Source: an uncultured Cytophagales bacterium
Lineage (GTDB): Bacteria > Bacteroidota > Bacteroidia > Cytophagales > UBA9547
DNA: 64,000 bases
Assembly: GCA_945957555.1 (NCBI GenBank)
Contig: CAMFLX010000004.1
Location: forward strand, 1-64,000
Reading direction: 5' to 3'
In this document: piece after piece, positions 1 to 64,000 of the stretch
How the letters are laid out: each line of letters opens with the position of its first letter
Position numbering within the stretch: the first letter of the stretch is position 1
Notes under the pieces: model-generated
The model's database searches: none
Seen by the model: the letters and a program-made list of their open reading frames with translations, nothing else
What the model was told of the DNA's origin: nothing
Position numbers and translations under genes: made by a program

Positions 1-1
1 G

Positions 2-769
2 GCAGATTTGGCATATCATTGGGACATTATGCCAAGAAATATATTCTTGGCTATCCATATTGTAGTATTTACAGTAATTGGTCTGTATTTGCTCAACATG
101 GTAAAAATAGGCTACGAACATGACTCTAAAAAAGTAGGCGCTATTCAGGCTTTGTTTGCCATGATTTCATTGGTGGTTGCCCTTTATATGATTCCTGGCT
201 TATTTGGAGCCCCCCTTAAAGCACTTTCTGGTTATTTACCTCCAAGTCATTATCAGGAATTTATTTTGAATAGAAATGAAGACTCTAATTCTGACAATAA
301 AAATGCTTCTTGTTTTGAAAAGAAATATGCGGATTTACTCTTTGGGATAGATGGAGTGAATGGATACTTTGAGTACCAACAGGCCTTACAATGTGCTAAA
401 GATCAAGGCAAGCCTTTATTTATAGATTTTACGGGCCATGCTTGTGCTAACTGTAGAAGAATGGAAGATAATGTGTTCTCCAAGGCCGACATCAAAAAAA
501 TATTCAATGATAAATATGTGGTGGTTACTTTATATGTAGATGATAAAACTACAGTTCCCGAGGCGGAATGGGTCACTTCAAAATTGGACGGCAAAGTAAA
601 GAAAACCATTGGGGACATCAATACTGACCTACAAGTACAGAAGTTTAATATGAATGCACAACCTTATTATGTGATTCTTGACCCTAACAATGAATCCATA
701 AAACCTAAAACCATGGCATATTCCAGCCACGAAGATTTCAAAAAGTTTTTGGAAGAGGGTTTGAAATAG
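2..769 (+). CDS. Thiol:disulfide interchange protein DsbD-like, C-terminal part (TM segments plus thioredoxin domain, CANC active site); truncated by the window edge
   Basis: TM helices followed by thioredoxin-like domain 'GKPLFIDFTGHACANCRRMEDNVF'; frame stays open to the window start. Confidence 0.85.
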   Translation, partial: ADLAYHWDIMPRNIFLAIHIVVFTVIGLYLLNMVKIGYEHDSKKVGAIQALFAMISLVVALYMIPGLFGAPLKALSGYLPPSHYQEFILNRNEDSNSDNKNASCFEKKYADLLFGIDGVNGYFEYQQALQCAKDQGKPLFIDFTGHACANCRRMEDNVFSKADIKKIFNDKYVVVTLYVDDKTTVPEAEWVTSKLDGKVKKTIGDINTDLQVQKFNMNAQPYYVILDPNNESIKPKTMAYSSHEDFKKFLEEGLK

Positions 770-829
770 ATTTTTTAATATTTTTGTTAGTGTAGGACTG
801 CTTTGAGAACAGTATATAAAGTATAGTGT

Positions 830-3355
830 ATGGTGAGGAATATTTTTTGTTTATTGATTCTGGTTTTGGGACAGTTTGTGGCTATTTCTCAAGAACGTAA
901 AAAGCTGTTTAGCAAGAAGAAAAAAGCTGTACCGACGTGGGTGGCACCCAAAAGTCCCTATAACCCTGAGGCTACCAAGCTCCATGATCTTATTCATACC
1001 AAACTTGAGGTTGCTTTCAATTGGGAAAAGAAACAGCTCTTGGGCAAAGCCTATTTGACCTTAAAAGCACATTTTTATCCGCAAGACACTTTGTTATTGG
1101 ATGCTAAAGGTTTTGACATAAACAAAATATTGATTTCAACGAGATCCAATTCCTACATTGCTAGCTATATATATGATAAAAAACTCTTAAAAATAAAGCT
1201 TTCAGAGAAACTTGGTCCTTCAGATACGATAAAAGTGGAGATTGACTATGTAGCTAACCCAGAGAATTTACCAAAATCTGGTAGCGGTGCCATTACTGAA
1301 GACAAGGGTCTTTATTTTATCAACCCTGACGGTAGTGACAAGGATAAACCTAAACAAATCTGGACACAAGGAGAAACAGAGTCTAGTTCGTGCTGGTTTC
1401 CGACTATAGATCACCCCAATCAAAAGACCACTGAAGAAATCTATATTACCGTAGAAGACAAGTATACCACACTGAGTAATGGTCTGCTCAAATCCTCTAC
1501 TAAGAATACTGATGGTACTCGCACTGACTATTGGATACATGACAAACCTCATGCTCCCTATCTGTTTATGATGGCGATAGGTGAGTTTCAGACTTATAAG
1601 GACAAGTGGCGTGACATAGAGGTAAATTATCTGATGGAGAAAGCTTATTTCCCTTATGCCAAGAAGATTTTCGGTAATACACCTGAAATGCTTGAGTTTT
1701 TCTCCAATAGACTAGGCGTAAAATATCCTTGGGATAAGTACTCTCAAGTGGTGGTGCGCGATTTTGTGTCTGGTGCTATGGAAAACACCTCTGCATCATT
1801 GTTCTATGAGGGCCTAAATGTTACGGATCGTCAGCTTCTAGACAGAAATTGGGATGGGATTATCTCACATGAATTGTTTCACCACTGGTTTGGGGATTTG
1901 GTGACTTGCGAGTCTTGGTCAAACTTGCCCCTCAACGAGTCCTTTGCCAACTATTCTGAATATTTGTGGTATGAATACAAATATGGCAAAGACGAAGCCG
2001 ACTACCACAGATACAACGAGATGGATGAGTATCTTGATGAATCCAAGGAGAAACAAGAACCTTTGATCAGATACCACTATTTTGACAAAGAAGATATGTT
2101 CGACAACCACTCTTACAATAAAGGTGGTTGTACCTTACACATGCTTCGTAAGATATTAGGCGATGAGGCTTTTTTTGAAGGACTGAAAAGATATCTTACT
2201 AAGAATGCCTTTAAGCCAGGAGAGATCCACCACTTAAGGCTAGCTTTTGAGGAGGTTACGGGGCAAGATTTGAATTGGTTTTTTGACCAATATTTTATGA
2301 AATCAGGGCACGTGCAGATGGGTGTGAAACAAAGTTATGCAAATGGTAAACTGAAATTGGTGATTGCACAGATGCAGGATTCATTGTATACCCCTCTATA
2401 CAAATTTCCTGTGGATATTGAGATCTGGGTAAATGGCCAAAGAGAATTGAAACACCTTGAAATTAAGGACGCGTTACATATTGTTGAATATCCTTATGCT
2501 GTTCAACCCGATTTGGTAGTATTTGATGCGGACCAGTACTTACTAGGAGAGGTATATCATACTAAAACCACAAAGGAATATATTTATCAATACCAACACT
2601 GTACTCCATATTTATCACGATTGAGTGCCGCCTTGGCTTTGGCAGAGAATTCCGTTAAGGATTCATTAGCAGCAAAAGCAATGTTTTTAGTAGTTAAAGA
2701 CCCTCATCATTCTATCCGCGAAATTGCATTGAGTGTTTTGAGTAGAAGCAAGTTTATCAAACAAGATTCTCTAAAACCAGTGCTACTGGCTACAGCTACC
2801 ACGGACAAGTTTCCTAAAATTAAAGCTATAGCTACTAAGCTCTTAGCGCCTTATGCAGATAGCCATATGGAGGTGATCAATAAAAATTTGATGGACAGTG
2901 CCTACTCTGTAGTAGGTGGGGCTTTGCATGCTTTTCTAAAGTCAAGCTCAACATCAAAAGAAGAGATTATTTTGAAATACAAAACTGAACGAATGTTATC
3001 GATCATCATAACCTTGTCAGAATATTTTACCACCCAAAAAGATGTGAATCAACAAGTTTGGTATGACGAGCTGATCAAGACTTTGCAAAGAAGAGAACAA
3101 TACTATTTTATTGGTGAATATGTTAAATACTATCAGGCCATAGGCAAAATCTCTGAGCCCAAAATAGTTACTGCGCTTACCCAGATTGCAAGTTCAAAGA
3201 CAGCTTTTATATGGTCTAAACTGGGAGCTTACAAACAAATTGCTGATTTGAAAGATCTTAAAGACAAAAAATCTATACTTCAAAAGGTATTGGATCAAGA
3301 AACTAACGCCAAACTAAGAAAGGAATATGAGGCGATTCTTAAGAAATTAAAATAG
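830..3355 (+). CDS. M1 family metallopeptidase (aminopeptidase N-like)
   Basis: GAMEN motif and zinc motif HELFHHWFGD...NESFANY. Confidence 0.95.
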   Translation: MVRNIFCLLILVLGQFVAISQERKKLFSKKKKAVPTWVAPKSPYNPEATKLHDLIHTKLEVAFNWEKKQLLGKAYLTLKAHFYPQDTLLLDAKGFDINKILISTRSNSYIASYIYDKKLLKIKLSEKLGPSDTIKVEIDYVANPENLPKSGSGAITEDKGLYFINPDGSDKDKPKQIWTQGETESSSCWFPTIDHPNQKTTEEIYITVEDKYTTLSNGLLKSSTKNTDGTRTDYWIHDKPHAPYLFMMAIGEFQTYKDKWRDIEVNYLMEKAYFPYAKKIFGNTPEMLEFFSNRLGVKYPWDKYSQVVVRDFVSGAMENTSASLFYEGLNVTDRQLLDRNWDGIISHELFHHWFGDLVTCESWSNLPLNESFANYSEYLWYEYKYGKDEADYHRYNEMDEYLDESKEKQEPLIRYHYFDKEDMFDNHSYNKGGCTLHMLRKILGDEAFFEGLKRYLTKNAFKPGEIHHLRLAFEEVTGQDLNWFFDQYFMKSGHVQMGVKQSYANGKLKLVIAQMQDSLYTPLYKFPVDIEIWVNGQRELKHLEIKDALHIVEYPYAVQPDLVVFDADQYLLGEVYHTKTTKEYIYQYQHCTPYLSRLSAALALAENSVKDSLAAKAMFLVVKDPHHSIREIALSVLSRSKFIKQDSLKPVLLATATTDKFPKIKAIATKLLAPYADSHMEVINKNLMDSAYSVVGGALHAFLKSSSTSKEEIILKYKTERMLSIIITLSEYFTTQKDVNQQVWYDELIKTLQRREQYYFIGEYVKYYQAIGKISEPKIVTALTQIASSKTAFIWSKLGAYKQIADLKDLKDKKSILQKVLDQETNAKLRKEYEAILKKLK

Positions 3356-3427
3356 GCATAACTATTTATTAAAAAAAGCCCATTCTGCTTTTGCATCATG
3401 GACCTTTTTTGTGTTGTACGTTTAATA

Positions 3428-5515
3428 TTACTGTTTAGTGATCTTAAGTACTTGAGATTTTGTACCTGTTTGTACTCTCACCATATACATTCCTGGACGC
3501 AGTGCATGTCCAATTTCCTTAGCACCAGTTCCTTTTCCAGATTCTAGGATATGACCATCCAGGTCAATGACTTCAAAGCTAAAATCGCCCTTTGATTGCA
3601 ATTTAATGCTCTCATTGAAAGGATTTGGCAGACAAGTAGTTTCCTCCGCCATTTCAGTAGTATTGTCTTCAACGTCAGTAGTTACGTCACCACCCACGAT
3701 GGTAATGTTCGGCTTCGTAGGGGTAGCCATATCAGTACCTAAATAATAACCCAAATGAGGGGGTTGATTGTAACATGAGTTTTGCCAAGCGATCGCTACA
3801 CGGTATTGAGGATCGTGCAAAAGGGTCCTAAACTTATAGGTAGATGGAGTCGTGGTCGAATATACCAAGAGGCTGGCATTGTCAGACGAGTGCAAAATAA
3901 CTTCCTCTCTCCAATCGCCAAACAAATCACCTGATAAATTGGGTGTTGCTTTGGTGCTATTGCAAGAGTTGCCCGTAAAGGTTACAAGGCGGTTTGACTT
4001 GTTATTTGCATAATCCCATTTGTCCAATTTATTGCCGTCAAGAAGTTCGCGCTGTAAGTCACCGTCCCAATAGACCGCAAAACACTGGCTCGGTTTTGTA
4101 GTACCCAAGGTATTTCCTTTACAATCATACAAATTACCAGCAGAAGCCCACATTTCATAACCTTTGTGGCGTGGATCTATGTCAGCAGCCATGGAACGAC
4201 CTACATCACCTACATCACCCCCACCTATACAGAATATTGTTTTACCTGTTTTTGCATCTTTAAAATTAGCACCACAGTTGCCATACTTGCCAGGTTCCTC
4301 TTGGTTTTGCCAAATCTCCAAACCAGCCCTGTCCGGATCCATGTCACTCATATGTAAAGCATCGCCATGCCCTATACCATTGGCAAAAAGACCACTTCCG
4401 TTATCATCAATAGAGCTCGCGCCGTTATTGATTTCTTGCTTACCGTCGCCATCTGCGTCTCCAACTGTCATTTGGTGATTACCCATTGAAAAATAAGCGC
4501 TATTGCCAGAGGTATTGCTGTCAAAGATCCATCGTTGGGTAAGTTTGCCATCACGCCAGTCCCAAGCAGATCGTACTAGACGAGTGTAGTAGCCTCGGCC
4601 GAAGACCATACTAGGGCGTTTGCCATCTAGGTAGGCCACCACTGCGATGAAACGATCTACACGGTTTCCATAATTATCGCCCCAACTTGATACTGTACCT
4701 CTTGCAGGCGTGTAGTTTGCCGTAGCCATTGCCGCTCCTGTTTTGCCATTAAATACTGTTAAAAACTCTGGGCCAGTTAATATATATCCATTAGAAGCCC
4801 TATAGTCTGCAGTACTACTTCCTATGATTGCACCTTTTCCATCCTTGGTGCCATCCGCAGTTTTGCAAGCCATTTCTGCCATGCCGTCACCATCGAAGTC
4901 ATAGACCATGAATTGGGTATAGTGGGCACCAGCACGAATGTTTTTTCCTAAGTCTATGCGCCAAATCTGTTTGCCTGCCATAGTATAACAGTCTATAAAC
5001 ACATTACCCGTATAACCTGATTGCGAATTGTCTTTGGCGTTAGAAGGATCCCACTTTACAAAGATTTCATAAACATTGTCACCATCTACATCACCTACAC
5101 TACAGTCGCTTGGGCTATAGGTATAGGCAACACCATCAGGTGTGGTTCCACCTGCGGGAATCTTTAGGGGTATGGTCATCACATTACTTGCCCAAGGAGT
5201 GACCGCATTTGAAAGCGCTTGCTCCTTTCCTCCCACAATAGCGCTTACCGCATAGCTTGCAGTGGCAGTAGCTCCATTATCCGTGTAGTTACAAACTGTA
5301 AGCGGATTCGAATTTACCTTGGTGCCATTTCTGTACAAATTAAAGGTAATTCCGTCATCTTCCGTTCCCAACCAGCGCCAACTTATAAAGTTATTGCTAC
5401 CTGTTCTGATAGCTACAACGCCACGGTCTAGCTTTTCCATTTGATATTGTGCTTGTAAGCTATTGCTTGTCAGCATTAGCAATACCCAGAGATAAATTGA
5501 AGTACTGTTTTTCAT
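3428..5515 (-). CDS. Rhamnogalacturonan lyase family 11 (PL11) with T9SS C-terminal sorting domain
   Basis: Signal peptide; 'VVAIRTGSNNFISWRWLGTEDDGITFNLYRNG', repeated DxDGDG-type beta-propeller motifs, C-terminal 'NPFNESIKL...GMYMVRVQTG..KITKQ'. Confidence 0.9.
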   Translation of the reverse strand: MKNSTSIYLWVLLMLTSNSLQAQYQMEKLDRGVVAIRTGSNNFISWRWLGTEDDGITFNLYRNGTKVNSNPLTVCNYTDNGATATASYAVSAIVGGKEQALSNAVTPWASNVMTIPLKIPAGGTTPDGVAYTYSPSDCSVGDVDGDNVYEIFVKWDPSNAKDNSQSGYTGNVFIDCYTMAGKQIWRIDLGKNIRAGAHYTQFMVYDFDGDGMAEMACKTADGTKDGKGAIIGSSTADYRASNGYILTGPEFLTVFNGKTGAAMATANYTPARGTVSSWGDNYGNRVDRFIAVVAYLDGKRPSMVFGRGYYTRLVRSAWDWRDGKLTQRWIFDSNTSGNSAYFSMGNHQMTVGDADGDGKQEINNGASSIDDNGSGLFANGIGHGDALHMSDMDPDRAGLEIWQNQEEPGKYGNCGANFKDAKTGKTIFCIGGGDVGDVGRSMAADIDPRHKGYEMWASAGNLYDCKGNTLGTTKPSQCFAVYWDGDLQRELLDGNKLDKWDYANNKSNRLVTFTGNSCNSTKATPNLSGDLFGDWREEVILHSSDNASLLVYSTTTPSTYKFRTLLHDPQYRVAIAWQNSCYNQPPHLGYYLGTDMATPTKPNITIVGGDVTTDVEDNTTEMAEETTCLPNPFNESIKLQSKGDFSFEVIDLDGHILESGKGTGAKEIGHALRPGMYMVRVQTGTKSQVLKITKQ

Positions 5516-5801
5516 GTTTTACAAATTTTGTATCCTTGTCTATATTTTCATCAAATACATCATCGATTTAACTGTGTAACGATTTTAATAAAATTTATAA
5601 AATATCTTAGAATAGCATTCGAGTAATCACTGTTGCAATTTATTTTGATGTATTGTAAAGACGACCAAAACCACTTACTCAATTGAATAATACGAATAGA
5701 CTTATTTAGAACTCATAACGGGATGTAAACCTGCCAGATACTCTTTTGAAACCTAACTATATCCTTTTTCCTCGTTTGTATTGGATATAAACAAAACACG
5801 T

Positions 5802-6311
5802 ATGGCTCAGTTAAAAGGAAAATTTATTAAAATGGTATCATTCCTTATGTTTCAGAAGGAATTACAAGCCGCAAATGCTTATTTAATGTCCAAATTAGGC
5901 AAGACACATCTTGAGTTGGAGGATGAATCTTGGTATGACGTAGCGATTTTTGACAAGTTTATGAAAACATGTGAGGAAAGCAGTGCTTTGAAAGATAAGA
6001 TCTATGTGAACATCGGCAAAAAAGTATATCCAACCATCAAAAAAACGGTAGGATTGCCAGAGCACTTGGATACACCTCTCAGTTATATACTGTTTGAGGC
6101 AGAAGGATTTTTGCAGAACCATCAAGGAGAAGGTGTAGTACCTCGGAAAATTATTAAATCATCACCAAAGGAAGTTGTTATAGAAGCAAAAGCTCCAGGC
6201 TACAATAGTAAGCTGTATGAGGGTGTATGGCTGGGTATGCTAGAAATGTGCGGGGTAACTACAGGAAAGGTAGAAAATAAAGGTAATGATGTGTTTATAA
6301 TTACTTGGTAA
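5802..6311 (+). CDS. Conserved hypothetical protein (possible V4R/HNOB-like fold; weak)
   Basis: Open frame with internal ATG at 5802 as likely start; C-terminal 'YEGVWLGMLEMCGVTTGKVENKGNDVFIITW'. Confidence 0.7.
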   Translation: MAQLKGKFIKMVSFLMFQKELQAANAYLMSKLGKTHLELEDESWYDVAIFDKFMKTCEESSALKDKIYVNIGKKVYPTIKKTVGLPEHLDTPLSYILFEAEGFLQNHQGEGVVPRKIIKSSPKEVVIEAKAPGYNSKLYEGVWLGMLEMCGVTTGKVENKGNDVFIITW

Positions 6312-6340
6312 ATAGAGTTTTGAGCTTTTTTAGGGGTTCA

Positions 6341-6380
6341 CAAAAGCCCTTTCGATCATGTAGATTGGAAAGGGCTTTTG
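6341..6380. terminator. Bidirectional intrinsic terminator between convergent genes
   Basis: CAAAAGCCCTTTC / GAAAGGGCTTTTG inverted repeat with flanking A/T tracts. Confidence 0.8.
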
Positions 6381-6385
6381 TATTA

Positions 6386-9300
6386 CTATTCCTCCAATAT
6401 CTCATTCTCTTCGCCATCGAGGAGTTGGAGTTTGCGGTAGTTTTCTTTAACGAAATTGCACCAGACACATTTGTCATCGCCACAACCTGTGTTGAAGTCG
6501 TGGTTTTGAATACCCTGCCATGCAGTGCGGATCTGTCCTTTCACGATCTCTATGCTGTCAAGGTCGGGCACGATCTTCTCACGAACGAATACATCGTTCT
6601 TTCTGGATTTCTCCACAAAGTCTACTATGCCATGTGCCATGGGGAATTTATATTTACTTGAGATCAACAAGATTTGGTAGAAGATCACTTGTCGCCAGAT
6701 ATCACCACCTAGTGGTTCTTTCTCTGTGGGGCGCCATAACTTCTTCATAGAATTATCAGGATTACCCGTTTTGTAGTCAACCACATAGGCTTGGTCGTTG
6801 GAGATCTCTATGTTGTCGAGCTTGCCAAAGAGTGGTATTTTCTCAAAATAACCCTTCATCTCCTTTTCTATATGGTAGAACTTGGTGGTGTCCCAAGTGT
6901 CTGCGTAGTTTTTATAGTATTCTTCTATGACTTTATAACCTTGTTGTCTGCGTTTTTCAAACTGACGTTCGTTGAAGGCAAACTTATAGCGATCTACCTG
7001 TCGCTCAAACTCCTCTTTTACAAAAGCATAACTAGGCACCTGCTTGTGTTCGTTGATGTACTCAAAGATCTCTTCGAGTACATTGTGGATCATGGATCCA
7101 AAGGCCAAAGCACTACTTTTCGCGGTAGGTACTTTGAGGACCTGTTCAAAATAAAAGCTCAGCTTACAGTTGAGATACCTATTTAAAGTAGTCGCACTGA
7201 GTGTAAAATTTTTGAGGGCTTCGTTAATAAGTCTTTTATCCAGAAACTCATCTTTTAGCACAGGTCTCTGGATCAGAGTGGTAAGGTATTGGTCTATCAG
7301 CGAGCTGTCACTCTCCTGAACAGGAAACTCGCGCTCGTTGCTGATGTTGTTTTCTATGGCAGTGACAAACTTGGAGGTAGTAAGTGGGGCCTCTTTACTT
7401 GTCGTGGCTTCAGTAAGTGGGATGCAAATATTAAGTTGTTGCTCTGCACGGGTCATAGCCACGTAAAAGAGACGACGCTGCTCCTCCTCTAAGTTAGCTT
7501 CTTTGGCGAGGTTTTCAGGAAGTTTGTAGGCATTGTTGGCACCTCTTTTCTTCTCCCAAGCGTTTTCTACGGCGTTGAGCAGGAATACGTATTTGTATTC
7601 CAAACCTTTGGAACTGTGTGCGGTACGCAGTTGCACCCCTTCCTCGTTGTTGATGATCTTCTCACAGCTGATCTTGAGGCCGTAGTTTTTCATGTCATCC
7701 AAGGTATACAAGAGGTTCTTGAGCCTATAGCGGCGTTCGTTTTGCGTTTCCTCCTTTACGAAGTTGAAAAAAGTCGCAATCACCTGCAGGTCGTTATGTT
7801 TGTTGTCCACATTATCAGCTCTGAATATGTATTGGTACATACCCATGCGGAGCAAAATCTCTTCCAAGAGTTCTTCCAGATTCAGGCTAAAGCTGAGCTT
7901 GATCAAATAATTCAGCGTGTCGGAGGTGTGGGAAATGGCCGCGGCGTTGTACACACCAATCTTGAGGAGCTTTTCTCTGTTGCCAATCACCTCTCGCCAG
8001 CGTTCCTCTTTATTATCTTTGATATGTCGGGCGATGTTGGCTACATCAGCTACATCTATATTCAGATAGTAATGGTGCAAGATCTCGAAGAGATACTCTT
8101 GGGCGTTGTCTACCCGACGTGTCTCCATGTCTATGTACTTGAGAATAGATACGATCTGTTTCACCAGCTTATGCTCCAATACATCTATGCCATAGCGTAC
8201 ATCGTAGGGGATCTTACGTTCGGTAAAGATCTTTACCAAGTTTATGGCCTCCTTGTGTTTGTTGTAAAGTATGGCAATGTCTTTATGAGAGACTCCATGG
8301 TTTTGTACCAAATCTTCAATTTCCTTCACCACCCCAAGGTCTTGGGCATATTGGTTGTGGTACTTGAGGAAACGTACCGGTTGTTGTTCTAGAGATTTGC
8401 CCTGCTGACTTTTAAAGGACTTGAGGCGCTTTTCGTAAGCTTCATTGTACAAGGGAGAATCTTTGAAATAATGCGCGAGACGTTCCTTATTTTCTGAAAT
8501 CAGTTTGTAAGACGCATTCAAAATCTCTTGATTGGATCGGTAGTTCCACTCTAGAGGAACGATGGAGAGGTTTTGGTATTCGTACTTTTCTATGAAGTTT
8601 TGAATGTTGCTGATGTCCGCACCTTGAAACCTGTAGATTGCTTGGTCTTCGTCACCTACCACAAACACGTTGGGCGAGTCCCAGTATTCGAGCAGTAGGT
8701 CAAGCAGTTGGATCTGGGTACCGTTGGAGTCTTGAAACTCGTCAACCAACACATATTGGTATTTTTCTTGATAGTCAGCGAGTAAGTCTTTGTCAGAAGA
8801 AAATGCTTTAAGTACGAAATTGATCATATCATCAAAATCGTACTTGCCCGTTTTCTGCATCTTGGTATTGTACAGATCAAAGGCCTCAGTGGCGGCGATC
8901 AGTTGATCGTAAGTTTTTTGCGCTTTGTCGTAGTCTTTCTGTTTGAAGTCTCCTTTTTTGAAATCCTTCCCATTGCGCTTGTAGTACATGTCCTCATTGT
9001 TCTGCAGGTCTTCAAGGCACTCCTTCACTTTGGTTTTGATAAAGTCTGAGGTCCAGCCCTCCTTTTTCATTGTACCAAAGAGGTTCTTGAGTTTGTTGAT
9101 GGTATTGGAGTAGTCGTCGGCAAAGGTCTTGATGGGACTGTGATTGTCCAGCTCCTCTACGATCTCAGAGCAAAGCTCATAAAACTCTATGTCTGAGATG
9201 CTATCGAGTTTAAAGCGCTCAGTAAACTTGGCTTTGTTTTCTTGAATGACTTGGTTACAGAAGCTGTGGTAGGTATGAATGTTGATACTGTAGGCGTCGG

Positions 9301-9550
9301 TGCCAATGAATGAAGCCAGTCGGTTTCTCATAGCCAATACGCCCGCATCAGTATAAGTCAAACAAAGGATATTGCTGGGGCTCACGTCTGTTTTGAGCAT
9401 GATGTTGGCAATCCGCAAGGCCAAGATTTGGGTCTTCCCAGTACCAGGACCCGCGATGACCATAACGGGTCCATCTATCTGGTTTACAGCAATTCTTTGT
9501 TGTGGATTTAAATTCTTGTATGCTTCTTCGAATACCTCAGCATTAATCAT
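6386..9550 (-). CDS. UvrD/Rep-family ATP-dependent helicase fused to a PD-(D/E)XK nuclease domain with Cys cluster
   Basis: Walker A 'VIAGPGTGKTQ', 'VDEFQDSN', 'VGDEDQAIYRFQGA', 'AFGSMIHNVLEE', 'VVDYKTG', 'CGDDKCVWC'. Confidence 0.92.
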   Translation of the reverse strand: MINAEVFEEAYKNLNPQQRIAVNQIDGPVMVIAGPGTGKTQILALRIANIMLKTDVSPSNILCLTYTDAGVLAMRNRLASFIGTDAYSINIHTYHSFCNQVIQENKAKFTERFKLDSISDIEFYELCSEIVEELDNHSPIKTFADDYSNTINKLKNLFGTMKKEGWTSDFIKTKVKECLEDLQNNEDMYYKRNGKDFKKGDFKQKDYDKAQKTYDQLIAATEAFDLYNTKMQKTGKYDFDDMINFVLKAFSSDKDLLADYQEKYQYVLVDEFQDSNGTQIQLLDLLLEYWDSPNVFVVGDEDQAIYRFQGADISNIQNFIEKYEYQNLSIVPLEWNYRSNQEILNASYKLISENKERLAHYFKDSPLYNEAYEKRLKSFKSQQGKSLEQQPVRFLKYHNQYAQDLGVVKEIEDLVQNHGVSHKDIAILYNKHKEAINLVKIFTERKIPYDVRYGIDVLEHKLVKQIVSILKYIDMETRRVDNAQEYLFEILHHYYLNIDVADVANIARHIKDNKEERWREVIGNREKLLKIGVYNAAAISHTSDTLNYLIKLSFSLNLEELLEEILLRMGMYQYIFRADNVDNKHNDLQVIATFFNFVKEETQNERRYRLKNLLYTLDDMKNYGLKISCEKIINNEEGVQLRTAHSSKGLEYKYVFLLNAVENAWEKKRGANNAYKLPENLAKEANLEEEQRRLFYVAMTRAEQQLNICIPLTEATTSKEAPLTTSKFVTAIENNISNEREFPVQESDSSLIDQYLTTLIQRPVLKDEFLDKRLINEALKNFTLSATTLNRYLNCKLSFYFEQVLKVPTAKSSALAFGSMIHNVLEEIFEYINEHKQVPSYAFVKEEFERQVDRYKFAFNERQFEKRRQQGYKVIEEYYKNYADTWDTTKFYHIEKEMKGYFEKIPLFGKLDNIEISNDQAYVVDYKTGNPDNSMKKLWRPTEKEPLGGDIWRQVIFYQILLISSKYKFPMAHGIVDFVEKSRKNDVFVREKIVPDLDSIEIVKGQIRTAWQGIQNHDFNTGCGDDKCVWCNFVKENYRKLQLLDGEENEILEE

Positions 9551-9666
9551 TCCTTAAAAATAAAAAAAGCGATTCCAAAGTTCTGCTTTTTTAAATTAAT
9601 TATTATAAAATATTTGAGAATGAGGATGAAGGATGTAGAATAAGTATTGGTAGTATTGCATAACAA

Positions 9667-10710
9667 ATGAAGTTTATGTATAAAAGATTGCTCTTTTTAT
9701 CGCTAAGTCTGGTGTTTATTGCTTGTAAAAAACAAGAAGAAAGAAAGATGGTGAGGATGCCTACCGAGCTTACCACCAAAGAATATAAGCAGAGTACTTT
9801 GGTTATGACCTTGGACCACCCTTTGGATAGCAGCAAAAACAATATCTACTGTGCCACTTTTCCCTATGCATGGGCAGAGATTAAGAAATTGGTTAAAGAT
9901 CCAATTCAGGTTAATGCAAGTGCCAAAGACCTTTACCTATTGAATACCTCTAAAGCATTTGAACGAACTCTTCCCGATTCTTCACTTTATACAGAAACAG
10001 TAATTGATGAAAACCACATAAAGGTTAATGCGAAATTTTACAAATCTTTACACTTTTTAGCACCCTTAACGATATTTGAAAAGCCTATGCCTTTTCAAAA
10101 TAAAAAGGTCGCTTGCTTTGGAGCAGATGGAAAAAACCATACGATGTTTGATGTGTGTAACATACTATATTACAACAATGACAATGATTTTGGAATATCC
10201 ATGTCGGTATTGGAGGAAGGACATGAAATCTTACTATTTAAATGCCCCCAACTTAAGCTCAAGACTTTGAATGAATATTGCGATACTTTATTGCGAAAAT
10301 CTATTAAGAATGAAGCTGACATTAATAACAGAGAAATGAGTTGGAGATATTTAATTAAGAAAGAAGATTCTCTCAAGATTCCTATGGTCGATTTTAGCCT
10401 TATGAATACTTTTAAAAGTATTATTGGCAAAAGCGTTGTTGCAGTTGACAAAACATTAAAAATTGATACAGCACGACAATTAGTGGCACTATCTCTTAAT
10501 GAAAATGGAGCAACCTTAACGAGTAGCGCCGAGATAGTAACGATAGACGCAGCAATAAGGCCTAATTCTAATTATAGACCAAAACCTAAAAAACTCTTTT
10601 TTGATGGACCTTTTATCATCATGTTTAGGAAATGGGATGGACATAAATCAGAACTCAGACCTTATTTTGCTGCTTATATTCAAAACACCGAATTGATGCA
10701 TGAAAAATAG
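9667..10710 (+). CDS. Hypothetical lipoprotein
   Basis: Lipoprotein signal 'LLFLSLSLVFIACKK'; long open frame. Confidence 0.75.
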   Translation: MKFMYKRLLFLSLSLVFIACKKQEERKMVRMPTELTTKEYKQSTLVMTLDHPLDSSKNNIYCATFPYAWAEIKKLVKDPIQVNASAKDLYLLNTSKAFERTLPDSSLYTETVIDENHIKVNAKFYKSLHFLAPLTIFEKPMPFQNKKVACFGADGKNHTMFDVCNILYYNNDNDFGISMSVLEEGHEILLFKCPQLKLKTLNEYCDTLLRKSIKNEADINNREMSWRYLIKKEDSLKIPMVDFSLMNTFKSIIGKSVVAVDKTLKIDTARQLVALSLNENGATLTSSAEIVTIDAAIRPNSNYRPKPKKLFFDGPFIIMFRKWDGHKSELRPYFAAYIQNTELMHEK

Positions 10711-10715
10711 TTGAG

Positions 10716-10833
10716 GTACCAGCTCCCGTTTAGGACTAGTCACCCACAACTTTACAAGTGACCACTCTCGTTTCGGACTAGTCACCTGAAACATTACAAC
10801 CTACTACTCTCATTTGCGACTAGCCGTCTCAAC
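10716..10833. repeat. Three imperfect tandem copies of a 42-bp unit
   Basis: Copies start at 10716, 10758 and 10800; shared core CTCYCGTTTNGGACTAGTCACC. Confidence 0.85.
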
Positions 10834-10838
10834 ACCAA

Positions 10839-11576
10839 TTAAAGCCGAAACCTCAAGCCGATACTCAGTCCGTTGTTTAACATTCGAATCGCTTTGGGCT
10901 GGGCATAGTGTACATAAGCGTATTGGTAAACTACCGTAATGGCAACTTTGCGACTGAGACTATAGCTATAAATGACTCTTACGTTTGGGTTCCATAAATT
11001 ACCTATCCCCCAAGGCTTCAAGGTCGCGCCATCCAAGAAATGAGGCCTTTGTACATAACTTGCCAAGGGGAGACTTGCGCTTATGCTCAGGCTGCTGCGT
11101 TTACTGACCTGAAAGTTGGCTTGCATCCCGAGCCCCAAACTTGCATTGACCATATAAGACTGTACTCTTGCATAAGAGGGTACTTCCATTTCCGGAAAAT
11201 AATTGGTCTGCCAAGCCATTACATTCAGTTGTGGGCCCACATACAGTTGCCAAGTACTACCATCACGAACCTTTCTCAAATAAAGGTATTCGAGCTGTAT
11301 CCTGTCTTGAGGCGCTTTGGGTGAGAAACTGGTTTGTATCTTGTCAAAGCTACAGCTAGCTCGTAAGCTCTGGAACGATTTTTTAGCAGTTCTATGTAGA
11401 CTTAAAGCCGTGTATGTATTCAAACCATGATAGAGGTATGGTGAGCGGTACAGGTCTTTAACAAAGGTAGACTCTGGGCCAAGTTCAATACCTATGCTTG
11501 TGGTGACTCTGCTACTGTCTTGTGCTTTGGCAAAGGTCATGAAAGCGATGCTGAGTAATATGATGGCTGTTTTCAT
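10839..11576 (-). CDS. Hypothetical outer-membrane/secreted protein
   Basis: Signal peptide and alternating beta-strand-rich sequence. Confidence 0.7.
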   Translation of the reverse strand: MKTAIILLSIAFMTFAKAQDSSRVTTSIGIELGPESTFVKDLYRSPYLYHGLNTYTALSLHRTAKKSFQSLRASCSFDKIQTSFSPKAPQDRIQLEYLYLRKVRDGSTWQLYVGPQLNVMAWQTNYFPEMEVPSYARVQSYMVNASLGLGMQANFQVSKRSSLSISASLPLASYVQRPHFLDGATLKPWGIGNLWNPNVRVIYSYSLSRKVAITVVYQYAYVHYAQPKAIRMLNNGLSIGLRFRL

Positions 11577-11580
11577 GTTT

Positions 11581-12687
11581 TTAAAAGTTGGATGGTATGA
11601 TGAATTTATACATGAGTGTGCGACCTTGTTCGGAGTAGGGTGAGTTGATGTTTCCTCCCGTGATGGCGACCACGAGGTTTAAAGTGGGCATCACGAATAT
11701 GTACTGTCCGCCATTACCTTGTGCGGTATAAACGTAGGTCTTTTCGCCATTGATCGTTCCTGAGTACAGCCACCAGAGAAAACCGTATTCGACTGGTCCA
11801 AATTTGGTATGTGGCTTCCACGAAGCAACGATCCAGTCTTTCGAAATTATTTGCTGGCCTTGCCAGATACCATTGTTCATGTAGAGTTGTCCAAACTTAG
11901 CCATATCTCTAGGTCTTAGAAAAATCTGATCAGGGCGATCAGTCCTATTCTTTTCGCGGAAGTTCCACTTGTAGTTTTGTATACCCAAAGGATCTAAAAT
12001 ATATTGCTTGGCAAAAGCCCCATAGTCCTGTCCTGTGGTTTTGGAGATGAGGTTGGAGAGCGTTATCACACCACCAGAGCAATATTGTGTTACAGAATCT
12101 GGAACATAAGCCATAGGGACACCAAAGAGGGGCTTAAGTACATCTTTATTCTTATATAACTTTTCTTCTGCCGCAGGTGAACCCGCATCCCAGTCGTTAC
12201 AGGATAAGCCAGAGGACATGGTAAGTAGATGCCTTACGGTGATACTTTGTTTTTCGGGACTGTCATTGGGCAGGGGTGTATACTCTGGAAAATGTGGGAA
12301 GATGCGTTCGTTGGTGTCAGGAATAAAATCTTTGTCTATGGCCAAACCCACTACCGCAGAAGTAAAACTCTTAGAGGCCGAATAGAGGTTGTGCAACATG
12401 TCGCGGTCGTAACCGTTGAAGTAGTTCTCGTAAACCAATTTGTTGTTTTTAATAATCACTACACTGTGAATGTTTTTAAAATAATCGGTGAGAATGAGCC
12501 TAGTCATGGAATCTATGGGCGTCACTCGCATGCCTTCGGCACTTAAGGTGGAGGTTTCCCAACCGTCGTTTATAAGTTCTGGAACCTTATAATCATAGTC
12601 GAGCTTAGGTTCCTGAAATAATTGTTTGCAAGTACTAAGCGCTAGGCACAATGCCAGCGTAGCTGTGATCAAAAAAGTCTGTTTCAT
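11581..12687 (-). CDS. Serine hydrolase, beta-lactamase/penicillin-binding-protein-like family
   Basis: SxxK-type motif 'LYSASKSFTSAVVG', 'YCSGGV', lipoprotein-like signal 'LALSTCKQ'. Confidence 0.88.
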   Translation of the reverse strand: MKQTFLITATLALCLALSTCKQLFQEPKLDYDYKVPELINDGWETSTLSAEGMRVTPIDSMTRLILTDYFKNIHSVVIIKNNKLVYENYFNGYDRDMLHNLYSASKSFTSAVVGLAIDKDFIPDTNERIFPHFPEYTPLPNDSPEKQSITVRHLLTMSSGLSCNDWDAGSPAAEEKLYKNKDVLKPLFGVPMAYVPDSVTQYCSGGVITLSNLISKTTGQDYGAFAKQYILDPLGIQNYKWNFREKNRTDRPDQIFLRPRDMAKFGQLYMNNGIWQGQQIISKDWIVASWKPHTKFGPVEYGFLWWLYSGTINGEKTYVYTAQGNGGQYIFVMPTLNLVVAITGGNINSPYSEQGRTLMYKFIIPSNF

Positions 12688-12692
12688 GTTTG

Positions 12693-13421
12693 TTATTTAT
12701 CGTAATCGTTGATATAAATGACCCTTGGGTCTTGTTTTTGAAAGGGAACCAAGCTGTTCGCAAAAGGATTGGGGCTGTATTCGTAACTGTACCTAAACGA
12801 AGCGCCTTGGTCTTGTACCGTCTCGAAGAGTTTGAACGCGTTAGAGAGATTCAGTGCGTTGCCTATCTGTAGCCTAAGCACTGGTGTCTGTGGCATATAG
12901 AACCCAATCGGACTTTTGGGGCCCTTTACCAAGAACCAATGACTGAGAGGTAACCCTTTTCCAGAGCGTTTTAGATGTAGCCTAGGCTCTATGAGCCAAT
13001 ATTCTTTAGCTTTTTTACCAAAGGCTCCAAAACGTTTCGGTTTAGAGAAGGTGTCTAGTACTTCGACAGATATATTTTGCGAAGGAGCCGTGATGTTCTT
13101 TAGCAAACGTTCTTTGGGTAACAATGGCTTTTCATCAAGTTTTACAAGTGTATCTACTTTTTTTGAAGGCAGTACAGAAACTTCATTGATTACTTTTGCT
13201 GTTTTGGGTGCTACTATTTTCACAGGTTTTATAAAACATACAAGGCCGCCGATGAAGACTACTGTACTTATTATCCCCCACGTCCAAAACTTGCCCCAAC
13301 CTGTTTTTACTTTAGGGCCTATCTTGGTCCAAGCCGTATGGTTGTCCCAAACCAAATCAGGAACCTGCTCCAACTCGTCTAGCTTTGCTCTAAATATGCG
13401 ATCAAGTTCTTCAGCTTTCAT
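12693..13421 (-). CDS. Hypothetical membrane protein, putative anti-sigma-like partner of the adjacent ECF sigma factor
   Basis: Single TM after ~45 aa cytoplasmic N-terminus; overlaps the end of the sigma-factor gene. Confidence 0.65.
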   Translation of the reverse strand: MKAEELDRIFRAKLDELEQVPDLVWDNHTAWTKIGPKVKTGWGKFWTWGIISTVVFIGGLVCFIKPVKIVAPKTAKVINEVSVLPSKKVDTLVKLDEKPLLPKERLLKNITAPSQNISVEVLDTFSKPKRFGAFGKKAKEYWLIEPRLHLKRSGKGLPLSHWFLVKGPKSPIGFYMPQTPVLRLQIGNALNLSNAFKLFETVQDQGASFRYSYEYSPNPFANSLVPFQKQDPRVIYINDYDK

Positions 13422-13953
13422 GGCGCTCTGGGGTTTGGTTCAATTGTTCTTGCAGTGCCCTCCGGGCTTTCATGAGTTGTGTGCGAGAGGTACTTTCGCT
13501 AATACCGAGCATCTCTGCAATCTCGAAATGTGCATACCCTTCTATAGCATAGAGGTTGAAGATCGTTCTGAGCCCTGTGGGCAAAGTGGTGATCATGTGA
13601 TAGATCTCGTTAGCTCGTAACTCTGCCAAAGGATGGTAGTCCAACACTGTTTCGGTAGTATCGGAGTGTTCATAAAACACTACATCTTTCCTTTTCCTTA
13701 AAGTCATAAGCGACTCGTTCACCATAATCTTTTTGAGCCAAGCTTCAAAAGCTGCATCTCCATGGTATTCTATGGTGGGCAGGTACTGAAACACTTTCAC
13801 GAATCCTTCAGCCAACACATCCTCAGCATCTTCTTTGTTTTTGAGGTACCGATAGCAGAGCATGAACATCTTTTTGGAAAACTGTTTATACAATGCCTCC
13901 TGAGCCTTGAAGTCTCTTTTTTTGCATTGTATAAACAGTTTTTCTATCGACAT
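13411..13953 (-). CDS. RNA polymerase sigma factor, ECF subfamily
   Basis: Region 2 'YRYLKNKEDAEDVLAEGFVKVFQYL'; region 4 'LPTGLRTIFNLYAIEGYAHFEIAEMLGISESTSRTQLMKARRAL'. Confidence 0.95.
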   Translation of the reverse strand: MSIEKLFIQCKKRDFKAQEALYKQFSKKMFMLCYRYLKNKEDAEDVLAEGFVKVFQYLPTIEYHGDAAFEAWLKKIMVNESLMTLRKRKDVVFYEHSDTTETVLDYHPLAELRANEIYHMITTLPTGLRTIFNLYAIEGYAHFEIAEMLGISESTSRTQLMKARRALQEQLNQTPERHES

Positions 13954-14186
13954 TTTAAATACTGCTGCTCTGTTGGTTTAACTTATAAATGCAGATTTGT
14001 AGGATAACGTTGCTTTGCGTAGGAAAAATATTTTGAAAGATAAGAAATAACTCTTTCTCTTTGGGTAATTGCCAGTAAGGAGTGAAGCTCATATTTCTAA
14101 AATTTTTATATTTGAGGGATTTTGCCACTAGCCAAGAACTAGAAGTCTTGCTGATGACCACAAAACAAAAACAGCAGTAAATAAAT

Positions 14187-14522
14187 ATGGATCACACACT
14201 TACATGGGGCGATTTTGAAAAGGTTGAGATCAGAACAGGGACGATCGTTGCCGCAGAGAACAACCATTCGGCACAGAAGCCCGCCTATATCTTACAAATA
14301 GACTTCGGGGAACTAGGCCTCAAAAAGTCTTCAGCGCAAATTACTGCACTTTATCAACCAGAAGACTTGCTCGGCAAACAGATCATGGCTGTGGTCAACT
14401 TTCCACCTAAACAAATAGGCAAAATGATCAGTGAATGTCTAGTATTAGGTGTGGTCAACGGTGCCGAAGTCACACTGTTATGTCCTGATAAATCTGTGGC
14501 TAATGGATTGAGGGTGTTGTAG
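14187..14522 (+). CDS. csaA: tRNA-binding protein, CsaA-like
   Basis: 'FEKVEIRTGTIVAAE...KQIMAVVNFPPKQIGKMISECLVLGV' typical tRNA_bind OB fold. Confidence 0.9.
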   Translation: MDHTLTWGDFEKVEIRTGTIVAAENNHSAQKPAYILQIDFGELGLKKSSAQITALYQPEDLLGKQIMAVVNFPPKQIGKMISECLVLGVVNGAEVTLLCPDKSVANGLRVL

Positions 14523-14711
14523 AGCAAACATCTTTTAGAAGTACCTTTGGTTGATTTAAAACACAAGTGACAAAAATTTTCTTCCTTCCATTACACTCGC
14601 GTACGTGGCTAGTCACCGAGGGGCGCGAACTACAAGATTGATGGACAGGGCGGGGAGGTCTTGTGTGCAAAATCGATCTTACGGTTGGCTTTCGTGCCAC
14701 ACTTTCTTTTG

Positions 14712-14744
14712 GTACTTTTTCTTTGTGTGAGCAAAGAAAAGTAC
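14712..14744. repeat. Intergenic hairpin element
   Basis: GTACTTTTTCTTTG-TGTGAG-CAAAGAAAAGTAC, one-base bulge. Confidence 0.75.
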
Positions 14745-14787
14745 AATAACATTGCAAGTTAATGCATTTAATGGATGCAAGGTCACA

Positions 14788-14827
14788 AAAAATACCCCCA
14801 AAGCCTTAGACACTTTGAGGGTATTTT
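14788..14827 (-). terminator. Intrinsic terminator of the LOG gene
   Basis: AAAATACCCcCAAAG...CTTTGaGGGTATTTT. Confidence 0.65.
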
Positions 14828-14846
14828 CAATGAGAAAGCTAAGGAT

Positions 14847-15608
14847 TTAGAAAGGATCCTTTTCGCCTAGCAATACATATTTTTTACGAGGTGTTACTTT
14901 GGCAAGATTGAACTGTTTGCTTTGTAAGGCATATTTTTCAATGTGCGCCATAGCTTCGCCAATATCGTCAGTAAGCAAGAACAGCTTAAAGTCTTCTTCG
15001 TTGATCGTCTTCTCTTCTAGCATACGTACCAACATCACCATCAAGTGAGAATAATATTCGGTACCCATGAGGACTACAGGGAAGTTTGCTACTTTCTTAG
15101 TCTGTATCAAGGTAAGTGCTTCAAAGAGCTCGTCTATGGTACCAAAGCCACCTGGAAGACAAACGAAACCATAGGAATATTTGAAAAGCATAACCTTACG
15201 TACAAAGAAATACTTGATATCAACCCATACGTCCAAGTGTGGGTTAGGATCTTGTTCAAAAGGTAAGATAATATTACAACCTACAGATCTGCCACCTGCT
15301 TGCTTAGCACCTCTATTGGCCGCCTCCATGATCCCTGGCCCACCACCTGTCATTACAGTAAACCCTAGATCTGCCACTGCCTTTCCAACTTCCATACCCA
15401 TTTTATAATGTGGATGATCTTCCTTGAATCTCGCAGAACCAAATACGGTGATACATGGTCCTACAAAATGTAGCTTGCGGAATCCTTTAATAAATTCGAA
15501 AAACACCTTGAGTGCAAATATGAAATCTTTTATTCTACCTCTAGGTCCACTCAAAAATCGGGTTTCTTCTTGTGAGACTACCCTTGGAATATTACTGTTC
15601 ATAGCCAA
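14847..15608 (-). CDS. LOG family protein (cytokinin riboside 5'-monophosphate phosphoribohydrolase-like, TIGR00730)
   Basis: 'GGGPGIMEAANRGA' and 'PGGFGTIDELFEALTLIQTKK'. Confidence 0.93.
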   Translation of the reverse strand: MAMNSNIPRVVSQEETRFLSGPRGRIKDFIFALKVFFEFIKGFRKLHFVGPCITVFGSARFKEDHPHYKMGMEVGKAVADLGFTVMTGGGPGIMEAANRGAKQAGGRSVGCNIILPFEQDPNPHLDVWVDIKYFFVRKVMLFKYSYGFVCLPGGFGTIDELFEALTLIQTKKVANFPVVLMGTEYYSHLMVMLVRMLEEKTINEEDFKLFLLTDDIGEAMAHIEKYALQSKQFNLAKVTPRKKYVLLGEKDPF

Positions 15609-15747
15609 AATTGATAATAAATGAATATACTGTACTTTGCTTAATAAGGTTTATATATTTATGAGGTTTTATTACATTATATATTTGAGTTCAGTATTGA
15701 ACTTTTTTGTTTAGAGCTTCTAATCTTGTATATGATATTGTGAGCCC

Positions 15748-16305
15748 TTATTTATTCACAATCGCCCTTGCTTGCATACTTTTTGTAAAATCTAGAATCA
15801 AGTCTTTGAGCACCGTTTCGGTTTGCACATCGGTGGGCAATCCAGCTTGGTTAAACTTGGTCTTTGGACTTTGTATCAGTACTGAGGCATTACCTTCTAT
15901 TTGGGCACCTATCGTTTTCAAAATGAGTTGTAGCGATTCATGTGCTTTCTCCCCTGAGGAAGATGCGGTGATGAGTGCCGTTGGTTTTTCATGAAAAACC
16001 ATGGTAGAGACCACCCATTCTATTGCGTTTTTTAATACACCCGGCACACTAAATACATACTCGGGACTACTCACCAACACACCTTGTGCGTCTTCCAAGG
16101 TTTTTCTGAAAGTTTTCACACTGCTAGGCAAACTACTTTCTTGATCTAGATCAGGATTGAAGAAGGGCAATGTGGTAATGTCGAAGATTTCGACTGCATA
16201 ATCGTCTGAGACTTGGTCTGTAATATAGCCAAGGATCGTTTTGTTGATAGACTCTTGTTTGGTACTGCCCAAAAGAGCAATAATGGCAGGTTTTGACGTA
16301 AGCAT
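15748..16305 (-). CDS. NADPH-dependent FMN reductase family protein
   Basis: 'ALLGSTKQESINKTIL', 'VLVSSPEYVFSVPGVLKNAIEWV'. Confidence 0.88.
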   Translation of the reverse strand: MLTSKPAIIALLGSTKQESINKTILGYITDQVSDDYAVEIFDITTLPFFNPDLDQESSLPSSVKTFRKTLEDAQGVLVSSPEYVFSVPGVLKNAIEWVVSTMVFHEKPTALITASSSGEKAHESLQLILKTIGAQIEGNASVLIQSPKTKFNQAGLPTDVQTETVLKDLILDFTKSMQARAIVNK

Positions 16306-16386
16306 GAACAGATATTTATCTCTAAATAGAAATACAGGCAATTGAGTTCATCTCACAAAGAGATTTAGAATGGGTTTGTTTGTATT

Positions 16387-16423
16387 ATCTCAGTAGTGTA
16401 CTGCTTGTGCACACTACTGAGAT
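16387..16423. other. Perfect 13-bp stem hairpin without a U-tract
   Basis: ATCTCAGTAGTGT - 11 nt - ACACTACTGAGAT. Confidence 0.8.
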
Positions 16424-16440
16424 TGGATTGATGAAAGATC

Positions 16441-19143
16441 TTATTCCTCTTCTGGCAAAGTGAAAAACTTCTGAAGCATCACATAGTTGAAGGTTGCCTT
16501 CAAGACCTTGCCAGTACCTGCTTTTGCTACCGTTTTAGAGATGAAGCGCTTGTAAAACGCATTGATCACCTCCATATCCTCAGCATTGAGCGATTGGTTG
16601 GAGTATTTGAGTTTTAAGTAGGTATTGGCAAACTGCTGGTAGCCTACATTAAACTCAGGGTCGATCGTTTGCGATGCATACTTCAGCGTTGTTTTACTGC
16701 CTCGGTAATACCCCAATTGGTTAAACACATACAAGGCCAACATGTGAATATAATAAGCTCTCTTCTCGTTGTCCTGATGCGTATTTTGAACTTTGAGTTT
16801 ATAGTAGACATACACAATAGTCGGTAACAATAAACCAATAAGGAGTGCTACACAAGCTACGATCAAAAGGATCTTGAGAATGAGTCCTGACCAATCAAAT
16901 GCCTCAACTTTTTTATTGTCTTTAGGGGCAGCCTTTTTTGCTTCAGGTTTTACATTGATATGTACCTCATCTATAGGTGTGGGCTTAGGCAATGCTGCCG
17001 CAAAAGCCACACCCGAGCCATATTCCTCAGGAAGCTTCATTTTTTTGAAGATATTGGCATAGACCACCGCAGAAATCTCCATACCTACCTTGATGTCTTT
17101 AAACTTAGACTTGTCTTTGTTTTTATAAATCACGGCCTTCTTCAAATCAATACTGATCTCTGGTGGATTTCTAAAGGAGTACTCCCTGTTTCGGAAATTC
17201 ATTTCTTTTAGTTCCAGAGTGGCTGTTTTTTGGGCCGTATCTACGGACAGAACCTTACCAAATCCAGAGAAATATACCTTAGGAATCGTCAATGGCGGGG
17301 TGCCATCAGGTTTCGGTGCATTTTCCTTTTCAGTGTCGTCTGGTATGGTGTTGTCAAAGTCTAGCCAGCCATAGCCAGGGAAATATACCTGTATCCAAGC
17401 ATGTGCTTGGCTGCCATATACTGTATACCAGCCTTCGTTTTTACCAGAAGATCGGTCTTCGATCAAGAAACCAGCTGTAAACCGCACGGGAATGCCTTGA
17501 CTTCTGAGCATAAACAAAGAAGCTGCTGCATAGTAGGTACAATAGCCCTTATGTGTTTTGAATAGAAAATTGGAGAGCATTTTCTGGTTCGGAATATTCG
17601 GCTCAGAAGGTTTCATCACCTCTAGCGTATACTTAAAGATCGTCTTTCCGTCTGGTCCCTTTTCTTTGAAGTAATTCCTTATTCTTTTAACCTTTTCTAT
17701 AGGCGTCCTAGCTCCCTTGGTGATTTGTTTGGCCAGTTCGGCAATACTGTCGTGAAGGGTGGTTTTCGGCACCTCTGTATAGTATTTCATAAAATCAGAA
17801 TTGATACCCTGATATCCTTTTACAATTTTGAGAAAATCATTTCTTTCTTCATTAAATCGTTGAATGACTGGGTGCGGATGGTTGTATACATAAAAAGCCT
17901 CATTCAGTTGAGAGACATAAGATTTTGCTCTATACGCAAATTTGTATTTGTCTTTAAAGTCTGGATCTACAGGAATCGGCTCTACCGAATATGCAGTAGC
18001 AGGCGCGGTGAAGTGGTTGGGATTCAATTTATCAGTATAGATCAAAACCTCTTTGGTGGTTCTGAGTTTGAGGTTACTCACCGTCTTCAAGACATTAGAG
18101 TCTGTAAGGCTGATGAGCATAGGCAGTTGCTGAGGCAGGGGTGTGAAATTGTCGTTAAAGGGAGGATTGATGTCTTTCACAAACTGCTCCTTATGTGTAT
18201 CATATTTGCTGAGGTAATAAGACACATAATAGTACGGCATTGGAATATTGTCTGACCCAGACATAAAGTTATCGAGATAGGTGACAAAAAGCAATTCCTG
18301 CATTCCATTGCCCGTGGCAGTATTTTGTCTGCGGTCTAGTTTCGATATTTCGTTGATGTCAAAAGTACCATCATCATTTTTCTTGAGCAATTTGTCTTGA
18401 CTACCAGAGCTTGAACCTCCGCTGCCTTCCTTGGCTGCCGCAGATGCGATCTGTTTTTCATATTGTTTGATCGTTCCCCTTAGCAAATATTCTGATGCAT
18501 AAAACGTCAGGATACTTAAGCCCAGGAATACCGCCAGTCGCACTACCAACCCCAAAAAACTTTTAAAATTAAGTTCCTTGAGATCCTCAAGATACTCTCT
18601 CGTATAAATAATATAGAAAGCGTATACCAATATAGGGATCGAATGCTCTATGATCTTACTTACATCAATAACTTCTACACTGGTAAGGGCGATTAAACCA
18701 CCTACCAAACAAATTACGGCCAGCACATGTGGAAAGTACCTGAATCGAGCTAGACAGTAACCCATGAGCCAAGAGAACACAAAAATACCCGCATAGTGCT
18801 GGTATTGAATGGTAATATAATAGCTATCAAATTCTCCGGGGTAGTACTGTTCTACCATTTTCGAAGTAAAGTAGACCAGTAAGGCTACCGGGATAAAAGT
18901 AATCCAAGCCCTTATCTTAAAATAATGGATGGCAAAAGCCAGAACTGTAGCCACACCTATGATCTTAATTTCCGTTTCTACATCCCGTTTTAAAAACGAG
19001 AATGTACCTGTTACATTGTCCAAAGCCAAATAAAATACAGCCACGGTGGGTAGCACCAAGAACAATATATAGACTAAAAGTTTTGATAAGTTTGGTTTCG
19101 AAGTATTACTCATATTCTCGAGTCTTGAATCATATTTCCACAA
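16441..19143 (-). CDS. Transglutaminase-like domain membrane protein
   Basis: Multiple N-terminal TMs; 'KGYCTYYAAASLFMLRSQGIPVRFTAGF...HAWIQVYFPGYGWLDFDNT' Cys-His-Asp core; probable start at internal ATG 19113. Confidence 0.9.
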   Translation of the reverse strand: MWKYDSRLENMSNTSKPNLSKLLVYILFLVLPTVAVFYLALDNVTGTFSFLKRDVETEIKIIGVATVLAFAIHYFKIRAWITFIPVALLVYFTSKMVEQYYPGEFDSYYITIQYQHYAGIFVFSWLMGYCLARFRYFPHVLAVICLVGGLIALTSVEVIDVSKIIEHSIPILVYAFYIIYTREYLEDLKELNFKSFLGLVVRLAVFLGLSILTFYASEYLLRGTIKQYEKQIASAAAKEGSGGSSSGSQDKLLKKNDDGTFDINEISKLDRRQNTATGNGMQELLFVTYLDNFMSGSDNIPMPYYYVSYYLSKYDTHKEQFVKDINPPFNDNFTPLPQQLPMLISLTDSNVLKTVSNLKLRTTKEVLIYTDKLNPNHFTAPATAYSVEPIPVDPDFKDKYKFAYRAKSYVSQLNEAFYVYNHPHPVIQRFNEERNDFLKIVKGYQGINSDFMKYYTEVPKTTLHDSIAELAKQITKGARTPIEKVKRIRNYFKEKGPDGKTIFKYTLEVMKPSEPNIPNQKMLSNFLFKTHKGYCTYYAAASLFMLRSQGIPVRFTAGFLIEDRSSGKNEGWYTVYGSQAHAWIQVYFPGYGWLDFDNTIPDDTEKENAPKPDGTPPLTIPKVYFSGFGKVLSVDTAQKTATLELKEMNFRNREYSFRNPPEISIDLKKAVIYKNKDKSKFKDIKVGMEISAVVYANIFKKMKLPEEYGSGVAFAAALPKPTPIDEVHINVKPEAKKAAPKDNKKVEAFDWSGLILKILLIVACVALLIGLLLPTIVYVYYKLKVQNTHQDNEKRAYYIHMLALYVFNQLGYYRGSKTTLKYASQTIDPEFNVGYQQFANTYLKLKYSNQSLNAEDMEVINAFYKRFISKTVAKAGTGKVLKATFNYVMLQKFFTLPEEE

Positions 19144-19265
19144 AATAAGGAAAGGATAGAGTTAAAGCAAAAATTATTTAAAATTGCTTTGAAGGGTTTA
19201 AATATTATTCCAAGAATTGGCTACTGAGACGGATCAATGAACTTATAAATCTTGTATTCGTTTTT

Positions 19266-19513
19266 GGTATATTGCATACCAAGAAACAACCCTGAAAGGG
19301 TTGAATATGAATAGCCCCACGAGCATCGTGGGGTTAATGGGTTGATCCCACGTAGCGACCCTGAAGCGGGTCGAACTATGCGTGATGTGGTTCTTTGTAG
19401 CTGGCTTTCGATGATGCCTATAGTTGGACCCCTTCAGGGTCCCCATGTACCTCATCATTCATCGTACCCCGCGTTTTACGCGGGGCTATTCACATTCAAG
19501 GCCTTCAGCCTTG
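19266..19513. repeat. REP/BIME-like cluster of hairpins in inverted arrangement
   Basis: Stem-loops at 19287-19303, 19315-19333, 19356-19373, 19426-19442, 19467-19485, 19497-19513; halves share TGAA(A/G) loops and GAATRTGAATAGCCCC spacer in opposite orientation. Confidence 0.9.
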
Positions 19514-19749
19514 TCCATGGTTTGCATAAAGACAAGGGAACTTAACGACCATAGGCATCATGGGTGGTTAGCAACGAAAAACAAAGTCTTTTGTATCTTA
19601 ATTTTCCTTTTATATTAAAATCTACCCAAATACTTTTGAAAGCATTTATAGATAAGTTCTCCGTTGACATCAATCACAAATTATTGACAAAATTTCATTG
19701 AGGTTTTGTCAGGACCGATTATCTAATTATTTTTACTAAAACTTGTATC

Positions 19750-20193
19750 ATGGTTATAGACGAAAATAATGAAACAAAGCCTTCCAACGGAAGCTCAGGA
19801 CTGAGTATCGCAGGACTTGTATTGGGGATTGTATCAGCTGTTGTTGCTTTTATCCCTTGCTTCGGTATGTATGCTATTTACCCAGGCATCGTCGGGGTGG
19901 TATTGTCTGGCATTAGCATTTATTTGGCAAATAAGACCCAAGCTGCTAAAGGTATGGCAATAGCGGGTTTGGTTTGTGCCTTGGTGAGCTGTAGTATTGC
20001 AGGTTATCAATACTATATCATCAATAAAGGGATGGAGGTATTGGATAAATCACTCAAAGAAAATAGCAGCTTAGATTCTCTCAGAAAAAATATTGAAGAG
20101 ATGGATAAGGATGGCGAGCTTGATTCTCTTAAAAAGGGAATGGACGAGCTTAAAGAGGTTCAAGATTCTATAAATGAGCTCAGTGACAAATAA
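19750..20193 (+). CDS. DUF4190-like membrane protein with charged C-terminal tail
   Basis: 'SGLSIAGLVLGIVSAVVAFIPCFGMYAIYPGIVGVVLSGISIYLA'. Confidence 0.8.
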   Translation: MVIDENNETKPSNGSSGLSIAGLVLGIVSAVVAFIPCFGMYAIYPGIVGVVLSGISIYLANKTQAAKGMAIAGLVCALVSCSIAGYQYYIINKGMEVLDKSLKENSSLDSLRKNIEEMDKDGELDSLKKGMDELKEVQDSINELSDK

Positions 20194-20557
20194 ATCAAAT
20201 GCTTATACGAAGATCAATTTAATTTTTATAGTATTGATCGGGGCCATATTTGCCTACTCCTATTTTTTTATGGTGCCAGAGAGCCCCTATTCCATTGCTT
20301 GCGAATACAAAAATCTTGTGGGTCATAATTGTCCGTCCTGTGGCTTTTCTAGAGCGTTTGCGGCATTTGTAAGATTAGATTTTGACGATGGAATGTCTTA
20401 CAATCCCCAAGCTTTTAAGGTCTTCCTGTTTTTTGTGATTCAATTCTTTTTAAGGATACTGTTTTTAGTACTCAGATTTAGGAATCAAATAATCATAGAT
20501 GCTACTTTTTCCACAATTTACTTCTTGTACGCATTTGGTTCTTTGTTAATCTTCTAG
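20174..20557 (+). CDS. DUF2752 domain-containing protein
   Basis: 'NLVGHNCPSCGFSRAFAAFVRLDFDDGMSYNPQAF'. Confidence 0.85.
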   Translation: MSSVTNKSNAYTKINLIFIVLIGAIFAYSYFFMVPESPYSIACEYKNLVGHNCPSCGFSRAFAAFVRLDFDDGMSYNPQAFKVFLFFVIQFFLRILFLVLRFRNQIIIDATFSTIYFLYAFGSLLIF

Positions 20558-20584
20558 TGCAAAGATTAGGTTTATAAGAAATTC

Positions 20585-20619
20585 AAAAAAAAACCCAGAG
20601 AATGTTCTCTGGGTTTTTT
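20585..20619. terminator. Bidirectional intrinsic terminator
   Basis: AAACCCAGAGAA-TG-TTCTCTGGGTTT flanked by A- and T-tracts. Confidence 0.92.
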
Positions 20620-20679
20620 CCGTCATAAAAAGCATTTGCTTACTAAAATCTAAAACTTTTAAAATTACTGTGAAATATT

Positions 20680-21096
20680 TTATTTCTGAGTTGCCCTCAT
20701 GCCATCACCCGGAGCGGCCAAAACATTTGCTTTGATCGTAAAGGTTGCTTGCGCATTGGAAGCATTGCTCATCACTGTGATTACCTTGTTTTGGAGACCC
20801 ATTTTGCCTGCCGAATTAAATGAAGCAAGAATCTCGCCAGAACCACCTGGAGGGATTGGTTTTTTTGTCCATTCAGGAATTGTGCATCCACAAGTGGAGA
20901 GCACATTAGACAATCTTAAAGTATCGTCTCCTGTGTTTTTAAATTTAAATACATGTTTCACTACATCTCCCTGCGTGATATCTCCGAAGTCATGTATGAG
21001 TTCTTCGAAAGAAATTGTTGCCTGCTTAATAGCTTGTTCTTTGGAAAACCCTACGAACAAACCCAGACTTATGAATAAGAAGATTACTTTTTTCAT
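20680..21096 (-). CDS. DUF1573 domain-containing protein
   Basis: 'HDFGDITQGDVVKHVFKFKNTGDDTLRLSNVLSTCGCTIPEW'. Confidence 0.92.
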   Translation of the reverse strand: MKKVIFLFISLGLFVGFSKEQAIKQATISFEELIHDFGDITQGDVVKHVFKFKNTGDDTLRLSNVLSTCGCTIPEWTKKPIPPGGSGEILASFNSAGKMGLQNKVITVMSNASNAQATFTIKANVLAAPGDGMRATQK

Positions 21097-21181
21097 ACAA
21101 AAAATAAAGCAATTTCTGTGCCAAAACAAATAAAGCAACCCTTTTGAGGTTGCTTTATTATGAAAATGAAGTATTTAAAGA

Positions 21182-21742
21182 CTATACAGTCATGATTTCT
21201 TGTTCTTTTTTAGCCAATAGATCGTCGATTTTAACGATATGGTTATCAGTGAGTTTTTGAACTTTGGCTTCTGCTTCTTTGATGGCGTCTTCTGCGGCTC
21301 CATCTTTCAAAAGCTTTTTCAATTCCTCGTTTGTATCTTTTCTAATGTTTCTAATTCTGATTTTGCCAGTTTCTCCCTCTCCTTTTACCTGTTTTACCAA
21401 GTCACGTCTTCTTTCCTCTGTAAGCAAAGGCACGTTGATACGGATCGATTCCCCATCATTTTGAGGGTTAAATCCCAAATTAGAGTTACGGATAGCCTTT
21501 TCAATTTCAGAAACCAATTTCTTTTCAAAAGGCTTGATCATAAGGGTGCGGGCGTCTGGAGTGCTTACCGAAGCTACCTGAGAAAGAGGTGTTTGGCTGC
21601 CATAGTACTCGACATACAAGCCATCAAGCATGTTAGGCATGGCCTTTCCTGCCCTGATCTTAGTAAGTTCAGAAGCCAAATGGTTGATTGCCTTGTCCAT
21701 TGAAGATTTTGCATCATCCAAATACAGTTCTATTTCTTCCAT
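21182..21742 (-). CDS. frr: Ribosome recycling factor
   Basis: 'LTKIRAGKAMPNMLDGLYVEYYGSQTPLSQVASVSTPDARTLMIKPFEK'; downstream of pyrH. Confidence 0.97.
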   Translation of the reverse strand: MEEIELYLDDAKSSMDKAINHLASELTKIRAGKAMPNMLDGLYVEYYGSQTPLSQVASVSTPDARTLMIKPFEKKLVSEIEKAIRNSNLGFNPQNDGESIRINVPLLTEERRRDLVKQVKGEGETGKIRIRNIRKDTNEELKKLLKDGAAEDAIKEAEAKVQKLTDNHIVKIDDLLAKKEQEIMTV

Positions 21743-21759
21743 TTTTATTATTTAAAGAA

Positions 21760-22476
21760 TTACATTGTTACTAAAGTGCCTACTTTGTCGCCTTTGACCA
21801 AGTTTACCAGATTACCTGGCTTGTTCATATCGAACACAATGATCGGCAATTTGTTTTCTTTACAAAGTGTAAAGGCCGTCATGTCCATGATTTTGAGACC
21901 TTTTTTCATGACATCGTCTACAGTGACTACCTCGTATTTTACTGCGTTGGGATCTTTTTCAGGATCTGCCGTATACACGCCATCTACACGTGTCCCCTTA
22001 AGCACTACGTCTGCACTTATTTCTATAGCTCTCAAACTCGCCGCACTATCCGTGGTAAAATAAGGATTGCCCGTACCAGCACCCAAGATCACTACGCGTC
22101 CCTTCTCCAAGTGCCTTAAGGCCCTTCTTCTGATAAAAGGTTCACATACTTGGTTGATCTGTAAGCCAGACATCACGCGCGTTTCCACGCCCATACTTTC
22201 CAATCCGCTTTGTATGGCCATGCTGTTAATGACCGTAGCAAGCATGCCCATGTAGTCGCCTTGTACCCTGTCCATGCCAGTGCGCTCAGCAACAGAACCT
22301 CTATATATATTGCCGCCACCAATCACAATGGCTACTTCTACACCTAGAGCCACCACTTCTTTGATTTCTTTGGCGTATGCAAGCACCTGCTCTGGGTCTA
22401 TGCCATATTCTTGAGTACCTTCAAGCGCTTCTCCACTGAGTTTTAAAAGGATTCTATTGTATTTGTTTGCTGACAT
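21760..22476 (-). CDS. pyrH: UMP kinase
   Basis: '[15 protein letters not shown]', 'IGGGNIYRG'; internal ATG 22476 is the likely start. Confidence 0.97.
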
Positions 22477-22500
22477 GATCTTATTAAAGTACAAATTAGG

Positions 22501-22508
22501 CAAATATA
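22501..22508 (-). promoter_or_regulatory. Bacteroidota-type -7 box upstream of pyrH
   Basis: TATATTTG on minus strand; TTTG 21 nt further upstream. Confidence 0.55.
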
Positions 22509-22868
22509 GTTGATTAAATTCTGCAAATGCAAATTTCAAGATTATTAATCTTACGATAAATATCAATTCACTAATACGCCAAAAAAGCGAAAGAATACAC
22601 TTATTTCAATAGTTCTATATTGATTATTAGTCAATTATATTTGAAATATTTCGTTGAATGGACAAAAATATCGGGCTGTGGCAATTGTTAAATCAGTTTT
22701 GTCAAAACTCATGGTTTCATAACATTTTCATAAACATAGAGTCATCGTCTATCCCCTTATTTCGATAGCACTTGTTTAAGGTTAGGGATCGCCTGATGTA
22801 AATCAAAATCGATACCAAACGTCTGCGAATTTTGGATGTATAAAAATCTTATAGCTTCTTTTTTGCAA

Positions 22869-22882
22869 CCTTTGGTCAAAGG
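22869..22882. promoter_or_regulatory. Small palindrome upstream of HTH gene
   Basis: CCTTTG-GT-CAAAGG; TATGTTTG -7-like box at 22902-22909. Confidence 0.4.
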
Positions 22883-22941
22883 AATTTTCACAAATAAATG
22901 TTATGTTTGTACCATAGGATATCGTAATAAACTCCAAAGAC

Positions 22942-23319
22942 ATGATGAAGGTCGGCAACAAGATTCACAAGATCAGAGAACTCAAAAACATCACCGCCAA
23001 GGATATGGCCGACCGCCTAGACATGACACTTTCTGGTTATCAGAGAATCGAACGTGACGAAGTCTCCATCAACATCGACCGCCTGCTCGAGATCGCTGGC
23101 ATCTTTGACATGAAACCTGAAGAAGTGTTGACTTTTGATGAGAAGGTCGTTTTCAATATATCCAATAATCACCAACCTGTGAATGGATATATAGTTAATC
23201 ATAGTTTTTCAGATGATATCAAAAAGCTTTATGAAGAAAACGCCAGACTTCAAGCTGAGCAAATCAAAACACAACAAGAGATGATTGAGATGCTGAAGGA
23301 GAGGTTGAGAGGGAAGTGA
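22942..23319 (+). CDS. XRE-family HTH regulator with C-terminal coiled-coil
   Basis: 'KIRELKNITAKDMADRLDMTLSGYQRIERDEVSINIDRLLEIAGIF'. Confidence 0.88.
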   Translation: MMKVGNKIHKIRELKNITAKDMADRLDMTLSGYQRIERDEVSINIDRLLEIAGIFDMKPEEVLTFDEKVVFNISNNHQPVNGYIVNHSFSDDIKKLYEENARLQAEQIKTQQEMIEMLKERLRGK

Positions 23320-23336
23320 TACAACTTTTTTATATG

Positions 23337-24950
23337 TTATACTTTGCCTCTATTTAATCTTCTTCTGGATAGTTTTTTCCAAATATTATGCGCTATATTG
23401 ATTTCTTGATCTGTCAATCCATAATGATCTTTTAGTATTATTTGGTTCGTAATTTTTAAGACTTCTTCGATATCTGTTTTATTACGAATCAACTCATCTA
23501 TTTGGGACAACAATTTTTCGTTATCCTTATGGTAAGGAAGTAAAATTCTCTCGGCTTCATTTGGCATCAATTCTAAAACTCCTCCTCCATGACTTCTTCC
23601 TGACACTTCTGTAAAGGCCAGAGAAAGAGAGTTATAATAGCTAGCTGTTAGTGCTTTTACGTCAGTATTCGATTTTATAAAAACACGATGCATTGTATCT
23701 GTTGTATAAGCATTTGCTTCATTGATTATCAATCTTGGATAAAGATTGTTTCGTCTGATAAACAAAGCATCTGAGATTTTCAAAGATGGGACTACAAACC
23801 AATCATCTCTGATACTGGTTTTGTAGCCTTTATGAATATCCAAACTTTCCCCGTATTCTATATATTCTAATACCCTATTATTTTGTTCCAAATTTTCCTT
23901 GTTAGGAAATGTTAGCAAGTGCGCCTTAGCTTTAGAATATTTGTTCTTCAACCAATCGTCTTCATTGAAAATGACGCTGTTAACTTGCACACTTCTTCCC
24001 ACCATAGGTTTAGCATAGTTTTGAAGATTATATTCTTCAACTGTTGTTAGTGGTACCGTGAAAAAGTCATTGGAACCCGTAGTTATCCCAACCTCAACTC
24101 TTGCATATTGTCCTAGGGTCTGAATCCCCCTTTTCTTGGCAATATTTTCCAAAAAATCTATTTCGTCCTGCTCCAAGAAATAGAATGTCCATTTATTTGA
24201 TTTAAAATCAATTTTTTTCTTAGGACTTCTTAATCGGGCGATATCAAGCTTCTGTAAATCACTTGCATCTCTTAATTCAATATGTTCAATATTATGTTCT
24301 TGTGTTCCGTTTTTTTCACAAAGGAGAAGTACTACTTCTTGTTGGATATCAGGAAATACTAGCTTCTCAAATGATATTATATTAATTTTATTATAGAATT
24401 GGGCTATAAACCTTCTTAATTGTAATGCATAAGACACTTGGAGGATTTCTGCTGGTAAAACAAATCCTATCTTACCTCCTTCTTCTTTTAACAACAAAGA
24501 AGAACCTATTACAAATGACACCCAAGCATTTGTCAATTTTGAATAGGTTAAGCCAGCTTTGATAAATATATCAGACGCTTCGGCCTGTTGTTTTTTATCA
24601 AAGAACTGAAATCTTATGTATGGAGGGTTGCCTATGATTAAGTCAAATTTTTGTAATGTATTATTACAATATGTATGAAAATCATCATTTATGATTTGTT
24701 TATTTTCTAGATCAATGCTTTCTGCCTTCCGAGCCTCTATTTCATTAAATTCAATTGCGGTTATTGATTTATATGGTAATTGTAATAATCTTAATTGCCT
24801 CAAAAAAACACCATCGCCGCAACTTGGCTCCAATATTTCAGAATCAACACTTCCATTTATACCCCATTTTAACATAAAGTCTGCTATAATGGTGGGCGTA
24901 TAAAATCCCCCTCTTAATTTTTCAGCCGATGCGTGTATGATTAATTTCAT
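23337..24950 (-). CDS. N6-adenine-specific DNA methyltransferase (Eco57I/class I-like), R-M associated
   Basis: 'RGGFYTPTIIADFMLKWG', 'ILEPSCGDGVFLRQL', catalytic 'DLIIGNPPYIRFQFF'. Confidence 0.92.
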   Translation of the reverse strand: MKLIIHASAEKLRGGFYTPTIIADFMLKWGINGSVDSEILEPSCGDGVFLRQLRLLQLPYKSITAIEFNEIEARKAESIDLENKQIINDDFHTYCNNTLQKFDLIIGNPPYIRFQFFDKKQQAEASDIFIKAGLTYSKLTNAWVSFVIGSSLLLKEEGGKIGFVLPAEILQVSYALQLRRFIAQFYNKINIISFEKLVFPDIQQEVVLLLCEKNGTQEHNIEHIELRDASDLQKLDIARLRSPKKKIDFKSNKWTFYFLEQDEIDFLENIAKKRGIQTLGQYARVEVGITTGSNDFFTVPLTTVEEYNLQNYAKPMVGRSVQVNSVIFNEDDWLKNKYSKAKAHLLTFPNKENLEQNNRVLEYIEYGESLDIHKGYKTSIRDDWFVVPSLKISDALFIRRNNLYPRLIINEANAYTTDTMHRVFIKSNTDVKALTASYYNSLSLAFTEVSGRSHGGGVLELMPNEAERILLPYHKDNEKLLSQIDELIRNKTDIEEVLKITNQIILKDHYGLTDQEINIAHNIWKKLSRRRLNRGKV

Positions 24951-25270
24951 TTGGAAGAAGTTTTGTTTGCCAAAATATATTGTACTTTTTCTTCCGCTAC
25001 TTTTAGAATTTCAGTAGCAAAGTCCTCTTCCTCCATAAGTTGATAAACAAGATTATCACTTTTAATCTCAATTTTTAATAACTTATCGCTTACATTAAAA
25101 AAGCTGGCAAGCTTTTCCACAAGAGATTCATTAGGCTTTCTATGATTTTTCTCAATTTTTGCAAGTGTCGAAATATTTACTTCGACCTCAGCAGCAACTT
25201 CTCGTAAAGTCAAGCCCTTATCTTCTCTTAATTTTTTAATGGTTTCACCAAAGCTCCTTTCGAGTTGCAT
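24947..25270 (-). CDS. XRE-family HTH regulator, 4-nt overlap with the MTase gene
   Basis: 'IKKLREDKGLTLREVAAEVEVNISTLAKIEKNHRKPNESLVEKLASFF'. Confidence 0.92.
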   Translation of the reverse strand: MQLERSFGETIKKLREDKGLTLREVAAEVEVNISTLAKIEKNHRKPNESLVEKLASFFNVSDKLLKIEIKSDNLVYQLMEEEDFATEILKVAEEKVQYILANKTSSK

Positions 25271-25291
25271 TTTGGACTATTTTTGTCCAAA
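25269..25291. promoter_or_regulatory. Operator-like dyad at the HTH-MTase start codon
   Basis: TTTTGGAC-TATTTTT-GTCCAAAA, perfect 8-bp arms overlapping the ATG. Confidence 0.65.
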
Positions 25292-25347
25292 AATAAAAAA
25301 GCATTTTGATGTATAAAAATAAAGTAGAAAGTTTTTTTGAAAGAATA

Positions 25348-26523
25348 TTAGCTGTCAATTGAAATTTTGTACCTATTAAATTTCTCAGATGGCCCATAAA
25401 TGCTTAGGGTTTTACCTGTTATGTCATGAGCTTTAAAATAGGCAATTAAATCATGTCCCCAATGTATAGTTGTTGGTATATTATTTTGATCAGAAATCCT
25501 ATCTTCATCATGACTTATTTTAAGATTGTATGTACCAATCTCCACATTATCAATAAAAATGTCAAATTCGCAATATGTTTGTTCTAAATCGGAATTATTA
25601 ACCCTACTTACTCTTTCCCAATTTAATCCTCCAAACACCTCGTCTCTAAAATAAGTATTTCGATTAATTTTGCTATCCTCTATTTTAAAACCAGCATCAC
25701 TTAGCCTCAATACTGCAGTTACTGAAGTATTATTTGATACTTGTTGAGCATCAGACCTCGGAATATTCTTTTTTTGCCAAACAATTCTTCTGTCGTCTTG
25801 GCTATCTATTTCAAGTTCTTCTAGAATAGATACTATCTCAGGTGCTTTAAGTTGTTTAGAAAATTTTGGTATCCGGGGGATTCTTCTTTTTGGAATCACC
25901 ATGCCTATATTTTCATCTTGTGCTAAGCCTCTTTTCTTATAATTAGACAATCTAACATTTTCAGTTGGCACAATGCCTTTTGCAATTAAGTCTTCGATTA
26001 GTTCACTAGTTATTTTAAACAGATTGGGATCATTAAATTCAAACAGCCCCTGGTAATAAGTCTTCAAACTTTGCACGAAAACAATACCCTCTGGATCATC
26101 GTTGTTAAATTCTATTAAAACGGAACATTCAATATTGCCGTACATTCCAGTCGATGTTAGATTAGAGGAACCTATGATTAATTTTGTTTCTCGAGCCCCT
26201 TCAAAGAGATAGATTTTAGGATGGAAAATCGGCGATTCTGACTGATAAAAAACAAAACTATTTATTTCTAATTTCAATATTTCACATAAAGCCTCCTTTG
26301 ATGTACCTCCTTGATCAACTCCAACAATCAAATTAATACTGCTCGAAGCACCTTTCATTGGCTCTATAAGTTTGGAAAGCCATTTAATGGCAGATTCACT
26401 TACAAATGCTGAAATTCCAATAAAAGTGTGAAATTTTTTCGTTGAAAAGATATTCGTTATATTATTCCCTACCGAATTTATGGATTCAGGCTCATAACCC
26501 TGTCCTAATAAAGTTACTTTCAT
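25348..26523 (-). CDS. Phospholipase D-like (HKD) nuclease, putative type II restriction endonuclease (NgoFVII/BfiI-like)
   Basis: Single HKD-type motif 'FHPKIYLFEGARETKLIIGSSNLTSTG'; operon partner of a C-protein-like HTH, next to the MTase. Confidence 0.8.
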   Translation of the reverse strand: MKVTLLGQGYEPESINSVGNNITNIFSTKKFHTFIGISAFVSESAIKWLSKLIEPMKGASSSINLIVGVDQGGTSKEALCEILKLEINSFVFYQSESPIFHPKIYLFEGARETKLIIGSSNLTSTGMYGNIECSVLIEFNNDDPEGIVFVQSLKTYYQGLFEFNDPNLFKITSELIEDLIAKGIVPTENVRLSNYKKRGLAQDENIGMVIPKRRIPRIPKFSKQLKAPEIVSILEELEIDSQDDRRIVWQKKNIPRSDAQQVSNNTSVTAVLRLSDAGFKIEDSKINRNTYFRDEVFGGLNWERVSRVNNSDLEQTYCEFDIFIDNVEIGTYNLKISHDEDRISDQNNIPTTIHWGHDLIAYFKAHDITGKTLSIYGPSEKFNRYKISIDS

Positions 26524-26756
26524 TGAATAGATTTATCAAGTTTATCAAAAATCACTACTGTTGGAATGTTAAGAGCCATTGATAGTTTATAAATATTTTG
26601 AAGAGTTATATTCTTTTCTCCGCGCTCAATCATGCCGATGTATGTTCTATGTAGGTTAGCTTCATAAGATAGTTCCTCTTGTGACAACTTACTTTCAAGA
26701 CGTAATTCACGAATTATTTGACCAAATTTAACCAACAGATTTTCATTCATGCTCAC
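26520..26756 (-). CDS. C-protein-like XRE HTH regulator, overlaps the nuclease start
   Basis: 'FGQIIRELRLESKLSQEELSYEANLHRTYIGMIERGEKNITLQNIYKLSMAL'; GTG 26756 or ATG 26750 start. Confidence 0.93.
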   Translation of the reverse strand: MSMNENLLVKFGQIIRELRLESKLSQEELSYEANLHRTYIGMIERGEKNITLQNIYKLSMALNIPTVVIFDKLDKSIQ

Positions 26757-26818
26757 ATAATATAGTTAGCACAAAACTAGATTTTCCATAAATCAATAGC
26801 TACATACTATTGTTAGCA
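26751..26818. promoter_or_regulatory. Two C-box-like operator repeats upstream of the C-protein-like gene
   Basis: GCTCACATAATATAGTTAGCA (26751-26771) and AGCTACATACTATTGTTAGCA (26798-26818); 15/17 identity over the right-hand 17 bp. Confidence 0.6.
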
Positions 26819-26957
26819 TTATAGGCTTATGTGAAATGGATCAAATTAAGTATAGCTTAAGAATCCCCCACAAAAATCAGGCATCTCAACGGGATTTCCT
26901 TAAAATATGAAGCGTCCTGAAAATAGTTGACGTTTTTTCAAATATACTTTTTTTGTT

Positions 26958-27788
26958 TTAAAGGACCTCAACCAATGTGTTGGGGTCTTTCCTTTTGTAC
27001 CATTCACAGGGTACTCCCATCCCTAAACTTAGGTGTGGCCTCTCATTGTTGTAGATTTCTATCGATTCCCTTATAGCCATCAGAGCCAGTGACTTAGTGG
27101 CAAATCCGTCTGCCAGGAGGAATTCATTTTTCAGGATCCCGTTCACCCTTTCTGCCAGCGCATTCTCATATGGATCGTACTTCTCGATCATGCTTGGGAT
27201 GATGTTGCTTTCCCTCAGCAACCGTTGATAGTCCGATGAGCAATACTGTATCCCCCTGTCGGAGTGGTGGATCAGTCGCCCCCCTTTGTCAACGCGGTTA
27301 TCGACTGCCATTCTCAGGGCGTTAAGAGCGCCCTCGGTACGAAGGCTCTCGCTCAGGTCGTATCCAACGATCTTCCTCGAGAACCTGTCGGTGACAAGGC
27401 TCAGGTACATGTACCCCTCGTCGGTCCTGATATAGGTGATGTCGCTTACCCATATCCTGTCTGGGCTCGTGGCCGACAGCCCCCTGGCCAGGTTGCCGTG
27501 CTTTTTCAGCCAGTGCTTGGAATCCGTGGTCCGGACATAGCGCCTCAACGGCCTTATCAGCAGCTGGTGGCTACCCAACAGCCCGAAAAGCCTGTCCCTT
27601 CCATAGTGGAGACCTTCCTCCGCCAAGAGATGGTGGAGCTTTCTGGTGCCCAGTCTGGGCATTCGGGCGCGCTGCTTCAGAACCCCGGCGAGCACAGCTT
27701 CCCGCTGGAGGGAATCCTCCTGCCCGTAAAGTACACGTTTGTAGTAGTTCTGGCGTCTGTACCCAAACAGCCTGCTCACCTTTGTCAC
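26958..27788 (-). CDS. IS3-family transposase OrfB (rve integrase domain, DDE)
   Basis: 'RIWVSDITYIRTDEGYMYLSLVTDRFSRKIVGYDLS...HHSDRGIQYCSSDY...NGILKNEF'. Confidence 0.95.
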   Translation of the reverse strand: MTKVSRLFGYRRQNYYKRVLYGQEDSLQREAVLAGVLKQRARMPRLGTRKLHHLLAEEGLHYGRDRLFGLLGSHQLLIRPLRRYVRTTDSKHWLKKHGNLARGLSATSPDRIWVSDITYIRTDEGYMYLSLVTDRFSRKIVGYDLSESLRTEGALNALRMAVDNRVDKGGRLIHHSDRGIQYCSSDYQRLLRESNIIPSMIEKYDPYENALAERVNGILKNEFLLADGFATKSLALMAIRESIEIYNNERPHLSLGMGVPCEWYKRKDPNTLVEVL

Positions 27789-27796
27789 CGCAGACC

Positions 27797-28177
27797 TTAT
27801 TCCTGCGGCCCTTGACTGTCCGACTGTTTGGGTAAATACTTTTTTCGGATATTCGTTTTGAGCTCCCTGTCAGCTATGTCTATGGCTGTCTGCAGTATCC
27901 TGTTGTCTTCCTTGGCTCGTGCCAGCTCACGCTCGAGCTCCCGTATCTTTTGTGCAGGTGTCTTGTCCTTACCCATGGGATTGACTGTTTTCCAGTCTAA
28001 TCTACCATGTTTTCTCAACCAAACCAAAACGGTGCTTCTGCCCTGGATGAAATATTTGCGCTGGGCTTCCTTGTAGGTGCAGTAGCCCTTCTCCACCTCG
28101 TCAACCACCTGAAGCTTAAAGGCCAGGCTGTAATCCCTCTGGGTCCGCCTAACTCTCTCGTTTGCTTTCTGTTTCAT
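27797..28177 (-). CDS. IS3-family transposase OrfA (HTH)
   Basis: 'RRTQRDYSLAFKLQVVDEVEKGYCTYKEAQRKYFIQGRSTVLVWLRKHG'. Confidence 0.93.
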   Translation of the reverse strand: MKQKANERVRRTQRDYSLAFKLQVVDEVEKGYCTYKEAQRKYFIQGRSTVLVWLRKHGRLDWKTVNPMGKDKTPAQKIRELERELARAKEDNRILQTAIDIADRELKTNIRKKYLPKQSDSQGPQE

Positions 28178-28231
28178 AAAATAAGTCGATTTTGTGTCAA
28201 CTTATTTCAGGACGTGTCAATATATACCAAC

Positions 28232-28259
28232 AAAAAAGCCTCCCATTGGGAGGCTTTTC
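28232..28259 (-). terminator. Intrinsic terminator of the FN3-like gene
   Basis: AAAAGCCTCCCATTGGGAGGCTTTT. Confidence 0.85.
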
Positions 28260-28262
28260 TCT

Positions 28263-28886
28263 TTACTGCGCGTAGAGCGTGATCGGGTCGCTGTACACCA
28301 GCTCCGTTTCAGATCCTTGGTAGGCACACTTAAACACATACTGCTTGCCAGGGATAAAACCACTGATGTTTTTCTTCCTAGTCGTAGAGGGCGTTACCCG
28401 CCATTCGGCCATATTGTCTGGAGCAGGTACAGGCGCTGAGAAAAACACATAAACGGTCGCACTCTTGAGGGCATCTACTTCACAAAGTATATCGCCTGAG
28501 TTTCTGCCTGAGCTCACCTTGAAGCCCGTGGGTTTGGGAAGTAAACCTACAGTAGCTCTCTCTTTGGCCATTTTAAAACCACTCGTACCCAGTTTGATCA
28601 AGTCGCCCTGAGCCTGTCGGTTCACTTCAGTAGCAAGAGTCTTAAGCGCGTCAAGCAACACAGCCTTGTCCGCGTTTTTCACATTGGTATCATGGGTGGT
28701 ACCTTTTTGTGCGATCTCTAAAGAATTTTGATACTTCTGGGCCTTGGCCAAAAAGACTGCCAAGGTCTGATCTCCCCAAGTAAAGTTGGGGTTGTTCAAG
28801 AGGGCTTTGTATACCCCGTTCGCTAAGTTGTCCAAGTCCTTTTCAGGTTCTTTGGAGTAATCGGTAATAACACTCGGTTTTGACAT
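28263..28886 (-). CDS. Hypothetical protein with fibronectin-III-like C-terminal region
   Basis: 'KPTGFKVSSGRNSGDILCEVDALKSATVYVFFSAPVPAPDNMAEWRVTPSTTRKKNISGFIPGKQYVFKCAYQG'. Confidence 0.75.
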   Translation of the reverse strand: MSKPSVITDYSKEPEKDLDNLANGVYKALLNNPNFTWGDQTLAVFLAKAQKYQNSLEIAQKGTTHDTNVKNADKAVLLDALKTLATEVNRQAQGDLIKLGTSGFKMAKERATVGLLPKPTGFKVSSGRNSGDILCEVDALKSATVYVFFSAPVPAPDNMAEWRVTPSTTRKKNISGFIPGKQYVFKCAYQGSETELVYSDPITLYAQ

Positions 28887-29040
28887 AAAAAAGAAATTTT
28901 AAGTTGTTGAATTGTGAATTTTAAGCTATAACGGCGATGTGTAAGGAGATATTGTGTGGATGGAAAAAATATTTTTATTTTTTTTCAAGAGGATTATGAC
29001 GCTGGATTGGGGTTTTGAGTTGGGCTGTCTTTCTGTTAAG

Positions 29041-29060
29041 CGTTCGTGAGGACACGAACG
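29041..29060. repeat. Intergenic hairpin
   Basis: CGTTCGTG-AGGA-CACGAACG. Confidence 0.8.
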
Positions 29061-29323
29061 TTGGCGGATGATCGTCCAGCTGCGCTGGAATTATAAATGT
29101 TGAGTTCTAAATTTTGAATTAATTAACACATGCTATTATGATGCTACCTGTTGGTGCTTAAACCCTCAACAAGACTTCCAATAGGGTTACGAATTAGCCA
29201 GCTGTGCTGGAATTATGTATACGGAGTTTTAAATGTTTCGACTTGGGGAATTATAGAGTTCTGTTGTGCCTCGTGAGGGGAGCTATTGATGTCGCTGAGA
29301 AACTCTCAGCCAATATCATAAAG

Positions 29324-29533
29324 GAAGTAAGAAACGCGACATTGGGAGTAAGAATTGCAGCAAAGGAAGTAAGAATTGCGATAATGGAAGTAAGAAATGG
29401 AACAAAGGAAGTAAGAAATGCGACGATGGAAGTAAGAAATGAAGCAAAGGAAATAAGAAATGGAACAAGGGAAGTAAGAAATACGACGAAGGAAATAAGA
29501 AGTGAAGCGAGGGAAATAAGAAATGCCAAGCTG
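29324..29533. repeat. 21-bp tandem repeat array (9 full copies and one partial)
   Basis: Consensus GAARTAAGAAATGNNRCNANG, in-register copies at 29324, 29345, 29366 ... 29513. Confidence 0.95.
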
Positions 29534-29647
29534 CTGGACTGATCACATAACCTGCAATTAACCTCTCCCTCATAGTTTAACATGCTAATGATATATGAGT
29601 CATGATAAGGAAACGGCGAGGTTCTATCTTGCAGAAAAATATTTAAA

Positions 29648-31696
29648 ATGAATTCATTTTTTCCCTTCGCATTGCTTTTGACTCTTTGTGCCTCAGCACA
29701 ATCAGTTCCCAAAATCAGTCGCTTATCGGCATCACATCAGCTTGCGTTTGATCCCAGCTTAAAACCCTTTTACCATGGAGTCGCCTCAGGGGATCCTCTG
29801 GAAGACCGAGTGGTTATCTGGACACGCGTAAGTCCTGACGAAGACAAGACCATCAACCTCAAATACGAGCTGGCCACAGATACCGCTTTTGTGAATGTGG
29901 TACAATCTGGCAACACAAGTACAAATCTCGCCAAAGACTATACGGTAAAAGTGGATGTCGCTGGTTTAAGCTCAGGAACTACCTATTACTATCGTTTCAT
30001 CAGTACCAATACCAGCGCAAGCAACGATACCTCGCTTGTGGGCAGAACAAAGACCACACCCAGTAACGTTGCTAACCTTTCTAATTTGAAATTTGCAGTG
30101 GTGTCTTGCGCCAACTATGAAGGTGGCTACTTTAATGGATACAGGAACATCAGCAAGTTGAATGATCTAGATGCGGTCATTCACCTAGGAGACTATATAT
30201 ATGAGTACAAAGTGGGTGGCTATAAAAACGCTGCCCTTACAGATGCCTCACGCAGCAATGAACCTGTAAACGAGATCTTGTCTGAGGCAGACTACAGAAT
30301 CAGATATGCACTTTATCGTCTCGACCCTGACTTGATGGCTTTGCATCAACAACATCCCATGATCTCTATTTGGGATGATCACGAGGCGGCAAACGACGCC
30401 TATCTGCAAGGTGCAGAAAACCACGACCCCAGTACTGAGGGTGATTGGCAAATGCGTAAGAATATAGCCAAGAAGGTTTATTTTGAATGGATGCCGATCA
30501 GAGATGCTGCCAATGAACAGATCTACAGAAAGGTATCTTATGGTAATTTGATGGATCTGATCATGCTAGACACCCGCCTAGAAGGACGTGAAAAACAACC
30601 AGATCACTTTGATACTCCTAACGATGGCAAAAGGGTGATCATCAGCCCCACACAGTATGATTGGTTTATGCAAAGCCTTAAAACTTCTACGGCTAAGTGG
30701 AAAGTGATCGGTAACCAAACTTTGTTTTCGACTTTTAACGTAGGCTTTGCGGCTACAGATCCTACTAAGTTGGATTCCATCAGAAAGACGGAGGACAATT
30801 TTATCGACGACTGGGAGGGCTATTTACTGCAAAGAGATGCTATTATAGATTCTATTCGCAAAAACCAGATCAACAATGTAGTCATTGTAACGGGCGACTC
30901 GCACTGCAGTTGGAGCTTTGACGTTACCAAACAAGCCGTACAATACCCCGTAGCGGCCTTTATGAATCTTCCACAGCCCAATCCATTCAACACAACTACG
31001 GGTGAGGGCTATACTGCTACTACGGGCAAGGGTTCTTGGGCGGTAGAGTTTGGAGGGCCGTCTATTTCTTCTGCCAACTTCGACGAGCTTTTCTCTATGC
31101 CACAAGTCTTAGGTTTTGAATATGCCATGAACAATCCTATCCCTCAATTGGGCAATGTGGTCTACAACCCGCACATGAAGTTTGTGGACCTTAAAAACCA
31201 CGGCTATTTTATCCTGGACCTTAAAAAGGACTCGGTACAGGCAGATTACTACTATGTAAAAACGATCTTGTCAAAATCGGAACAAGATCCTACTTGGGCC
31301 AGAGGCTTATCGGTACGTGCAGATTCCAACAGAATCACGGCTCCAGTATTGACCACTGCTGCGGCTCCCAAAGCAATGCAAGACACTCCTGCACCCAGTA
31401 AAAAACAATTATTAACGGGCCTGAGTACCGATGCCTCTGAAGGTGTTTTGTTCAACTTGGCGCCCAATCCGGCCAGTGATCACATCATGCTCAGTTATGG
31501 TCTCAATAGTGCGGCTTCAGTCGAAATAGATATTATCACCTTACAAGGGAACAAAGTCCAACACTTGATTTCAGAAAAACAATCAGGAGGCATCTATCAA
31601 AGCGATTTCAATATTTCCACATTGGCCCCAGGCGCCTATTTGTTGCGTATCAAAACCAAGAACCAAAGTATCATGAGAAAACTAATCAAACAATAG
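29648..31696 (+). CDS. Alkaline phosphatase D family protein (PhoD-like) with T9SS sorting domain
   Basis: 'FYHGVASGDPLEDRVVIWTRVSP', 'HLGDYIYEY', 'SIWDDHEAANDAY', 'VVIVTGDSHCSW'; C-terminal 'NLAPNPASDHIML...MRKLIKQ'. Confidence 0.95.
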   Translation: MNSFFPFALLLTLCASAQSVPKISRLSASHQLAFDPSLKPFYHGVASGDPLEDRVVIWTRVSPDEDKTINLKYELATDTAFVNVVQSGNTSTNLAKDYTVKVDVAGLSSGTTYYYRFISTNTSASNDTSLVGRTKTTPSNVANLSNLKFAVVSCANYEGGYFNGYRNISKLNDLDAVIHLGDYIYEYKVGGYKNAALTDASRSNEPVNEILSEADYRIRYALYRLDPDLMALHQQHPMISIWDDHEAANDAYLQGAENHDPSTEGDWQMRKNIAKKVYFEWMPIRDAANEQIYRKVSYGNLMDLIMLDTRLEGREKQPDHFDTPNDGKRVIISPTQYDWFMQSLKTSTAKWKVIGNQTLFSTFNVGFAATDPTKLDSIRKTEDNFIDDWEGYLLQRDAIIDSIRKNQINNVVIVTGDSHCSWSFDVTKQAVQYPVAAFMNLPQPNPFNTTTGEGYTATTGKGSWAVEFGGPSISSANFDELFSMPQVLGFEYAMNNPIPQLGNVVYNPHMKFVDLKNHGYFILDLKKDSVQADYYYVKTILSKSEQDPTWARGLSVRADSNRITAPVLTTAAAPKAMQDTPAPSKKQLLTGLSTDASEGVLFNLAPNPASDHIMLSYGLNSAASVEIDIITLQGNKVQHLISEKQSGGIYQSDFNISTLAPGAYLLRIKTKNQSIMRKLIKQ

Positions 31697-31971
31697 TTAT
31701 ACGTTCTCTCGCATTTTTTCAACTTTTGCAATGCCACAAGGTTTTCCGTCTTGTGGCATTTGCCATTTTTATTAGTTTATCCTCAATTCAGGATAAGAAA
31801 GGTTAATTAATAGGTATAAACGGACAGGCATTCAAGAAAATGCAAGGGCTTCGTGTATGGGTAGCCAACAAATCCTTGTGTTTGAGGGCGAGGCACGAGA
31901 CCGAGTTTCAAGGATTTGGGCGCGTGCGTGGTAAGGAAGCCCCGCAATTTTCTTGTAGCCTTGATTTTTTG

Positions 31972-31996
31972 CTACTTTTGTATCAGACAAAAGTAG
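31972..31996. repeat. Intergenic hairpin element
   Basis: CTACTTTTGT-ATCAG-ACAAAAGTAG perfect 10-bp stem. Confidence 0.8.
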
Positions 31997-32106
31997 GCCA
32001 CCGCGGCAGCGGCTACTCCGAGATCAGCTCCAAAACATGTTTTAGTGGGGATTTGAACATTATCGTTTTCCTCACGAGAAATTTCCTTATCTAGAGTTCG
32101 GTTAAT

Positions 32107-32586
32107 TTAAAACTTCAAAATCATTTCCAGATCCATCAAATAATCACCCTGTACATCTTCATGCAAGGTCGATAGTGCCTTTTGAATCTTTTTGAGCTGG
32201 CTTTCATAGAGATTTTGCAAGACTGTATATCTACGGATGGGAATCCCCGTCTGTTTAAAGGTCTTACAAAAGTGAATTAATATTTCGGCCTCTGTCTGCT
32301 TGGAGCCTGAGTATTTGATATGCTTGTTTGCTGTTCTCAATACCTTACGAATTGTCTTTTTGGCCAAATACAAGTTGGACTTGTTTAGGCTTTCAATTTC
32401 TTCGTCCATTTCGGCTTTAATGGAGTTAATATAAGAGTTCTCGTCTTGGGCTTCAAACAACAGATAGTTCAGGAGCTCTTTGTTGTCCTTCTTGTATTTT
32501 GCGAGTCGCATGCACAAGTCAAAGACCTGCTCAGGGCTCAAGCTTTTGATTTCCTTCTTTATTTCGGACAATGACGCAGACTTCAT
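32107..32586 (-). CDS. Hypothetical helical protein
   Basis: Open frame abutting the DUF3820 gene in the same orientation. Confidence 0.75.
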   Translation of the reverse strand: MKSASLSEIKKEIKSLSPEQVFDLCMRLAKYKKDNKELLNYLLFEAQDENSYINSIKAEMDEEIESLNKSNLYLAKKTIRKVLRTANKHIKYSGSKQTEAEILIHFCKTFKQTGIPIRRYTVLQNLYESQLKKIQKALSTLHEDVQGDYLMDLEMILKF

Positions 32587-32798
32587 TACATTCTTTTAAT
32601 GGGACCCAGCAGTTCTTCTAAGCCATTAAGCTTTATTTCATACATCGTTTCCAAGAGCACGCCCAATTTCCCTTCTGGAAAACCTTTGCTTTTAAACCAC
32701 TCAAGGTAAGAAACTGGCAAGTTACACAATAACGTACCTTTATATTTGCCAAAAGGCATTTGCATTTTCACAAGTTCCAAAAGTAGCTGCGGATTCAT
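32586..32798 (-). CDS. DUF3820 family protein
   Basis: 'MPFGKYKGTLLCNLPVSYLEWFKSKGFPEGKLG'. Confidence 0.9.
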   Translation of the reverse strand: MNPQLLLELVKMQMPFGKYKGTLLCNLPVSYLEWFKSKGFPEGKLGVLLETMYEIKLNGLEELLGPIKRM

Positions 32799-32808
32799 AA
32801 GCGATTTC

Positions 32809-33648
32809 TTATTTTAAAATAATGGTCTTATTACCACTTACAAAAACTTTATCCTCAAAGACCAATTTGCATGCTTCTGCAAGCACCTGCTTCTCTACTT
32901 CATGACCAGTCTCCACTAGTTTCTTAGCATTGAAATTATGATCAACCTCTATGACCTTCTGTGTAAGGATCGGCCCTTCGTCCAATTGATTGTTTACGAT
33001 ATGAGCAGTAGCACCTATGAGCTTTACACCTCTATGAAAAGCCTGCATGTACGGGTTTGCACCAATAAACGCTGGTAAAAAAGAGTGATGGATATTGATA
33101 ATTTTGTTTTCGTAGCGTGATACAAATTCCGGACTCAAGATTCTCATAAATTTGGCCAAGACTACATAATCTGGCTTATAACCTGTCAATATATCTAGAA
33201 TCTCAACTTCAAACTCATGTTTGGTTTTGTTTTCATGGCTCACATAGTGGAATGGCACTTTAAAGTTACCCACAAATTCTCCCAAATTAGGGTGGTTGCA
33301 AATCACAGCCTTTACATTTGCACCGAGCTCTTCAAAAAAGAACCTCGTCAGTAAGTCGCTCAAGCAATGGTACTCCTTGGTTGCCAATATCACAATGTCC
33401 TTTTTAGATTTCGGATTGATTACTATTTGACAATCATCCGAAAGTTTGGCCTTTAAATTAGCAAGTAAGATATCGGTGTCTACATCACCACTCAGCTCAC
33501 ATCGCATAAAAAACCTATTCGTTTCTTCTTCCACAAACTCCCTCATAATCTCAATGTTAAGTTTCATTTTGAAAATAACATCGGATATGGCCGCAATCAG
33601 TCCTTGTGCGTCTTTACAAGTAATCAGTAAAACATGTTTTTGAATCAT
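32809..33648 (-). CDS. purU: Formyltetrahydrofolate deformylase
   Basis: N-terminal ACT domain, 'INIHHSFLPAFIGANPYMQAFHRGVKLIGATAHIVNNQLDEGPIL'. Confidence 0.95.
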   Translation of the reverse strand: MIQKHVLLITCKDAQGLIAAISDVIFKMKLNIEIMREFVEEETNRFFMRCELSGDVDTDILLANLKAKLSDDCQIVINPKSKKDIVILATKEYHCLSDLLTRFFFEELGANVKAVICNHPNLGEFVGNFKVPFHYVSHENKTKHEFEVEILDILTGYKPDYVVLAKFMRILSPEFVSRYENKIINIHHSFLPAFIGANPYMQAFHRGVKLIGATAHIVNNQLDEGPILTQKVIEVDHNFNAKKLVETGHEVEKQVLAEACKLVFEDKVFVSGNKTIILK

Positions 33649-34451
33649 AATACCATCATCATCAGCGGATACAACACCAAACTACCATCTATAAGGCATA
33701 CAAAAAAATTGTCTGGTTGTCTCGCGTGTGCCAAATATACAAGTAAAGATAATATCAAACTAAAGATCAGCTCAAGACCCACTTGTTCATGGTCTATACA
33801 AAAAAGCATTCGAAAGTATAACAAAAGATAACACATCACCTTTACAGACCTCAAACTAAATTGATTGGCAATCGTCTTGATCCCTTCTCTTTCGTCGGCA
33901 TGCACATCTCTTAGGTCAAACAAAACCGCCGTTACAAATATGATTATAAATTGACTCAAGAACATCTTAACCAACAAGGCGGAAGTCAACAAACTCAGTT
34001 TAGCATCGAACAAATAAGGGATAACCAATGTGAGAAATACCCAACATATCGAGATGATAAATGGCTTTAAATACGGGATTGTCCTTAAGCTTTTTAGATG
34101 TTGGTAGGGTGCTACATATAAAATAGAAATAATCGCTATAAAGACCAAGATTAGGTATTGACTAAACGATAAATGCCCCATATATAGGATAGCTCCAAAA
34201 AAGGAAATTGTAGAGATATTCCTTAAAAAGCCTAAATGTTCTCTATACCAAGCGTCTCTTATTGAATCGTTATCTAGCTTATTGTTTTTGACGTGCATAT
34301 ATCTTGGGAAGTTGTAGGCAAAAAGCGTACAGAATATATTGAATATGAAAAACTTGGGATGGAAGCTCTCCATCATTTTCATATTATAGGCAGTAAAAAG
34401 AGCTATTGCCATCACAACGATGCCATTGCTATATAGAAGGAATTGAATCAA
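33645..34451 (-). CDS. UbiA-like prenyltransferase family membrane protein (divergent)
   Basis: Multi-TM; second Asp-rich-like motif 'FDLRDVHADEREGIKTIAN'. Confidence 0.7.
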   Translation of the reverse strand: MIQFLLYSNGIVVMAIALFTAYNMKMMESFHPKFFIFNIFCTLFAYNFPRYMHVKNNKLDNDSIRDAWYREHLGFLRNISTISFFGAILYMGHLSFSQYLILVFIAIISILYVAPYQHLKSLRTIPYLKPFIISICWVFLTLVIPYLFDAKLSLLTSALLVKMFLSQFIIIFVTAVLFDLRDVHADEREGIKTIANQFSLRSVKVMCYLLLYFRMLFCIDHEQVGLELIFSLILSLLVYLAHARQPDNFFVCLIDGSLVLYPLMMMVL

Positions 34452-34548
34452 AGTTTTTTAAATTTGTAGAAGGGGGCGTTTTAAACCATTCCCTCTTTTT
34501 AAATACTATTGAAATTATACTTTTTTGTACTTTTTACAAATTAATTTT

Positions 34549-35865
34549 ATGATTAAAAACCACTTCGCCCTCATATCGCTCTTTTGCGCACATTTAGGGT
34601 CTACTCAAAACATTGGAGATTTTACATCTATAAAGCCATTGGCGCAGCGCCCAGACAGTCTCGTCATCCCCAAAACGCATACGTTTCAGTATATCATCAA
34701 ATCAGGGGATTCCCTTTCCGACCAACGCCATGCTAGTACACACTTTGATTTTACGGGTTACATCCCCATAAATGGAAGTAAAGAAGGCTGGCTATCGATC
34801 AGTAGTGAAAAAAATGAAGCCGAGGTCATGGTGCTGCATTTGAGCTTAAATGAAGCTAAAGGTCTTTGGACGGTAGGAACTTCTGGAAAGGTCAATTTCT
34901 TCACACCTTTCGTAAAACAGGCCATTAGTAAAGTATCTAATTTCTGCTCCGGAGGAGTCATGCCCTGGGGTAATGTAGTCGTAGCCGAAGAGGTGGTACA
35001 CGAAGGTGATGCTAACAAGGATGGCTACGAAGATCTGGGCTGGCTCATAGAAATTGATCCTGTAAAAAGGGAAATAGCAAAAACAGATAAACAAGGTAAT
35101 CCTCAAAAGCTCTGGGCAATGGGCAGAATGCAGCATGAAAATATTTGCATACTCCAAGATCAAAAAACCTGCTATTTTGGTGCAGACAGTAAGGATTTTG
35201 GCTTTATCTATAAATTTGTTTGCAAGCGCAAGGGCGACCTCAGCAAGGGCAAGCTTTATGTTTTAAAAATGAATGGCGACGTCAATTCAACCACTGGGGT
35301 ATGGATGCAAGTGCCCAACAGTACCAAAGAAGAATGTAACAATACAAACAAGTTAGCTACTCAACTGGGCGCCACCAACTTTGCAGGTATTGAGGACGTA
35401 GAAGTTGGGCCTGATGGCAAAATATATTTTTCAGCGAAATATTCAGGAAGGGTTTATAGGTTTAAAGACACTAAGAGTAAAACTGAAGAAAATGAAGTTT
35501 TTGTGGAGGATAAAATGTATGACATCGTTCATGAAGAAGGTACTCATGAGCTAGATTTTCATTCGGGCCATACAGGAGCAGATAATTTGGCATTTGACGG
35601 AGATGGAAATCTGTGGATTATGAACGACGGTGGCAATAATGGTGTGTGGGTAGCCAATCGTGATCATACGCCTTTAAAGCCTCATCTAAAACTCTTCGCA
35701 GAATCACCTAAAGGCTGCGAACCTACAGGTATTACCTTTAGCCCAGACTTCAAATATCTTTTCATGTCATTTCAAAACGCAAAAGCCAATAGCCTACAGA
35801 TAGATAAAGCTGGTAACAAGGTAATCTTTAATACTAGTCATGCAGTAGTGATCAGTAGAAAGTAA
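34549..35865 (+). CDS. PhoX/DUF839 family phosphatase-like protein
   Basis: 'CSGGVMPWGNVVVAEE', 'GTHELDFHSGHTGADNLAFDGDGNLWIMND', 'EPTGITFSPDFKYLFMSFQ'. Confidence 0.88.
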   Translation: MIKNHFALISLFCAHLGSTQNIGDFTSIKPLAQRPDSLVIPKTHTFQYIIKSGDSLSDQRHASTHFDFTGYIPINGSKEGWLSISSEKNEAEVMVLHLSLNEAKGLWTVGTSGKVNFFTPFVKQAISKVSNFCSGGVMPWGNVVVAEEVVHEGDANKDGYEDLGWLIEIDPVKREIAKTDKQGNPQKLWAMGRMQHENICILQDQKTCYFGADSKDFGFIYKFVCKRKGDLSKGKLYVLKMNGDVNSTTGVWMQVPNSTKEECNNTNKLATQLGATNFAGIEDVEVGPDGKIYFSAKYSGRVYRFKDTKSKTEENEVFVEDKMYDIVHEEGTHELDFHSGHTGADNLAFDGDGNLWIMNDGGNNGVWVANRDHTPLKPHLKLFAESPKGCEPTGITFSPDFKYLFMSFQNAKANSLQIDKAGNKVIFNTSHAVVISRK

Positions 35866-35895
35866 TTCGGTAGTAGCAAGAATCCATTAAAAACA

Positions 35896-35922
35896 AGAAA
35901 GTCCGCCATTGGCGGACTTTCT
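35896..35922. terminator. Bidirectional intrinsic terminator
   Basis: AGAAAGTCCGCC-ATT-GGCGGACTTTCT between convergent genes. Confidence 0.9.
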
Positions 35923-35946
35923 TCTATGTTTCAGAAATAAAATTAA

Positions 35947-37755
35947 TTACTTCTTCTTGTTCTCTGCTTTAGACATTGCATCTTTCAAAGCCGAAAGTTC
36001 TGCGATATCACCAAGTGTAGTCTTTTCAACTGGAGCGATTTTCTCAACCTTCTCTCCTGCTTTCTTAGCACCACCACCTTTATTAGCACCGCTGCCAGCA
36101 CCACCACTTTTCTTAGCTTCTTCAGCAACACCTACTTTAGAGTGAGAAAGAGCGATTTTTCTTTCGTCTTTGTTGAACTCAACAACTTTGAATTCTACAG
36201 TTTCTCCAATTTCTACAAGTGAACCATCTTCTTTAGCCAAGTTTTTGGTAGTTGCAAAACCAGTGATACCATAAGTAAGTTCTACTTCAGCACCTTTATC
36301 GTTTTTAGTGATTACAGTACCATTGTGAACTGAACCTACAGCGAAGATACCTTCAAAAGTATCCCATGGGTTCTCCTCAAGTTGTTTGTGACCCAAAGCC
36401 AATCTTCTGTTTTCAGAATCTAGCTCAAGTACCACTACATCAAGAGTTTCAGCAACTTTAGTGAATTCTGATGGATGTTTGATTTTCTTAGTCCAAGACA
36501 AATCAGAAACGTGTACTAGGCCATCGATACCTTCCTCTAGTTCAAGGAATAGACCAAAGTTAGTCAAGTTTCTTACAACACCAGAGTGCTTAGAACCTAC
36601 AGCATATTTAGTCAAAAGATCTTGTTTAGACCAAGGATCTTCAGTCAATTGCTTAATACCAAGAGACATTCTTCTCTCATCTCTATCTAAAGTCAATACA
36701 ACTGCTTCGATCTCATCACCTACTTTGAAGAAATCTTGTGGATTTCTTAAATGTTGTGACCAAGAGATTTCAGAAACGTGGATCAAACCTTCAACACCAG
36801 AAACGATTTCCAAGAATGCACCATAGTCTGCTACGTTAACGATTTTACCCTTAACTTTAGATCCTACAGTTACTTCCTCAGGAAGTCTATCCCATGGGTG
36901 AGCAGTCAATTGCTTCATGCCCAATGAAATTTTCTTCTTGTCCTCATCGAAGTCAAGTACCACCACTTGCACTTTTTCGTCAAGTTTAAGCACTTCTTCT
37001 GGATGGTTGATTCTAGCCCAAGAGATATCAGTGATATGCAATAGACCGTCAACGCCTCCAAGATCGATGAACACACCAAAGTTGGTCATGTTTTTGATCA
37101 CACCTTCAAGAACTTGACCTTTCTCAAGGTTGTTCAAGATTGCAGATTTCTGCTGCTCGATGTCTTTCTCGATCAATACTTTATGAGATACTACTACGTT
37201 GTCGTTAGAGTTGTTGATTTTCACAACTTTAACTTCCATCTTTTTACCTACATAGATATCAAAGTCACGGATAGGTTTTACGTCGATTTGTGAACCTGGC
37301 AAGAAAGCCTCAACACCAAATACATCAACGATCAAACCACCTTTAGTTCTTCTTTTAACGAAGCCTTCGATAATAGTATCTTCTTCTAACGCTTTTTGGA
37401 TGTTAGTCCAAGCGCTTACAATTCTAGCTTTTTTACGAGAAACCAAAAGTTGACCAGATTTGTCTTCTTGTGATTCTACATAAATTTCAACTTTGTCGCC
37501 AATTTTAAGATCTGGCAAATCTCTAAATTCTGAAAGTGGCACCAATCCGTCTGATTTAAGACCTAGGTTTACAACCACATCCTTTTCGTTGATACCAACC
37601 ACTACTCCAATTACCACTTCATTTTCTTTTGAAGTGAATAGTGTAGCATCATACATCTTTTCAAGAGACTCTCTGTCGGCTTTGCTGTAACCGCCTTTGA
37701 TTCCTCTACGTTCTGCAACTTCCCAGTTGAAGTCTGCTATTGGTGAATTTGACAT
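35947..37755 (-). CDS. rpsA: 30S ribosomal protein S1
   Basis: Multiple tandem S1 domains. Confidence 0.96.
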   Translation of the reverse strand: MSNSPIADFNWEVAERRGIKGGYSKADRESLEKMYDATLFTSKENEVVIGVVVGINEKDVVVNLGLKSDGLVPLSEFRDLPDLKIGDKVEIYVESQEDKSGQLLVSRKKARIVSAWTNIQKALEEDTIIEGFVKRRTKGGLIVDVFGVEAFLPGSQIDVKPIRDFDIYVGKKMEVKVVKINNSNDNVVVSHKVLIEKDIEQQKSAILNNLEKGQVLEGVIKNMTNFGVFIDLGGVDGLLHITDISWARINHPEEVLKLDEKVQVVVLDFDEDKKKISLGMKQLTAHPWDRLPEEVTVGSKVKGKIVNVADYGAFLEIVSGVEGLIHVSEISWSQHLRNPQDFFKVGDEIEAVVLTLDRDERRMSLGIKQLTEDPWSKQDLLTKYAVGSKHSGVVRNLTNFGLFLELEEGIDGLVHVSDLSWTKKIKHPSEFTKVAETLDVVVLELDSENRRLALGHKQLEENPWDTFEGIFAVGSVHNGTVITKNDKGAEVELTYGITGFATTKNLAKEDGSLVEIGETVEFKVVEFNKDERKIALSHSKVGVAEEAKKSGGAGSGANKGGGAKKAGEKVEKIAPVEKTTLGDIAELSALKDAMSKAENKKK

Positions 37756-37855
37756 GTTTTATTTGCCTCTTCTGTTTAACGGCCTAGAGACTTGGCCTAT
37801 AGTTATACATATACCTTGTCACCGCGACAGGGCACCTTTTATTTTAAAAGGACTG

Positions 37856-37863
37856 CAAAGATA
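37856..37863 (-). promoter_or_regulatory. Bacteroidota -7 box for rpsA
   Basis: TATCTTTG on minus strand, ~100 nt upstream of the start codon. Confidence 0.6.
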
Positions 37864-37995
37864 CGGCTTTTTATAATTTATTTATATAAAATGTTAACAT
37901 TTAACAGATTGTAATACTATTTAGTATACAATACAATTCTTGTCGGAATTTATACCATTAACTTTTGGAGATTTCAATTTTGAATTTTAAACAAC

Positions 37996-38003
37996 TATAT
38001 TTG
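37996..38003 (+). promoter_or_regulatory. -7-like box upstream of the 38.0-38.9 kb gene
   Basis: TATATTTG 28 nt before ATG 38031. Confidence 0.5.
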
Positions 38004-38030
38004 CGTTCAATCTAGTTGAATAGTCTAAAA

Positions 38031-38936
38031 ATGGGTACTTATAATAACACCTACACTTCACCCTTGGGTTTTTTAAAGAGTTTTGGACTCGAATACGAAA
38101 CATCTAATCTGAATTTACTCAAAAAGAAACTTTTGGCAGAACTTGACTTATCAGGAAAATCGACCATAACCATCAAAAACAAGGAATATACCAAACATGA
38201 TATTGTTAATATAGCAGACAATTTAAAGGATGTCAAAGATTTGAATTTCCACCAAGCAATTCTTGAAGATCCTTTTTTACTTGATTTCTTGGAGTTAACT
38301 ATTTTAAAGTATGATGGTAAAATTATTAAAAAGACCCTATATGAAGAAGGGCAATTTATTGATTGGGTAAGTCCTTATTTTTTAACTGCATATACACATT
38401 TCGCTCATCAGATCATGGCAAAGAATGATATGAGGGGTTGGCTTAAACTTGTCCAAATTCCCAAAATGATGACTGACAATGATATGGAGGCATCAAAGGA
38501 GTTTTTCCTAAAAACTATTAAGATAAGGAGAGATAAATTATTTAATATTATCTCTAAAAATGAAGTGACGGAAAACAGGGAATTAGTTCAATATCTTTGT
38601 GATAATAGGTTTTTAGATATGACAACCTATTTTACTCAGCCCGCCTTTTGTCAACTTAGGGATGACTTATCGGTCTTGGTAATGAAAACAGGGATTGTAT
38701 TTTTTAATAAAATTGATCAAGAAAAAGGTAAGGGATTATTAATAAGTGCAATTAATTGTGCCAACTCTAACCAAGTAAAAAACAAGATCAAGGAAAAGAT
38801 TAATAAAATAAAAAATATTGAACACTCAAAAACTAACCCAATAAAAACCATTGAAACATCCAACCCTTGGAATGTCGTTTTAGTAATTTTTCTTATTATA
38901 GGGGCAATAATAAGAATTACAGCCTGTCATAATTAA
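38031..38936 (+). CDS. Hypothetical helical protein with C-terminal TM (tail-anchored)
   Basis: C-terminal 'NPWNVVLVIFLIIGAIIRITACHN'. Confidence 0.8.
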   Translation: MGTYNNTYTSPLGFLKSFGLEYETSNLNLLKKKLLAELDLSGKSTITIKNKEYTKHDIVNIADNLKDVKDLNFHQAILEDPFLLDFLELTILKYDGKIIKKTLYEEGQFIDWVSPYFLTAYTHFAHQIMAKNDMRGWLKLVQIPKMMTDNDMEASKEFFLKTIKIRRDKLFNIISKNEVTENRELVQYLCDNRFLDMTTYFTQPAFCQLRDDLSVLVMKTGIVFFNKIDQEKGKGLLISAINCANSNQVKNKIKEKINKIKNIEHSKTNPIKTIETSNPWNVVLVIFLIIGAIIRITACHN

Positions 38937-38984
38937 AACCAGCTACCCAAATTTCCTTAATACTATGGCAATATATTTAGTCTT

Positions 38985-41492
38985 TTAACTCAAACCAGTG
39001 CCCTTCATATGTTCGTCCTTTCCTTTGTCAATAAGTAATTCGTGCATTTGAGAAACTAGTGATAATATTTCATCAATGTTTTTTCTTTGTAATGCCTGAT
39101 CTCCTCTTTCTTTGAGCATCTTAAATCTTTCTGGATTTGAATACTCCTCTTCAGATTTTAATGCATAATGAGTATATACATAGATTACATAATTCAAATT
39201 TCGACGTTTTATTTCCCACGACAATTTATTAAGTTCCTCTGTTTTTCTCTTGATGAAATTTTTACCTCCTTTATCATTTATCCAATCACTTTCATTTGCT
39301 ACAATATTATCAAATCTTAGTCTATGTGATTCAAAACCTTCATTTTCAACAAAATGAAAACAATGACTTTTCATTTGATAATAATCCTCCTTAAGCATAA
39401 TTAATCTCTCATCTCCAGTTCCTTTGTCAATTAAGGTAGCCAATTTCCTTTTTTTGTCATCTATTTGATATTTCATATCCGTTGTATCATCCTCACTGAT
39501 TTGTGAGAGATCCATTTGTATATTTCTTAAATCTTCAGTGATCCTTTTTAAGACAGCCGCTTCTTCAAACTGATCCTTTTTGATCATAATATCCAATTGT
39601 TTGTTAGTAGTTCTGGATAAATAATCAATTTCTTCCTTAAGTCTAGTTACGTTTACAGATCTTGCGGATGGGCTAAAGACTTGTTTGAATTCCTGATCGA
39701 TCATGTTGATATAGGCAATCACTATGATGTCCCTACTTTCACTAATCTCAATACACAATTCGATATCACTACCTTTGATCAGATTTGTATGAAGATCCCT
39801 CCCTCTTATGGCGATCATTCCAATTGAAAGATTGCTTGTTGGAGCTGCATACCTGCTCCCTTCAAGAATATTAATGAGTAGTTGCTCCTCACTGCTTTTG
39901 GAAATTGATCTACTTAGGGTTTTTGTTATAGTTTTCTTTATAGGGAGAATTGCATTTTTTTCAAATATCAATTCAAGCTTTGTGGTGGTGTTCTCAACAT
40001 CATCAACCTCTAGACAGATGTCGTCTGGAAGTGGTTGGCCATATATCGAGAAATTGCCTTGAACGATAGCAATCTCTGGTATCTCAACCGCAATTTGCTG
40101 TTGCTGTGAATTGTAAATTTTTAATATGAATAAATTGAGTGTATGAGGAAGTAAAATTAACATTTCACTAATTCTTTCCTTTAATGGTTTGGTCCCACTA
40201 TCATAACCACCATCATCCCTTAAAATCCGATAAGTCATACCGGGTTTAGTGTTTTCAATGATGGCAGTAAAATATTCTTCTTTTTCCCTACTGTTTTTTT
40301 GGTAGGCCATTTTCACCTTTAAATTCTCTACCGAAGGTGATACAGTTTTGATTTTTGAATTTTCTTCTACATTTGTGGGTAATTGTTTGGTTTTGCTTCC
40401 CGCATAATAAGCTGCACCAATTACAACAGCAGTGGTTGGATCTACGCTACAATTGACATTGATCTCAAGTTGTTCTTGGATTAAATTCCTAATAAATGGT
40501 ATATAGGTACTCCCCCCGACCAATACAACTTCGTTGATGTCCTTTGAACTAAGTTGGTTGCGTTCAAGTAAATTTTTGATAAACTCGATTGAATATATAA
40601 TTTTTTCCTTGATAATATCCTCAAATTGATGCCTATGTATCGTAAAGATGATTTCATGAGATTCATCCTTTTGATCTTCAAATTCGAACTCAATTTCTAC
40701 ACTTTCTTTTGAACTAAGCATTATTTTTGCTTCCTCGGCTTTGTATAGTAATTTGTAATATAGCTTATTGTAAATTCCAGAGGCACTTTGCATCTTAGGT
40801 ATAAGATCATTTATTTGGAACTGACTTTCCAGATAAGGAACAATTATTTTTGTTACAATCAATTGATCAAAGTCCATACCGCCTAAAAAATTATCTCCTT
40901 CATGATCCACTACTTTGAGCTCCTCATGATCGATTTTTACAATGGCCACATCAAAAGTCCCACCACCTAAATCATACACTAGACGATTTCCAACAATTTC
41001 CTCTTCTTTTAGTTTATTAGCAAAAGCGAGACTGGCAGCTATCGGTTCTTGTAATAGTACAACTTCTTTAAAACCAGCCAAGTATCCTGCTTCTTTCGTG
41101 GCATTACTTTGGATGGTATTAAAACTTGCGGGTATTGTGATGACCACAGACTCAGGTACTTCTCCAGTATAAACAAAATTTTTAAGTTCTTGTAAAACTA
41201 TACTACTGAACGATATAGGAGATTTTGTTTCTTCAATATTGGGCACAAAATAGTTTTCATCAGTACCCATTTTTCTTTTGAAGCCTCCAAATACATTATT
41301 AGCATCTCTTTCCAGATATTCCTTCGCTTTGTCTCCCACTAATATTCGCTCTTTTCTAAAAGCAACTACACTAGGAAGTGTTTCTTTCATCCCCGAAGGA
41401 TTTCTAAAAACCTCTACTTGTCCATTAGTATATTTACCTATTAATGAGTTGGTTGTACCTAGGTCTATTCCGAAATTTATTGTTGATGACAT
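38985..41492 (-). CDS. Hsp70 family protein, divergent, with extended C-terminal region
   Basis: 'GIDLGTTNSLIGKY', 'VVITIPASFNTIQSNATKEAGYLAGF', 'YDLGGGTFDVAIV', 'VVLVGGSTYIPFIRNLI'. Confidence 0.95.
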   Translation of the reverse strand: MSSTINFGIDLGTTNSLIGKYTNGQVEVFRNPSGMKETLPSVVAFRKERILVGDKAKEYLERDANNVFGGFKRKMGTDENYFVPNIEETKSPISFSSIVLQELKNFVYTGEVPESVVITIPASFNTIQSNATKEAGYLAGFKEVVLLQEPIAASLAFANKLKEEEIVGNRLVYDLGGGTFDVAIVKIDHEELKVVDHEGDNFLGGMDFDQLIVTKIIVPYLESQFQINDLIPKMQSASGIYNKLYYKLLYKAEEAKIMLSSKESVEIEFEFEDQKDESHEIIFTIHRHQFEDIIKEKIIYSIEFIKNLLERNQLSSKDINEVVLVGGSTYIPFIRNLIQEQLEINVNCSVDPTTAVVIGAAYYAGSKTKQLPTNVEENSKIKTVSPSVENLKVKMAYQKNSREKEEYFTAIIENTKPGMTYRILRDDGGYDSGTKPLKERISEMLILLPHTLNLFILKIYNSQQQQIAVEIPEIAIVQGNFSIYGQPLPDDICLEVDDVENTTTKLELIFEKNAILPIKKTITKTLSRSISKSSEEQLLINILEGSRYAAPTSNLSIGMIAIRGRDLHTNLIKGSDIELCIEISESRDIIVIAYINMIDQEFKQVFSPSARSVNVTRLKEEIDYLSRTTNKQLDIMIKKDQFEEAAVLKRITEDLRNIQMDLSQISEDDTTDMKYQIDDKKRKLATLIDKGTGDERLIMLKEDYYQMKSHCFHFVENEGFESHRLRFDNIVANESDWINDKGGKNFIKRKTEELNKLSWEIKRRNLNYVIYVYTHYALKSEEEYSNPERFKMLKERGDQALQRKNIDEILSLVSQMHELLIDKGKDEHMKGTGLS

Positions 41493-41515
41493 TTTTGTTG
41501 CAATTTATTGTAGAA

Positions 41516-41827
41516 TTATTCAACTATCACGATTCCTTTCTGTATCAAAACTGGCTTTCCTTCTTGAATTTCATAAATAATAGGCTTGATTACGTCACAA
41601 ATTTTTTGATTTTCAGAAGTAGGATTAATCAAAGTGGCTTCAATATCTGTTCTTGTTTCTGAGAAAGCTTCACCCGATGGATTTATTACGAGTAGACCTC
41701 CTTCTTCTATAACAGTCTTCATTCTGTTTACGTTTCTAATAAGAGGCGAAAACGATTCCTGTGTTAGTACCTTTTTCTCTGTTTCAAATACTATATTTGC
41801 AATTTTTATCAAGCTTAGATTTGACAT
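41516..41827 (-). CDS. Putative minimal GrpE-like nucleotide exchange factor
   Basis: 'VIEEGGLLVINPSGEAFSETRTDIEATLI...PIIYEIQEGKPVLIQKGIVIVE' resembles the GrpE beta-domain; directly upstream of hsp70. Confidence 0.65.
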   Translation of the reverse strand: MSNLSLIKIANIVFETEKKVLTQESFSPLIRNVNRMKTVIEEGGLLVINPSGEAFSETRTDIEATLINPTSENQKICDVIKPIIYEIQEGKPVLIQKGIVIVE

Positions 41828-41849
41828 ATTTTAAGTAGTTAATGAATTA

Positions 41850-41857
41850 CAAATATA
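41850..41857 (-). promoter_or_regulatory. -7-like box upstream of the GrpE-like/hsp70 unit
   Basis: TATATTTG on minus strand, 23 nt before the start. Confidence 0.5.
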
Positions 41858-41880
41858 CAATTATGAACTTAGTCTTAAAA

Positions 41881-43944
41881 TTAGAGCAACCATTTAATCT
41901 GTATTTTTAATTCATCCATTTGGCTTCCTCTTATAAGCTCTCCTGCGGTACCAATACTTTGTATGTCATGATATTGTGTATGTACCCATCTCAGCCAAAG
42001 TTTGATCTTTTTATTAAGGCTGTATTGAGCAATCAAATAATACCGGAGGCCCTTGCCTTGATATGCTGGAAAGCTAAAGGAATACAATACGTCTTTTTCA
42101 TATAGGTAAATCCGCGTATCATATCCATCGGTATCAAACAAGGCAAACCTTGTGGATACTGACCATTTTTTAACTTTATATACAATGTCCTGAGCAAGCA
42201 CTAAACCTGTCGATCCTTGGACTTGGCGATATACACTTCTATACAATTTCGTCTGTAACGAAAATCGCTGTTCTAAATCGTATTTCAATACAAAAGTCAT
42301 AACACTTCTTAGTGTGGGAACAACTCCATAGAGCGGCCCCTCATCCGCTGATAGATTTTTAGGCTTTACAGATTGTCGCCATTGCATATAGAAGCTAACC
42401 TTTTTGTGAGGTTTATAGGTAACACTTAGCAAATATTCCGAACCAAGTCCGGGGCTATATTGCCCGTATCTCAATTGCTTATTTTTAAAAAGATCGTAGT
42501 ATGCTGTAAAAATCAGTTTTCTACTATAGGTATATTTTGCCCCTAAGTAAGCCCCTTGCTCATCATTATTGTTAAAATACTCACCAAAACCATTAGCATA
42601 AAAACTATTAAAGTAAGGGCTATAGTTTCTATAGAGAAGAGCGAGATCCATTTTTGCCCCTAGGGCACATTGGGTGCCCAATACCAAAGCACGCCCCTTT
42701 GCCATTTGTTGAGCAAGCTCACCAAACAAATTGATGTTTCTGAAGTAATAATTGAAATCAATACTTGAAACCCAATTGGAGCTTCCTCTAAAAGCATTTG
42801 CATTGTACACATACGATTTGGGTATGATATCAAGTTTCACCCCTGTGCCAACATCCAGAAAACTTGTATACACACTGCTTTGCCCAATATTAAAGTGCGG
42901 AGTTGACCACCTTACATTATATCCCAAATCATATTGGTTTACTGTATTTTTGGTATCAAACTCTCTTATTGTCCGATGGAAACCAGACGTATAGATTGAG
43001 TTTATATAGCTTTCGCCTTGATTATTTGTATCCGAATTAATTTCAGAATCACTCCTTTTTTGAGAAGCAAATACCGTCAGGTCTACCTTTTTCAAGGCCA
43101 CTGTGGCAGCCAACCCTTTAAAATATCCAGATTCCAAAATAGAATTGAATGGCATGATGCCCATCTGGTTTCTTTTCACGAATAAAACTGATTCCGAAGA
43201 TTTCGCGATATACATACCATTGGCAAAGACCAAGCCCTGTCCTGCTGAAACAGAAAAATTACCCAATATAAGATTTTTCAATCGACCTCTATTCTTCAGT
43301 TGAAAATGCATCACCAAATGATCAAAACCATATTGTCTCTTTGAGTGATCCCATAAAAATTGCTCACCAGCGTCCTTTTCCATAGTAAGTCCAAAACTAA
43401 AATTATGATTGCTGGCTATTCTATACCTGATATAATATTTATAAGGATTACCAAAGTAACGTGTACCTGGGCTTGCTTGAATCGAATATCCTTGTTGTGG
43501 TTGCAGCGCCCTTTCAGTCCTTGCTATGATATAGTTGTTTTCCTCATCCAAAACATCTTTTAATAGGCCATTACTCGATCTATAAATCCCCAAATCCCTC
43601 ACCAAAACAAAAGGTAAGAGTTCTTGAATGGTTTCATGGTCAAAATCAGGAATCACCTTCAGTTCATAAATAGACAAGAGCCTCCCATACTTTGTTTTAT
43701 GTGCAAAAAAATTATCTAGCTGTGGCATCGAAAGTATACCAAGAGACTGCAATTCATCTCTAGAAACTACATTTAAATCAAATCTAACATCCCTACTTAG
43801 TTGTGCTGCATCATTAATATTCGCATTGTCCAATTCATAGGTTGTTTTTAGTTGTTGATCTTCAACAACATTATTTTCTGTTTGGGACAAACTTTGGAAA
43901 TTAATATATAGTGCTAAAAGCAACAAAGATTTGAGGCACTTCAT
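41881..43944 (-). CDS. Helix-hairpin-helix N-terminus plus beta-barrel outer-membrane-like protein
   Basis: 'LNVVSRDELQSLGILSMPQLDNFFAHKTKYGRLLSIYELKVIPDFDHETIQELLPFV' then beta-rich sequence. Confidence 0.82.
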   Translation of the reverse strand: MKCLKSLLLLALYINFQSLSQTENNVVEDQQLKTTYELDNANINDAAQLSRDVRFDLNVVSRDELQSLGILSMPQLDNFFAHKTKYGRLLSIYELKVIPDFDHETIQELLPFVLVRDLGIYRSSNGLLKDVLDEENNYIIARTERALQPQQGYSIQASPGTRYFGNPYKYYIRYRIASNHNFSFGLTMEKDAGEQFLWDHSKRQYGFDHLVMHFQLKNRGRLKNLILGNFSVSAGQGLVFANGMYIAKSSESVLFVKRNQMGIMPFNSILESGYFKGLAATVALKKVDLTVFASQKRSDSEINSDTNNQGESYINSIYTSGFHRTIREFDTKNTVNQYDLGYNVRWSTPHFNIGQSSVYTSFLDVGTGVKLDIIPKSYVYNANAFRGSSNWVSSIDFNYYFRNINLFGELAQQMAKGRALVLGTQCALGAKMDLALLYRNYSPYFNSFYANGFGEYFNNNDEQGAYLGAKYTYSRKLIFTAYYDLFKNKQLRYGQYSPGLGSEYLLSVTYKPHKKVSFYMQWRQSVKPKNLSADEGPLYGVVPTLRSVMTFVLKYDLEQRFSLQTKLYRSVYRQVQGSTGLVLAQDIVYKVKKWSVSTRFALFDTDGYDTRIYLYEKDVLYSFSFPAYQGKGLRYYLIAQYSLNKKIKLWLRWVHTQYHDIQSIGTAGELIRGSQMDELKIQIKWLL

Positions 43945-43971
43945 AAATCATAGTATTAATATGGGCTTAAT

Positions 43972-44000
43972 AAAAAAGGCAGCCATTGGGCTGCCTTTTT
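43972..44000 (-). terminator. Intrinsic terminator of dnaN
   Basis: AAAAAAGGCAGCCATTGGGCTGCCTTTTT. Confidence 0.85.
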
Positions 44001-44001
44001 G

Positions 44002-45126
44002 TTATGCGGAATATGTATTCAACATTACTGGCATTACCAGCATGAGAACTTCTTCATTTTTTGTATTTTCTGGGAAAATCAAACCAGCACGATTCGGTGC
44101 AGAAAGTTTAAGCTGAACATTCTTACTATCCAAATTGGTAAGCATCATGATCAAAAATTTGGCATTGAAGCCTATTTCAATATCGCTACCATCATACTCA
44201 CATGCCAATCTTTCATTTGCTTCATTAGAAAAATCAAGATCTTCTGCTGAAATCTGCAACTCGCTTCCTGAGATTTTCAATCTAACCTGATTGGTTGTCT
44301 TATTAGAGTAAATTTCTATACGCTTTAGAGAAGATAGAAACTCTCCTCTGTCGATAGTCATTATGTTTGGATTCTCAGCAGGAATCGCATTTTCGTAATC
44401 TGGGTATCTCTCATCGATTAACCTACAGATCATCTTCGTATTGTCAAAACTAAAGAACGCATTTGATGGGTTAAACTCCAGTCTCACGTTTGTATTACCA
44501 GTAGGCAATGACTTCTTTAACAAATCCAATGCTTTTCTAGGTATGATAATTGAGGTATCGGCGTCAGAAACTACATCTATCCTTCTAAACCTAACAAGCT
44601 TATGACCATCTGTAGCCACAAATGTGGTGTTGGTGTCAGAGAACTTAACGTATACCCCAGTCATATTTGGCCTGATTTCATCAGTACTTGTTGCGAAAAT
44701 CGTGGAGGTAATTGCTCTTAATAATACTTCAGATGCAATATCAGCAGAATATGACTTATTTACTTTTGGTACTCTTGGAAAATCTGTTGCATTTTCGCCA
44801 GCCAATTTGTATTTACCATTGTCCGAACTCAGCTCTATACTGTAAGTTTCTTCATCTATAGTAAACGATATCGGCTGCTCAGGAAGATTTTTTAGCGTAT
44901 CCATCAAAATACGTGAAGGAATGGCAATATTACCCTTCTCCTTACAATCAATTTGCATCTCAGTAATCATTGATGTCTGCATGTCTGATGCAGTAATGGT
45001 CAGCTTATCCTTTTCAATTTCAAAAAGGAAATTCTCCAAAATAGGCACCACAGGATTGGGCACTATAACACCACTAATGGAATTGAGTTGTTTTAATAAA
45101 GCAGTTGATGATACAACAAATCTCAT
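44002..45126 (-). CDS. dnaN: DNA polymerase III subunit beta
   Basis: Sliding-clamp sequence: 'MRFVVSSTALLKQLNSISGVI...VVPILENFLFEI', 'LVMPVMLNTY'. Confidence 0.97.
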   Translation of the reverse strand: MRFVVSSTALLKQLNSISGVIVPNPVVPILENFLFEIEKDKLTITASDMQTSMITEMQIDCKEKGNIAIPSRILMDTLKNLPEQPISFTIDEETYSIELSSDNGKYKLAGENATDFPRVPKVNKSYSADIASEVLLRAITSTIFATSTDEIRPNMTGVYVKFSDTNTTFVATDGHKLVRFRRIDVVSDADTSIIIPRKALDLLKKSLPTGNTNVRLEFNPSNAFFSFDNTKMICRLIDERYPDYENAIPAENPNIMTIDRGEFLSSLKRIEIYSNKTTNQVRLKISGSELQISAEDLDFSNEANERLACEYDGSDIEIGFNAKFLIMMLTNLDSKNVQLKLSAPNRAGLIFPENTKNEEVLMLVMPVMLNTYSA

Positions 45127-45160
45127 AAAAATAATTTATACTATAAGAAAAATAGTCTCG

Positions 45161-45168
45161 CAAATATA
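45161..45168 (-). promoter_or_regulatory. -7-like box of dnaN
   Basis: TATATTTG on minus strand. Confidence 0.5.
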
Positions 45169-45459
45169 TAAATTATATACAATAAAAGTTTAATTATTTT
45201 CACAAAATAGCAGAATAATTATTTTGCTCAAATGAGAAGAATTAAATACATCTACCTTATAATCAGACCTATAAAAAAGTCTGTTAAATAATAATTAAAA
45301 TATTAATTTCTTGTTCTAAAAAATATCACAAACACTGATCTCAACATAATCCTAAAGTTAGGCAACCGGAATAGATTGCATTAGGGCTAGTCGTAAGCCT
45401 AAACACGTCTTTAAAACTAAGGAGTCATAGATAAACTGCCCCCTTAGTTTTCTTTGTTT

Positions 45460-46695
45460 TTAAAGCTCAAGTAATATTTGGTTCTTTAAAATATCCTCAA
45501 ACACTTCACGTTTTCTGATCAGGTGAACTTTTCCTTTGTGAATGAGAACTTCTGCAGGCCTAAATCTTGAATTATAATTGCTACTCATGCTAAATCCATA
45601 AGCACCAGCGTTCTTAATTGCTAAAATATCTCCCTCATGAGCATCACTCATTTTCATGTCCCATGCAAACGTGTCCGTCTCGCATATATAACCCACAACT
45701 GCATATTTCTTAACATTAGTTGAAGAGGTATTAGAAATATTCACAATATCGTGATGTGCGCTATACATCATTGGACGAATCAAATGATTCAACCCAGAAT
45801 TGACCCCTAGGAAAGTTGCCGCTGGAGTCTTTTTTACCACATTTACATTTACCAAAAGCAATCCGCTATCGCTTACCAAGTATTTACCTGGCTCAAACCA
45901 AATTGCTAAATCTTTTCCATACTCTTTGCAAAAAGATTTAAATCTGGTAGTCATCTTCTCCCCTAGATCTTGAACATTGGTCGTTTTGTCACCTTCTTTG
46001 TAAGCAACCTTAAACCCACTACCAAAATCTATGAATTCTAAGTCCTTAAAATGCTTCGCTACGGAAAATACCACTTCTGCCCCCTTCAAGAAAACATCTA
46101 CGTCTGAAAAGTCTGAACCAGTATGTACGTGCACACCGTTTATATTGATACCATATCTGTTAACAATATCGTATATTTCCTGTTGCTGATCTATTGAAAT
46201 CCCAAATTTCGATTCAGCATGACCCGTTTTAATCTTCTCGTTTCCACCAGCAGTAATATGAGGATTAATTCTAATACAAACAGGATAAGTGCTACCATAG
46301 ATTTGCCCAAATCTTTCCAGAAAAGGAAGATTATCGATATTTAAATACAAACCTAGGTCTACTGCTTGTTCTATTTCCGCAAAGGGTGTACAATTGGGGG
46401 TAAACATAATGTCCCGAGGCTCAAAACCTGCCAAAAGTCCCAATCTAGCTTCTTGAATGGATACAACATCTAGACCGCAACCCCCAGATTTTATGATTTT
46501 AAGGATATTTATGTTAGAAAGGGCCTTGGTAGCATATTTGAGCTTTAGAGGGAGTTCTGAAAACGCCTCTTTCAAATTATTAATTTGCGACAAAATCTTG
46601 TCTGCATCATATACATAAAGAGGAGTACCATATTGCTCAGCTACCTCAAGTAAATCAACACCTTGAACACTATACCTTTCGTTTTTCAGAATCAT
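45460..46695 (-). CDS. lysA: Diaminopimelate decarboxylase
   Basis: 'YATKALSN', 'GVHVHTGSDF', 'DFGSGFKVAYKEGD', 'CETDTFAWD', 'AGAYGFSMSSNYNSRFRPAEVL'. Confidence 0.96.
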   Translation of the reverse strand: MILKNERYSVQGVDLLEVAEQYGTPLYVYDADKILSQINNLKEAFSELPLKLKYATKALSNINILKIIKSGGCGLDVVSIQEARLGLLAGFEPRDIMFTPNCTPFAEIEQAVDLGLYLNIDNLPFLERFGQIYGSTYPVCIRINPHITAGGNEKIKTGHAESKFGISIDQQQEIYDIVNRYGININGVHVHTGSDFSDVDVFLKGAEVVFSVAKHFKDLEFIDFGSGFKVAYKEGDKTTNVQDLGEKMTTRFKSFCKEYGKDLAIWFEPGKYLVSDSGLLLVNVNVVKKTPAATFLGVNSGLNHLIRPMMYSAHHDIVNISNTSSTNVKKYAVVGYICETDTFAWDMKMSDAHEGDILAIKNAGAYGFSMSSNYNSRFRPAEVLIHKGKVHLIRKREVFEDILKNQILLEL

Positions 46696-46756
46696 GTGAA
46701 TAAATTATGATGCAAATTTAGAAAATTTGCCAAATTTATTCCGATCCATTAAAAAA

Positions 46757-46894
46757 TTAATGGTGTGGGTGGTGCTGGACATGTGAGTTATGAGGTGACA
46801 CAGCACCAATATAAGTAGGGCATGTATGGTGAAAAGAACACGAAGTCACCAAAGTAACAAAACCAGCAACGACAATAAAAATTAGTTTTCTCAT
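46757..46894 (-). CDS. Small histidine-rich lipoprotein, 45 aa (not in the ORF track)
   Basis: MRKLIFIVVAGFVTLVTSCSFHHTCPTYIGAVSPHNSHVQHHPHH*; lipobox VTSC. Confidence 0.75.
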   Translation of the reverse strand: MRKLIFIVVAGFVTLVTSCSFHHTCPTYIGAVSPHNSHVQHHPHH

Positions 46895-46963
46895 AATCTA
46901 TATCTTATACTACAAAAATAAGCATACGCATAACAATTCAAAACGTTATGGCTGAAAAAAATA

Positions 46964-46983
46964 AAGCCGACTTACGTCGGCTT
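46964..46983. terminator. Intrinsic terminator-like hairpin
   Basis: AAGCCGAC-TTAC-GTCGGCTT with flanking A/T tracts. Confidence 0.75.
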
Positions 46984-47099
46984 AAATTTTTACAGTTAAA
47001 AAAATGATTTTTCCTTAAGTTTAAAAAGTATTCAAAAATAAGTATTAATTGTTAATATCAAAAGGAAATAGAATTTTTTTACCTAAACTTAATATTTTG

Positions 47100-47849
47100 C
47101 TAATCCATATTCCAAATCTCCCACGCCTTTTCTGCCTGAAGAATTAACATTTCAAGCCCATTTGAAGTATTAGCACCTGCATTTTGAGCATTTTTCATAA
47201 ATTGAGTAATTTCTGGATTATACACCAAATCGTACACAAAATGTGAGGAGCCCAAATATTGATAGGGAATATTTGCACATTGCTCTAATTGGGGATACAT
47301 GCCTAAGGGTGTAGTGTTGACGATCAACTTATGCTCAGTGATTATTTGTGCATTCAATTCGTCATAGGTATAGCCGTCACCTTGCTTTGTCCTAGAAACA
47401 TAAGTAAACTTAATATTGAGATCAGTGAGTGCAGCTTGTACTGCTAGTGCCGCACCACCCTTACCTAAGATCAATGCGCTTTCAACCTCATGAATATTAA
47501 CACCTAAAAACTTTACGAGAGCATTTTTAAACCCATAGTAGTCTGAGTTATAACCACTCAAGCTTCCATCCTTTTCTCTTTTTATAACATTGACGGCCCC
47601 TATTCTAGCGGCACTCAATGGGTCAAGACGGTCCAAAAAGGGAATCACAGCCTGTTTATGAGGAATTGTTACGTTCAAGCCCAACAGTTCCTGATCGTGT
47701 GCGAATAATTCTAAAAACGAACCAGCGTCCTCAATTGGATACAACTCATATTGGCATTCTTTAATACCTTCATTAGCAAACTTTTCTGAGAAGTACTTTT
47801 TAGAAAACGAATGGGACAAAGGGAATCCAATAAGGCCAAAATGTCTCAT
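47100..47849 (-). CDS. aroE: Shikimate dehydrogenase
   Basis: 'GLIGFPLSHSFSKKYF', 'GLNVTIPHKQAVIPFLD', 'LGKGGAALAVQAAL'. Confidence 0.96.
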   Translation of the reverse strand: MRHFGLIGFPLSHSFSKKYFSEKFANEGIKECQYELYPIEDAGSFLELFAHDQELLGLNVTIPHKQAVIPFLDRLDPLSAARIGAVNVIKREKDGSLSGYNSDYYGFKNALVKFLGVNIHEVESALILGKGGAALAVQAALTDLNIKFTYVSRTKQGDGYTYDELNAQIITEHKLIVNTTPLGMYPQLEQCANIPYQYLGSSHFVYDLVYNPEITQFMKNAQNAGANTSNGLEMLILQAEKAWEIWNMD

Positions 47850-47901
47850 CTAAGGTAATTAAAATTGTAAAAATATGTCGAAAAATTTCGACAATTATAT
47901 T

Positions 47902-48660
47902 CTATTTTAGAAAATCACTAAAAGTATCTCCACGAAGTCCCAATCTAATGGTCTCAAGAGGAATGACTTCGTTTGGAGCAATATTGCCCAAATTTACATT
48001 GGTGCCCAATAATTTGATGAACCAAACTTGTTGAGATTTTTGTGGCGCCTCCCAAATGATCCTCTCACTTGGAATCTTTGTCAAGATTTCCTGAACGAGA
48101 CCCTGCCTTACCTCTCCACTCGACCTGAAAAGACCCACATTGCCTCCTTCTCTAGCTTCTCCAATCACTTTCCATGCACCGGCATCCAGCTCCTTTTGCA
48201 TAAGCTCAATCCACTGATATGGGGGGATGATTTTCGTGTCATCTTTTGATCCAACTTCAGAGAGAACAGTCACATTTTGCGAAAGTTTGCGAATATACTC
48301 GCATTTAATATCATGGTCTAGGGTTATTGAACCATCAGAAACCTCCGCATACTGCAGTTTGTATTTATCAATGACTCTTAGGTAATCTTCAAATTGTCCC
48401 CTAACGATAAATGCCTCAAATAAAGTTCCGCCTAAATATACAGGAATGTCTGCAGCCCTATAAATAGCAAGTTTTTTATCCAAAACTGGTGTTACGTAAG
48501 ATGTAGCCCAGCCAAGCTTCACTATATCAATATAATCATTCGCGATCTCTAAAAAATCCTCAACCTCTCTAGGTGCAAGGCCTTTGTCCATGGCCATTGT
48601 AAAACCTGAGGAACGAGGCTTAACGGATCTCTCAGGAATTTGTTTTAGCTCGAAATTCAT
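47902..48660 (-). CDS. Phosphosulfolactate synthase-like protein (ComA family)
   Basis: 'TMAMDKGL...DYIDIVKLGWATSYV', 'VYLGGTLFEAF', 'AEVSDGSI', 'WKVIGEAREGGNVGLF', 'IWEAPQKSQQVWFIKLLGTNVNLGNI'. Confidence 0.9.
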   Translation of the reverse strand: MNFELKQIPERSVKPRSSGFTMAMDKGLAPREVEDFLEIANDYIDIVKLGWATSYVTPVLDKKLAIYRAADIPVYLGGTLFEAFIVRGQFEDYLRVIDKYKLQYAEVSDGSITLDHDIKCEYIRKLSQNVTVLSEVGSKDDTKIIPPYQWIELMQKELDAGAWKVIGEAREGGNVGLFRSSGEVRQGLVQEILTKIPSERIIWEAPQKSQQVWFIKLLGTNVNLGNIAPNEVIPLETIRLGLRGDTFSDFLK

Positions 48661-50063
48661 TAATTATTATTATTCTTGTACTGTTCAATGATCTTAAAAA
48701 ATGCTTTTTGGGCAGACACCTCAGTAAAAAAGTCATACAACTGAGTGTGCTTCTCAAAGTCCAAAGTTAATGCATTTTCTAAATATAACAGAGCTTCTTT
48801 GTATAATCCTGCTTTAATTAAATAAACCACCGCCCTATAGTAAATATCGGCATTATCTGGATACTCTTCTAGGGCATCAAAAATAAGTTCACAGGCTTTG
48901 CTAAAGTCGCCCATTTCATAATACATCTCAGACCAACTAAGCCAAAGTGCTGGATCATCAAATATAAGTGTAGATGCTTTGGAAAAATCCTCTTCTGCAG
49001 ATAAGTGATTACCTACTTGATATTCTGCCTCAGCTTTAGCCAAATAATACTCGCCATTAGAATCATCCAATTCGATAGCTTTCTTAAAATAGTGTATGGC
49101 CTCGTAAGACTTGTCTTGGTTATAAAGGCATACGCCAATACCATACCAGCCATCTGCATATTTCTGATCTACCTTTATCGATTTTCGAAAATTAATAAGT
49201 GCTTTCTCATAATTCCCAAGCTTTTCATGACATTCTGCCAGGCAGCAATAGGTCTCTGATGTTGGATCCTCATGCAATAAGGTACTTTCAAAGAGACTTA
49301 TTGATTTTTCATAATCTAGCTTATTAAAATAAATATGCGCCAAGTTGAAATATGCCGAAGCAAAATCTTCTTTAATAAGCGTAGCATATTCGTAAGCCCA
49401 AATGGCTTGATCAAATTTCGCGAGTTTTGAATATGCCAAGCCCAGGTTATACCATGCTACATGTGAGTAGGGGTCTTGATCAATAAATTTTTCATAAAAC
49501 GAAATGCTACTTTCTAGCTGCCCAGTAAGATCTAAACAAAATGCCAGCTCGTATAGTGCGTCTTCGTTTTCAATATTAATATCAATAACTTTTTTATAGT
49601 ATTCTATGGCCTTATCATACTTACCCATTGATTGGAAGCCAAATCCGATGTGAAAATATATCTCCTCTTTATCGTCGGTATAGTTGACAATTGACTGCAA
49701 TAGTTTCACAGATTCCTCAAACTGGCCCTTATTACCCATAATAACAGCACGAAGTATCGTAATATCTGTGTCGTTAGGGTACATAGAAGACATTGAGTCA
49801 ATCAATTCTTGCGCTTCGTCAAAGTGACCTGAATTCACCAAAAGATTAGCCTTGGAAATTAATAGCTCATTTGCATATGGATACTGTGCAATAGCATATT
49901 CTACAGCCTTAAGAGCCTTTTTAATTTTGCCAGTTTCTGTATAGTACTCAATAATAGACTCATAGGACTCGATATCAAAAAAATAACTTTCGTTTTTCTC
50001 GATCATTTCTTCGAATCTCTTCACTATGTTCTTACTCTCTTCATTTCCTCTCTGCCTGTCCAT
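48660..50063 (-). CDS. Tetratricopeptide repeat protein
   Basis: Repeated TPR units ('AIEYYKKVIDINIENEDALYELAFCLDLTG' etc.). Confidence 0.95.
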   Translation of the reverse strand: MDRQRGNEESKNIVKRFEEMIEKNESYFFDIESYESIIEYYTETGKIKKALKAVEYAIAQYPYANELLISKANLLVNSGHFDEAQELIDSMSSMYPNDTDITILRAVIMGNKGQFEESVKLLQSIVNYTDDKEEIYFHIGFGFQSMGKYDKAIEYYKKVIDINIENEDALYELAFCLDLTGQLESSISFYEKFIDQDPYSHVAWYNLGLAYSKLAKFDQAIWAYEYATLIKEDFASAYFNLAHIYFNKLDYEKSISLFESTLLHEDPTSETYCCLAECHEKLGNYEKALINFRKSIKVDQKYADGWYGIGVCLYNQDKSYEAIHYFKKAIELDDSNGEYYLAKAEAEYQVGNHLSAEEDFSKASTLIFDDPALWLSWSEMYYEMGDFSKACELIFDALEEYPDNADIYYRAVVYLIKAGLYKEALLYLENALTLDFEKHTQLYDFFTEVSAQKAFFKIIEQYKNNNN

Positions 50064-50144
50064 AATTAACTGGTTAAAGACCACGAAAATTCTCCAAAAC
50101 TTTATTTAAATATAACGAAAAAAAGGGCTTTTGAGTCTAATATA

Positions 50145-51125
50145 TTATTTATTTTTTTTACAACACCACTCTAGGGTATCTTCTAAACTTGTAAAAGCGT
50201 AACTAAAGTCCTTCTGTACTAACGTGCTATCGTATACTCTTTTAGAATTAGACATTCTAGCGGTTTCTTTTGTAATGAGCGGCTCTTTGCCCGTAAAGAG
50301 ATATTTTATGAATTCAAACCTCCATGCAATGGCAGCCGCAAAATTTGTTACTCTCCTTTGAGGAGCTTCTACGGACATTTGCTCGGCAATCTTCTCAAAA
50401 AAAACTTTATACGAAATACTTCCGGCACTTAAGATATATCTTTTATAGAGGCTTTGATCTTTGCTTAGGGAATCAACAATTAAATTGGCCACGTCTCTCA
50501 CGTCTACATAATTAATATTGCCCTCCGAATAATAACGTCCTCCATTTCTCACATATGCAAACAACTTAGTCGAACTTTTATTTATATCGCCTATGCCTAA
50601 AACTACTGATGGGTTAAAAATCGTTGCATTAAGTCCTTCTTCAATTCCTCTCCAAACCTCTAACTCGCTCAAATGTTTGGTTTTTGCGTAATAAGTATAC
50701 GAGTCTGAATCACTCCATTTTTCATTTTCGTCAATTACTTCTTTTGCAAAATTACCAATAGCGGCAACTGAACTGACATGAACAAGTCTCTTTTGGTTCA
50801 ATACACAGGTATTCACTACGTTTCTTGTGCCTTCGACATTAATTTGAAACATTTCATTGTATCTGTTGGGAGCATAAGAAACAATACCTGCAGCATGAAT
50901 AACTGCATCGTATTTGGGGACCTCTGCAGAAAGGAGTGCAATATCCAAAACATCACCTACTATGAGTTCTACCTTGTCAGAACTGCTTAATAAGCCTAGT
51001 TGCTTAGGGTCACGTACGAGGGCCGATACATCGTATCCCTTATCCAGAAGAATTCTAACAGCATAACTGCCTATTAATCCTGTACCACCAGTGACAAAAA
51101 CTTTATGTATGCTGTTGCTTTTCAG
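50145..51125 (-). CDS. NAD-dependent epimerase/dehydratase (extended SDR); probable CTG start at 51125
   Basis: Frame extends upstream of the track ORF through 'KSNSIHKVFVTGGTGLIGSYAVRILLDKGYDVSALVRDP' to CTG overlapping the preceding stop. Confidence 0.85.
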   Translation of the reverse strand: MKSNSIHKVFVTGGTGLIGSYAVRILLDKGYDVSALVRDPKQLGLLSSSDKVELIVGDVLDIALLSAEVPKYDAVIHAAGIVSYAPNRYNEMFQINVEGTRNVVNTCVLNQKRLVHVSSVAAIGNFAKEVIDENEKWSDSDSYTYYAKTKHLSELEVWRGIEEGLNATIFNPSVVLGIGDINKSSTKLFAYVRNGGRYYSEGNINYVDVRDVANLIVDSLSKDQSLYKRYILSAGSISYKVFFEKIAEQMSVEAPQRRVTNFAAAIAWRFEFIKYLFTGKEPLITKETARMSNSKRVYDSTLVQKDFSYAFTSLEDTLEWCCKKNK

Positions 51126-51862
51126 AGAAGACTGTTGTTTAACAACGGCAAATCTAGTACTTTTTTATAATACTTTGTTTTAACAGACGCTTTAAGAGCT
51201 TCTAAATGTTTTAGATTATGGCAATCGCTACTAATAAAGTGTACCATTTTCGCATCGATTAGTTTTTCAGCTATTTTTTTTATTTCTGGGGAATAATAAC
51301 CAGAAAGCGACATTATGTTTAGCTGGAAACAAATGTCTCTCTCAAATAACGATTCGTATTTAGAAAAATGGCTATGGAGATACAAATATCTTTCAGGATG
51401 GGCAAACACAGGTTTGATCCCATTACTCTTCATTTCGAAGATAACAGTCTTTAGCTGTGGTGGTTCGTTCATGAATGCTGTTTCAAAAAGCAGGTAGTTC
51501 TTGCCAAATGTGAGTAATTTTTCGCCAGACTCTATTTGCTTCATAAATACTTCGTCTAGATAATATTCCGCTGCAACTTCCAACTCTATATCTATACCCA
51601 ATTCTTTTATCTTTGCTCTAAGTATGTCTAACTGTGGCAACAAATTTTCTGGGCCATTTTTATAGAAATCGCTCATGATGTGTGGAGTCATGATGATTTT
51701 CTTACGACCTAAAGCTATCATTCCTTGTATCAGATCGATACTATCTTCTACAACCTTTGCACCATCATCCACCCCAAAAAGCAGGTGATTATGCATATCA
51801 ACTTTTATTGTATCGGTAAATTCTAGCCCTTTACTCCCAAAAATCTTATCAAAAATGCCCAT
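51122..51862 (-). CDS. PHP-family tyrosine-protein phosphatase (CpsB/YwqE-like)
   Basis: 'KVDMHNHLLFGVDDGAKVVEDSIDLIQGM', 'IMTPHIMSDFY', 'PVFAHPERY', 'SSDCHN'. Confidence 0.92.
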   Translation of the reverse strand: MGIFDKIFGSKGLEFTDTIKVDMHNHLLFGVDDGAKVVEDSIDLIQGMIALGRKKIIMTPHIMSDFYKNGPENLLPQLDILRAKIKELGIDIELEVAAEYYLDEVFMKQIESGEKLLTFGKNYLLFETAFMNEPPQLKTVIFEMKSNGIKPVFAHPERYLYLHSHFSKYESLFERDICFQLNIMSLSGYYSPEIKKIAEKLIDAKMVHFISSDCHNLKHLEALKASVKTKYYKKVLDLPLLNNSLL

Positions 51863-51863
51863 A

Positions 51864-54275
51864 TCAGATTAATCTAAAAAATGCTAGTACTCTTTTATAA
51901 AATGACAATTTGGCCTCTTCATGGTAATACCCACTTCCATAGCCGTAGCCATACCCATAACCATATTTATAACCATAACCATAGCCAATAGAGTTGTCGA
52001 AACCATTGAGTATGGCACCTAAATTTTTGAAGTTATTATTAATCACCAGTTTATTGATGTTTTTTTCAAATCCTTTTTTTGAATATTCGGCTCGTACAAC
52101 ATACAAGGGCTGATCTACCTTTTTCATAATAATGATTCCATCCGTAACCAGCCCAACTGGTGGGGTATCAATAAATATCAAATCATAAATAGTATGAAGA
52201 TGCTTTAATGTCTTGTCAAACTCATCTCTAAGAATAAGTTCAGAGGGATTAGGCGGGGTAGGCCCAGCACTGATAAAATCAAGACTATCGATACTTGTCT
52301 TATGTATACACTGCTCCACAGTGTTCTTTCCTATCAAAATAGTACTCATACCAACTTCATTATCCACATCAAAAGCCCTGTGAATTTTTGGCTTACGCAT
52401 GTCCAAATCAATGATAACTACTTTTACACCAGAAAGGGCGATCACACCACTTAAGTTAATCGCTACAAACGTTTTCCCTTCCCCACTTATTGTTGAGGTA
52501 ACAGACATAATCCTTTTCGTCTTATTTTCAGGAATCAGGAACTCTAAATTAGTCCTAATGCTACGCAATGCCTCACTCAATGGCGACTTTGGATGTTTAT
52601 CTACGACCAAACGAGATACTTCTAGCTTTTCCTTTTTATACTTCGGCACCACCCCTACCACAGGAGCTATGGTGCCCTTTTCAAGCTCTCCTTGATTATT
52701 GATGGTATTATGTAGGAAATACTTTACAACTATTAGTATAAAACTAATAACGAAAGCTATGCCTAATGCAGTTATATAAACAGTAGAATATATTGGAAAT
52801 ATGGGAATCCTAGGTAACTGAGGTTCTGAAAGCACGGTAAACTCAGGCACCATCCCTGCTTTGGCAATACCAAATTCAGATTCTTTTTCTAAAATCGTTA
52901 GATAAAATTTCTCATATACTGTATACAATCTTTTTAATCTTGTAAGTTCGGTTTCTCTTGAAGGAAGATAATTAAATTTATTTTCCGTTTCACTGATTTT
53001 AGTGCTTATACCATAAATCTTATCGTTAAGGGTCTTCTTACTAAAAACAATTGTATTTAGAATATTGGATTTTACAGTCTCTAACTCGATCTTTTTTGTA
53101 TTATACGAGAAGGTATTTTCTTTACTGGTGTTTAAAACCTGCTGTAATTCTATTTGCAGTTTGTTCAATTGGGTGAGCAATGTTGATATCTGAGAGTTGT
53201 TAAGTCCGTTGTAAGCAATAAGATGTGGCTTTATGTCTCTATCTTCTATAATGATGTCTTTTAATTGGTCAAGTAAGCTAATTTCTGACCTAATTTCATA
53301 CATTGATTTTTCAAACTCTTCAGACTTTAACAAATTTTTACCAAAATCACCTTTGATGTCAAAACTCCTATTTTTGCGAGAGAATGATTCCAACTTGATC
53401 TCAAACTCCTGGAGTTTTGCTTCTGTATCTTCAAGTTGCCCTCGCAAAAATGCCAGAGACTGTTCTTGTGTTTTAAACTTTTTGGAAAGAGATTCTATCA
53501 AATATAGAGAATCAATGGCGGCAACAATATCTCTTGCTTTAGATGGATCTGAATTTTTGAAACTCAACTTTATCGTTTTGGCATCCAAATTTAGAACCAC
53601 CACATCAAAACCATTCATGAGGTCAGCAACTTGCTTATTTTCGCTATTTATGGTAAAGAAAAACCTACTGTTACTTTCAAGTTCTTCAACAATTTTATGT
53701 ATTTTAAACTGGTAGCCATTAGCCGAAATTAATTGACCATATTTATAGGCCTTTTTCAAGTCATTATTTGTGGTCGGATATAAATAAAAAGAATTGTTAT
53801 CTATTACCTCAATATCAAAATTATGGTCATAAAAAGAGTTATCTAAAATCACATAATCAATCCTAAATGGCTGATTGTTATATCGTTCTTGATAGTTCAC
53901 GCTCCCATAGGCATAAATGCTTACATCAAACTTGAGTTTTCTAACAAGTTTTTCAAAAAAAGTCCTAGACTTTAAGATCTCGATTTCACTTGAGAGGATT
54001 TTATTATCGTTATCCTCCACTTGATTCATCTTAAATGCAATACTTGTTTCCTCCTTTTTTTCTATTTTTATAACCGATGATGATTCGAATATTGGTTTAG
54101 TATACCTCAAATAAATATAAGCAGCAGAAAAACACAGAATGAAAATCATAATCACCCAAATCATGTTTTTCTGGGCCACTACCAGAAATTTAATAAAGTC
54201 AAGACTATCTAAGATGCTCTCTTCTTCTTCATCTTGTAGCAGTTGTTTATTCTGGATCAAATCTTGTCTATCCAT
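51864..54275 (-). CDS. Wzc-like polysaccharide co-polymerase/BY-kinase with Tyr-rich C-tail
   Basis: Wzz domain, Walker A-type 'STISGEGKTFVAINLSGVIA', 'VIIDLDMRKPKIHRAF', tail 'YGYGYKYGYGYGYGYGSGYYHEE'. Confidence 0.95.
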   Translation of the reverse strand: MDRQDLIQNKQLLQDEEEESILDSLDFIKFLVVAQKNMIWVIMIFILCFSAAYIYLRYTKPIFESSSVIKIEKKEETSIAFKMNQVEDNDNKILSSEIEILKSRTFFEKLVRKLKFDVSIYAYGSVNYQERYNNQPFRIDYVILDNSFYDHNFDIEVIDNNSFYLYPTTNNDLKKAYKYGQLISANGYQFKIHKIVEELESNSRFFFTINSENKQVADLMNGFDVVVLNLDAKTIKLSFKNSDPSKARDIVAAIDSLYLIESLSKKFKTQEQSLAFLRGQLEDTEAKLQEFEIKLESFSRKNRSFDIKGDFGKNLLKSEEFEKSMYEIRSEISLLDQLKDIIIEDRDIKPHLIAYNGLNNSQISTLLTQLNKLQIELQQVLNTSKENTFSYNTKKIELETVKSNILNTIVFSKKTLNDKIYGISTKISETENKFNYLPSRETELTRLKRLYTVYEKFYLTILEKESEFGIAKAGMVPEFTVLSEPQLPRIPIFPIYSTVYITALGIAFVISFILIVVKYFLHNTINNQGELEKGTIAPVVGVVPKYKKEKLEVSRLVVDKHPKSPLSEALRSIRTNLEFLIPENKTKRIMSVTSTISGEGKTFVAINLSGVIALSGVKVVIIDLDMRKPKIHRAFDVDNEVGMSTILIGKNTVEQCIHKTSIDSLDFISAGPTPPNPSELILRDEFDKTLKHLHTIYDLIFIDTPPVGLVTDGIIIMKKVDQPLYVVRAEYSKKGFEKNINKLVINNNFKNLGAILNGFDNSIGYGYGYKYGYGYGYGYGSGYYHEEAKLSFYKRVLAFFRLI

Positions 54276-54280
54276 TTTAG

Positions 54281-55084
54281 TTATTTCTGTCTATTAAGTG
54301 AAATGATGGATATTACAACAAAAAGACTCGTACTCAAAATTGATATCAAACCGCTTGACTCTTGAATAGACTGGATAACGCGCTTTTGAAAACGCTCTAT
54401 GTAGATAATGTCGTTAGGCTGAACGAGCAGTGTTGCCTTTTTCATTCCTTCAATTGTGGAAAGATCTATAATCATTACGGTAGGATTTTTTAGATCGCCA
54501 CGAATAAGCCTGATGTTATGTGCTTTAGATAAATTATCTAAACCACCTGCAAGTGTAAGTACCTCTATGAGATTCATATTTTCATTCTCAAGCGGAATTA
54601 CTTTAGCATTACCTGTGCCTACCATGTTCACAGAAGCAGTGCCCAGAACAAAAACTCTTTTGTTAATTACTTTACTGATTACATAAACATCGTTGTAAAA
54701 GTCACTATATTTTTTAGTCAATAAGCTGTCTAATTGCGACAATTTTAAGCCAGCCACCTTCTGTTTACCGATCATTGGAAGAGATGTGGTACTGTCATTT
54801 TGAACTAGATATTTGGGAATTTCAGAACTCTGCTGCAAGACAGTATTCTTTCTAAGTTCATAGTTAGGGTCAATAAGCCTTTCTCCACGATTTGTATATA
54901 CAGAATACTGTAAATAATCATTTACATGAATTCTGTAGCTTTTCTCAGCTGCCTCAATTTTATCTTTCAATGTATCGCCAAGGTATTCTCTGTCAGTCTT
55001 AAACATGATACTTTTGTTGCGACATGAAACTAAGGCACAAAAAAACAATATGACAGCAATTACCAGTCTAATAAATCTCATCAA
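54281..55084 (-). CDS. Polysaccharide export protein (Wza-like lipoprotein)
   Basis: 'YRIHVNDYLQYSV', SLBB-like 'VFVLGTASVNMVGTGNAKVIPLENENMNLIEVLTLAGGL'; C-terminal TM. Confidence 0.92.
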   Translation of the reverse strand: MMRFIRLVIAVILFFCALVSCRNKSIMFKTDREYLGDTLKDKIEAAEKSYRIHVNDYLQYSVYTNRGERLIDPNYELRKNTVLQQSSEIPKYLVQNDSTTSLPMIGKQKVAGLKLSQLDSLLTKKYSDFYNDVYVISKVINKRVFVLGTASVNMVGTGNAKVIPLENENMNLIEVLTLAGGLDNLSKAHNIRLIRGDLKNPTVMIIDLSTIEGMKKATLLVQPNDIIYIERFQKRVIQSIQESSGLISILSTSLFVVISIISLNRQK

Positions 55085-55619
55085 GGATTTTCTTTATTTC
55101 TTCAAATGTCATTAGTTCTTTGTCTTTATCAGACACGATTGGATTTTCAAGCATCCAATCTATTTTTAATGTGGGATCATTCCAAAGTATTCCACCTTCT
55201 GATGCCTTATGATATATATTGGTACACTTATATGTAAAATAACAGTCTTCTAGCGCAGCAAAACCATGTGCAAAACCCTCTGGGATGTAAACAATATTTT
55301 GACGTTCTCCATCCAATATGAATGAATCGTGTTTGCCAAAGGTGGGGGAGTCTTTACGTAAGTCCACCATTACATCCAAAGCCTTGCCACTCACTACCTT
55401 TACGTATTTACCTTGAGCATAAGGTTTCTTTTGCAGATGGAGCCCCCTTACTACACCTTTTTTTGAGAATGAGAGGTTGTCTTGTAAAAAAGATGCTTCT
55501 AAACCGGCAAGTTTCAACTTGTCTACATGATATGTTTCTAAGAAAAACCCCCTGTCGTCACTTAAAATATTAGGAACGATCTCAATTACTCCTTCTAAAA
55601 ATGATTTGTTTACTTGCAT
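55068..55619 (-). CDS. rfbC: dTDP-4-dehydrorhamnose 3,5-epimerase family protein
   Basis: 'DDRGFFLETY', 'FLQDNLSFSKKGVVRGLHLQKKPYAQGKYVKVVSGKALDVMVDLRKDSPTFGKH'. Confidence 0.95.
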   Translation of the reverse strand: MQVNKSFLEGVIEIVPNILSDDRGFFLETYHVDKLKLAGLEASFLQDNLSFSKKGVVRGLHLQKKPYAQGKYVKVVSGKALDVMVDLRKDSPTFGKHDSFILDGERQNIVYIPEGFAHGFAALEDCYFTYKCTNIYHKASEGGILWNDPTLKIDWMLENPIVSDKDKELMTFEEIKKILDEIY

Positions 55620-55626
55620 GATTGTC

Positions 55627-56733
55627 TCAAAGTTCAAAAATAACTTTTTTATACTTATTTATTACAAATTTCTCGTCAAATTCTACTTCTGCCTTAAACC
55701 TACTGTACTTCCCCATAGCCAGCCGCTGTACAGGATCAAGTTCTATAAATTTTTCAAAAACTTCTATTAAAGTGTCGGTGTCCTTGGCTTTACATAAGAG
55801 ACCGTTCTTCCATACTTCTACGGTTTCTCTGCATCCAGGCACATCTGTAGTAATGATAGGTTTTCCCATTGCTAAAGCTTCCAAAAGGGTTTTGGAGGTA
55901 CCTTCTCTATAGGACGGCAATACAACGCAGTCTGCCTGTGTATAATAGTCTTTCATGTGATCGGTAAAACCATGATATTCAACAATGTTATCTTGAATCC
56001 ACGACTTAAGATCTTTTCGTTTAACTCCAAGACCGGAATCGTAATCTGGTTTACCTATTAAAAGAAATCTTACATTTGAATATTTTTGTCTGATGTATTT
56101 AGCTGCTGTAATATATTCATACACGCCTTTGTCTATCAAAAGCCTTGCTGGCATCAAAAAAGTAATCGTATTGTCAAAATGTGTACTATAATCTGGACAA
56201 AACTTAGATAGATCAACCCCTGATCCGGGAAGAACGTCTGTGATTGAGGCCTTTACCAAGCCGTTTTCAACAAAAAGGCTTCTGTCTTCCTTGTTTTGGA
56301 AAAAAACGTGATGAGGGTACTTAAATGCCAATCTATACATTTCTCTTGCAAGGTAGGTCGTCAAGTTTTGTCGAATAAAAACCGTACCCAGCCCTGACAC
56401 ATTGTTAATGGTCTTAATTTTTGAGAAATGTGCTGCCAGTGTGCCATATAAATTAGGCTTAATGGTATAATTCAACAAAACATCTGGCTTATATCGTCTC
56501 AATATCGACCCAATTTTAAATAGTAACAAAAAATCGTGGATTGGATTGTTGCTCTTTGCATTAAAATTTAGGCATACAAAGTTAAACCCTTCTTGTACAA
56601 GACGTTCCGAATATTCATCTTTGGGCGCAATACAGATAATTTCATGTCCCTCAGCCTGTAAAGCCTTTAACAATGAAAGCCTAAAATTATATATATTCCA
56701 AGAAGTGTTTAAAAAGATCGCGATTCTCAACAT
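55627..56733 (-). CDS. Glycosyltransferase family 4
   Basis: 'VSGLGTVFIRQ', 'FLMPARLLIDKGVYEYITAAKYI', 'VVLPSYREGTSKTLLEALAMGKPIITTDVPGCRETV'. Confidence 0.94.
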   Translation of the reverse strand: MLRIAIFLNTSWNIYNFRLSLLKALQAEGHEIICIAPKDEYSERLVQEGFNFVCLNFNAKSNNPIHDFLLLFKIGSILRRYKPDVLLNYTIKPNLYGTLAAHFSKIKTINNVSGLGTVFIRQNLTTYLAREMYRLAFKYPHHVFFQNKEDRSLFVENGLVKASITDVLPGSGVDLSKFCPDYSTHFDNTITFLMPARLLIDKGVYEYITAAKYIRQKYSNVRFLLIGKPDYDSGLGVKRKDLKSWIQDNIVEYHGFTDHMKDYYTQADCVVLPSYREGTSKTLLEALAMGKPIITTDVPGCRETVEVWKNGLLCKAKDTDTLIEVFEKFIELDPVQRLAMGKYSRFKAEVEFDEKFVINKYKKVIFEL

Positions 56734-56835
56734 TCAAATCATTAATACATATTGTTGCCAAAAAGTAGATGTACCTCTTGTAAAAATTTTGTTAGCTCGT
56801 TTATTAACAATATTTTTGTAAAAATATAAAATTTT

Positions 56836-57483
56836 ATGGCAAAAGGTTTTTTACATCTACATACCACAGTAATATTTCTGTTCGTGATTTTCTTCGCGGT
56901 TAAAGTATTCCTTTTACTAGCTGGTAAAAATGAACAGCTTAACAAGCTAAGAGACAAGAAGTTTATTGATATTGTTCTTGGTGTGTTAATTCTGCTTACA
57001 GGTGGATATCTATTTGCGATCAATGTGGAGAAACCTACTTGGTTGATTGTAAAATTGGTGGTTGTCATTGCCCTTATTCCTTTAGGCATTGTTTCGATGA
57101 AAAAAGAGAACAAGGCTTTGGCGCTTGTTACATTAGTTGGTTTCTTGTATTTTATTGGGGTATCTTATACCAAAAGTTTAACATTCTCAAAGCCTAAAAT
57201 AGAGGTGAAGGAAAATGTGGATGCAGAAAGTCAGATTCAGAATGAAACACAATCTATAGAAGAAAAAGGCAAAGCTGTATTTGAAACGGCATGTACGGCT
57301 TGTCATGGCGCAGACGGAAAATTAATGGCAGGTGGTGCTAAGGATATCACGCTTTCAAAATTGACTGTTGACGAAAGAATTGTTTTGATCACCAAAGGGA
57401 AAGGCTTGATGCAAGCTTTTGGCGGAAGCCTTACAGAAGAGCAGATCAAGGCGGTTGCTACTTATACTACTACACTAAAATAA
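56836..57483 (+). CDS. Membrane protein with C-terminal cytochrome c domain
   Basis: Heme motif CTACHG after four TM segments. Confidence 0.88.
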   Translation: MAKGFLHLHTTVIFLFVIFFAVKVFLLLAGKNEQLNKLRDKKFIDIVLGVLILLTGGYLFAINVEKPTWLIVKLVVVIALIPLGIVSMKKENKALALVTLVGFLYFIGVSYTKSLTFSKPKIEVKENVDAESQIQNETQSIEEKGKAVFETACTACHGADGKLMAGGAKDITLSKLTVDERIVLITKGKGLMQAFGGSLTEEQIKAVATYTTTLK

Positions 57484-57514
57484 TAAGCCGAAAGTATTTT
57501 GGCTTTGCTTCTGA

Positions 57515-58690
57515 ATGGGATTTATTGATACTGAAAAAAAAGCGAGTAGGGCTGTACTGGTGGCACTGATTACCTCCAAGCAATCAGCCACAAAAACTAT
57601 AGAATATCTCGACGAACTTGATTTCTTGGCACAAACGGCTGGAATAGAGACGCTTCATTCATTTACCCAGAAAGTTGATAGACCCGATATCAGGACCTAT
57701 GTGGGTAAGGGTAAGCTAGAAACCATTAAAACCTATATAGAGACGCTTGGTGCCGACACGGTGATCTTTGATGACGAGCTCAGTCCTTCACAGTTGCGCA
57801 ATCTGGAACGTGCACTCAACGTGAAGATTTACGATCGTTCTTTATTGATCCTTGATATATTTCTTTTAAGGGCACAAACTGCTCAAGCTAAAACCCAAGT
57901 AGAGCTGGCCAGGTATCAATACTTGCTTCCAAGGCTTACTAATTTGTGGACGCACTTGGAGCGCCAACGTGGTGGTACGGGAACTAGGGGTGGCTCTGGA
58001 GAAAAGGAGATAGAAACAGATAAGAGACAGATTCGTGAACAAATCACACTGTTGAAAGAGAAACTTAAGACCATAGACAAGCAGAATATCACTCGCAGAA
58101 AAGGGCGTGAAGGTATTGTAAGAGTTGCGCTTGTAGGTTATACTAACGTTGGCAAATCCACGATCATGAACTTGCTAACTAAGGCGAATGTATTTGCTGA
58201 AAACAAACTTTTTGCCACAGTAGATAGTACGGTAAGAAGAATAGAATATGATACAATACCTTTTTTGCTTACAGATACTGTAGGGTTCATCAGAAAACTT
58301 CCCCATTCTCTAATCGAGTGTTTCAAATCTACCTTAGATGAGGTAAGGGAGGCTGATATACTGCTACATGTAGCAGACATATCACATAGCTCATTTGAAG
58401 ACCAGATACAGGTAGTGAACGAAACTATTGCTGAAATTAAGGCGGGTAATAAACCGACCATCTTGATTTTGAACAAGATTGATGCTTACAAACCTGTAGA
58501 AAACGACGAGGAGTTTAGTACAAAAGAACAGCAACTTGAGTTTCTCAAGAAAACTTATATGGCTAAATCTCCCGATCAATTTGTGGTTTTTATGTCAGCG
58601 CAAGAGCGTACCAATCTTGCTGATTTGCGTGAAATATTATTGGATTTGGTAAAAAGAAAACATTTTACACTTTATCCGAATATGGTATAA
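57515..58690 (+). CDS. hflX: GTPase HflX
   Basis: 'ERQRGGTGTRGGSGEKEIETDKRQI', 'ALVGYTNVGKSTIMNLLT', 'DTVGFIRKLPHSLIECFKSTLDEV', 'NKID'. Confidence 0.96.
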   Translation: MGFIDTEKKASRAVLVALITSKQSATKTIEYLDELDFLAQTAGIETLHSFTQKVDRPDIRTYVGKGKLETIKTYIETLGADTVIFDDELSPSQLRNLERALNVKIYDRSLLILDIFLLRAQTAQAKTQVELARYQYLLPRLTNLWTHLERQRGGTGTRGGSGEKEIETDKRQIREQITLLKEKLKTIDKQNITRRKGREGIVRVALVGYTNVGKSTIMNLLTKANVFAENKLFATVDSTVRRIEYDTIPFLLTDTVGFIRKLPHSLIECFKSTLDEVREADILLHVADISHSSFEDQIQVVNETIAEIKAGNKPTILILNKIDAYKPVENDEEFSTKEQQLEFLKKTYMAKSPDQFVVFMSAQERTNLADLREILLDLVKRKHFTLYPNMV

Positions 58691-58732
58691 ACCCTTTCTT
58701 GATTTATTCGTAAGCTCTACAAATGTTTTTTT

Positions 58733-59107
58733 ATGTTTATGAATACTTGGAGAGTTGAGGACTTTATAACTTACCTTTATCACATTGCTGCGGATGCAGA
58801 TTTGACAACTGATGATGTTGAGATTGCTGCTTGTAAAATTAAAATTTCTGGGATCTTAAAAACGTATTTCCCTGGAATCGAATACAATTATGAAGAAAGC
58901 ATGTCTATCATTAGAAATACGAAGGATGTGAATATTTTTAACGTGAAAGATGTGGTAACTTCGCTATCGAAGAAGTTCCATTTCAGTTCAGATCTTAAAA
59001 CGGATATCGTTAGTGATCTTAATGATTTGATTCGTTCTGACGAGCGTGTAACCAGCGGAGAGCACGAAGCTGTGAACCATATACGGGTGTTACTCAGGAA
59101 CTCATAA
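58733..59107 (+). CDS. Hypothetical protein
   Basis: Open frame followed by a terminator. Confidence 0.7.
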   Translation: MFMNTWRVEDFITYLYHIAADADLTTDDVEIAACKIKISGILKTYFPGIEYNYEESMSIIRNTKDVNIFNVKDVVTSLSKKFHFSSDLKTDIVSDLNDLIRSDERVTSGEHEAVNHIRVLLRNS

Positions 59108-59112
59108 CATTG

Positions 59113-59137
59113 AAAAGGGCCTTTAGGCCCTTTTTTT
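59113..59137. terminator. Intrinsic terminator
   Basis: AAAGGGCCTTTAGGCCCTTTTTTT between convergent genes. Confidence 0.9.
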
Positions 59138-60062
59138 AATACTTTAAATACAGCTGTTTGATACTTCTGCTGATGGCCAAATAGCTTTCTTTTGAATAAC
59201 CACCTCCCCCCAAGAAGATGGTCGGGATTGATAGGTTTGAAAGGCGTTCTAATACCATAGCATCCCTTTGCACACATTCATCTATGGTAAGTCTTAAACC
59301 ACCCAGGGGATCTGTATATAACACATCGGTACCTGCCACTACATAAGCTAGCTTGTATCCGCTGGTCATTTGTTGCAAACCTTCTTGCAAGCGCGCCAAG
59401 TACTCTGGTCCTGAAGTACCACTAGGTATGGGCAGGTTGATGTCCACCAATACTTTGGTAGAATTGTCGTTTGGATAAATGTTGGCATTGTAAATATCTA
59501 AGGTAGTAACTCGTTCATCATGACGAAAGGCCAAGGTGTTGCCATTTCCATGATGGGCATCTATATCTAAAATCAGAATCTTATCCTCTTCTTTTAAATG
59601 TTTTAATTTACGTAACTGCTGCACGGCTATTCCAATATCATTATAGATACAAAATCCTTCTGCATTTCCTTGGCTCGCGTGGTGGTAGCCCCCAGAAAGG
59701 TTCCAACAGTTATTGCCTTCAAGGGCTTGTTTACTTGCCTCTAAGGTACCTGCTACTCCCCAACGCATGGGTTTTAAAATAATCTGGTCTACCAGCCAAA
59801 AGGGTAACACAGGAATGGGTGGCAACTCTAAAGCCTGCAAAATATAGCGTTTTTGATGTCTCAAGAGCTTAAATGGCGCATCCACATATTCATCTATTTC
59901 AGCTTTAGTAATGGCTTTTGGAGGACTTTTTATATCTATATTTGGTAGCTTCTCGATTTGTTTGATAACCTTCTTGAACTTGAGCCCATCAAAAGGATGC
60001 AGTTTATTCAAGGGCCCAAAATCTATATTGTATTTTTTATTGTAATAGATGATCATACTCAC
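59136..60062 (-). CDS. Histone deacetylase family protein
   Basis: 'GGYHHASQGNAEGFCIYNDIGIAVQQL', 'ILDIDAHHGNG', 'VVAGTDVLYTDPLGGL', 'LGGGGYSKE'. Confidence 0.93.
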   Translation of the reverse strand: MSMIIYYNKKYNIDFGPLNKLHPFDGLKFKKVIKQIEKLPNIDIKSPPKAITKAEIDEYVDAPFKLLRHQKRYILQALELPPIPVLPFWLVDQIILKPMRWGVAGTLEASKQALEGNNCWNLSGGYHHASQGNAEGFCIYNDIGIAVQQLRKLKHLKEEDKILILDIDAHHGNGNTLAFRHDERVTTLDIYNANIYPNDNSTKVLVDINLPIPSGTSGPEYLARLQEGLQQMTSGYKLAYVVAGTDVLYTDPLGGLRLTIDECVQRDAMVLERLSNLSIPTIFLGGGGYSKESYLAISRSIKQLYLKY

Positions 60063-60138
60063 TCAAATTTACAAAATAAACCTATGAATAGCGAGAGCTA
60101 TTAAAAGTACGATTTCAAACGTATGACATGATAAACAC

Positions 60139-60170
60139 AAAAAAACCCTCGCTGTTGGGCGAGGGTTTTT
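60139..60170 (-). terminator. Intrinsic terminator of the 60.2-61.3 kb gene
   Basis: AAACCCTCGC-TGTTGG-GCGAGGGTTTTT. Confidence 0.88.
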
Positions 60171-60190
60171 ATTATGAAAACGTTGTTTGA

Positions 60191-61267
60191 TTAACGTTGT
60201 ACTTTTACTTCTAATGAAGCTGAACCTGTATCAGTGTTTGGAGCACCGATGGTTACAACTTTGATAAGACCTTTTTTGCCATCAGCAGTGATGAAAGCAA
60301 AAACTTTACCAGTTGGATCTGTAGTATAAGTCAAGAAACTAGCAGTAGGTGCAGCGGCATCAACTGCTGCCACCAATGATGTCTCACCTGCAACAGTAGA
60401 GAAATCAGTGCTAACTTCTTTGATTTTGAAGATTCTCGTGATTTTATCAACTGCACCAAAACCTGCTGTTATGTCAGCATTAGTATTTGAAGCGGTGCTG
60501 TAAAATGAACCGAAAGAAAATTTACCAGATGTAAAGTTGTTGTATACGAAATCAACACCAGCACCCGCTAAAGTATCTTGAGCATATCTTCTTGAATAGT
60601 TAGATCCTGTCGAAGTCGAGAACAATGAACCCAAAGTCAAGTTTTTAGAGCTACCCAATTCAGTTGCATAATAGTTGATCAAAGCCTCATTTGTATAATT
60701 CAAGCTAACTGTAGCAACACCATAAGCTAAGTTTTTAGCAGGGTTGTCGAAACGACCAGTACCTGATTTTTTAGTTACCCAAATTGTGAATACGTCAGAC
60801 TTAGCAGTTGAAGTATTTCTCAATTTTACAGGGATAGTCAATTTCCAAGCCTTGTTTACATCATTGTTTACGTCAAACGTGTAATCACCACCAACATAGT
60901 TAAATGATTTTTTAGTAACAGTACCATCATAGCTGGTACCATAGTATCCACCACTTGGGATAGAACCACCACCTGGCTGACTAGTAAATTTAACAGCTTT
61001 TTCGTTGTCTTTCTGGTATTGAATGTAAATTGCACCTGTTGGTTCTGTTCCATTTACTGACAAATAGATATAAGCAGTGTCACCAGTAGTAGAAACAGTA
61101 GCACTAACTTTAAAGTCATTTTGCACACCAAATTTATCACCTGTAAATGCTACTGTAACACTTGGTTTAGTTACATCAGGTTTTACTTCTTCTTTAGTAC
61201 CGCAACTGAAAAGTGCCATTGCACCCGTAAGTGCCATTGCTGAGAGTTTGAAAATGTTTTTCTTCAT
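60191..61267 (-). CDS. Hypothetical lipoprotein with Ig/beta-rich domains
   Basis: Lipoprotein signal 'MALTGAMALFSCG', beta-strand-rich. Confidence 0.8.
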   Translation of the reverse strand: MKKNIFKLSAMALTGAMALFSCGTKEEVKPDVTKPSVTVAFTGDKFGVQNDFKVSATVSTTGDTAYIYLSVNGTEPTGAIYIQYQKDNEKAVKFTSQPGGGSIPSGGYYGTSYDGTVTKKSFNYVGGDYTFDVNNDVNKAWKLTIPVKLRNTSTAKSDVFTIWVTKKSGTGRFDNPAKNLAYGVATVSLNYTNEALINYYATELGSSKNLTLGSLFSTSTGSNYSRRYAQDTLAGAGVDFVYNNFTSGKFSFGSFYSTASNTNADITAGFGAVDKITRIFKIKEVSTDFSTVAGETSLVAAVDAAAPTASFLTYTTDPTGKVFAFITADGKKGLIKVVTIGAPNTDTGSASLEVKVQR

Positions 61268-61317
61268 GTTTGAAATTTTTTGATTTAATGTTTAGGTTTT
61301 TTACCTATAAAACTTTG

Positions 61318-61325
61318 CAAAGATA
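61318..61325 (-). promoter_or_regulatory. -7 box of the 60.2-61.3 kb lipoprotein gene
   Basis: TATCTTTG on minus strand with TTG ~18 nt upstream. Confidence 0.6.
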
Positions 61326-61717
61326 GGGCTTTACGGCAATTATCAAAATTTAAAAACGCATTTTTGGTGCATCATATCCCAATAAAAAATATTTATACAC
61401 TTTTATACAACAATTTATTCTACAGATAGTTATGCTAGGTTGATTTGAAAATTTGGAGATGAGGCGATTTTGTAAGAAGCAAATTTATTGATGAATTTGC
61501 AATTTCATAAAAAAGCCTTTTGGCGCCTTTTTATGAGTTGTTTTGATCGGCGTTACTACCGGTGTTTCTATTGGGCTTTGCAACAGGGCTAACAGTAACC
61601 CGAGGATTCAAATGTATACGCTGAGCTCTTGGATTTGATATTGACAAATATAACCTATGCGTCGTCAAACATGCTTCGTAGATCTTTGTAGATCTGGTTG
61701 TTGATCCTAATTTTCTC

Positions 61718-62350
61718 TCACTTACCTTTCAAGACAATGGTACCATCGCCTTGTATTTGGTAGGTTTCCTTTTTGAATTCCTCTCGGCTGTCGAAGTCGC
61801 CAGTGGCTCTGCTATAACTCAGTTTTATGGTATATTCTTGGGTAATATGGGTAGTAATGTACTCTAGACCCATAGCATCACCGATCTCCATTTCTTGAAC
61901 TTTTGAAATCAGGAGTTCTGCTATGTATTTATTGTCTTTGAAGGTGATCAAATAATAAAATTCGCTATCGCCACAGGCATATGGTACGATGATGCTTTTA
62001 ATACCCTTATAGTCTGGCAGTTTGTGGTATTGGAGTGGCTCCGAACCACATTTGTATTTTTCAAGTTCAGGGATCTTGCACAAAAGTCGAAAGCCAACTA
62101 GGCCGTTAACTACTTGATTGAGGACTTGATCATTTCCCAAGGGTAAACTAAGATCTGCGGAATCGACAATACAATTGGTTGCAGTTGGCACTATTTTCAT
62201 ATCAGTTTGCAAGCTGTCATGAGCAGTACTTTCTTGGCTTAACAATTGCAATGCTGCTACAGTGTCTTTTCTTAGAGTTTCATTATTGTTTTCTTGAGTA
62301 CTGCAGGAAAACAGAAATATCATGAAGGAAATGGATACAATCCTTTTCAT
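61718..62350 (-). CDS. Hypothetical lipoprotein
   Basis: 'ISFMIFLFSCSTQ' lipobox. Confidence 0.75.
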   Translation of the reverse strand: MKRIVSISFMIFLFSCSTQENNNETLRKDTVAALQLLSQESTAHDSLQTDMKIVPTATNCIVDSADLSLPLGNDQVLNQVVNGLVGFRLLCKIPELEKYKCGSEPLQYHKLPDYKGIKSIIVPYACGDSEFYYLITFKDNKYIAELLISKVQEMEIGDAMGLEYITTHITQEYTIKLSYSRATGDFDSREEFKKETYQIQGDGTIVLKGK

Positions 62351-62368
62351 TTGTATGGGGGTTAAAAT

Positions 62369-63103
62369 TTATAGGGAACTGTCTTGTCTACAACGTGTGA
62401 GCATTTCATTCCCCAAGTTACTACCTCTGTCAAATATTTTATAAAATCCAAATGACTTCAATGTTACTAAAGACGCCTCCGTTGAACTTTTATCAGTACT
62501 ACTTTTATGGGTTTCATTACCAAATTTAAGACCTAGGTAATATTCTAGTTTGTTATTCTTTACCAAGTGTTTGCTAATAGCCTCTTTAAACTTATAAAAA
62601 TCGATATTACGGTGATCATCAATTTGGATCATACCTTTTTTGACCTTTGGCAAAGGAAGAATCCTATTAAACCAACTTTGGTGACTACTTTTATTTATTG
62701 TAGGAGCCGTGTTTAAAAAAATAAGGTATTCAAAGTTATGATATTCGCCCTCCAAAGGTATTCTGTTTGATAAAAATATTGCTTCAACGGATTCCCAAGG
62801 AACGATTTCGTTATACTCAAGTAAAGAATGGTACAAAATGAACCCTTGATCACTATATGACAATTGATCCTTTAATATACCGAGCTGTTTTGGGCTTACT
62901 GATATCCCAAAATTAAGGGAATAAGCTATATAACCTAACAAAAGAGCTAAACAGCTTAGCACGATCACCCCAATAACACTTATCTTATTGATCTTTATGA
63001 GGAAATAAATTAATAATAAATCCCCAAAAAGAAATAATAATAAAAAGACTGTTATGAAGATTATTGGATTCACATTTTTCATAGGGTTTAAAGTTTCAGC
63101 CAA
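62369..63103 (-). CDS. Hypothetical two-TM protein, PH-like (STM3941-type) region possible
   Basis: Two N-terminal TMs, then soluble domain with 'VPWESVEAIFL'. Confidence 0.65.
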   Translation of the reverse strand: MAETLNPMKNVNPIIFITVFLLLFLFGDLLLIYFLIKINKISVIGVIVLSCLALLLGYIAYSLNFGISVSPKQLGILKDQLSYSDQGFILYHSLLEYNEIVPWESVEAIFLSNRIPLEGEYHNFEYLIFLNTAPTINKSSHQSWFNRILPLPKVKKGMIQIDDHRNIDFYKFKEAISKHLVKNNKLEYYLGLKFGNETHKSSTDKSSTEASLVTLKSFGFYKIFDRGSNLGNEMLTRCRQDSSL

Positions 63104-63104
63104 A

Positions 63105-63698
63105 TCAATCCCTCACAGTTTGAAGATAGAATATAAAGCAAGCATTGCCTAAATGAAAAAAGATGCCGGCATAGATCAACTTTAGGTCGTTGCTGAATTG
63201 GCGGGTAAGATACTGCTCAAAAAAACCAAGTATGGAGTATGACGCGAGGATTGTAAAAGACCATAATAATATGAGGGAGATGAGCTTTTCAACTTTCCTT
63301 TTCTGCTGGTTTTGAATGGCAAAAGTAATTGCAAATATTTCAACTATAACATATTGTGTGGTTTGCAATAATTCTTTAACATCACCTTTTAACATAGAAT
63401 ATATTAGAAAAGATATACTAACGACAAAAACTAGTATGATGCTATAATATAGTCCAATTGTTATAAAACTAACAAACTTGAATGATCTCAGTCCAACTTC
63501 ATATGTTTTCCCCTTAATGTTGGAAATCAAATGTAGCACTAAAAAAATAAGTGGTACGGTATAAAGTGGCAAGGTGAAATCGCTAACGAGATCTTGAGAA
63601 TAGTTTTCTGTAAAAAATGCCTCCAAGTAAATATATGATAAGACTATGCAATCTAGGATTGAAGCTATAAAAGCATATTTTAAATACTTTATGGGCAT
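63105..63698 (-). CDS. Hypothetical multi-TM protein
   Basis: Six or so hydrophobic segments; abuts the downstream ORF. Confidence 0.65.
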   Translation of the reverse strand: MPIKYLKYAFIASILDCIVLSYIYLEAFFTENYSQDLVSDFTLPLYTVPLIFLVLHLISNIKGKTYEVGLRSFKFVSFITIGLYYSIILVFVVSISFLIYSMLKGDVKELLQTTQYVIVEIFAITFAIQNQQKRKVEKLISLILLWSFTILASYSILGFFEQYLTRQFSNDLKLIYAGIFFHLGNACFIFYLQTVRD

Positions 63699-63701
63699 AC
63701 T

Positions 63702-63830
63702 CTACTTCGAAAAGTATTTTAGCTTTACTATTACTGTGAGTAACATTGCTATGAAAACTATTACGAAAAAAAACAAAACTGGTGAGCAACCGTTCTTGAG
63801 AGGGTTTTTATCTACTTTGCTTTGATCCAT
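63702..63830 (-). CDS. Small single-TM protein, 42 aa (not in the ORF track)
   Basis: MDQSKVDKNPLKNGCSPVLFFFVIVFIAMLLTVIVKLKYFSK*. Confidence 0.55.
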   Translation of the reverse strand: MDQSKVDKNPLKNGCSPVLFFFVIVFIAMLLTVIVKLKYFSK

Positions 63831-64000
63831 TTTTAAAAAATCTCTAGTTCAGTTTTTCCTTTAGAACAACAAATGGTTTAACAAAGTCAAGTATTTATTT
63901 GATTATTTCCAGAGGTAAATCTTTTTCTCTTCTTTGGAAATAAACGTTAAGACTAAAACCCATTGCGTCTTCTCCAGACTCTTTTGGATCGTACCTAAAA

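Follow-up and report, generated by a model that had tools for sequence, protein, structure and literature searches.

A candidate membrane-linked cassette of a divergent Hsp70, a small GrpE-like protein and a third protein in Bacteroidota

Accessory Hsp70 systems and the cassette of the window

GrpE (PF01025) is the nucleotide exchange factor of DnaK. To our knowledge, both dependence on a J-domain protein, by way of the R167/HPD contact, and a hydrophobic linker are treated as near-universal in Hsp70 biology.

We analyzed a window, namely the whole stretch of 64,000 nucleotides of DNA from an uncultured Cytophagales bacterium, in which three genes encoding an Hsp70, a small GrpE-like protein and a membrane-anchored third protein form a cassette. 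The small protein is similar to GrpE in its predicted beta-domain fold with two preceding short helices, and its gene lies directly upstream of an Hsp70 gene; however, it is 103 aa long versus about 190, has no long coiled coil, stays below Pfam detection and is not the partner of a housekeeping DnaK operon.

The pairing of a second GrpE with a second DnaK is found in Myxococcus xanthus, where MXAN_6672 is co-transcribed and interacts with MxDnaK2 (PMC11019930). Unlike the window proteins, both are canonical members, whose interdomain linker is nearly identical, and a third membrane protein is not described in the part of the source consulted (PMC11019930). The GAP1-N2 GTPase conflict systems, too, include an accessory Hsp70 and a GrpE of its own within a cluster that looks mobile, although these systems are mainly actinobacterial or firmicute and come with GTPases and DnaJ-domain proteins, none of which was seen in the cassette (PMC7159879). 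The CnuD proteins of CoCoNuT systems are likewise accessory NBD/SBD proteins of the Hsp70 type that lie outside proteostasis operons; they have been described with degenerate ATPase motifs and McrBC-type partners (PMC11090510), whereas the present family has invariant motifs and McrB was not seen with it. Similar architectures were those of Haliscomenobacter plasmid pHALHY02 and of proteobacterial plasmids (L267, L268, L275-L278), in which a Hsp70 of ~830 aa follows a hypothetical protein of 114-123 aa or a membrane-anchored GrpE-like protein; however, these Hsp70s are only 25-35% identical, and AAA ATPase, TerB, CFI-box or peptidoglycan-binding proteins replace the third protein. In the literature searched no description of the three-gene cassette was found, which is not proof of absence.

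The Hsp70 gene (38985..41492, minus strand, 835 aa), recognized by Pfam HSP70 and motif alignment, is preceded by the gene of the small protein (41516..41827, minus strand, 103 aa), identified by AlphaFold2 (AF2), Foldseek and locus pairing as the upstream member of the pair; the coordinates, sizes, strand and 23-bp spacing of these ORFs in the initial annotation were exact. The third gene (38016..38936, plus strand, ~300 aa; family recurrence, AF2 and hydropathy scan), which may start at TTG 38016 or ATG 38031, is convergent with the Hsp70 gene at 48 bp. A Bacteroidota-type -7 box, TATATTTG, can be read directly at 41850..41857 on the minus strand, 22 nt 5' of the ATG of the small gene, in agreement with the initial annotation; a TAnnTTTG match within 120 nt upstream of the small gene was present in only 19 of 91 relatives, and the TATATTTG box is thus not a conserved feature. 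Rfam gave no match over 34-46 kb of the window.

Canonical DnaK, GrpE and J-domain genes were found elsewhere in the genome (6.25 Mb, 413 contigs), distinct from the pair as the initial annotation had proposed: the one GrpE above cut-off is on C252 with a J-domain gene alongside, DnaK is on C52, and there are several J-domain genes. The window pair is hence additional. The idea that the small gene is a duplicate of the canonical GrpE was rejected, the sole GrpE above cut-off being on another contig.

A predicted GrpE-type fold beside a divergent Hsp70

The AF2 model of the small protein (alignment of 79 homologues; pLDDT 92.1, pTM 0.82) consists of two helices (3-21 and 27-42) followed by six strands. 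In the model these helices match the short dimerisation-bundle helices of GrpE in number and order, the protein begins at the first of them, and the long N-terminal coiled-coil helix of GrpE is absent. When the model was compared with the PDB using Foldseek, ranks 1 to 12 were all GrpE, from human mitochondria (GrpEL1), M. tuberculosis, T. thermophilus, Geobacillus and E. coli (best probability 1.00, E=4.9e-3, TMq 0.58); no match had E<=0.001, and rank 13 was unrelated with a probability of 0.06. The likeness to the GrpE beta-domain, first proposed from the letters of the DNA, was thus recovered by structure comparison, and the claim that the long dimerisation helices are lacking holds for the N-terminal coiled coil, but two N-terminal helices are modelled. 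We conclude that the small protein has a predicted GrpE-type fold.

Sequence comparisons gave a fainter signal. Neither Pfam nor NCBIfam, PF01025 included, matched the window protein, and a PDB search with the HMM of the small family retrieved no GrpE. The alignment of the small family to GrpE by hhalign was weak (3.3%; 1 of 80 column shuffles as high) and had the register already given in the initial annotation; a plasmid relative of the small protein reached E=0.057 against PF01025, below cut-off. Taken from sequence alone, the relation to GrpE is suggestive. The best-conserved part of the protein is the beta-domain, with invariant P50, D61 and P82.

A sister family of ~300-aa proteins, with an apparent signal peptide, a coiled coil, a TM segment and a C-terminal domain like the small protein, was aligned to the small family with a probability of 96.7% (hhalign, E=3.4e-10) and to GrpE with 20.6% (P=0.0011; none of 78 column shuffles as high), and one of its members matched almost the whole Pfam GrpE profile (E=0.0057, below cut-off). 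By these profiles the sister family bridges the small family and Pfam GrpE, and homology of the small protein to GrpE is probable, without formal Pfam membership. Genes of the sister family were located upstream of a related Hsp70 in L093, L113, L114, L115, L116 and L267. The L267 protein, on pHALHY02, is annotated as 'septum formation initiator', and in L114 (7295-12283) one membrane GrpE-like gene is followed by two related Hsp70 genes in tandem.

The Hsp70 itself is divergent. Pfam HSP70 matched only residues 6-367 of 835 (E=3.7e-70), and the housekeeping dnaK equivalog of NCBIfam, TIGR02350, gave 234 bits against a cut-off of 822.55. The protein is arranged as an NBD (about 6-365), an extra segment of ~100 aa, a putative SBD-beta-like region (about 480-610) and a probably helical C-terminus; the SBD-beta register comes from hhalign of the window protein to a single DnaK, that of the same genome (P=0.003). 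All ATPase motifs checked were invariant in the 98 aligned homologues: GIDLGTTNS (first position G/A), K72 and R73 (KR.G), E149 and DLGGGT.D (DLGGGTFD). PADLOC gave for this protein only a weak match to PDC-M61B (E=0.001, in the NBD region) and called no model. In one relative (L035, 6541-9010) the Hsp70 gene is split into ORFs of 632 and 178 aa and is followed by a TerB-domain gene at 5970-6464; TerB was present in 5 of 100 loci.

Positions equivalent to R167, N170 and T173 of E. coli DnaK, listed among the residues for DnaJ binding or ATPase stimulation (PMC4022485), were occupied in the 98 aligned proteins by V/L/F, by Q (97/98) and by I/V (98/98), respectively. The hydrophobic interdomain linker of the DVLLLDV type is absent family-wide, with ~100 aa of other sequence between the NBD and the SBD-beta-like region. 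Judged by these residues, the family seems to have lost the usual DnaJ docking site. The NBD-IB helix, which contacts GrpE (PMC10803776), carries family-specific charges, E58 in 90 and K/R62 in 91 of the 98 sequences, while the housekeeping DnaK of the same genome has R and T at these positions; read at the residue level, this would look like the pattern of a dedicated partner pair.

The third protein, conservation of the cassette and its mobility

A set of 100 loci with distinct Hsp70 sequences was used to study the conservation of the cassette. The small gene was directly upstream of the Hsp70 gene and on the same strand in 94 of them, with a median gap of 12 bp (50 bp or less in 77 loci), and the pairing is therefore more than chance. 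The six exceptions were two contig ends, one locus whose small gene lies 4.5 kb upstream, and the loci of the three Hsp70s that diverge most (L110, L111 and L112), which have full contig context and no recognisable small or third gene. Three genomes contained close relatives of the small ORF, in each case 5' of the same type of Hsp70. When the ORFs within 7 kb of the Hsp70 genes of the 100 loci were clustered, the only recurrent neighbours were the small family (87) and the third family (82), the next-best cluster reaching 12 loci. The dedicated ATPase/exchange-factor pair of the initial annotation is hence a conserved one, but the module is a three-gene cassette, in which exchange would be the putative role of the small protein; as for the earlier statement that no J-protein gene is adjacent, the third protein has no Pfam DnaJ match, but a third conserved gene does adjoin.

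Profile searches placed the third family within 2 kb of the Hsp70 gene in 83 of the 100 loci, downstream on the opposite (36) or the same strand (29) and upstream on the same (14) or the opposite strand (4); in the other 17 it was absent or unrecognised. A hydropathy scan predicted one C-terminal TM segment in the window protein, at about ORF residue 287, with a short tail after it, and 74 of 101 third proteins have such a segment, typically near residue 260-300, with either a short tail or an additional, presumably extracytoplasmic, part beyond it. The conserved part of the family is the N-terminal ~100 aa. AF2 modelled residues 1-170 as helical with one hairpin (pLDDT 89.1), and a Foldseek search of the PDB with this N-terminal domain returned no match and no J-domain. 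PHROGs had no match for either the small or the third protein. Tandem copies of the third gene, two or three beside a single Hsp70 gene, were observed in L130, L131, L133, L135, L136, L138, L163 and L181, mostly from Chitinophaga.

A J-domain in the third gene had looked plausible by eye (NPYEVLEL...KKAKRRKLAEF). Third proteins were aligned to J-domains by hhalign in groups defined by gene orientation only, with column shuffles as the null; the signal appeared in one subgroup, which is not that of the window, and the candidate was set aside. In this subgroup, the 14 sequences encoded upstream, helices I-II were aligned with a score of 20.6 (maximum of 79 shuffles, 15.8) at a probability of 16%; in the other two subgroups, including that of the window, shuffles reached the observed score in 14/80 and 45/80 cases. 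The HPD motif is absent in 113 of 114 third proteins.

A profile built on the part of the Hsp70 that follows the NBD retrieved relatives from 16 of 342 genomes in the same order, from 23 of 345 in the class and from 13 of 396 in a sample of the phylum. In the GTDB genome collection it retrieved 176, and the best 80 of these 176 were nearly all from Bacteroidota, the exceptions being Crenothrix and one Caenarcaniphilales bin. The cassette is thus patchily spread through Bacteroidota. The three proteins have strongly correlated distance matrices (r 0.80, 0.79 and 0.65; none of 999 Mantel permutations as high), a result consistent with co-inheritance, and common descent of linked genes would also yield such a correlation.

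The GC content of the cassette, 0.327 versus 0.380, is the lowest of any stretch of equal length in the window. Relatives of the same family retain the 687-aa upstream neighbour at 33-40% identity and have no other window neighbour near its homologue, so that an insertion of the cassette is not demonstrable by synteny. Outside Bacteroidota, a complete cassette of the window type was found on pSDM007 of Pseudomonas hygromyciniae (L266, 6522-11502), a conjugative, IncP-typed plasmid; it encodes a third-family protein with TPRs, a mini-GrpE and a Hsp70 that is 42% identical.

More distant plasmid Hsp70s follow a 114-123-aa gene whose relation to the small family is detectable in several cases; their partners include AAA ATPases, in one case as a fusion with a kinase domain, as well as TerB, CFI-box and peptidoglycan-binding proteins, and their neighbours Tn7-like transposition genes, ZorA, BrxL and restriction, Fic or toxin-antitoxin genes. 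In Haliscomenobacter pHALHY02 (L267, 1366-8891) a CFI-box protein, the membrane GrpE-like protein, the Hsp70, a protein kinase-AAA fusion and TerB adjoin brxL, while in the proteobacterial plasmids L268, L275 and L276 the mini-GrpE-like protein and Hsp70 are accompanied by an AAA ATPase and further hypothetical or peptidoglycan-binding proteins, the L268 cluster being beside Tn7-like TnsD/TnsE and that of L276 near ZorA. These defence and transposition neighbours are a lead to a conflict role, not evidence for the window cassette. In Bacteroidota, PADLOC showed no clear difference between 117 near and 117 far flanking genes (counts that are not per protein), clustering over the 100 loci gave no recurrent nuclease or toxin-like effector beside the cassette, and phage and viral collections held no relative of it.

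Possible mechanism and alternative readings

On balance we favor a dedicated, horizontally mobile, membrane-linked three-component Hsp70/mini-GrpE machine, in which the third protein would be a recruiter or activator replacing the J-protein. Such a machine would work at or near the inner membrane, where the third protein, anchored by its single TM segment, may recruit the Hsp70 or deliver clients through its cytosolic helical domain and possibly substitute for a J-protein in the stimulation of ATP hydrolysis. The Hsp70, whose ATPase motifs are observed, would hydrolyse ATP and close on the client, and the coupling of its domains would pass through the extra domain because the normal linker and the DnaJ-docking residues are gone. 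Given the fold and the pairing, the mini-GrpE is quite likely the exchange factor of the adjacent Hsp70: its beta-domain would dock on NBD IB and IIB and open the cleft for ADP to leave. In the complex from M. tuberculosis, the main contact of GrpE with the NBD is that of its beta-domain with IB and IIB, and the long helix, which touches NBD IA/IIA and the SBD, is important for the release of substrate (PMC10803776). Since the long N-terminal helix is missing, the mini-GrpE is predicted to promote nucleotide exchange and not helix-driven substrate release.

That same missing helix could mean that the small protein binds the Hsp70 through its GrpE-type fold without any exchange, as a tether or inhibitor that holds the Hsp70 with the membrane protein. 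G122 of the GrpE bundle helix, moreover, aligns in the hhalign register to non-glycine residues in the small family, a G122D change inactivates E. coli GrpE (PMC10825016), and the sister family fuses its GrpE-like domain behind a TM segment and a coiled coil. We nevertheless consider this unlikely: the beta-domain, the major NBD contact of canonical GrpE, is the best-conserved part of the small protein, and with intact ATPase motifs the Hsp70 presumably uses nucleotide turnover. Improbable to a greater degree is a disguised but otherwise ordinary K/J/E triad, in which the third protein would be a highly divergent J-domain protein minus its HPD. Its position, its membrane anchor and a helix order that resembles a J-domain (AF2) would suit a J-protein, and the upstream subgroup aligned to J-domain helices I-II above all 79 shuffles; but that alignment had a probability of only 16% and the other two subgroups, the window's included, show nothing, Foldseek found no J-domain, HPD is missing in 113 of 114 sequences and the Hsp70 is without the J-contact residues.

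The third protein might instead be a dedicated client, kept soluble or inserted by the Hsp70 and mini-GrpE as a private folding machine. Such an arrangement is expected to place a single chaperone beside two or three third-gene copies, as in L130 and L181, and the extracytoplasmic C-terminal part is variable or absent; nonetheless, the conserved N-terminal ~100 aa resemble a binding module and the divergence of the third protein tracks that of the Hsp70 (r=0.79), as expected of a partner, and we regard a client as not very likely. A role of the third protein as recruiter or activator, and not as client, is offered with some reserve, at slightly less than even confidence. A role of the cassette in an anti-phage or other conflict system appears rather unlikely as well, even if its distribution is patchy (16/342 genomes of the order, 23/345 of the class), its GC the lowest in the window, its plasmid relatives lie by Tn7-like TnsD/TnsE, ZorA, BrxL and restriction, Fic or toxin-antitoxin genes, and GAP1-N2 conflict systems are reported to contain pairs of HSP70 and GrpE (PMC7159879): immediate flanks were not clearly richer in defence genes than farther ones (PADLOC, not countable per protein), neither a recurrent nuclease or toxin-like effector nor relatives in phage or viral collections were found, and the window neighbours are housekeeping genes.

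The membrane-linked Hsp70/mini-GrpE machine may tentatively be extended, with more doubt than belief, to a class of Hsp70 without J-domain control, where an unrelated, membrane-anchored family would trigger the ATPase, an inserted domain would couple the domains and a stripped-down GrpE would reset the cycle, in a cassette that crosses phyla. A Hsp70 family with intact ATPase motifs, no J-contact residues or linker and its own GrpE-like protein makes it testable what else triggers a Hsp70, and the pairing with a mini-GrpE makes it testable which part of GrpE suffices for nucleotide exchange. The analysis also provides a hypothesis of function for two families, the small and the third proteins, left as 'hypothetical protein' in the databases consulted.
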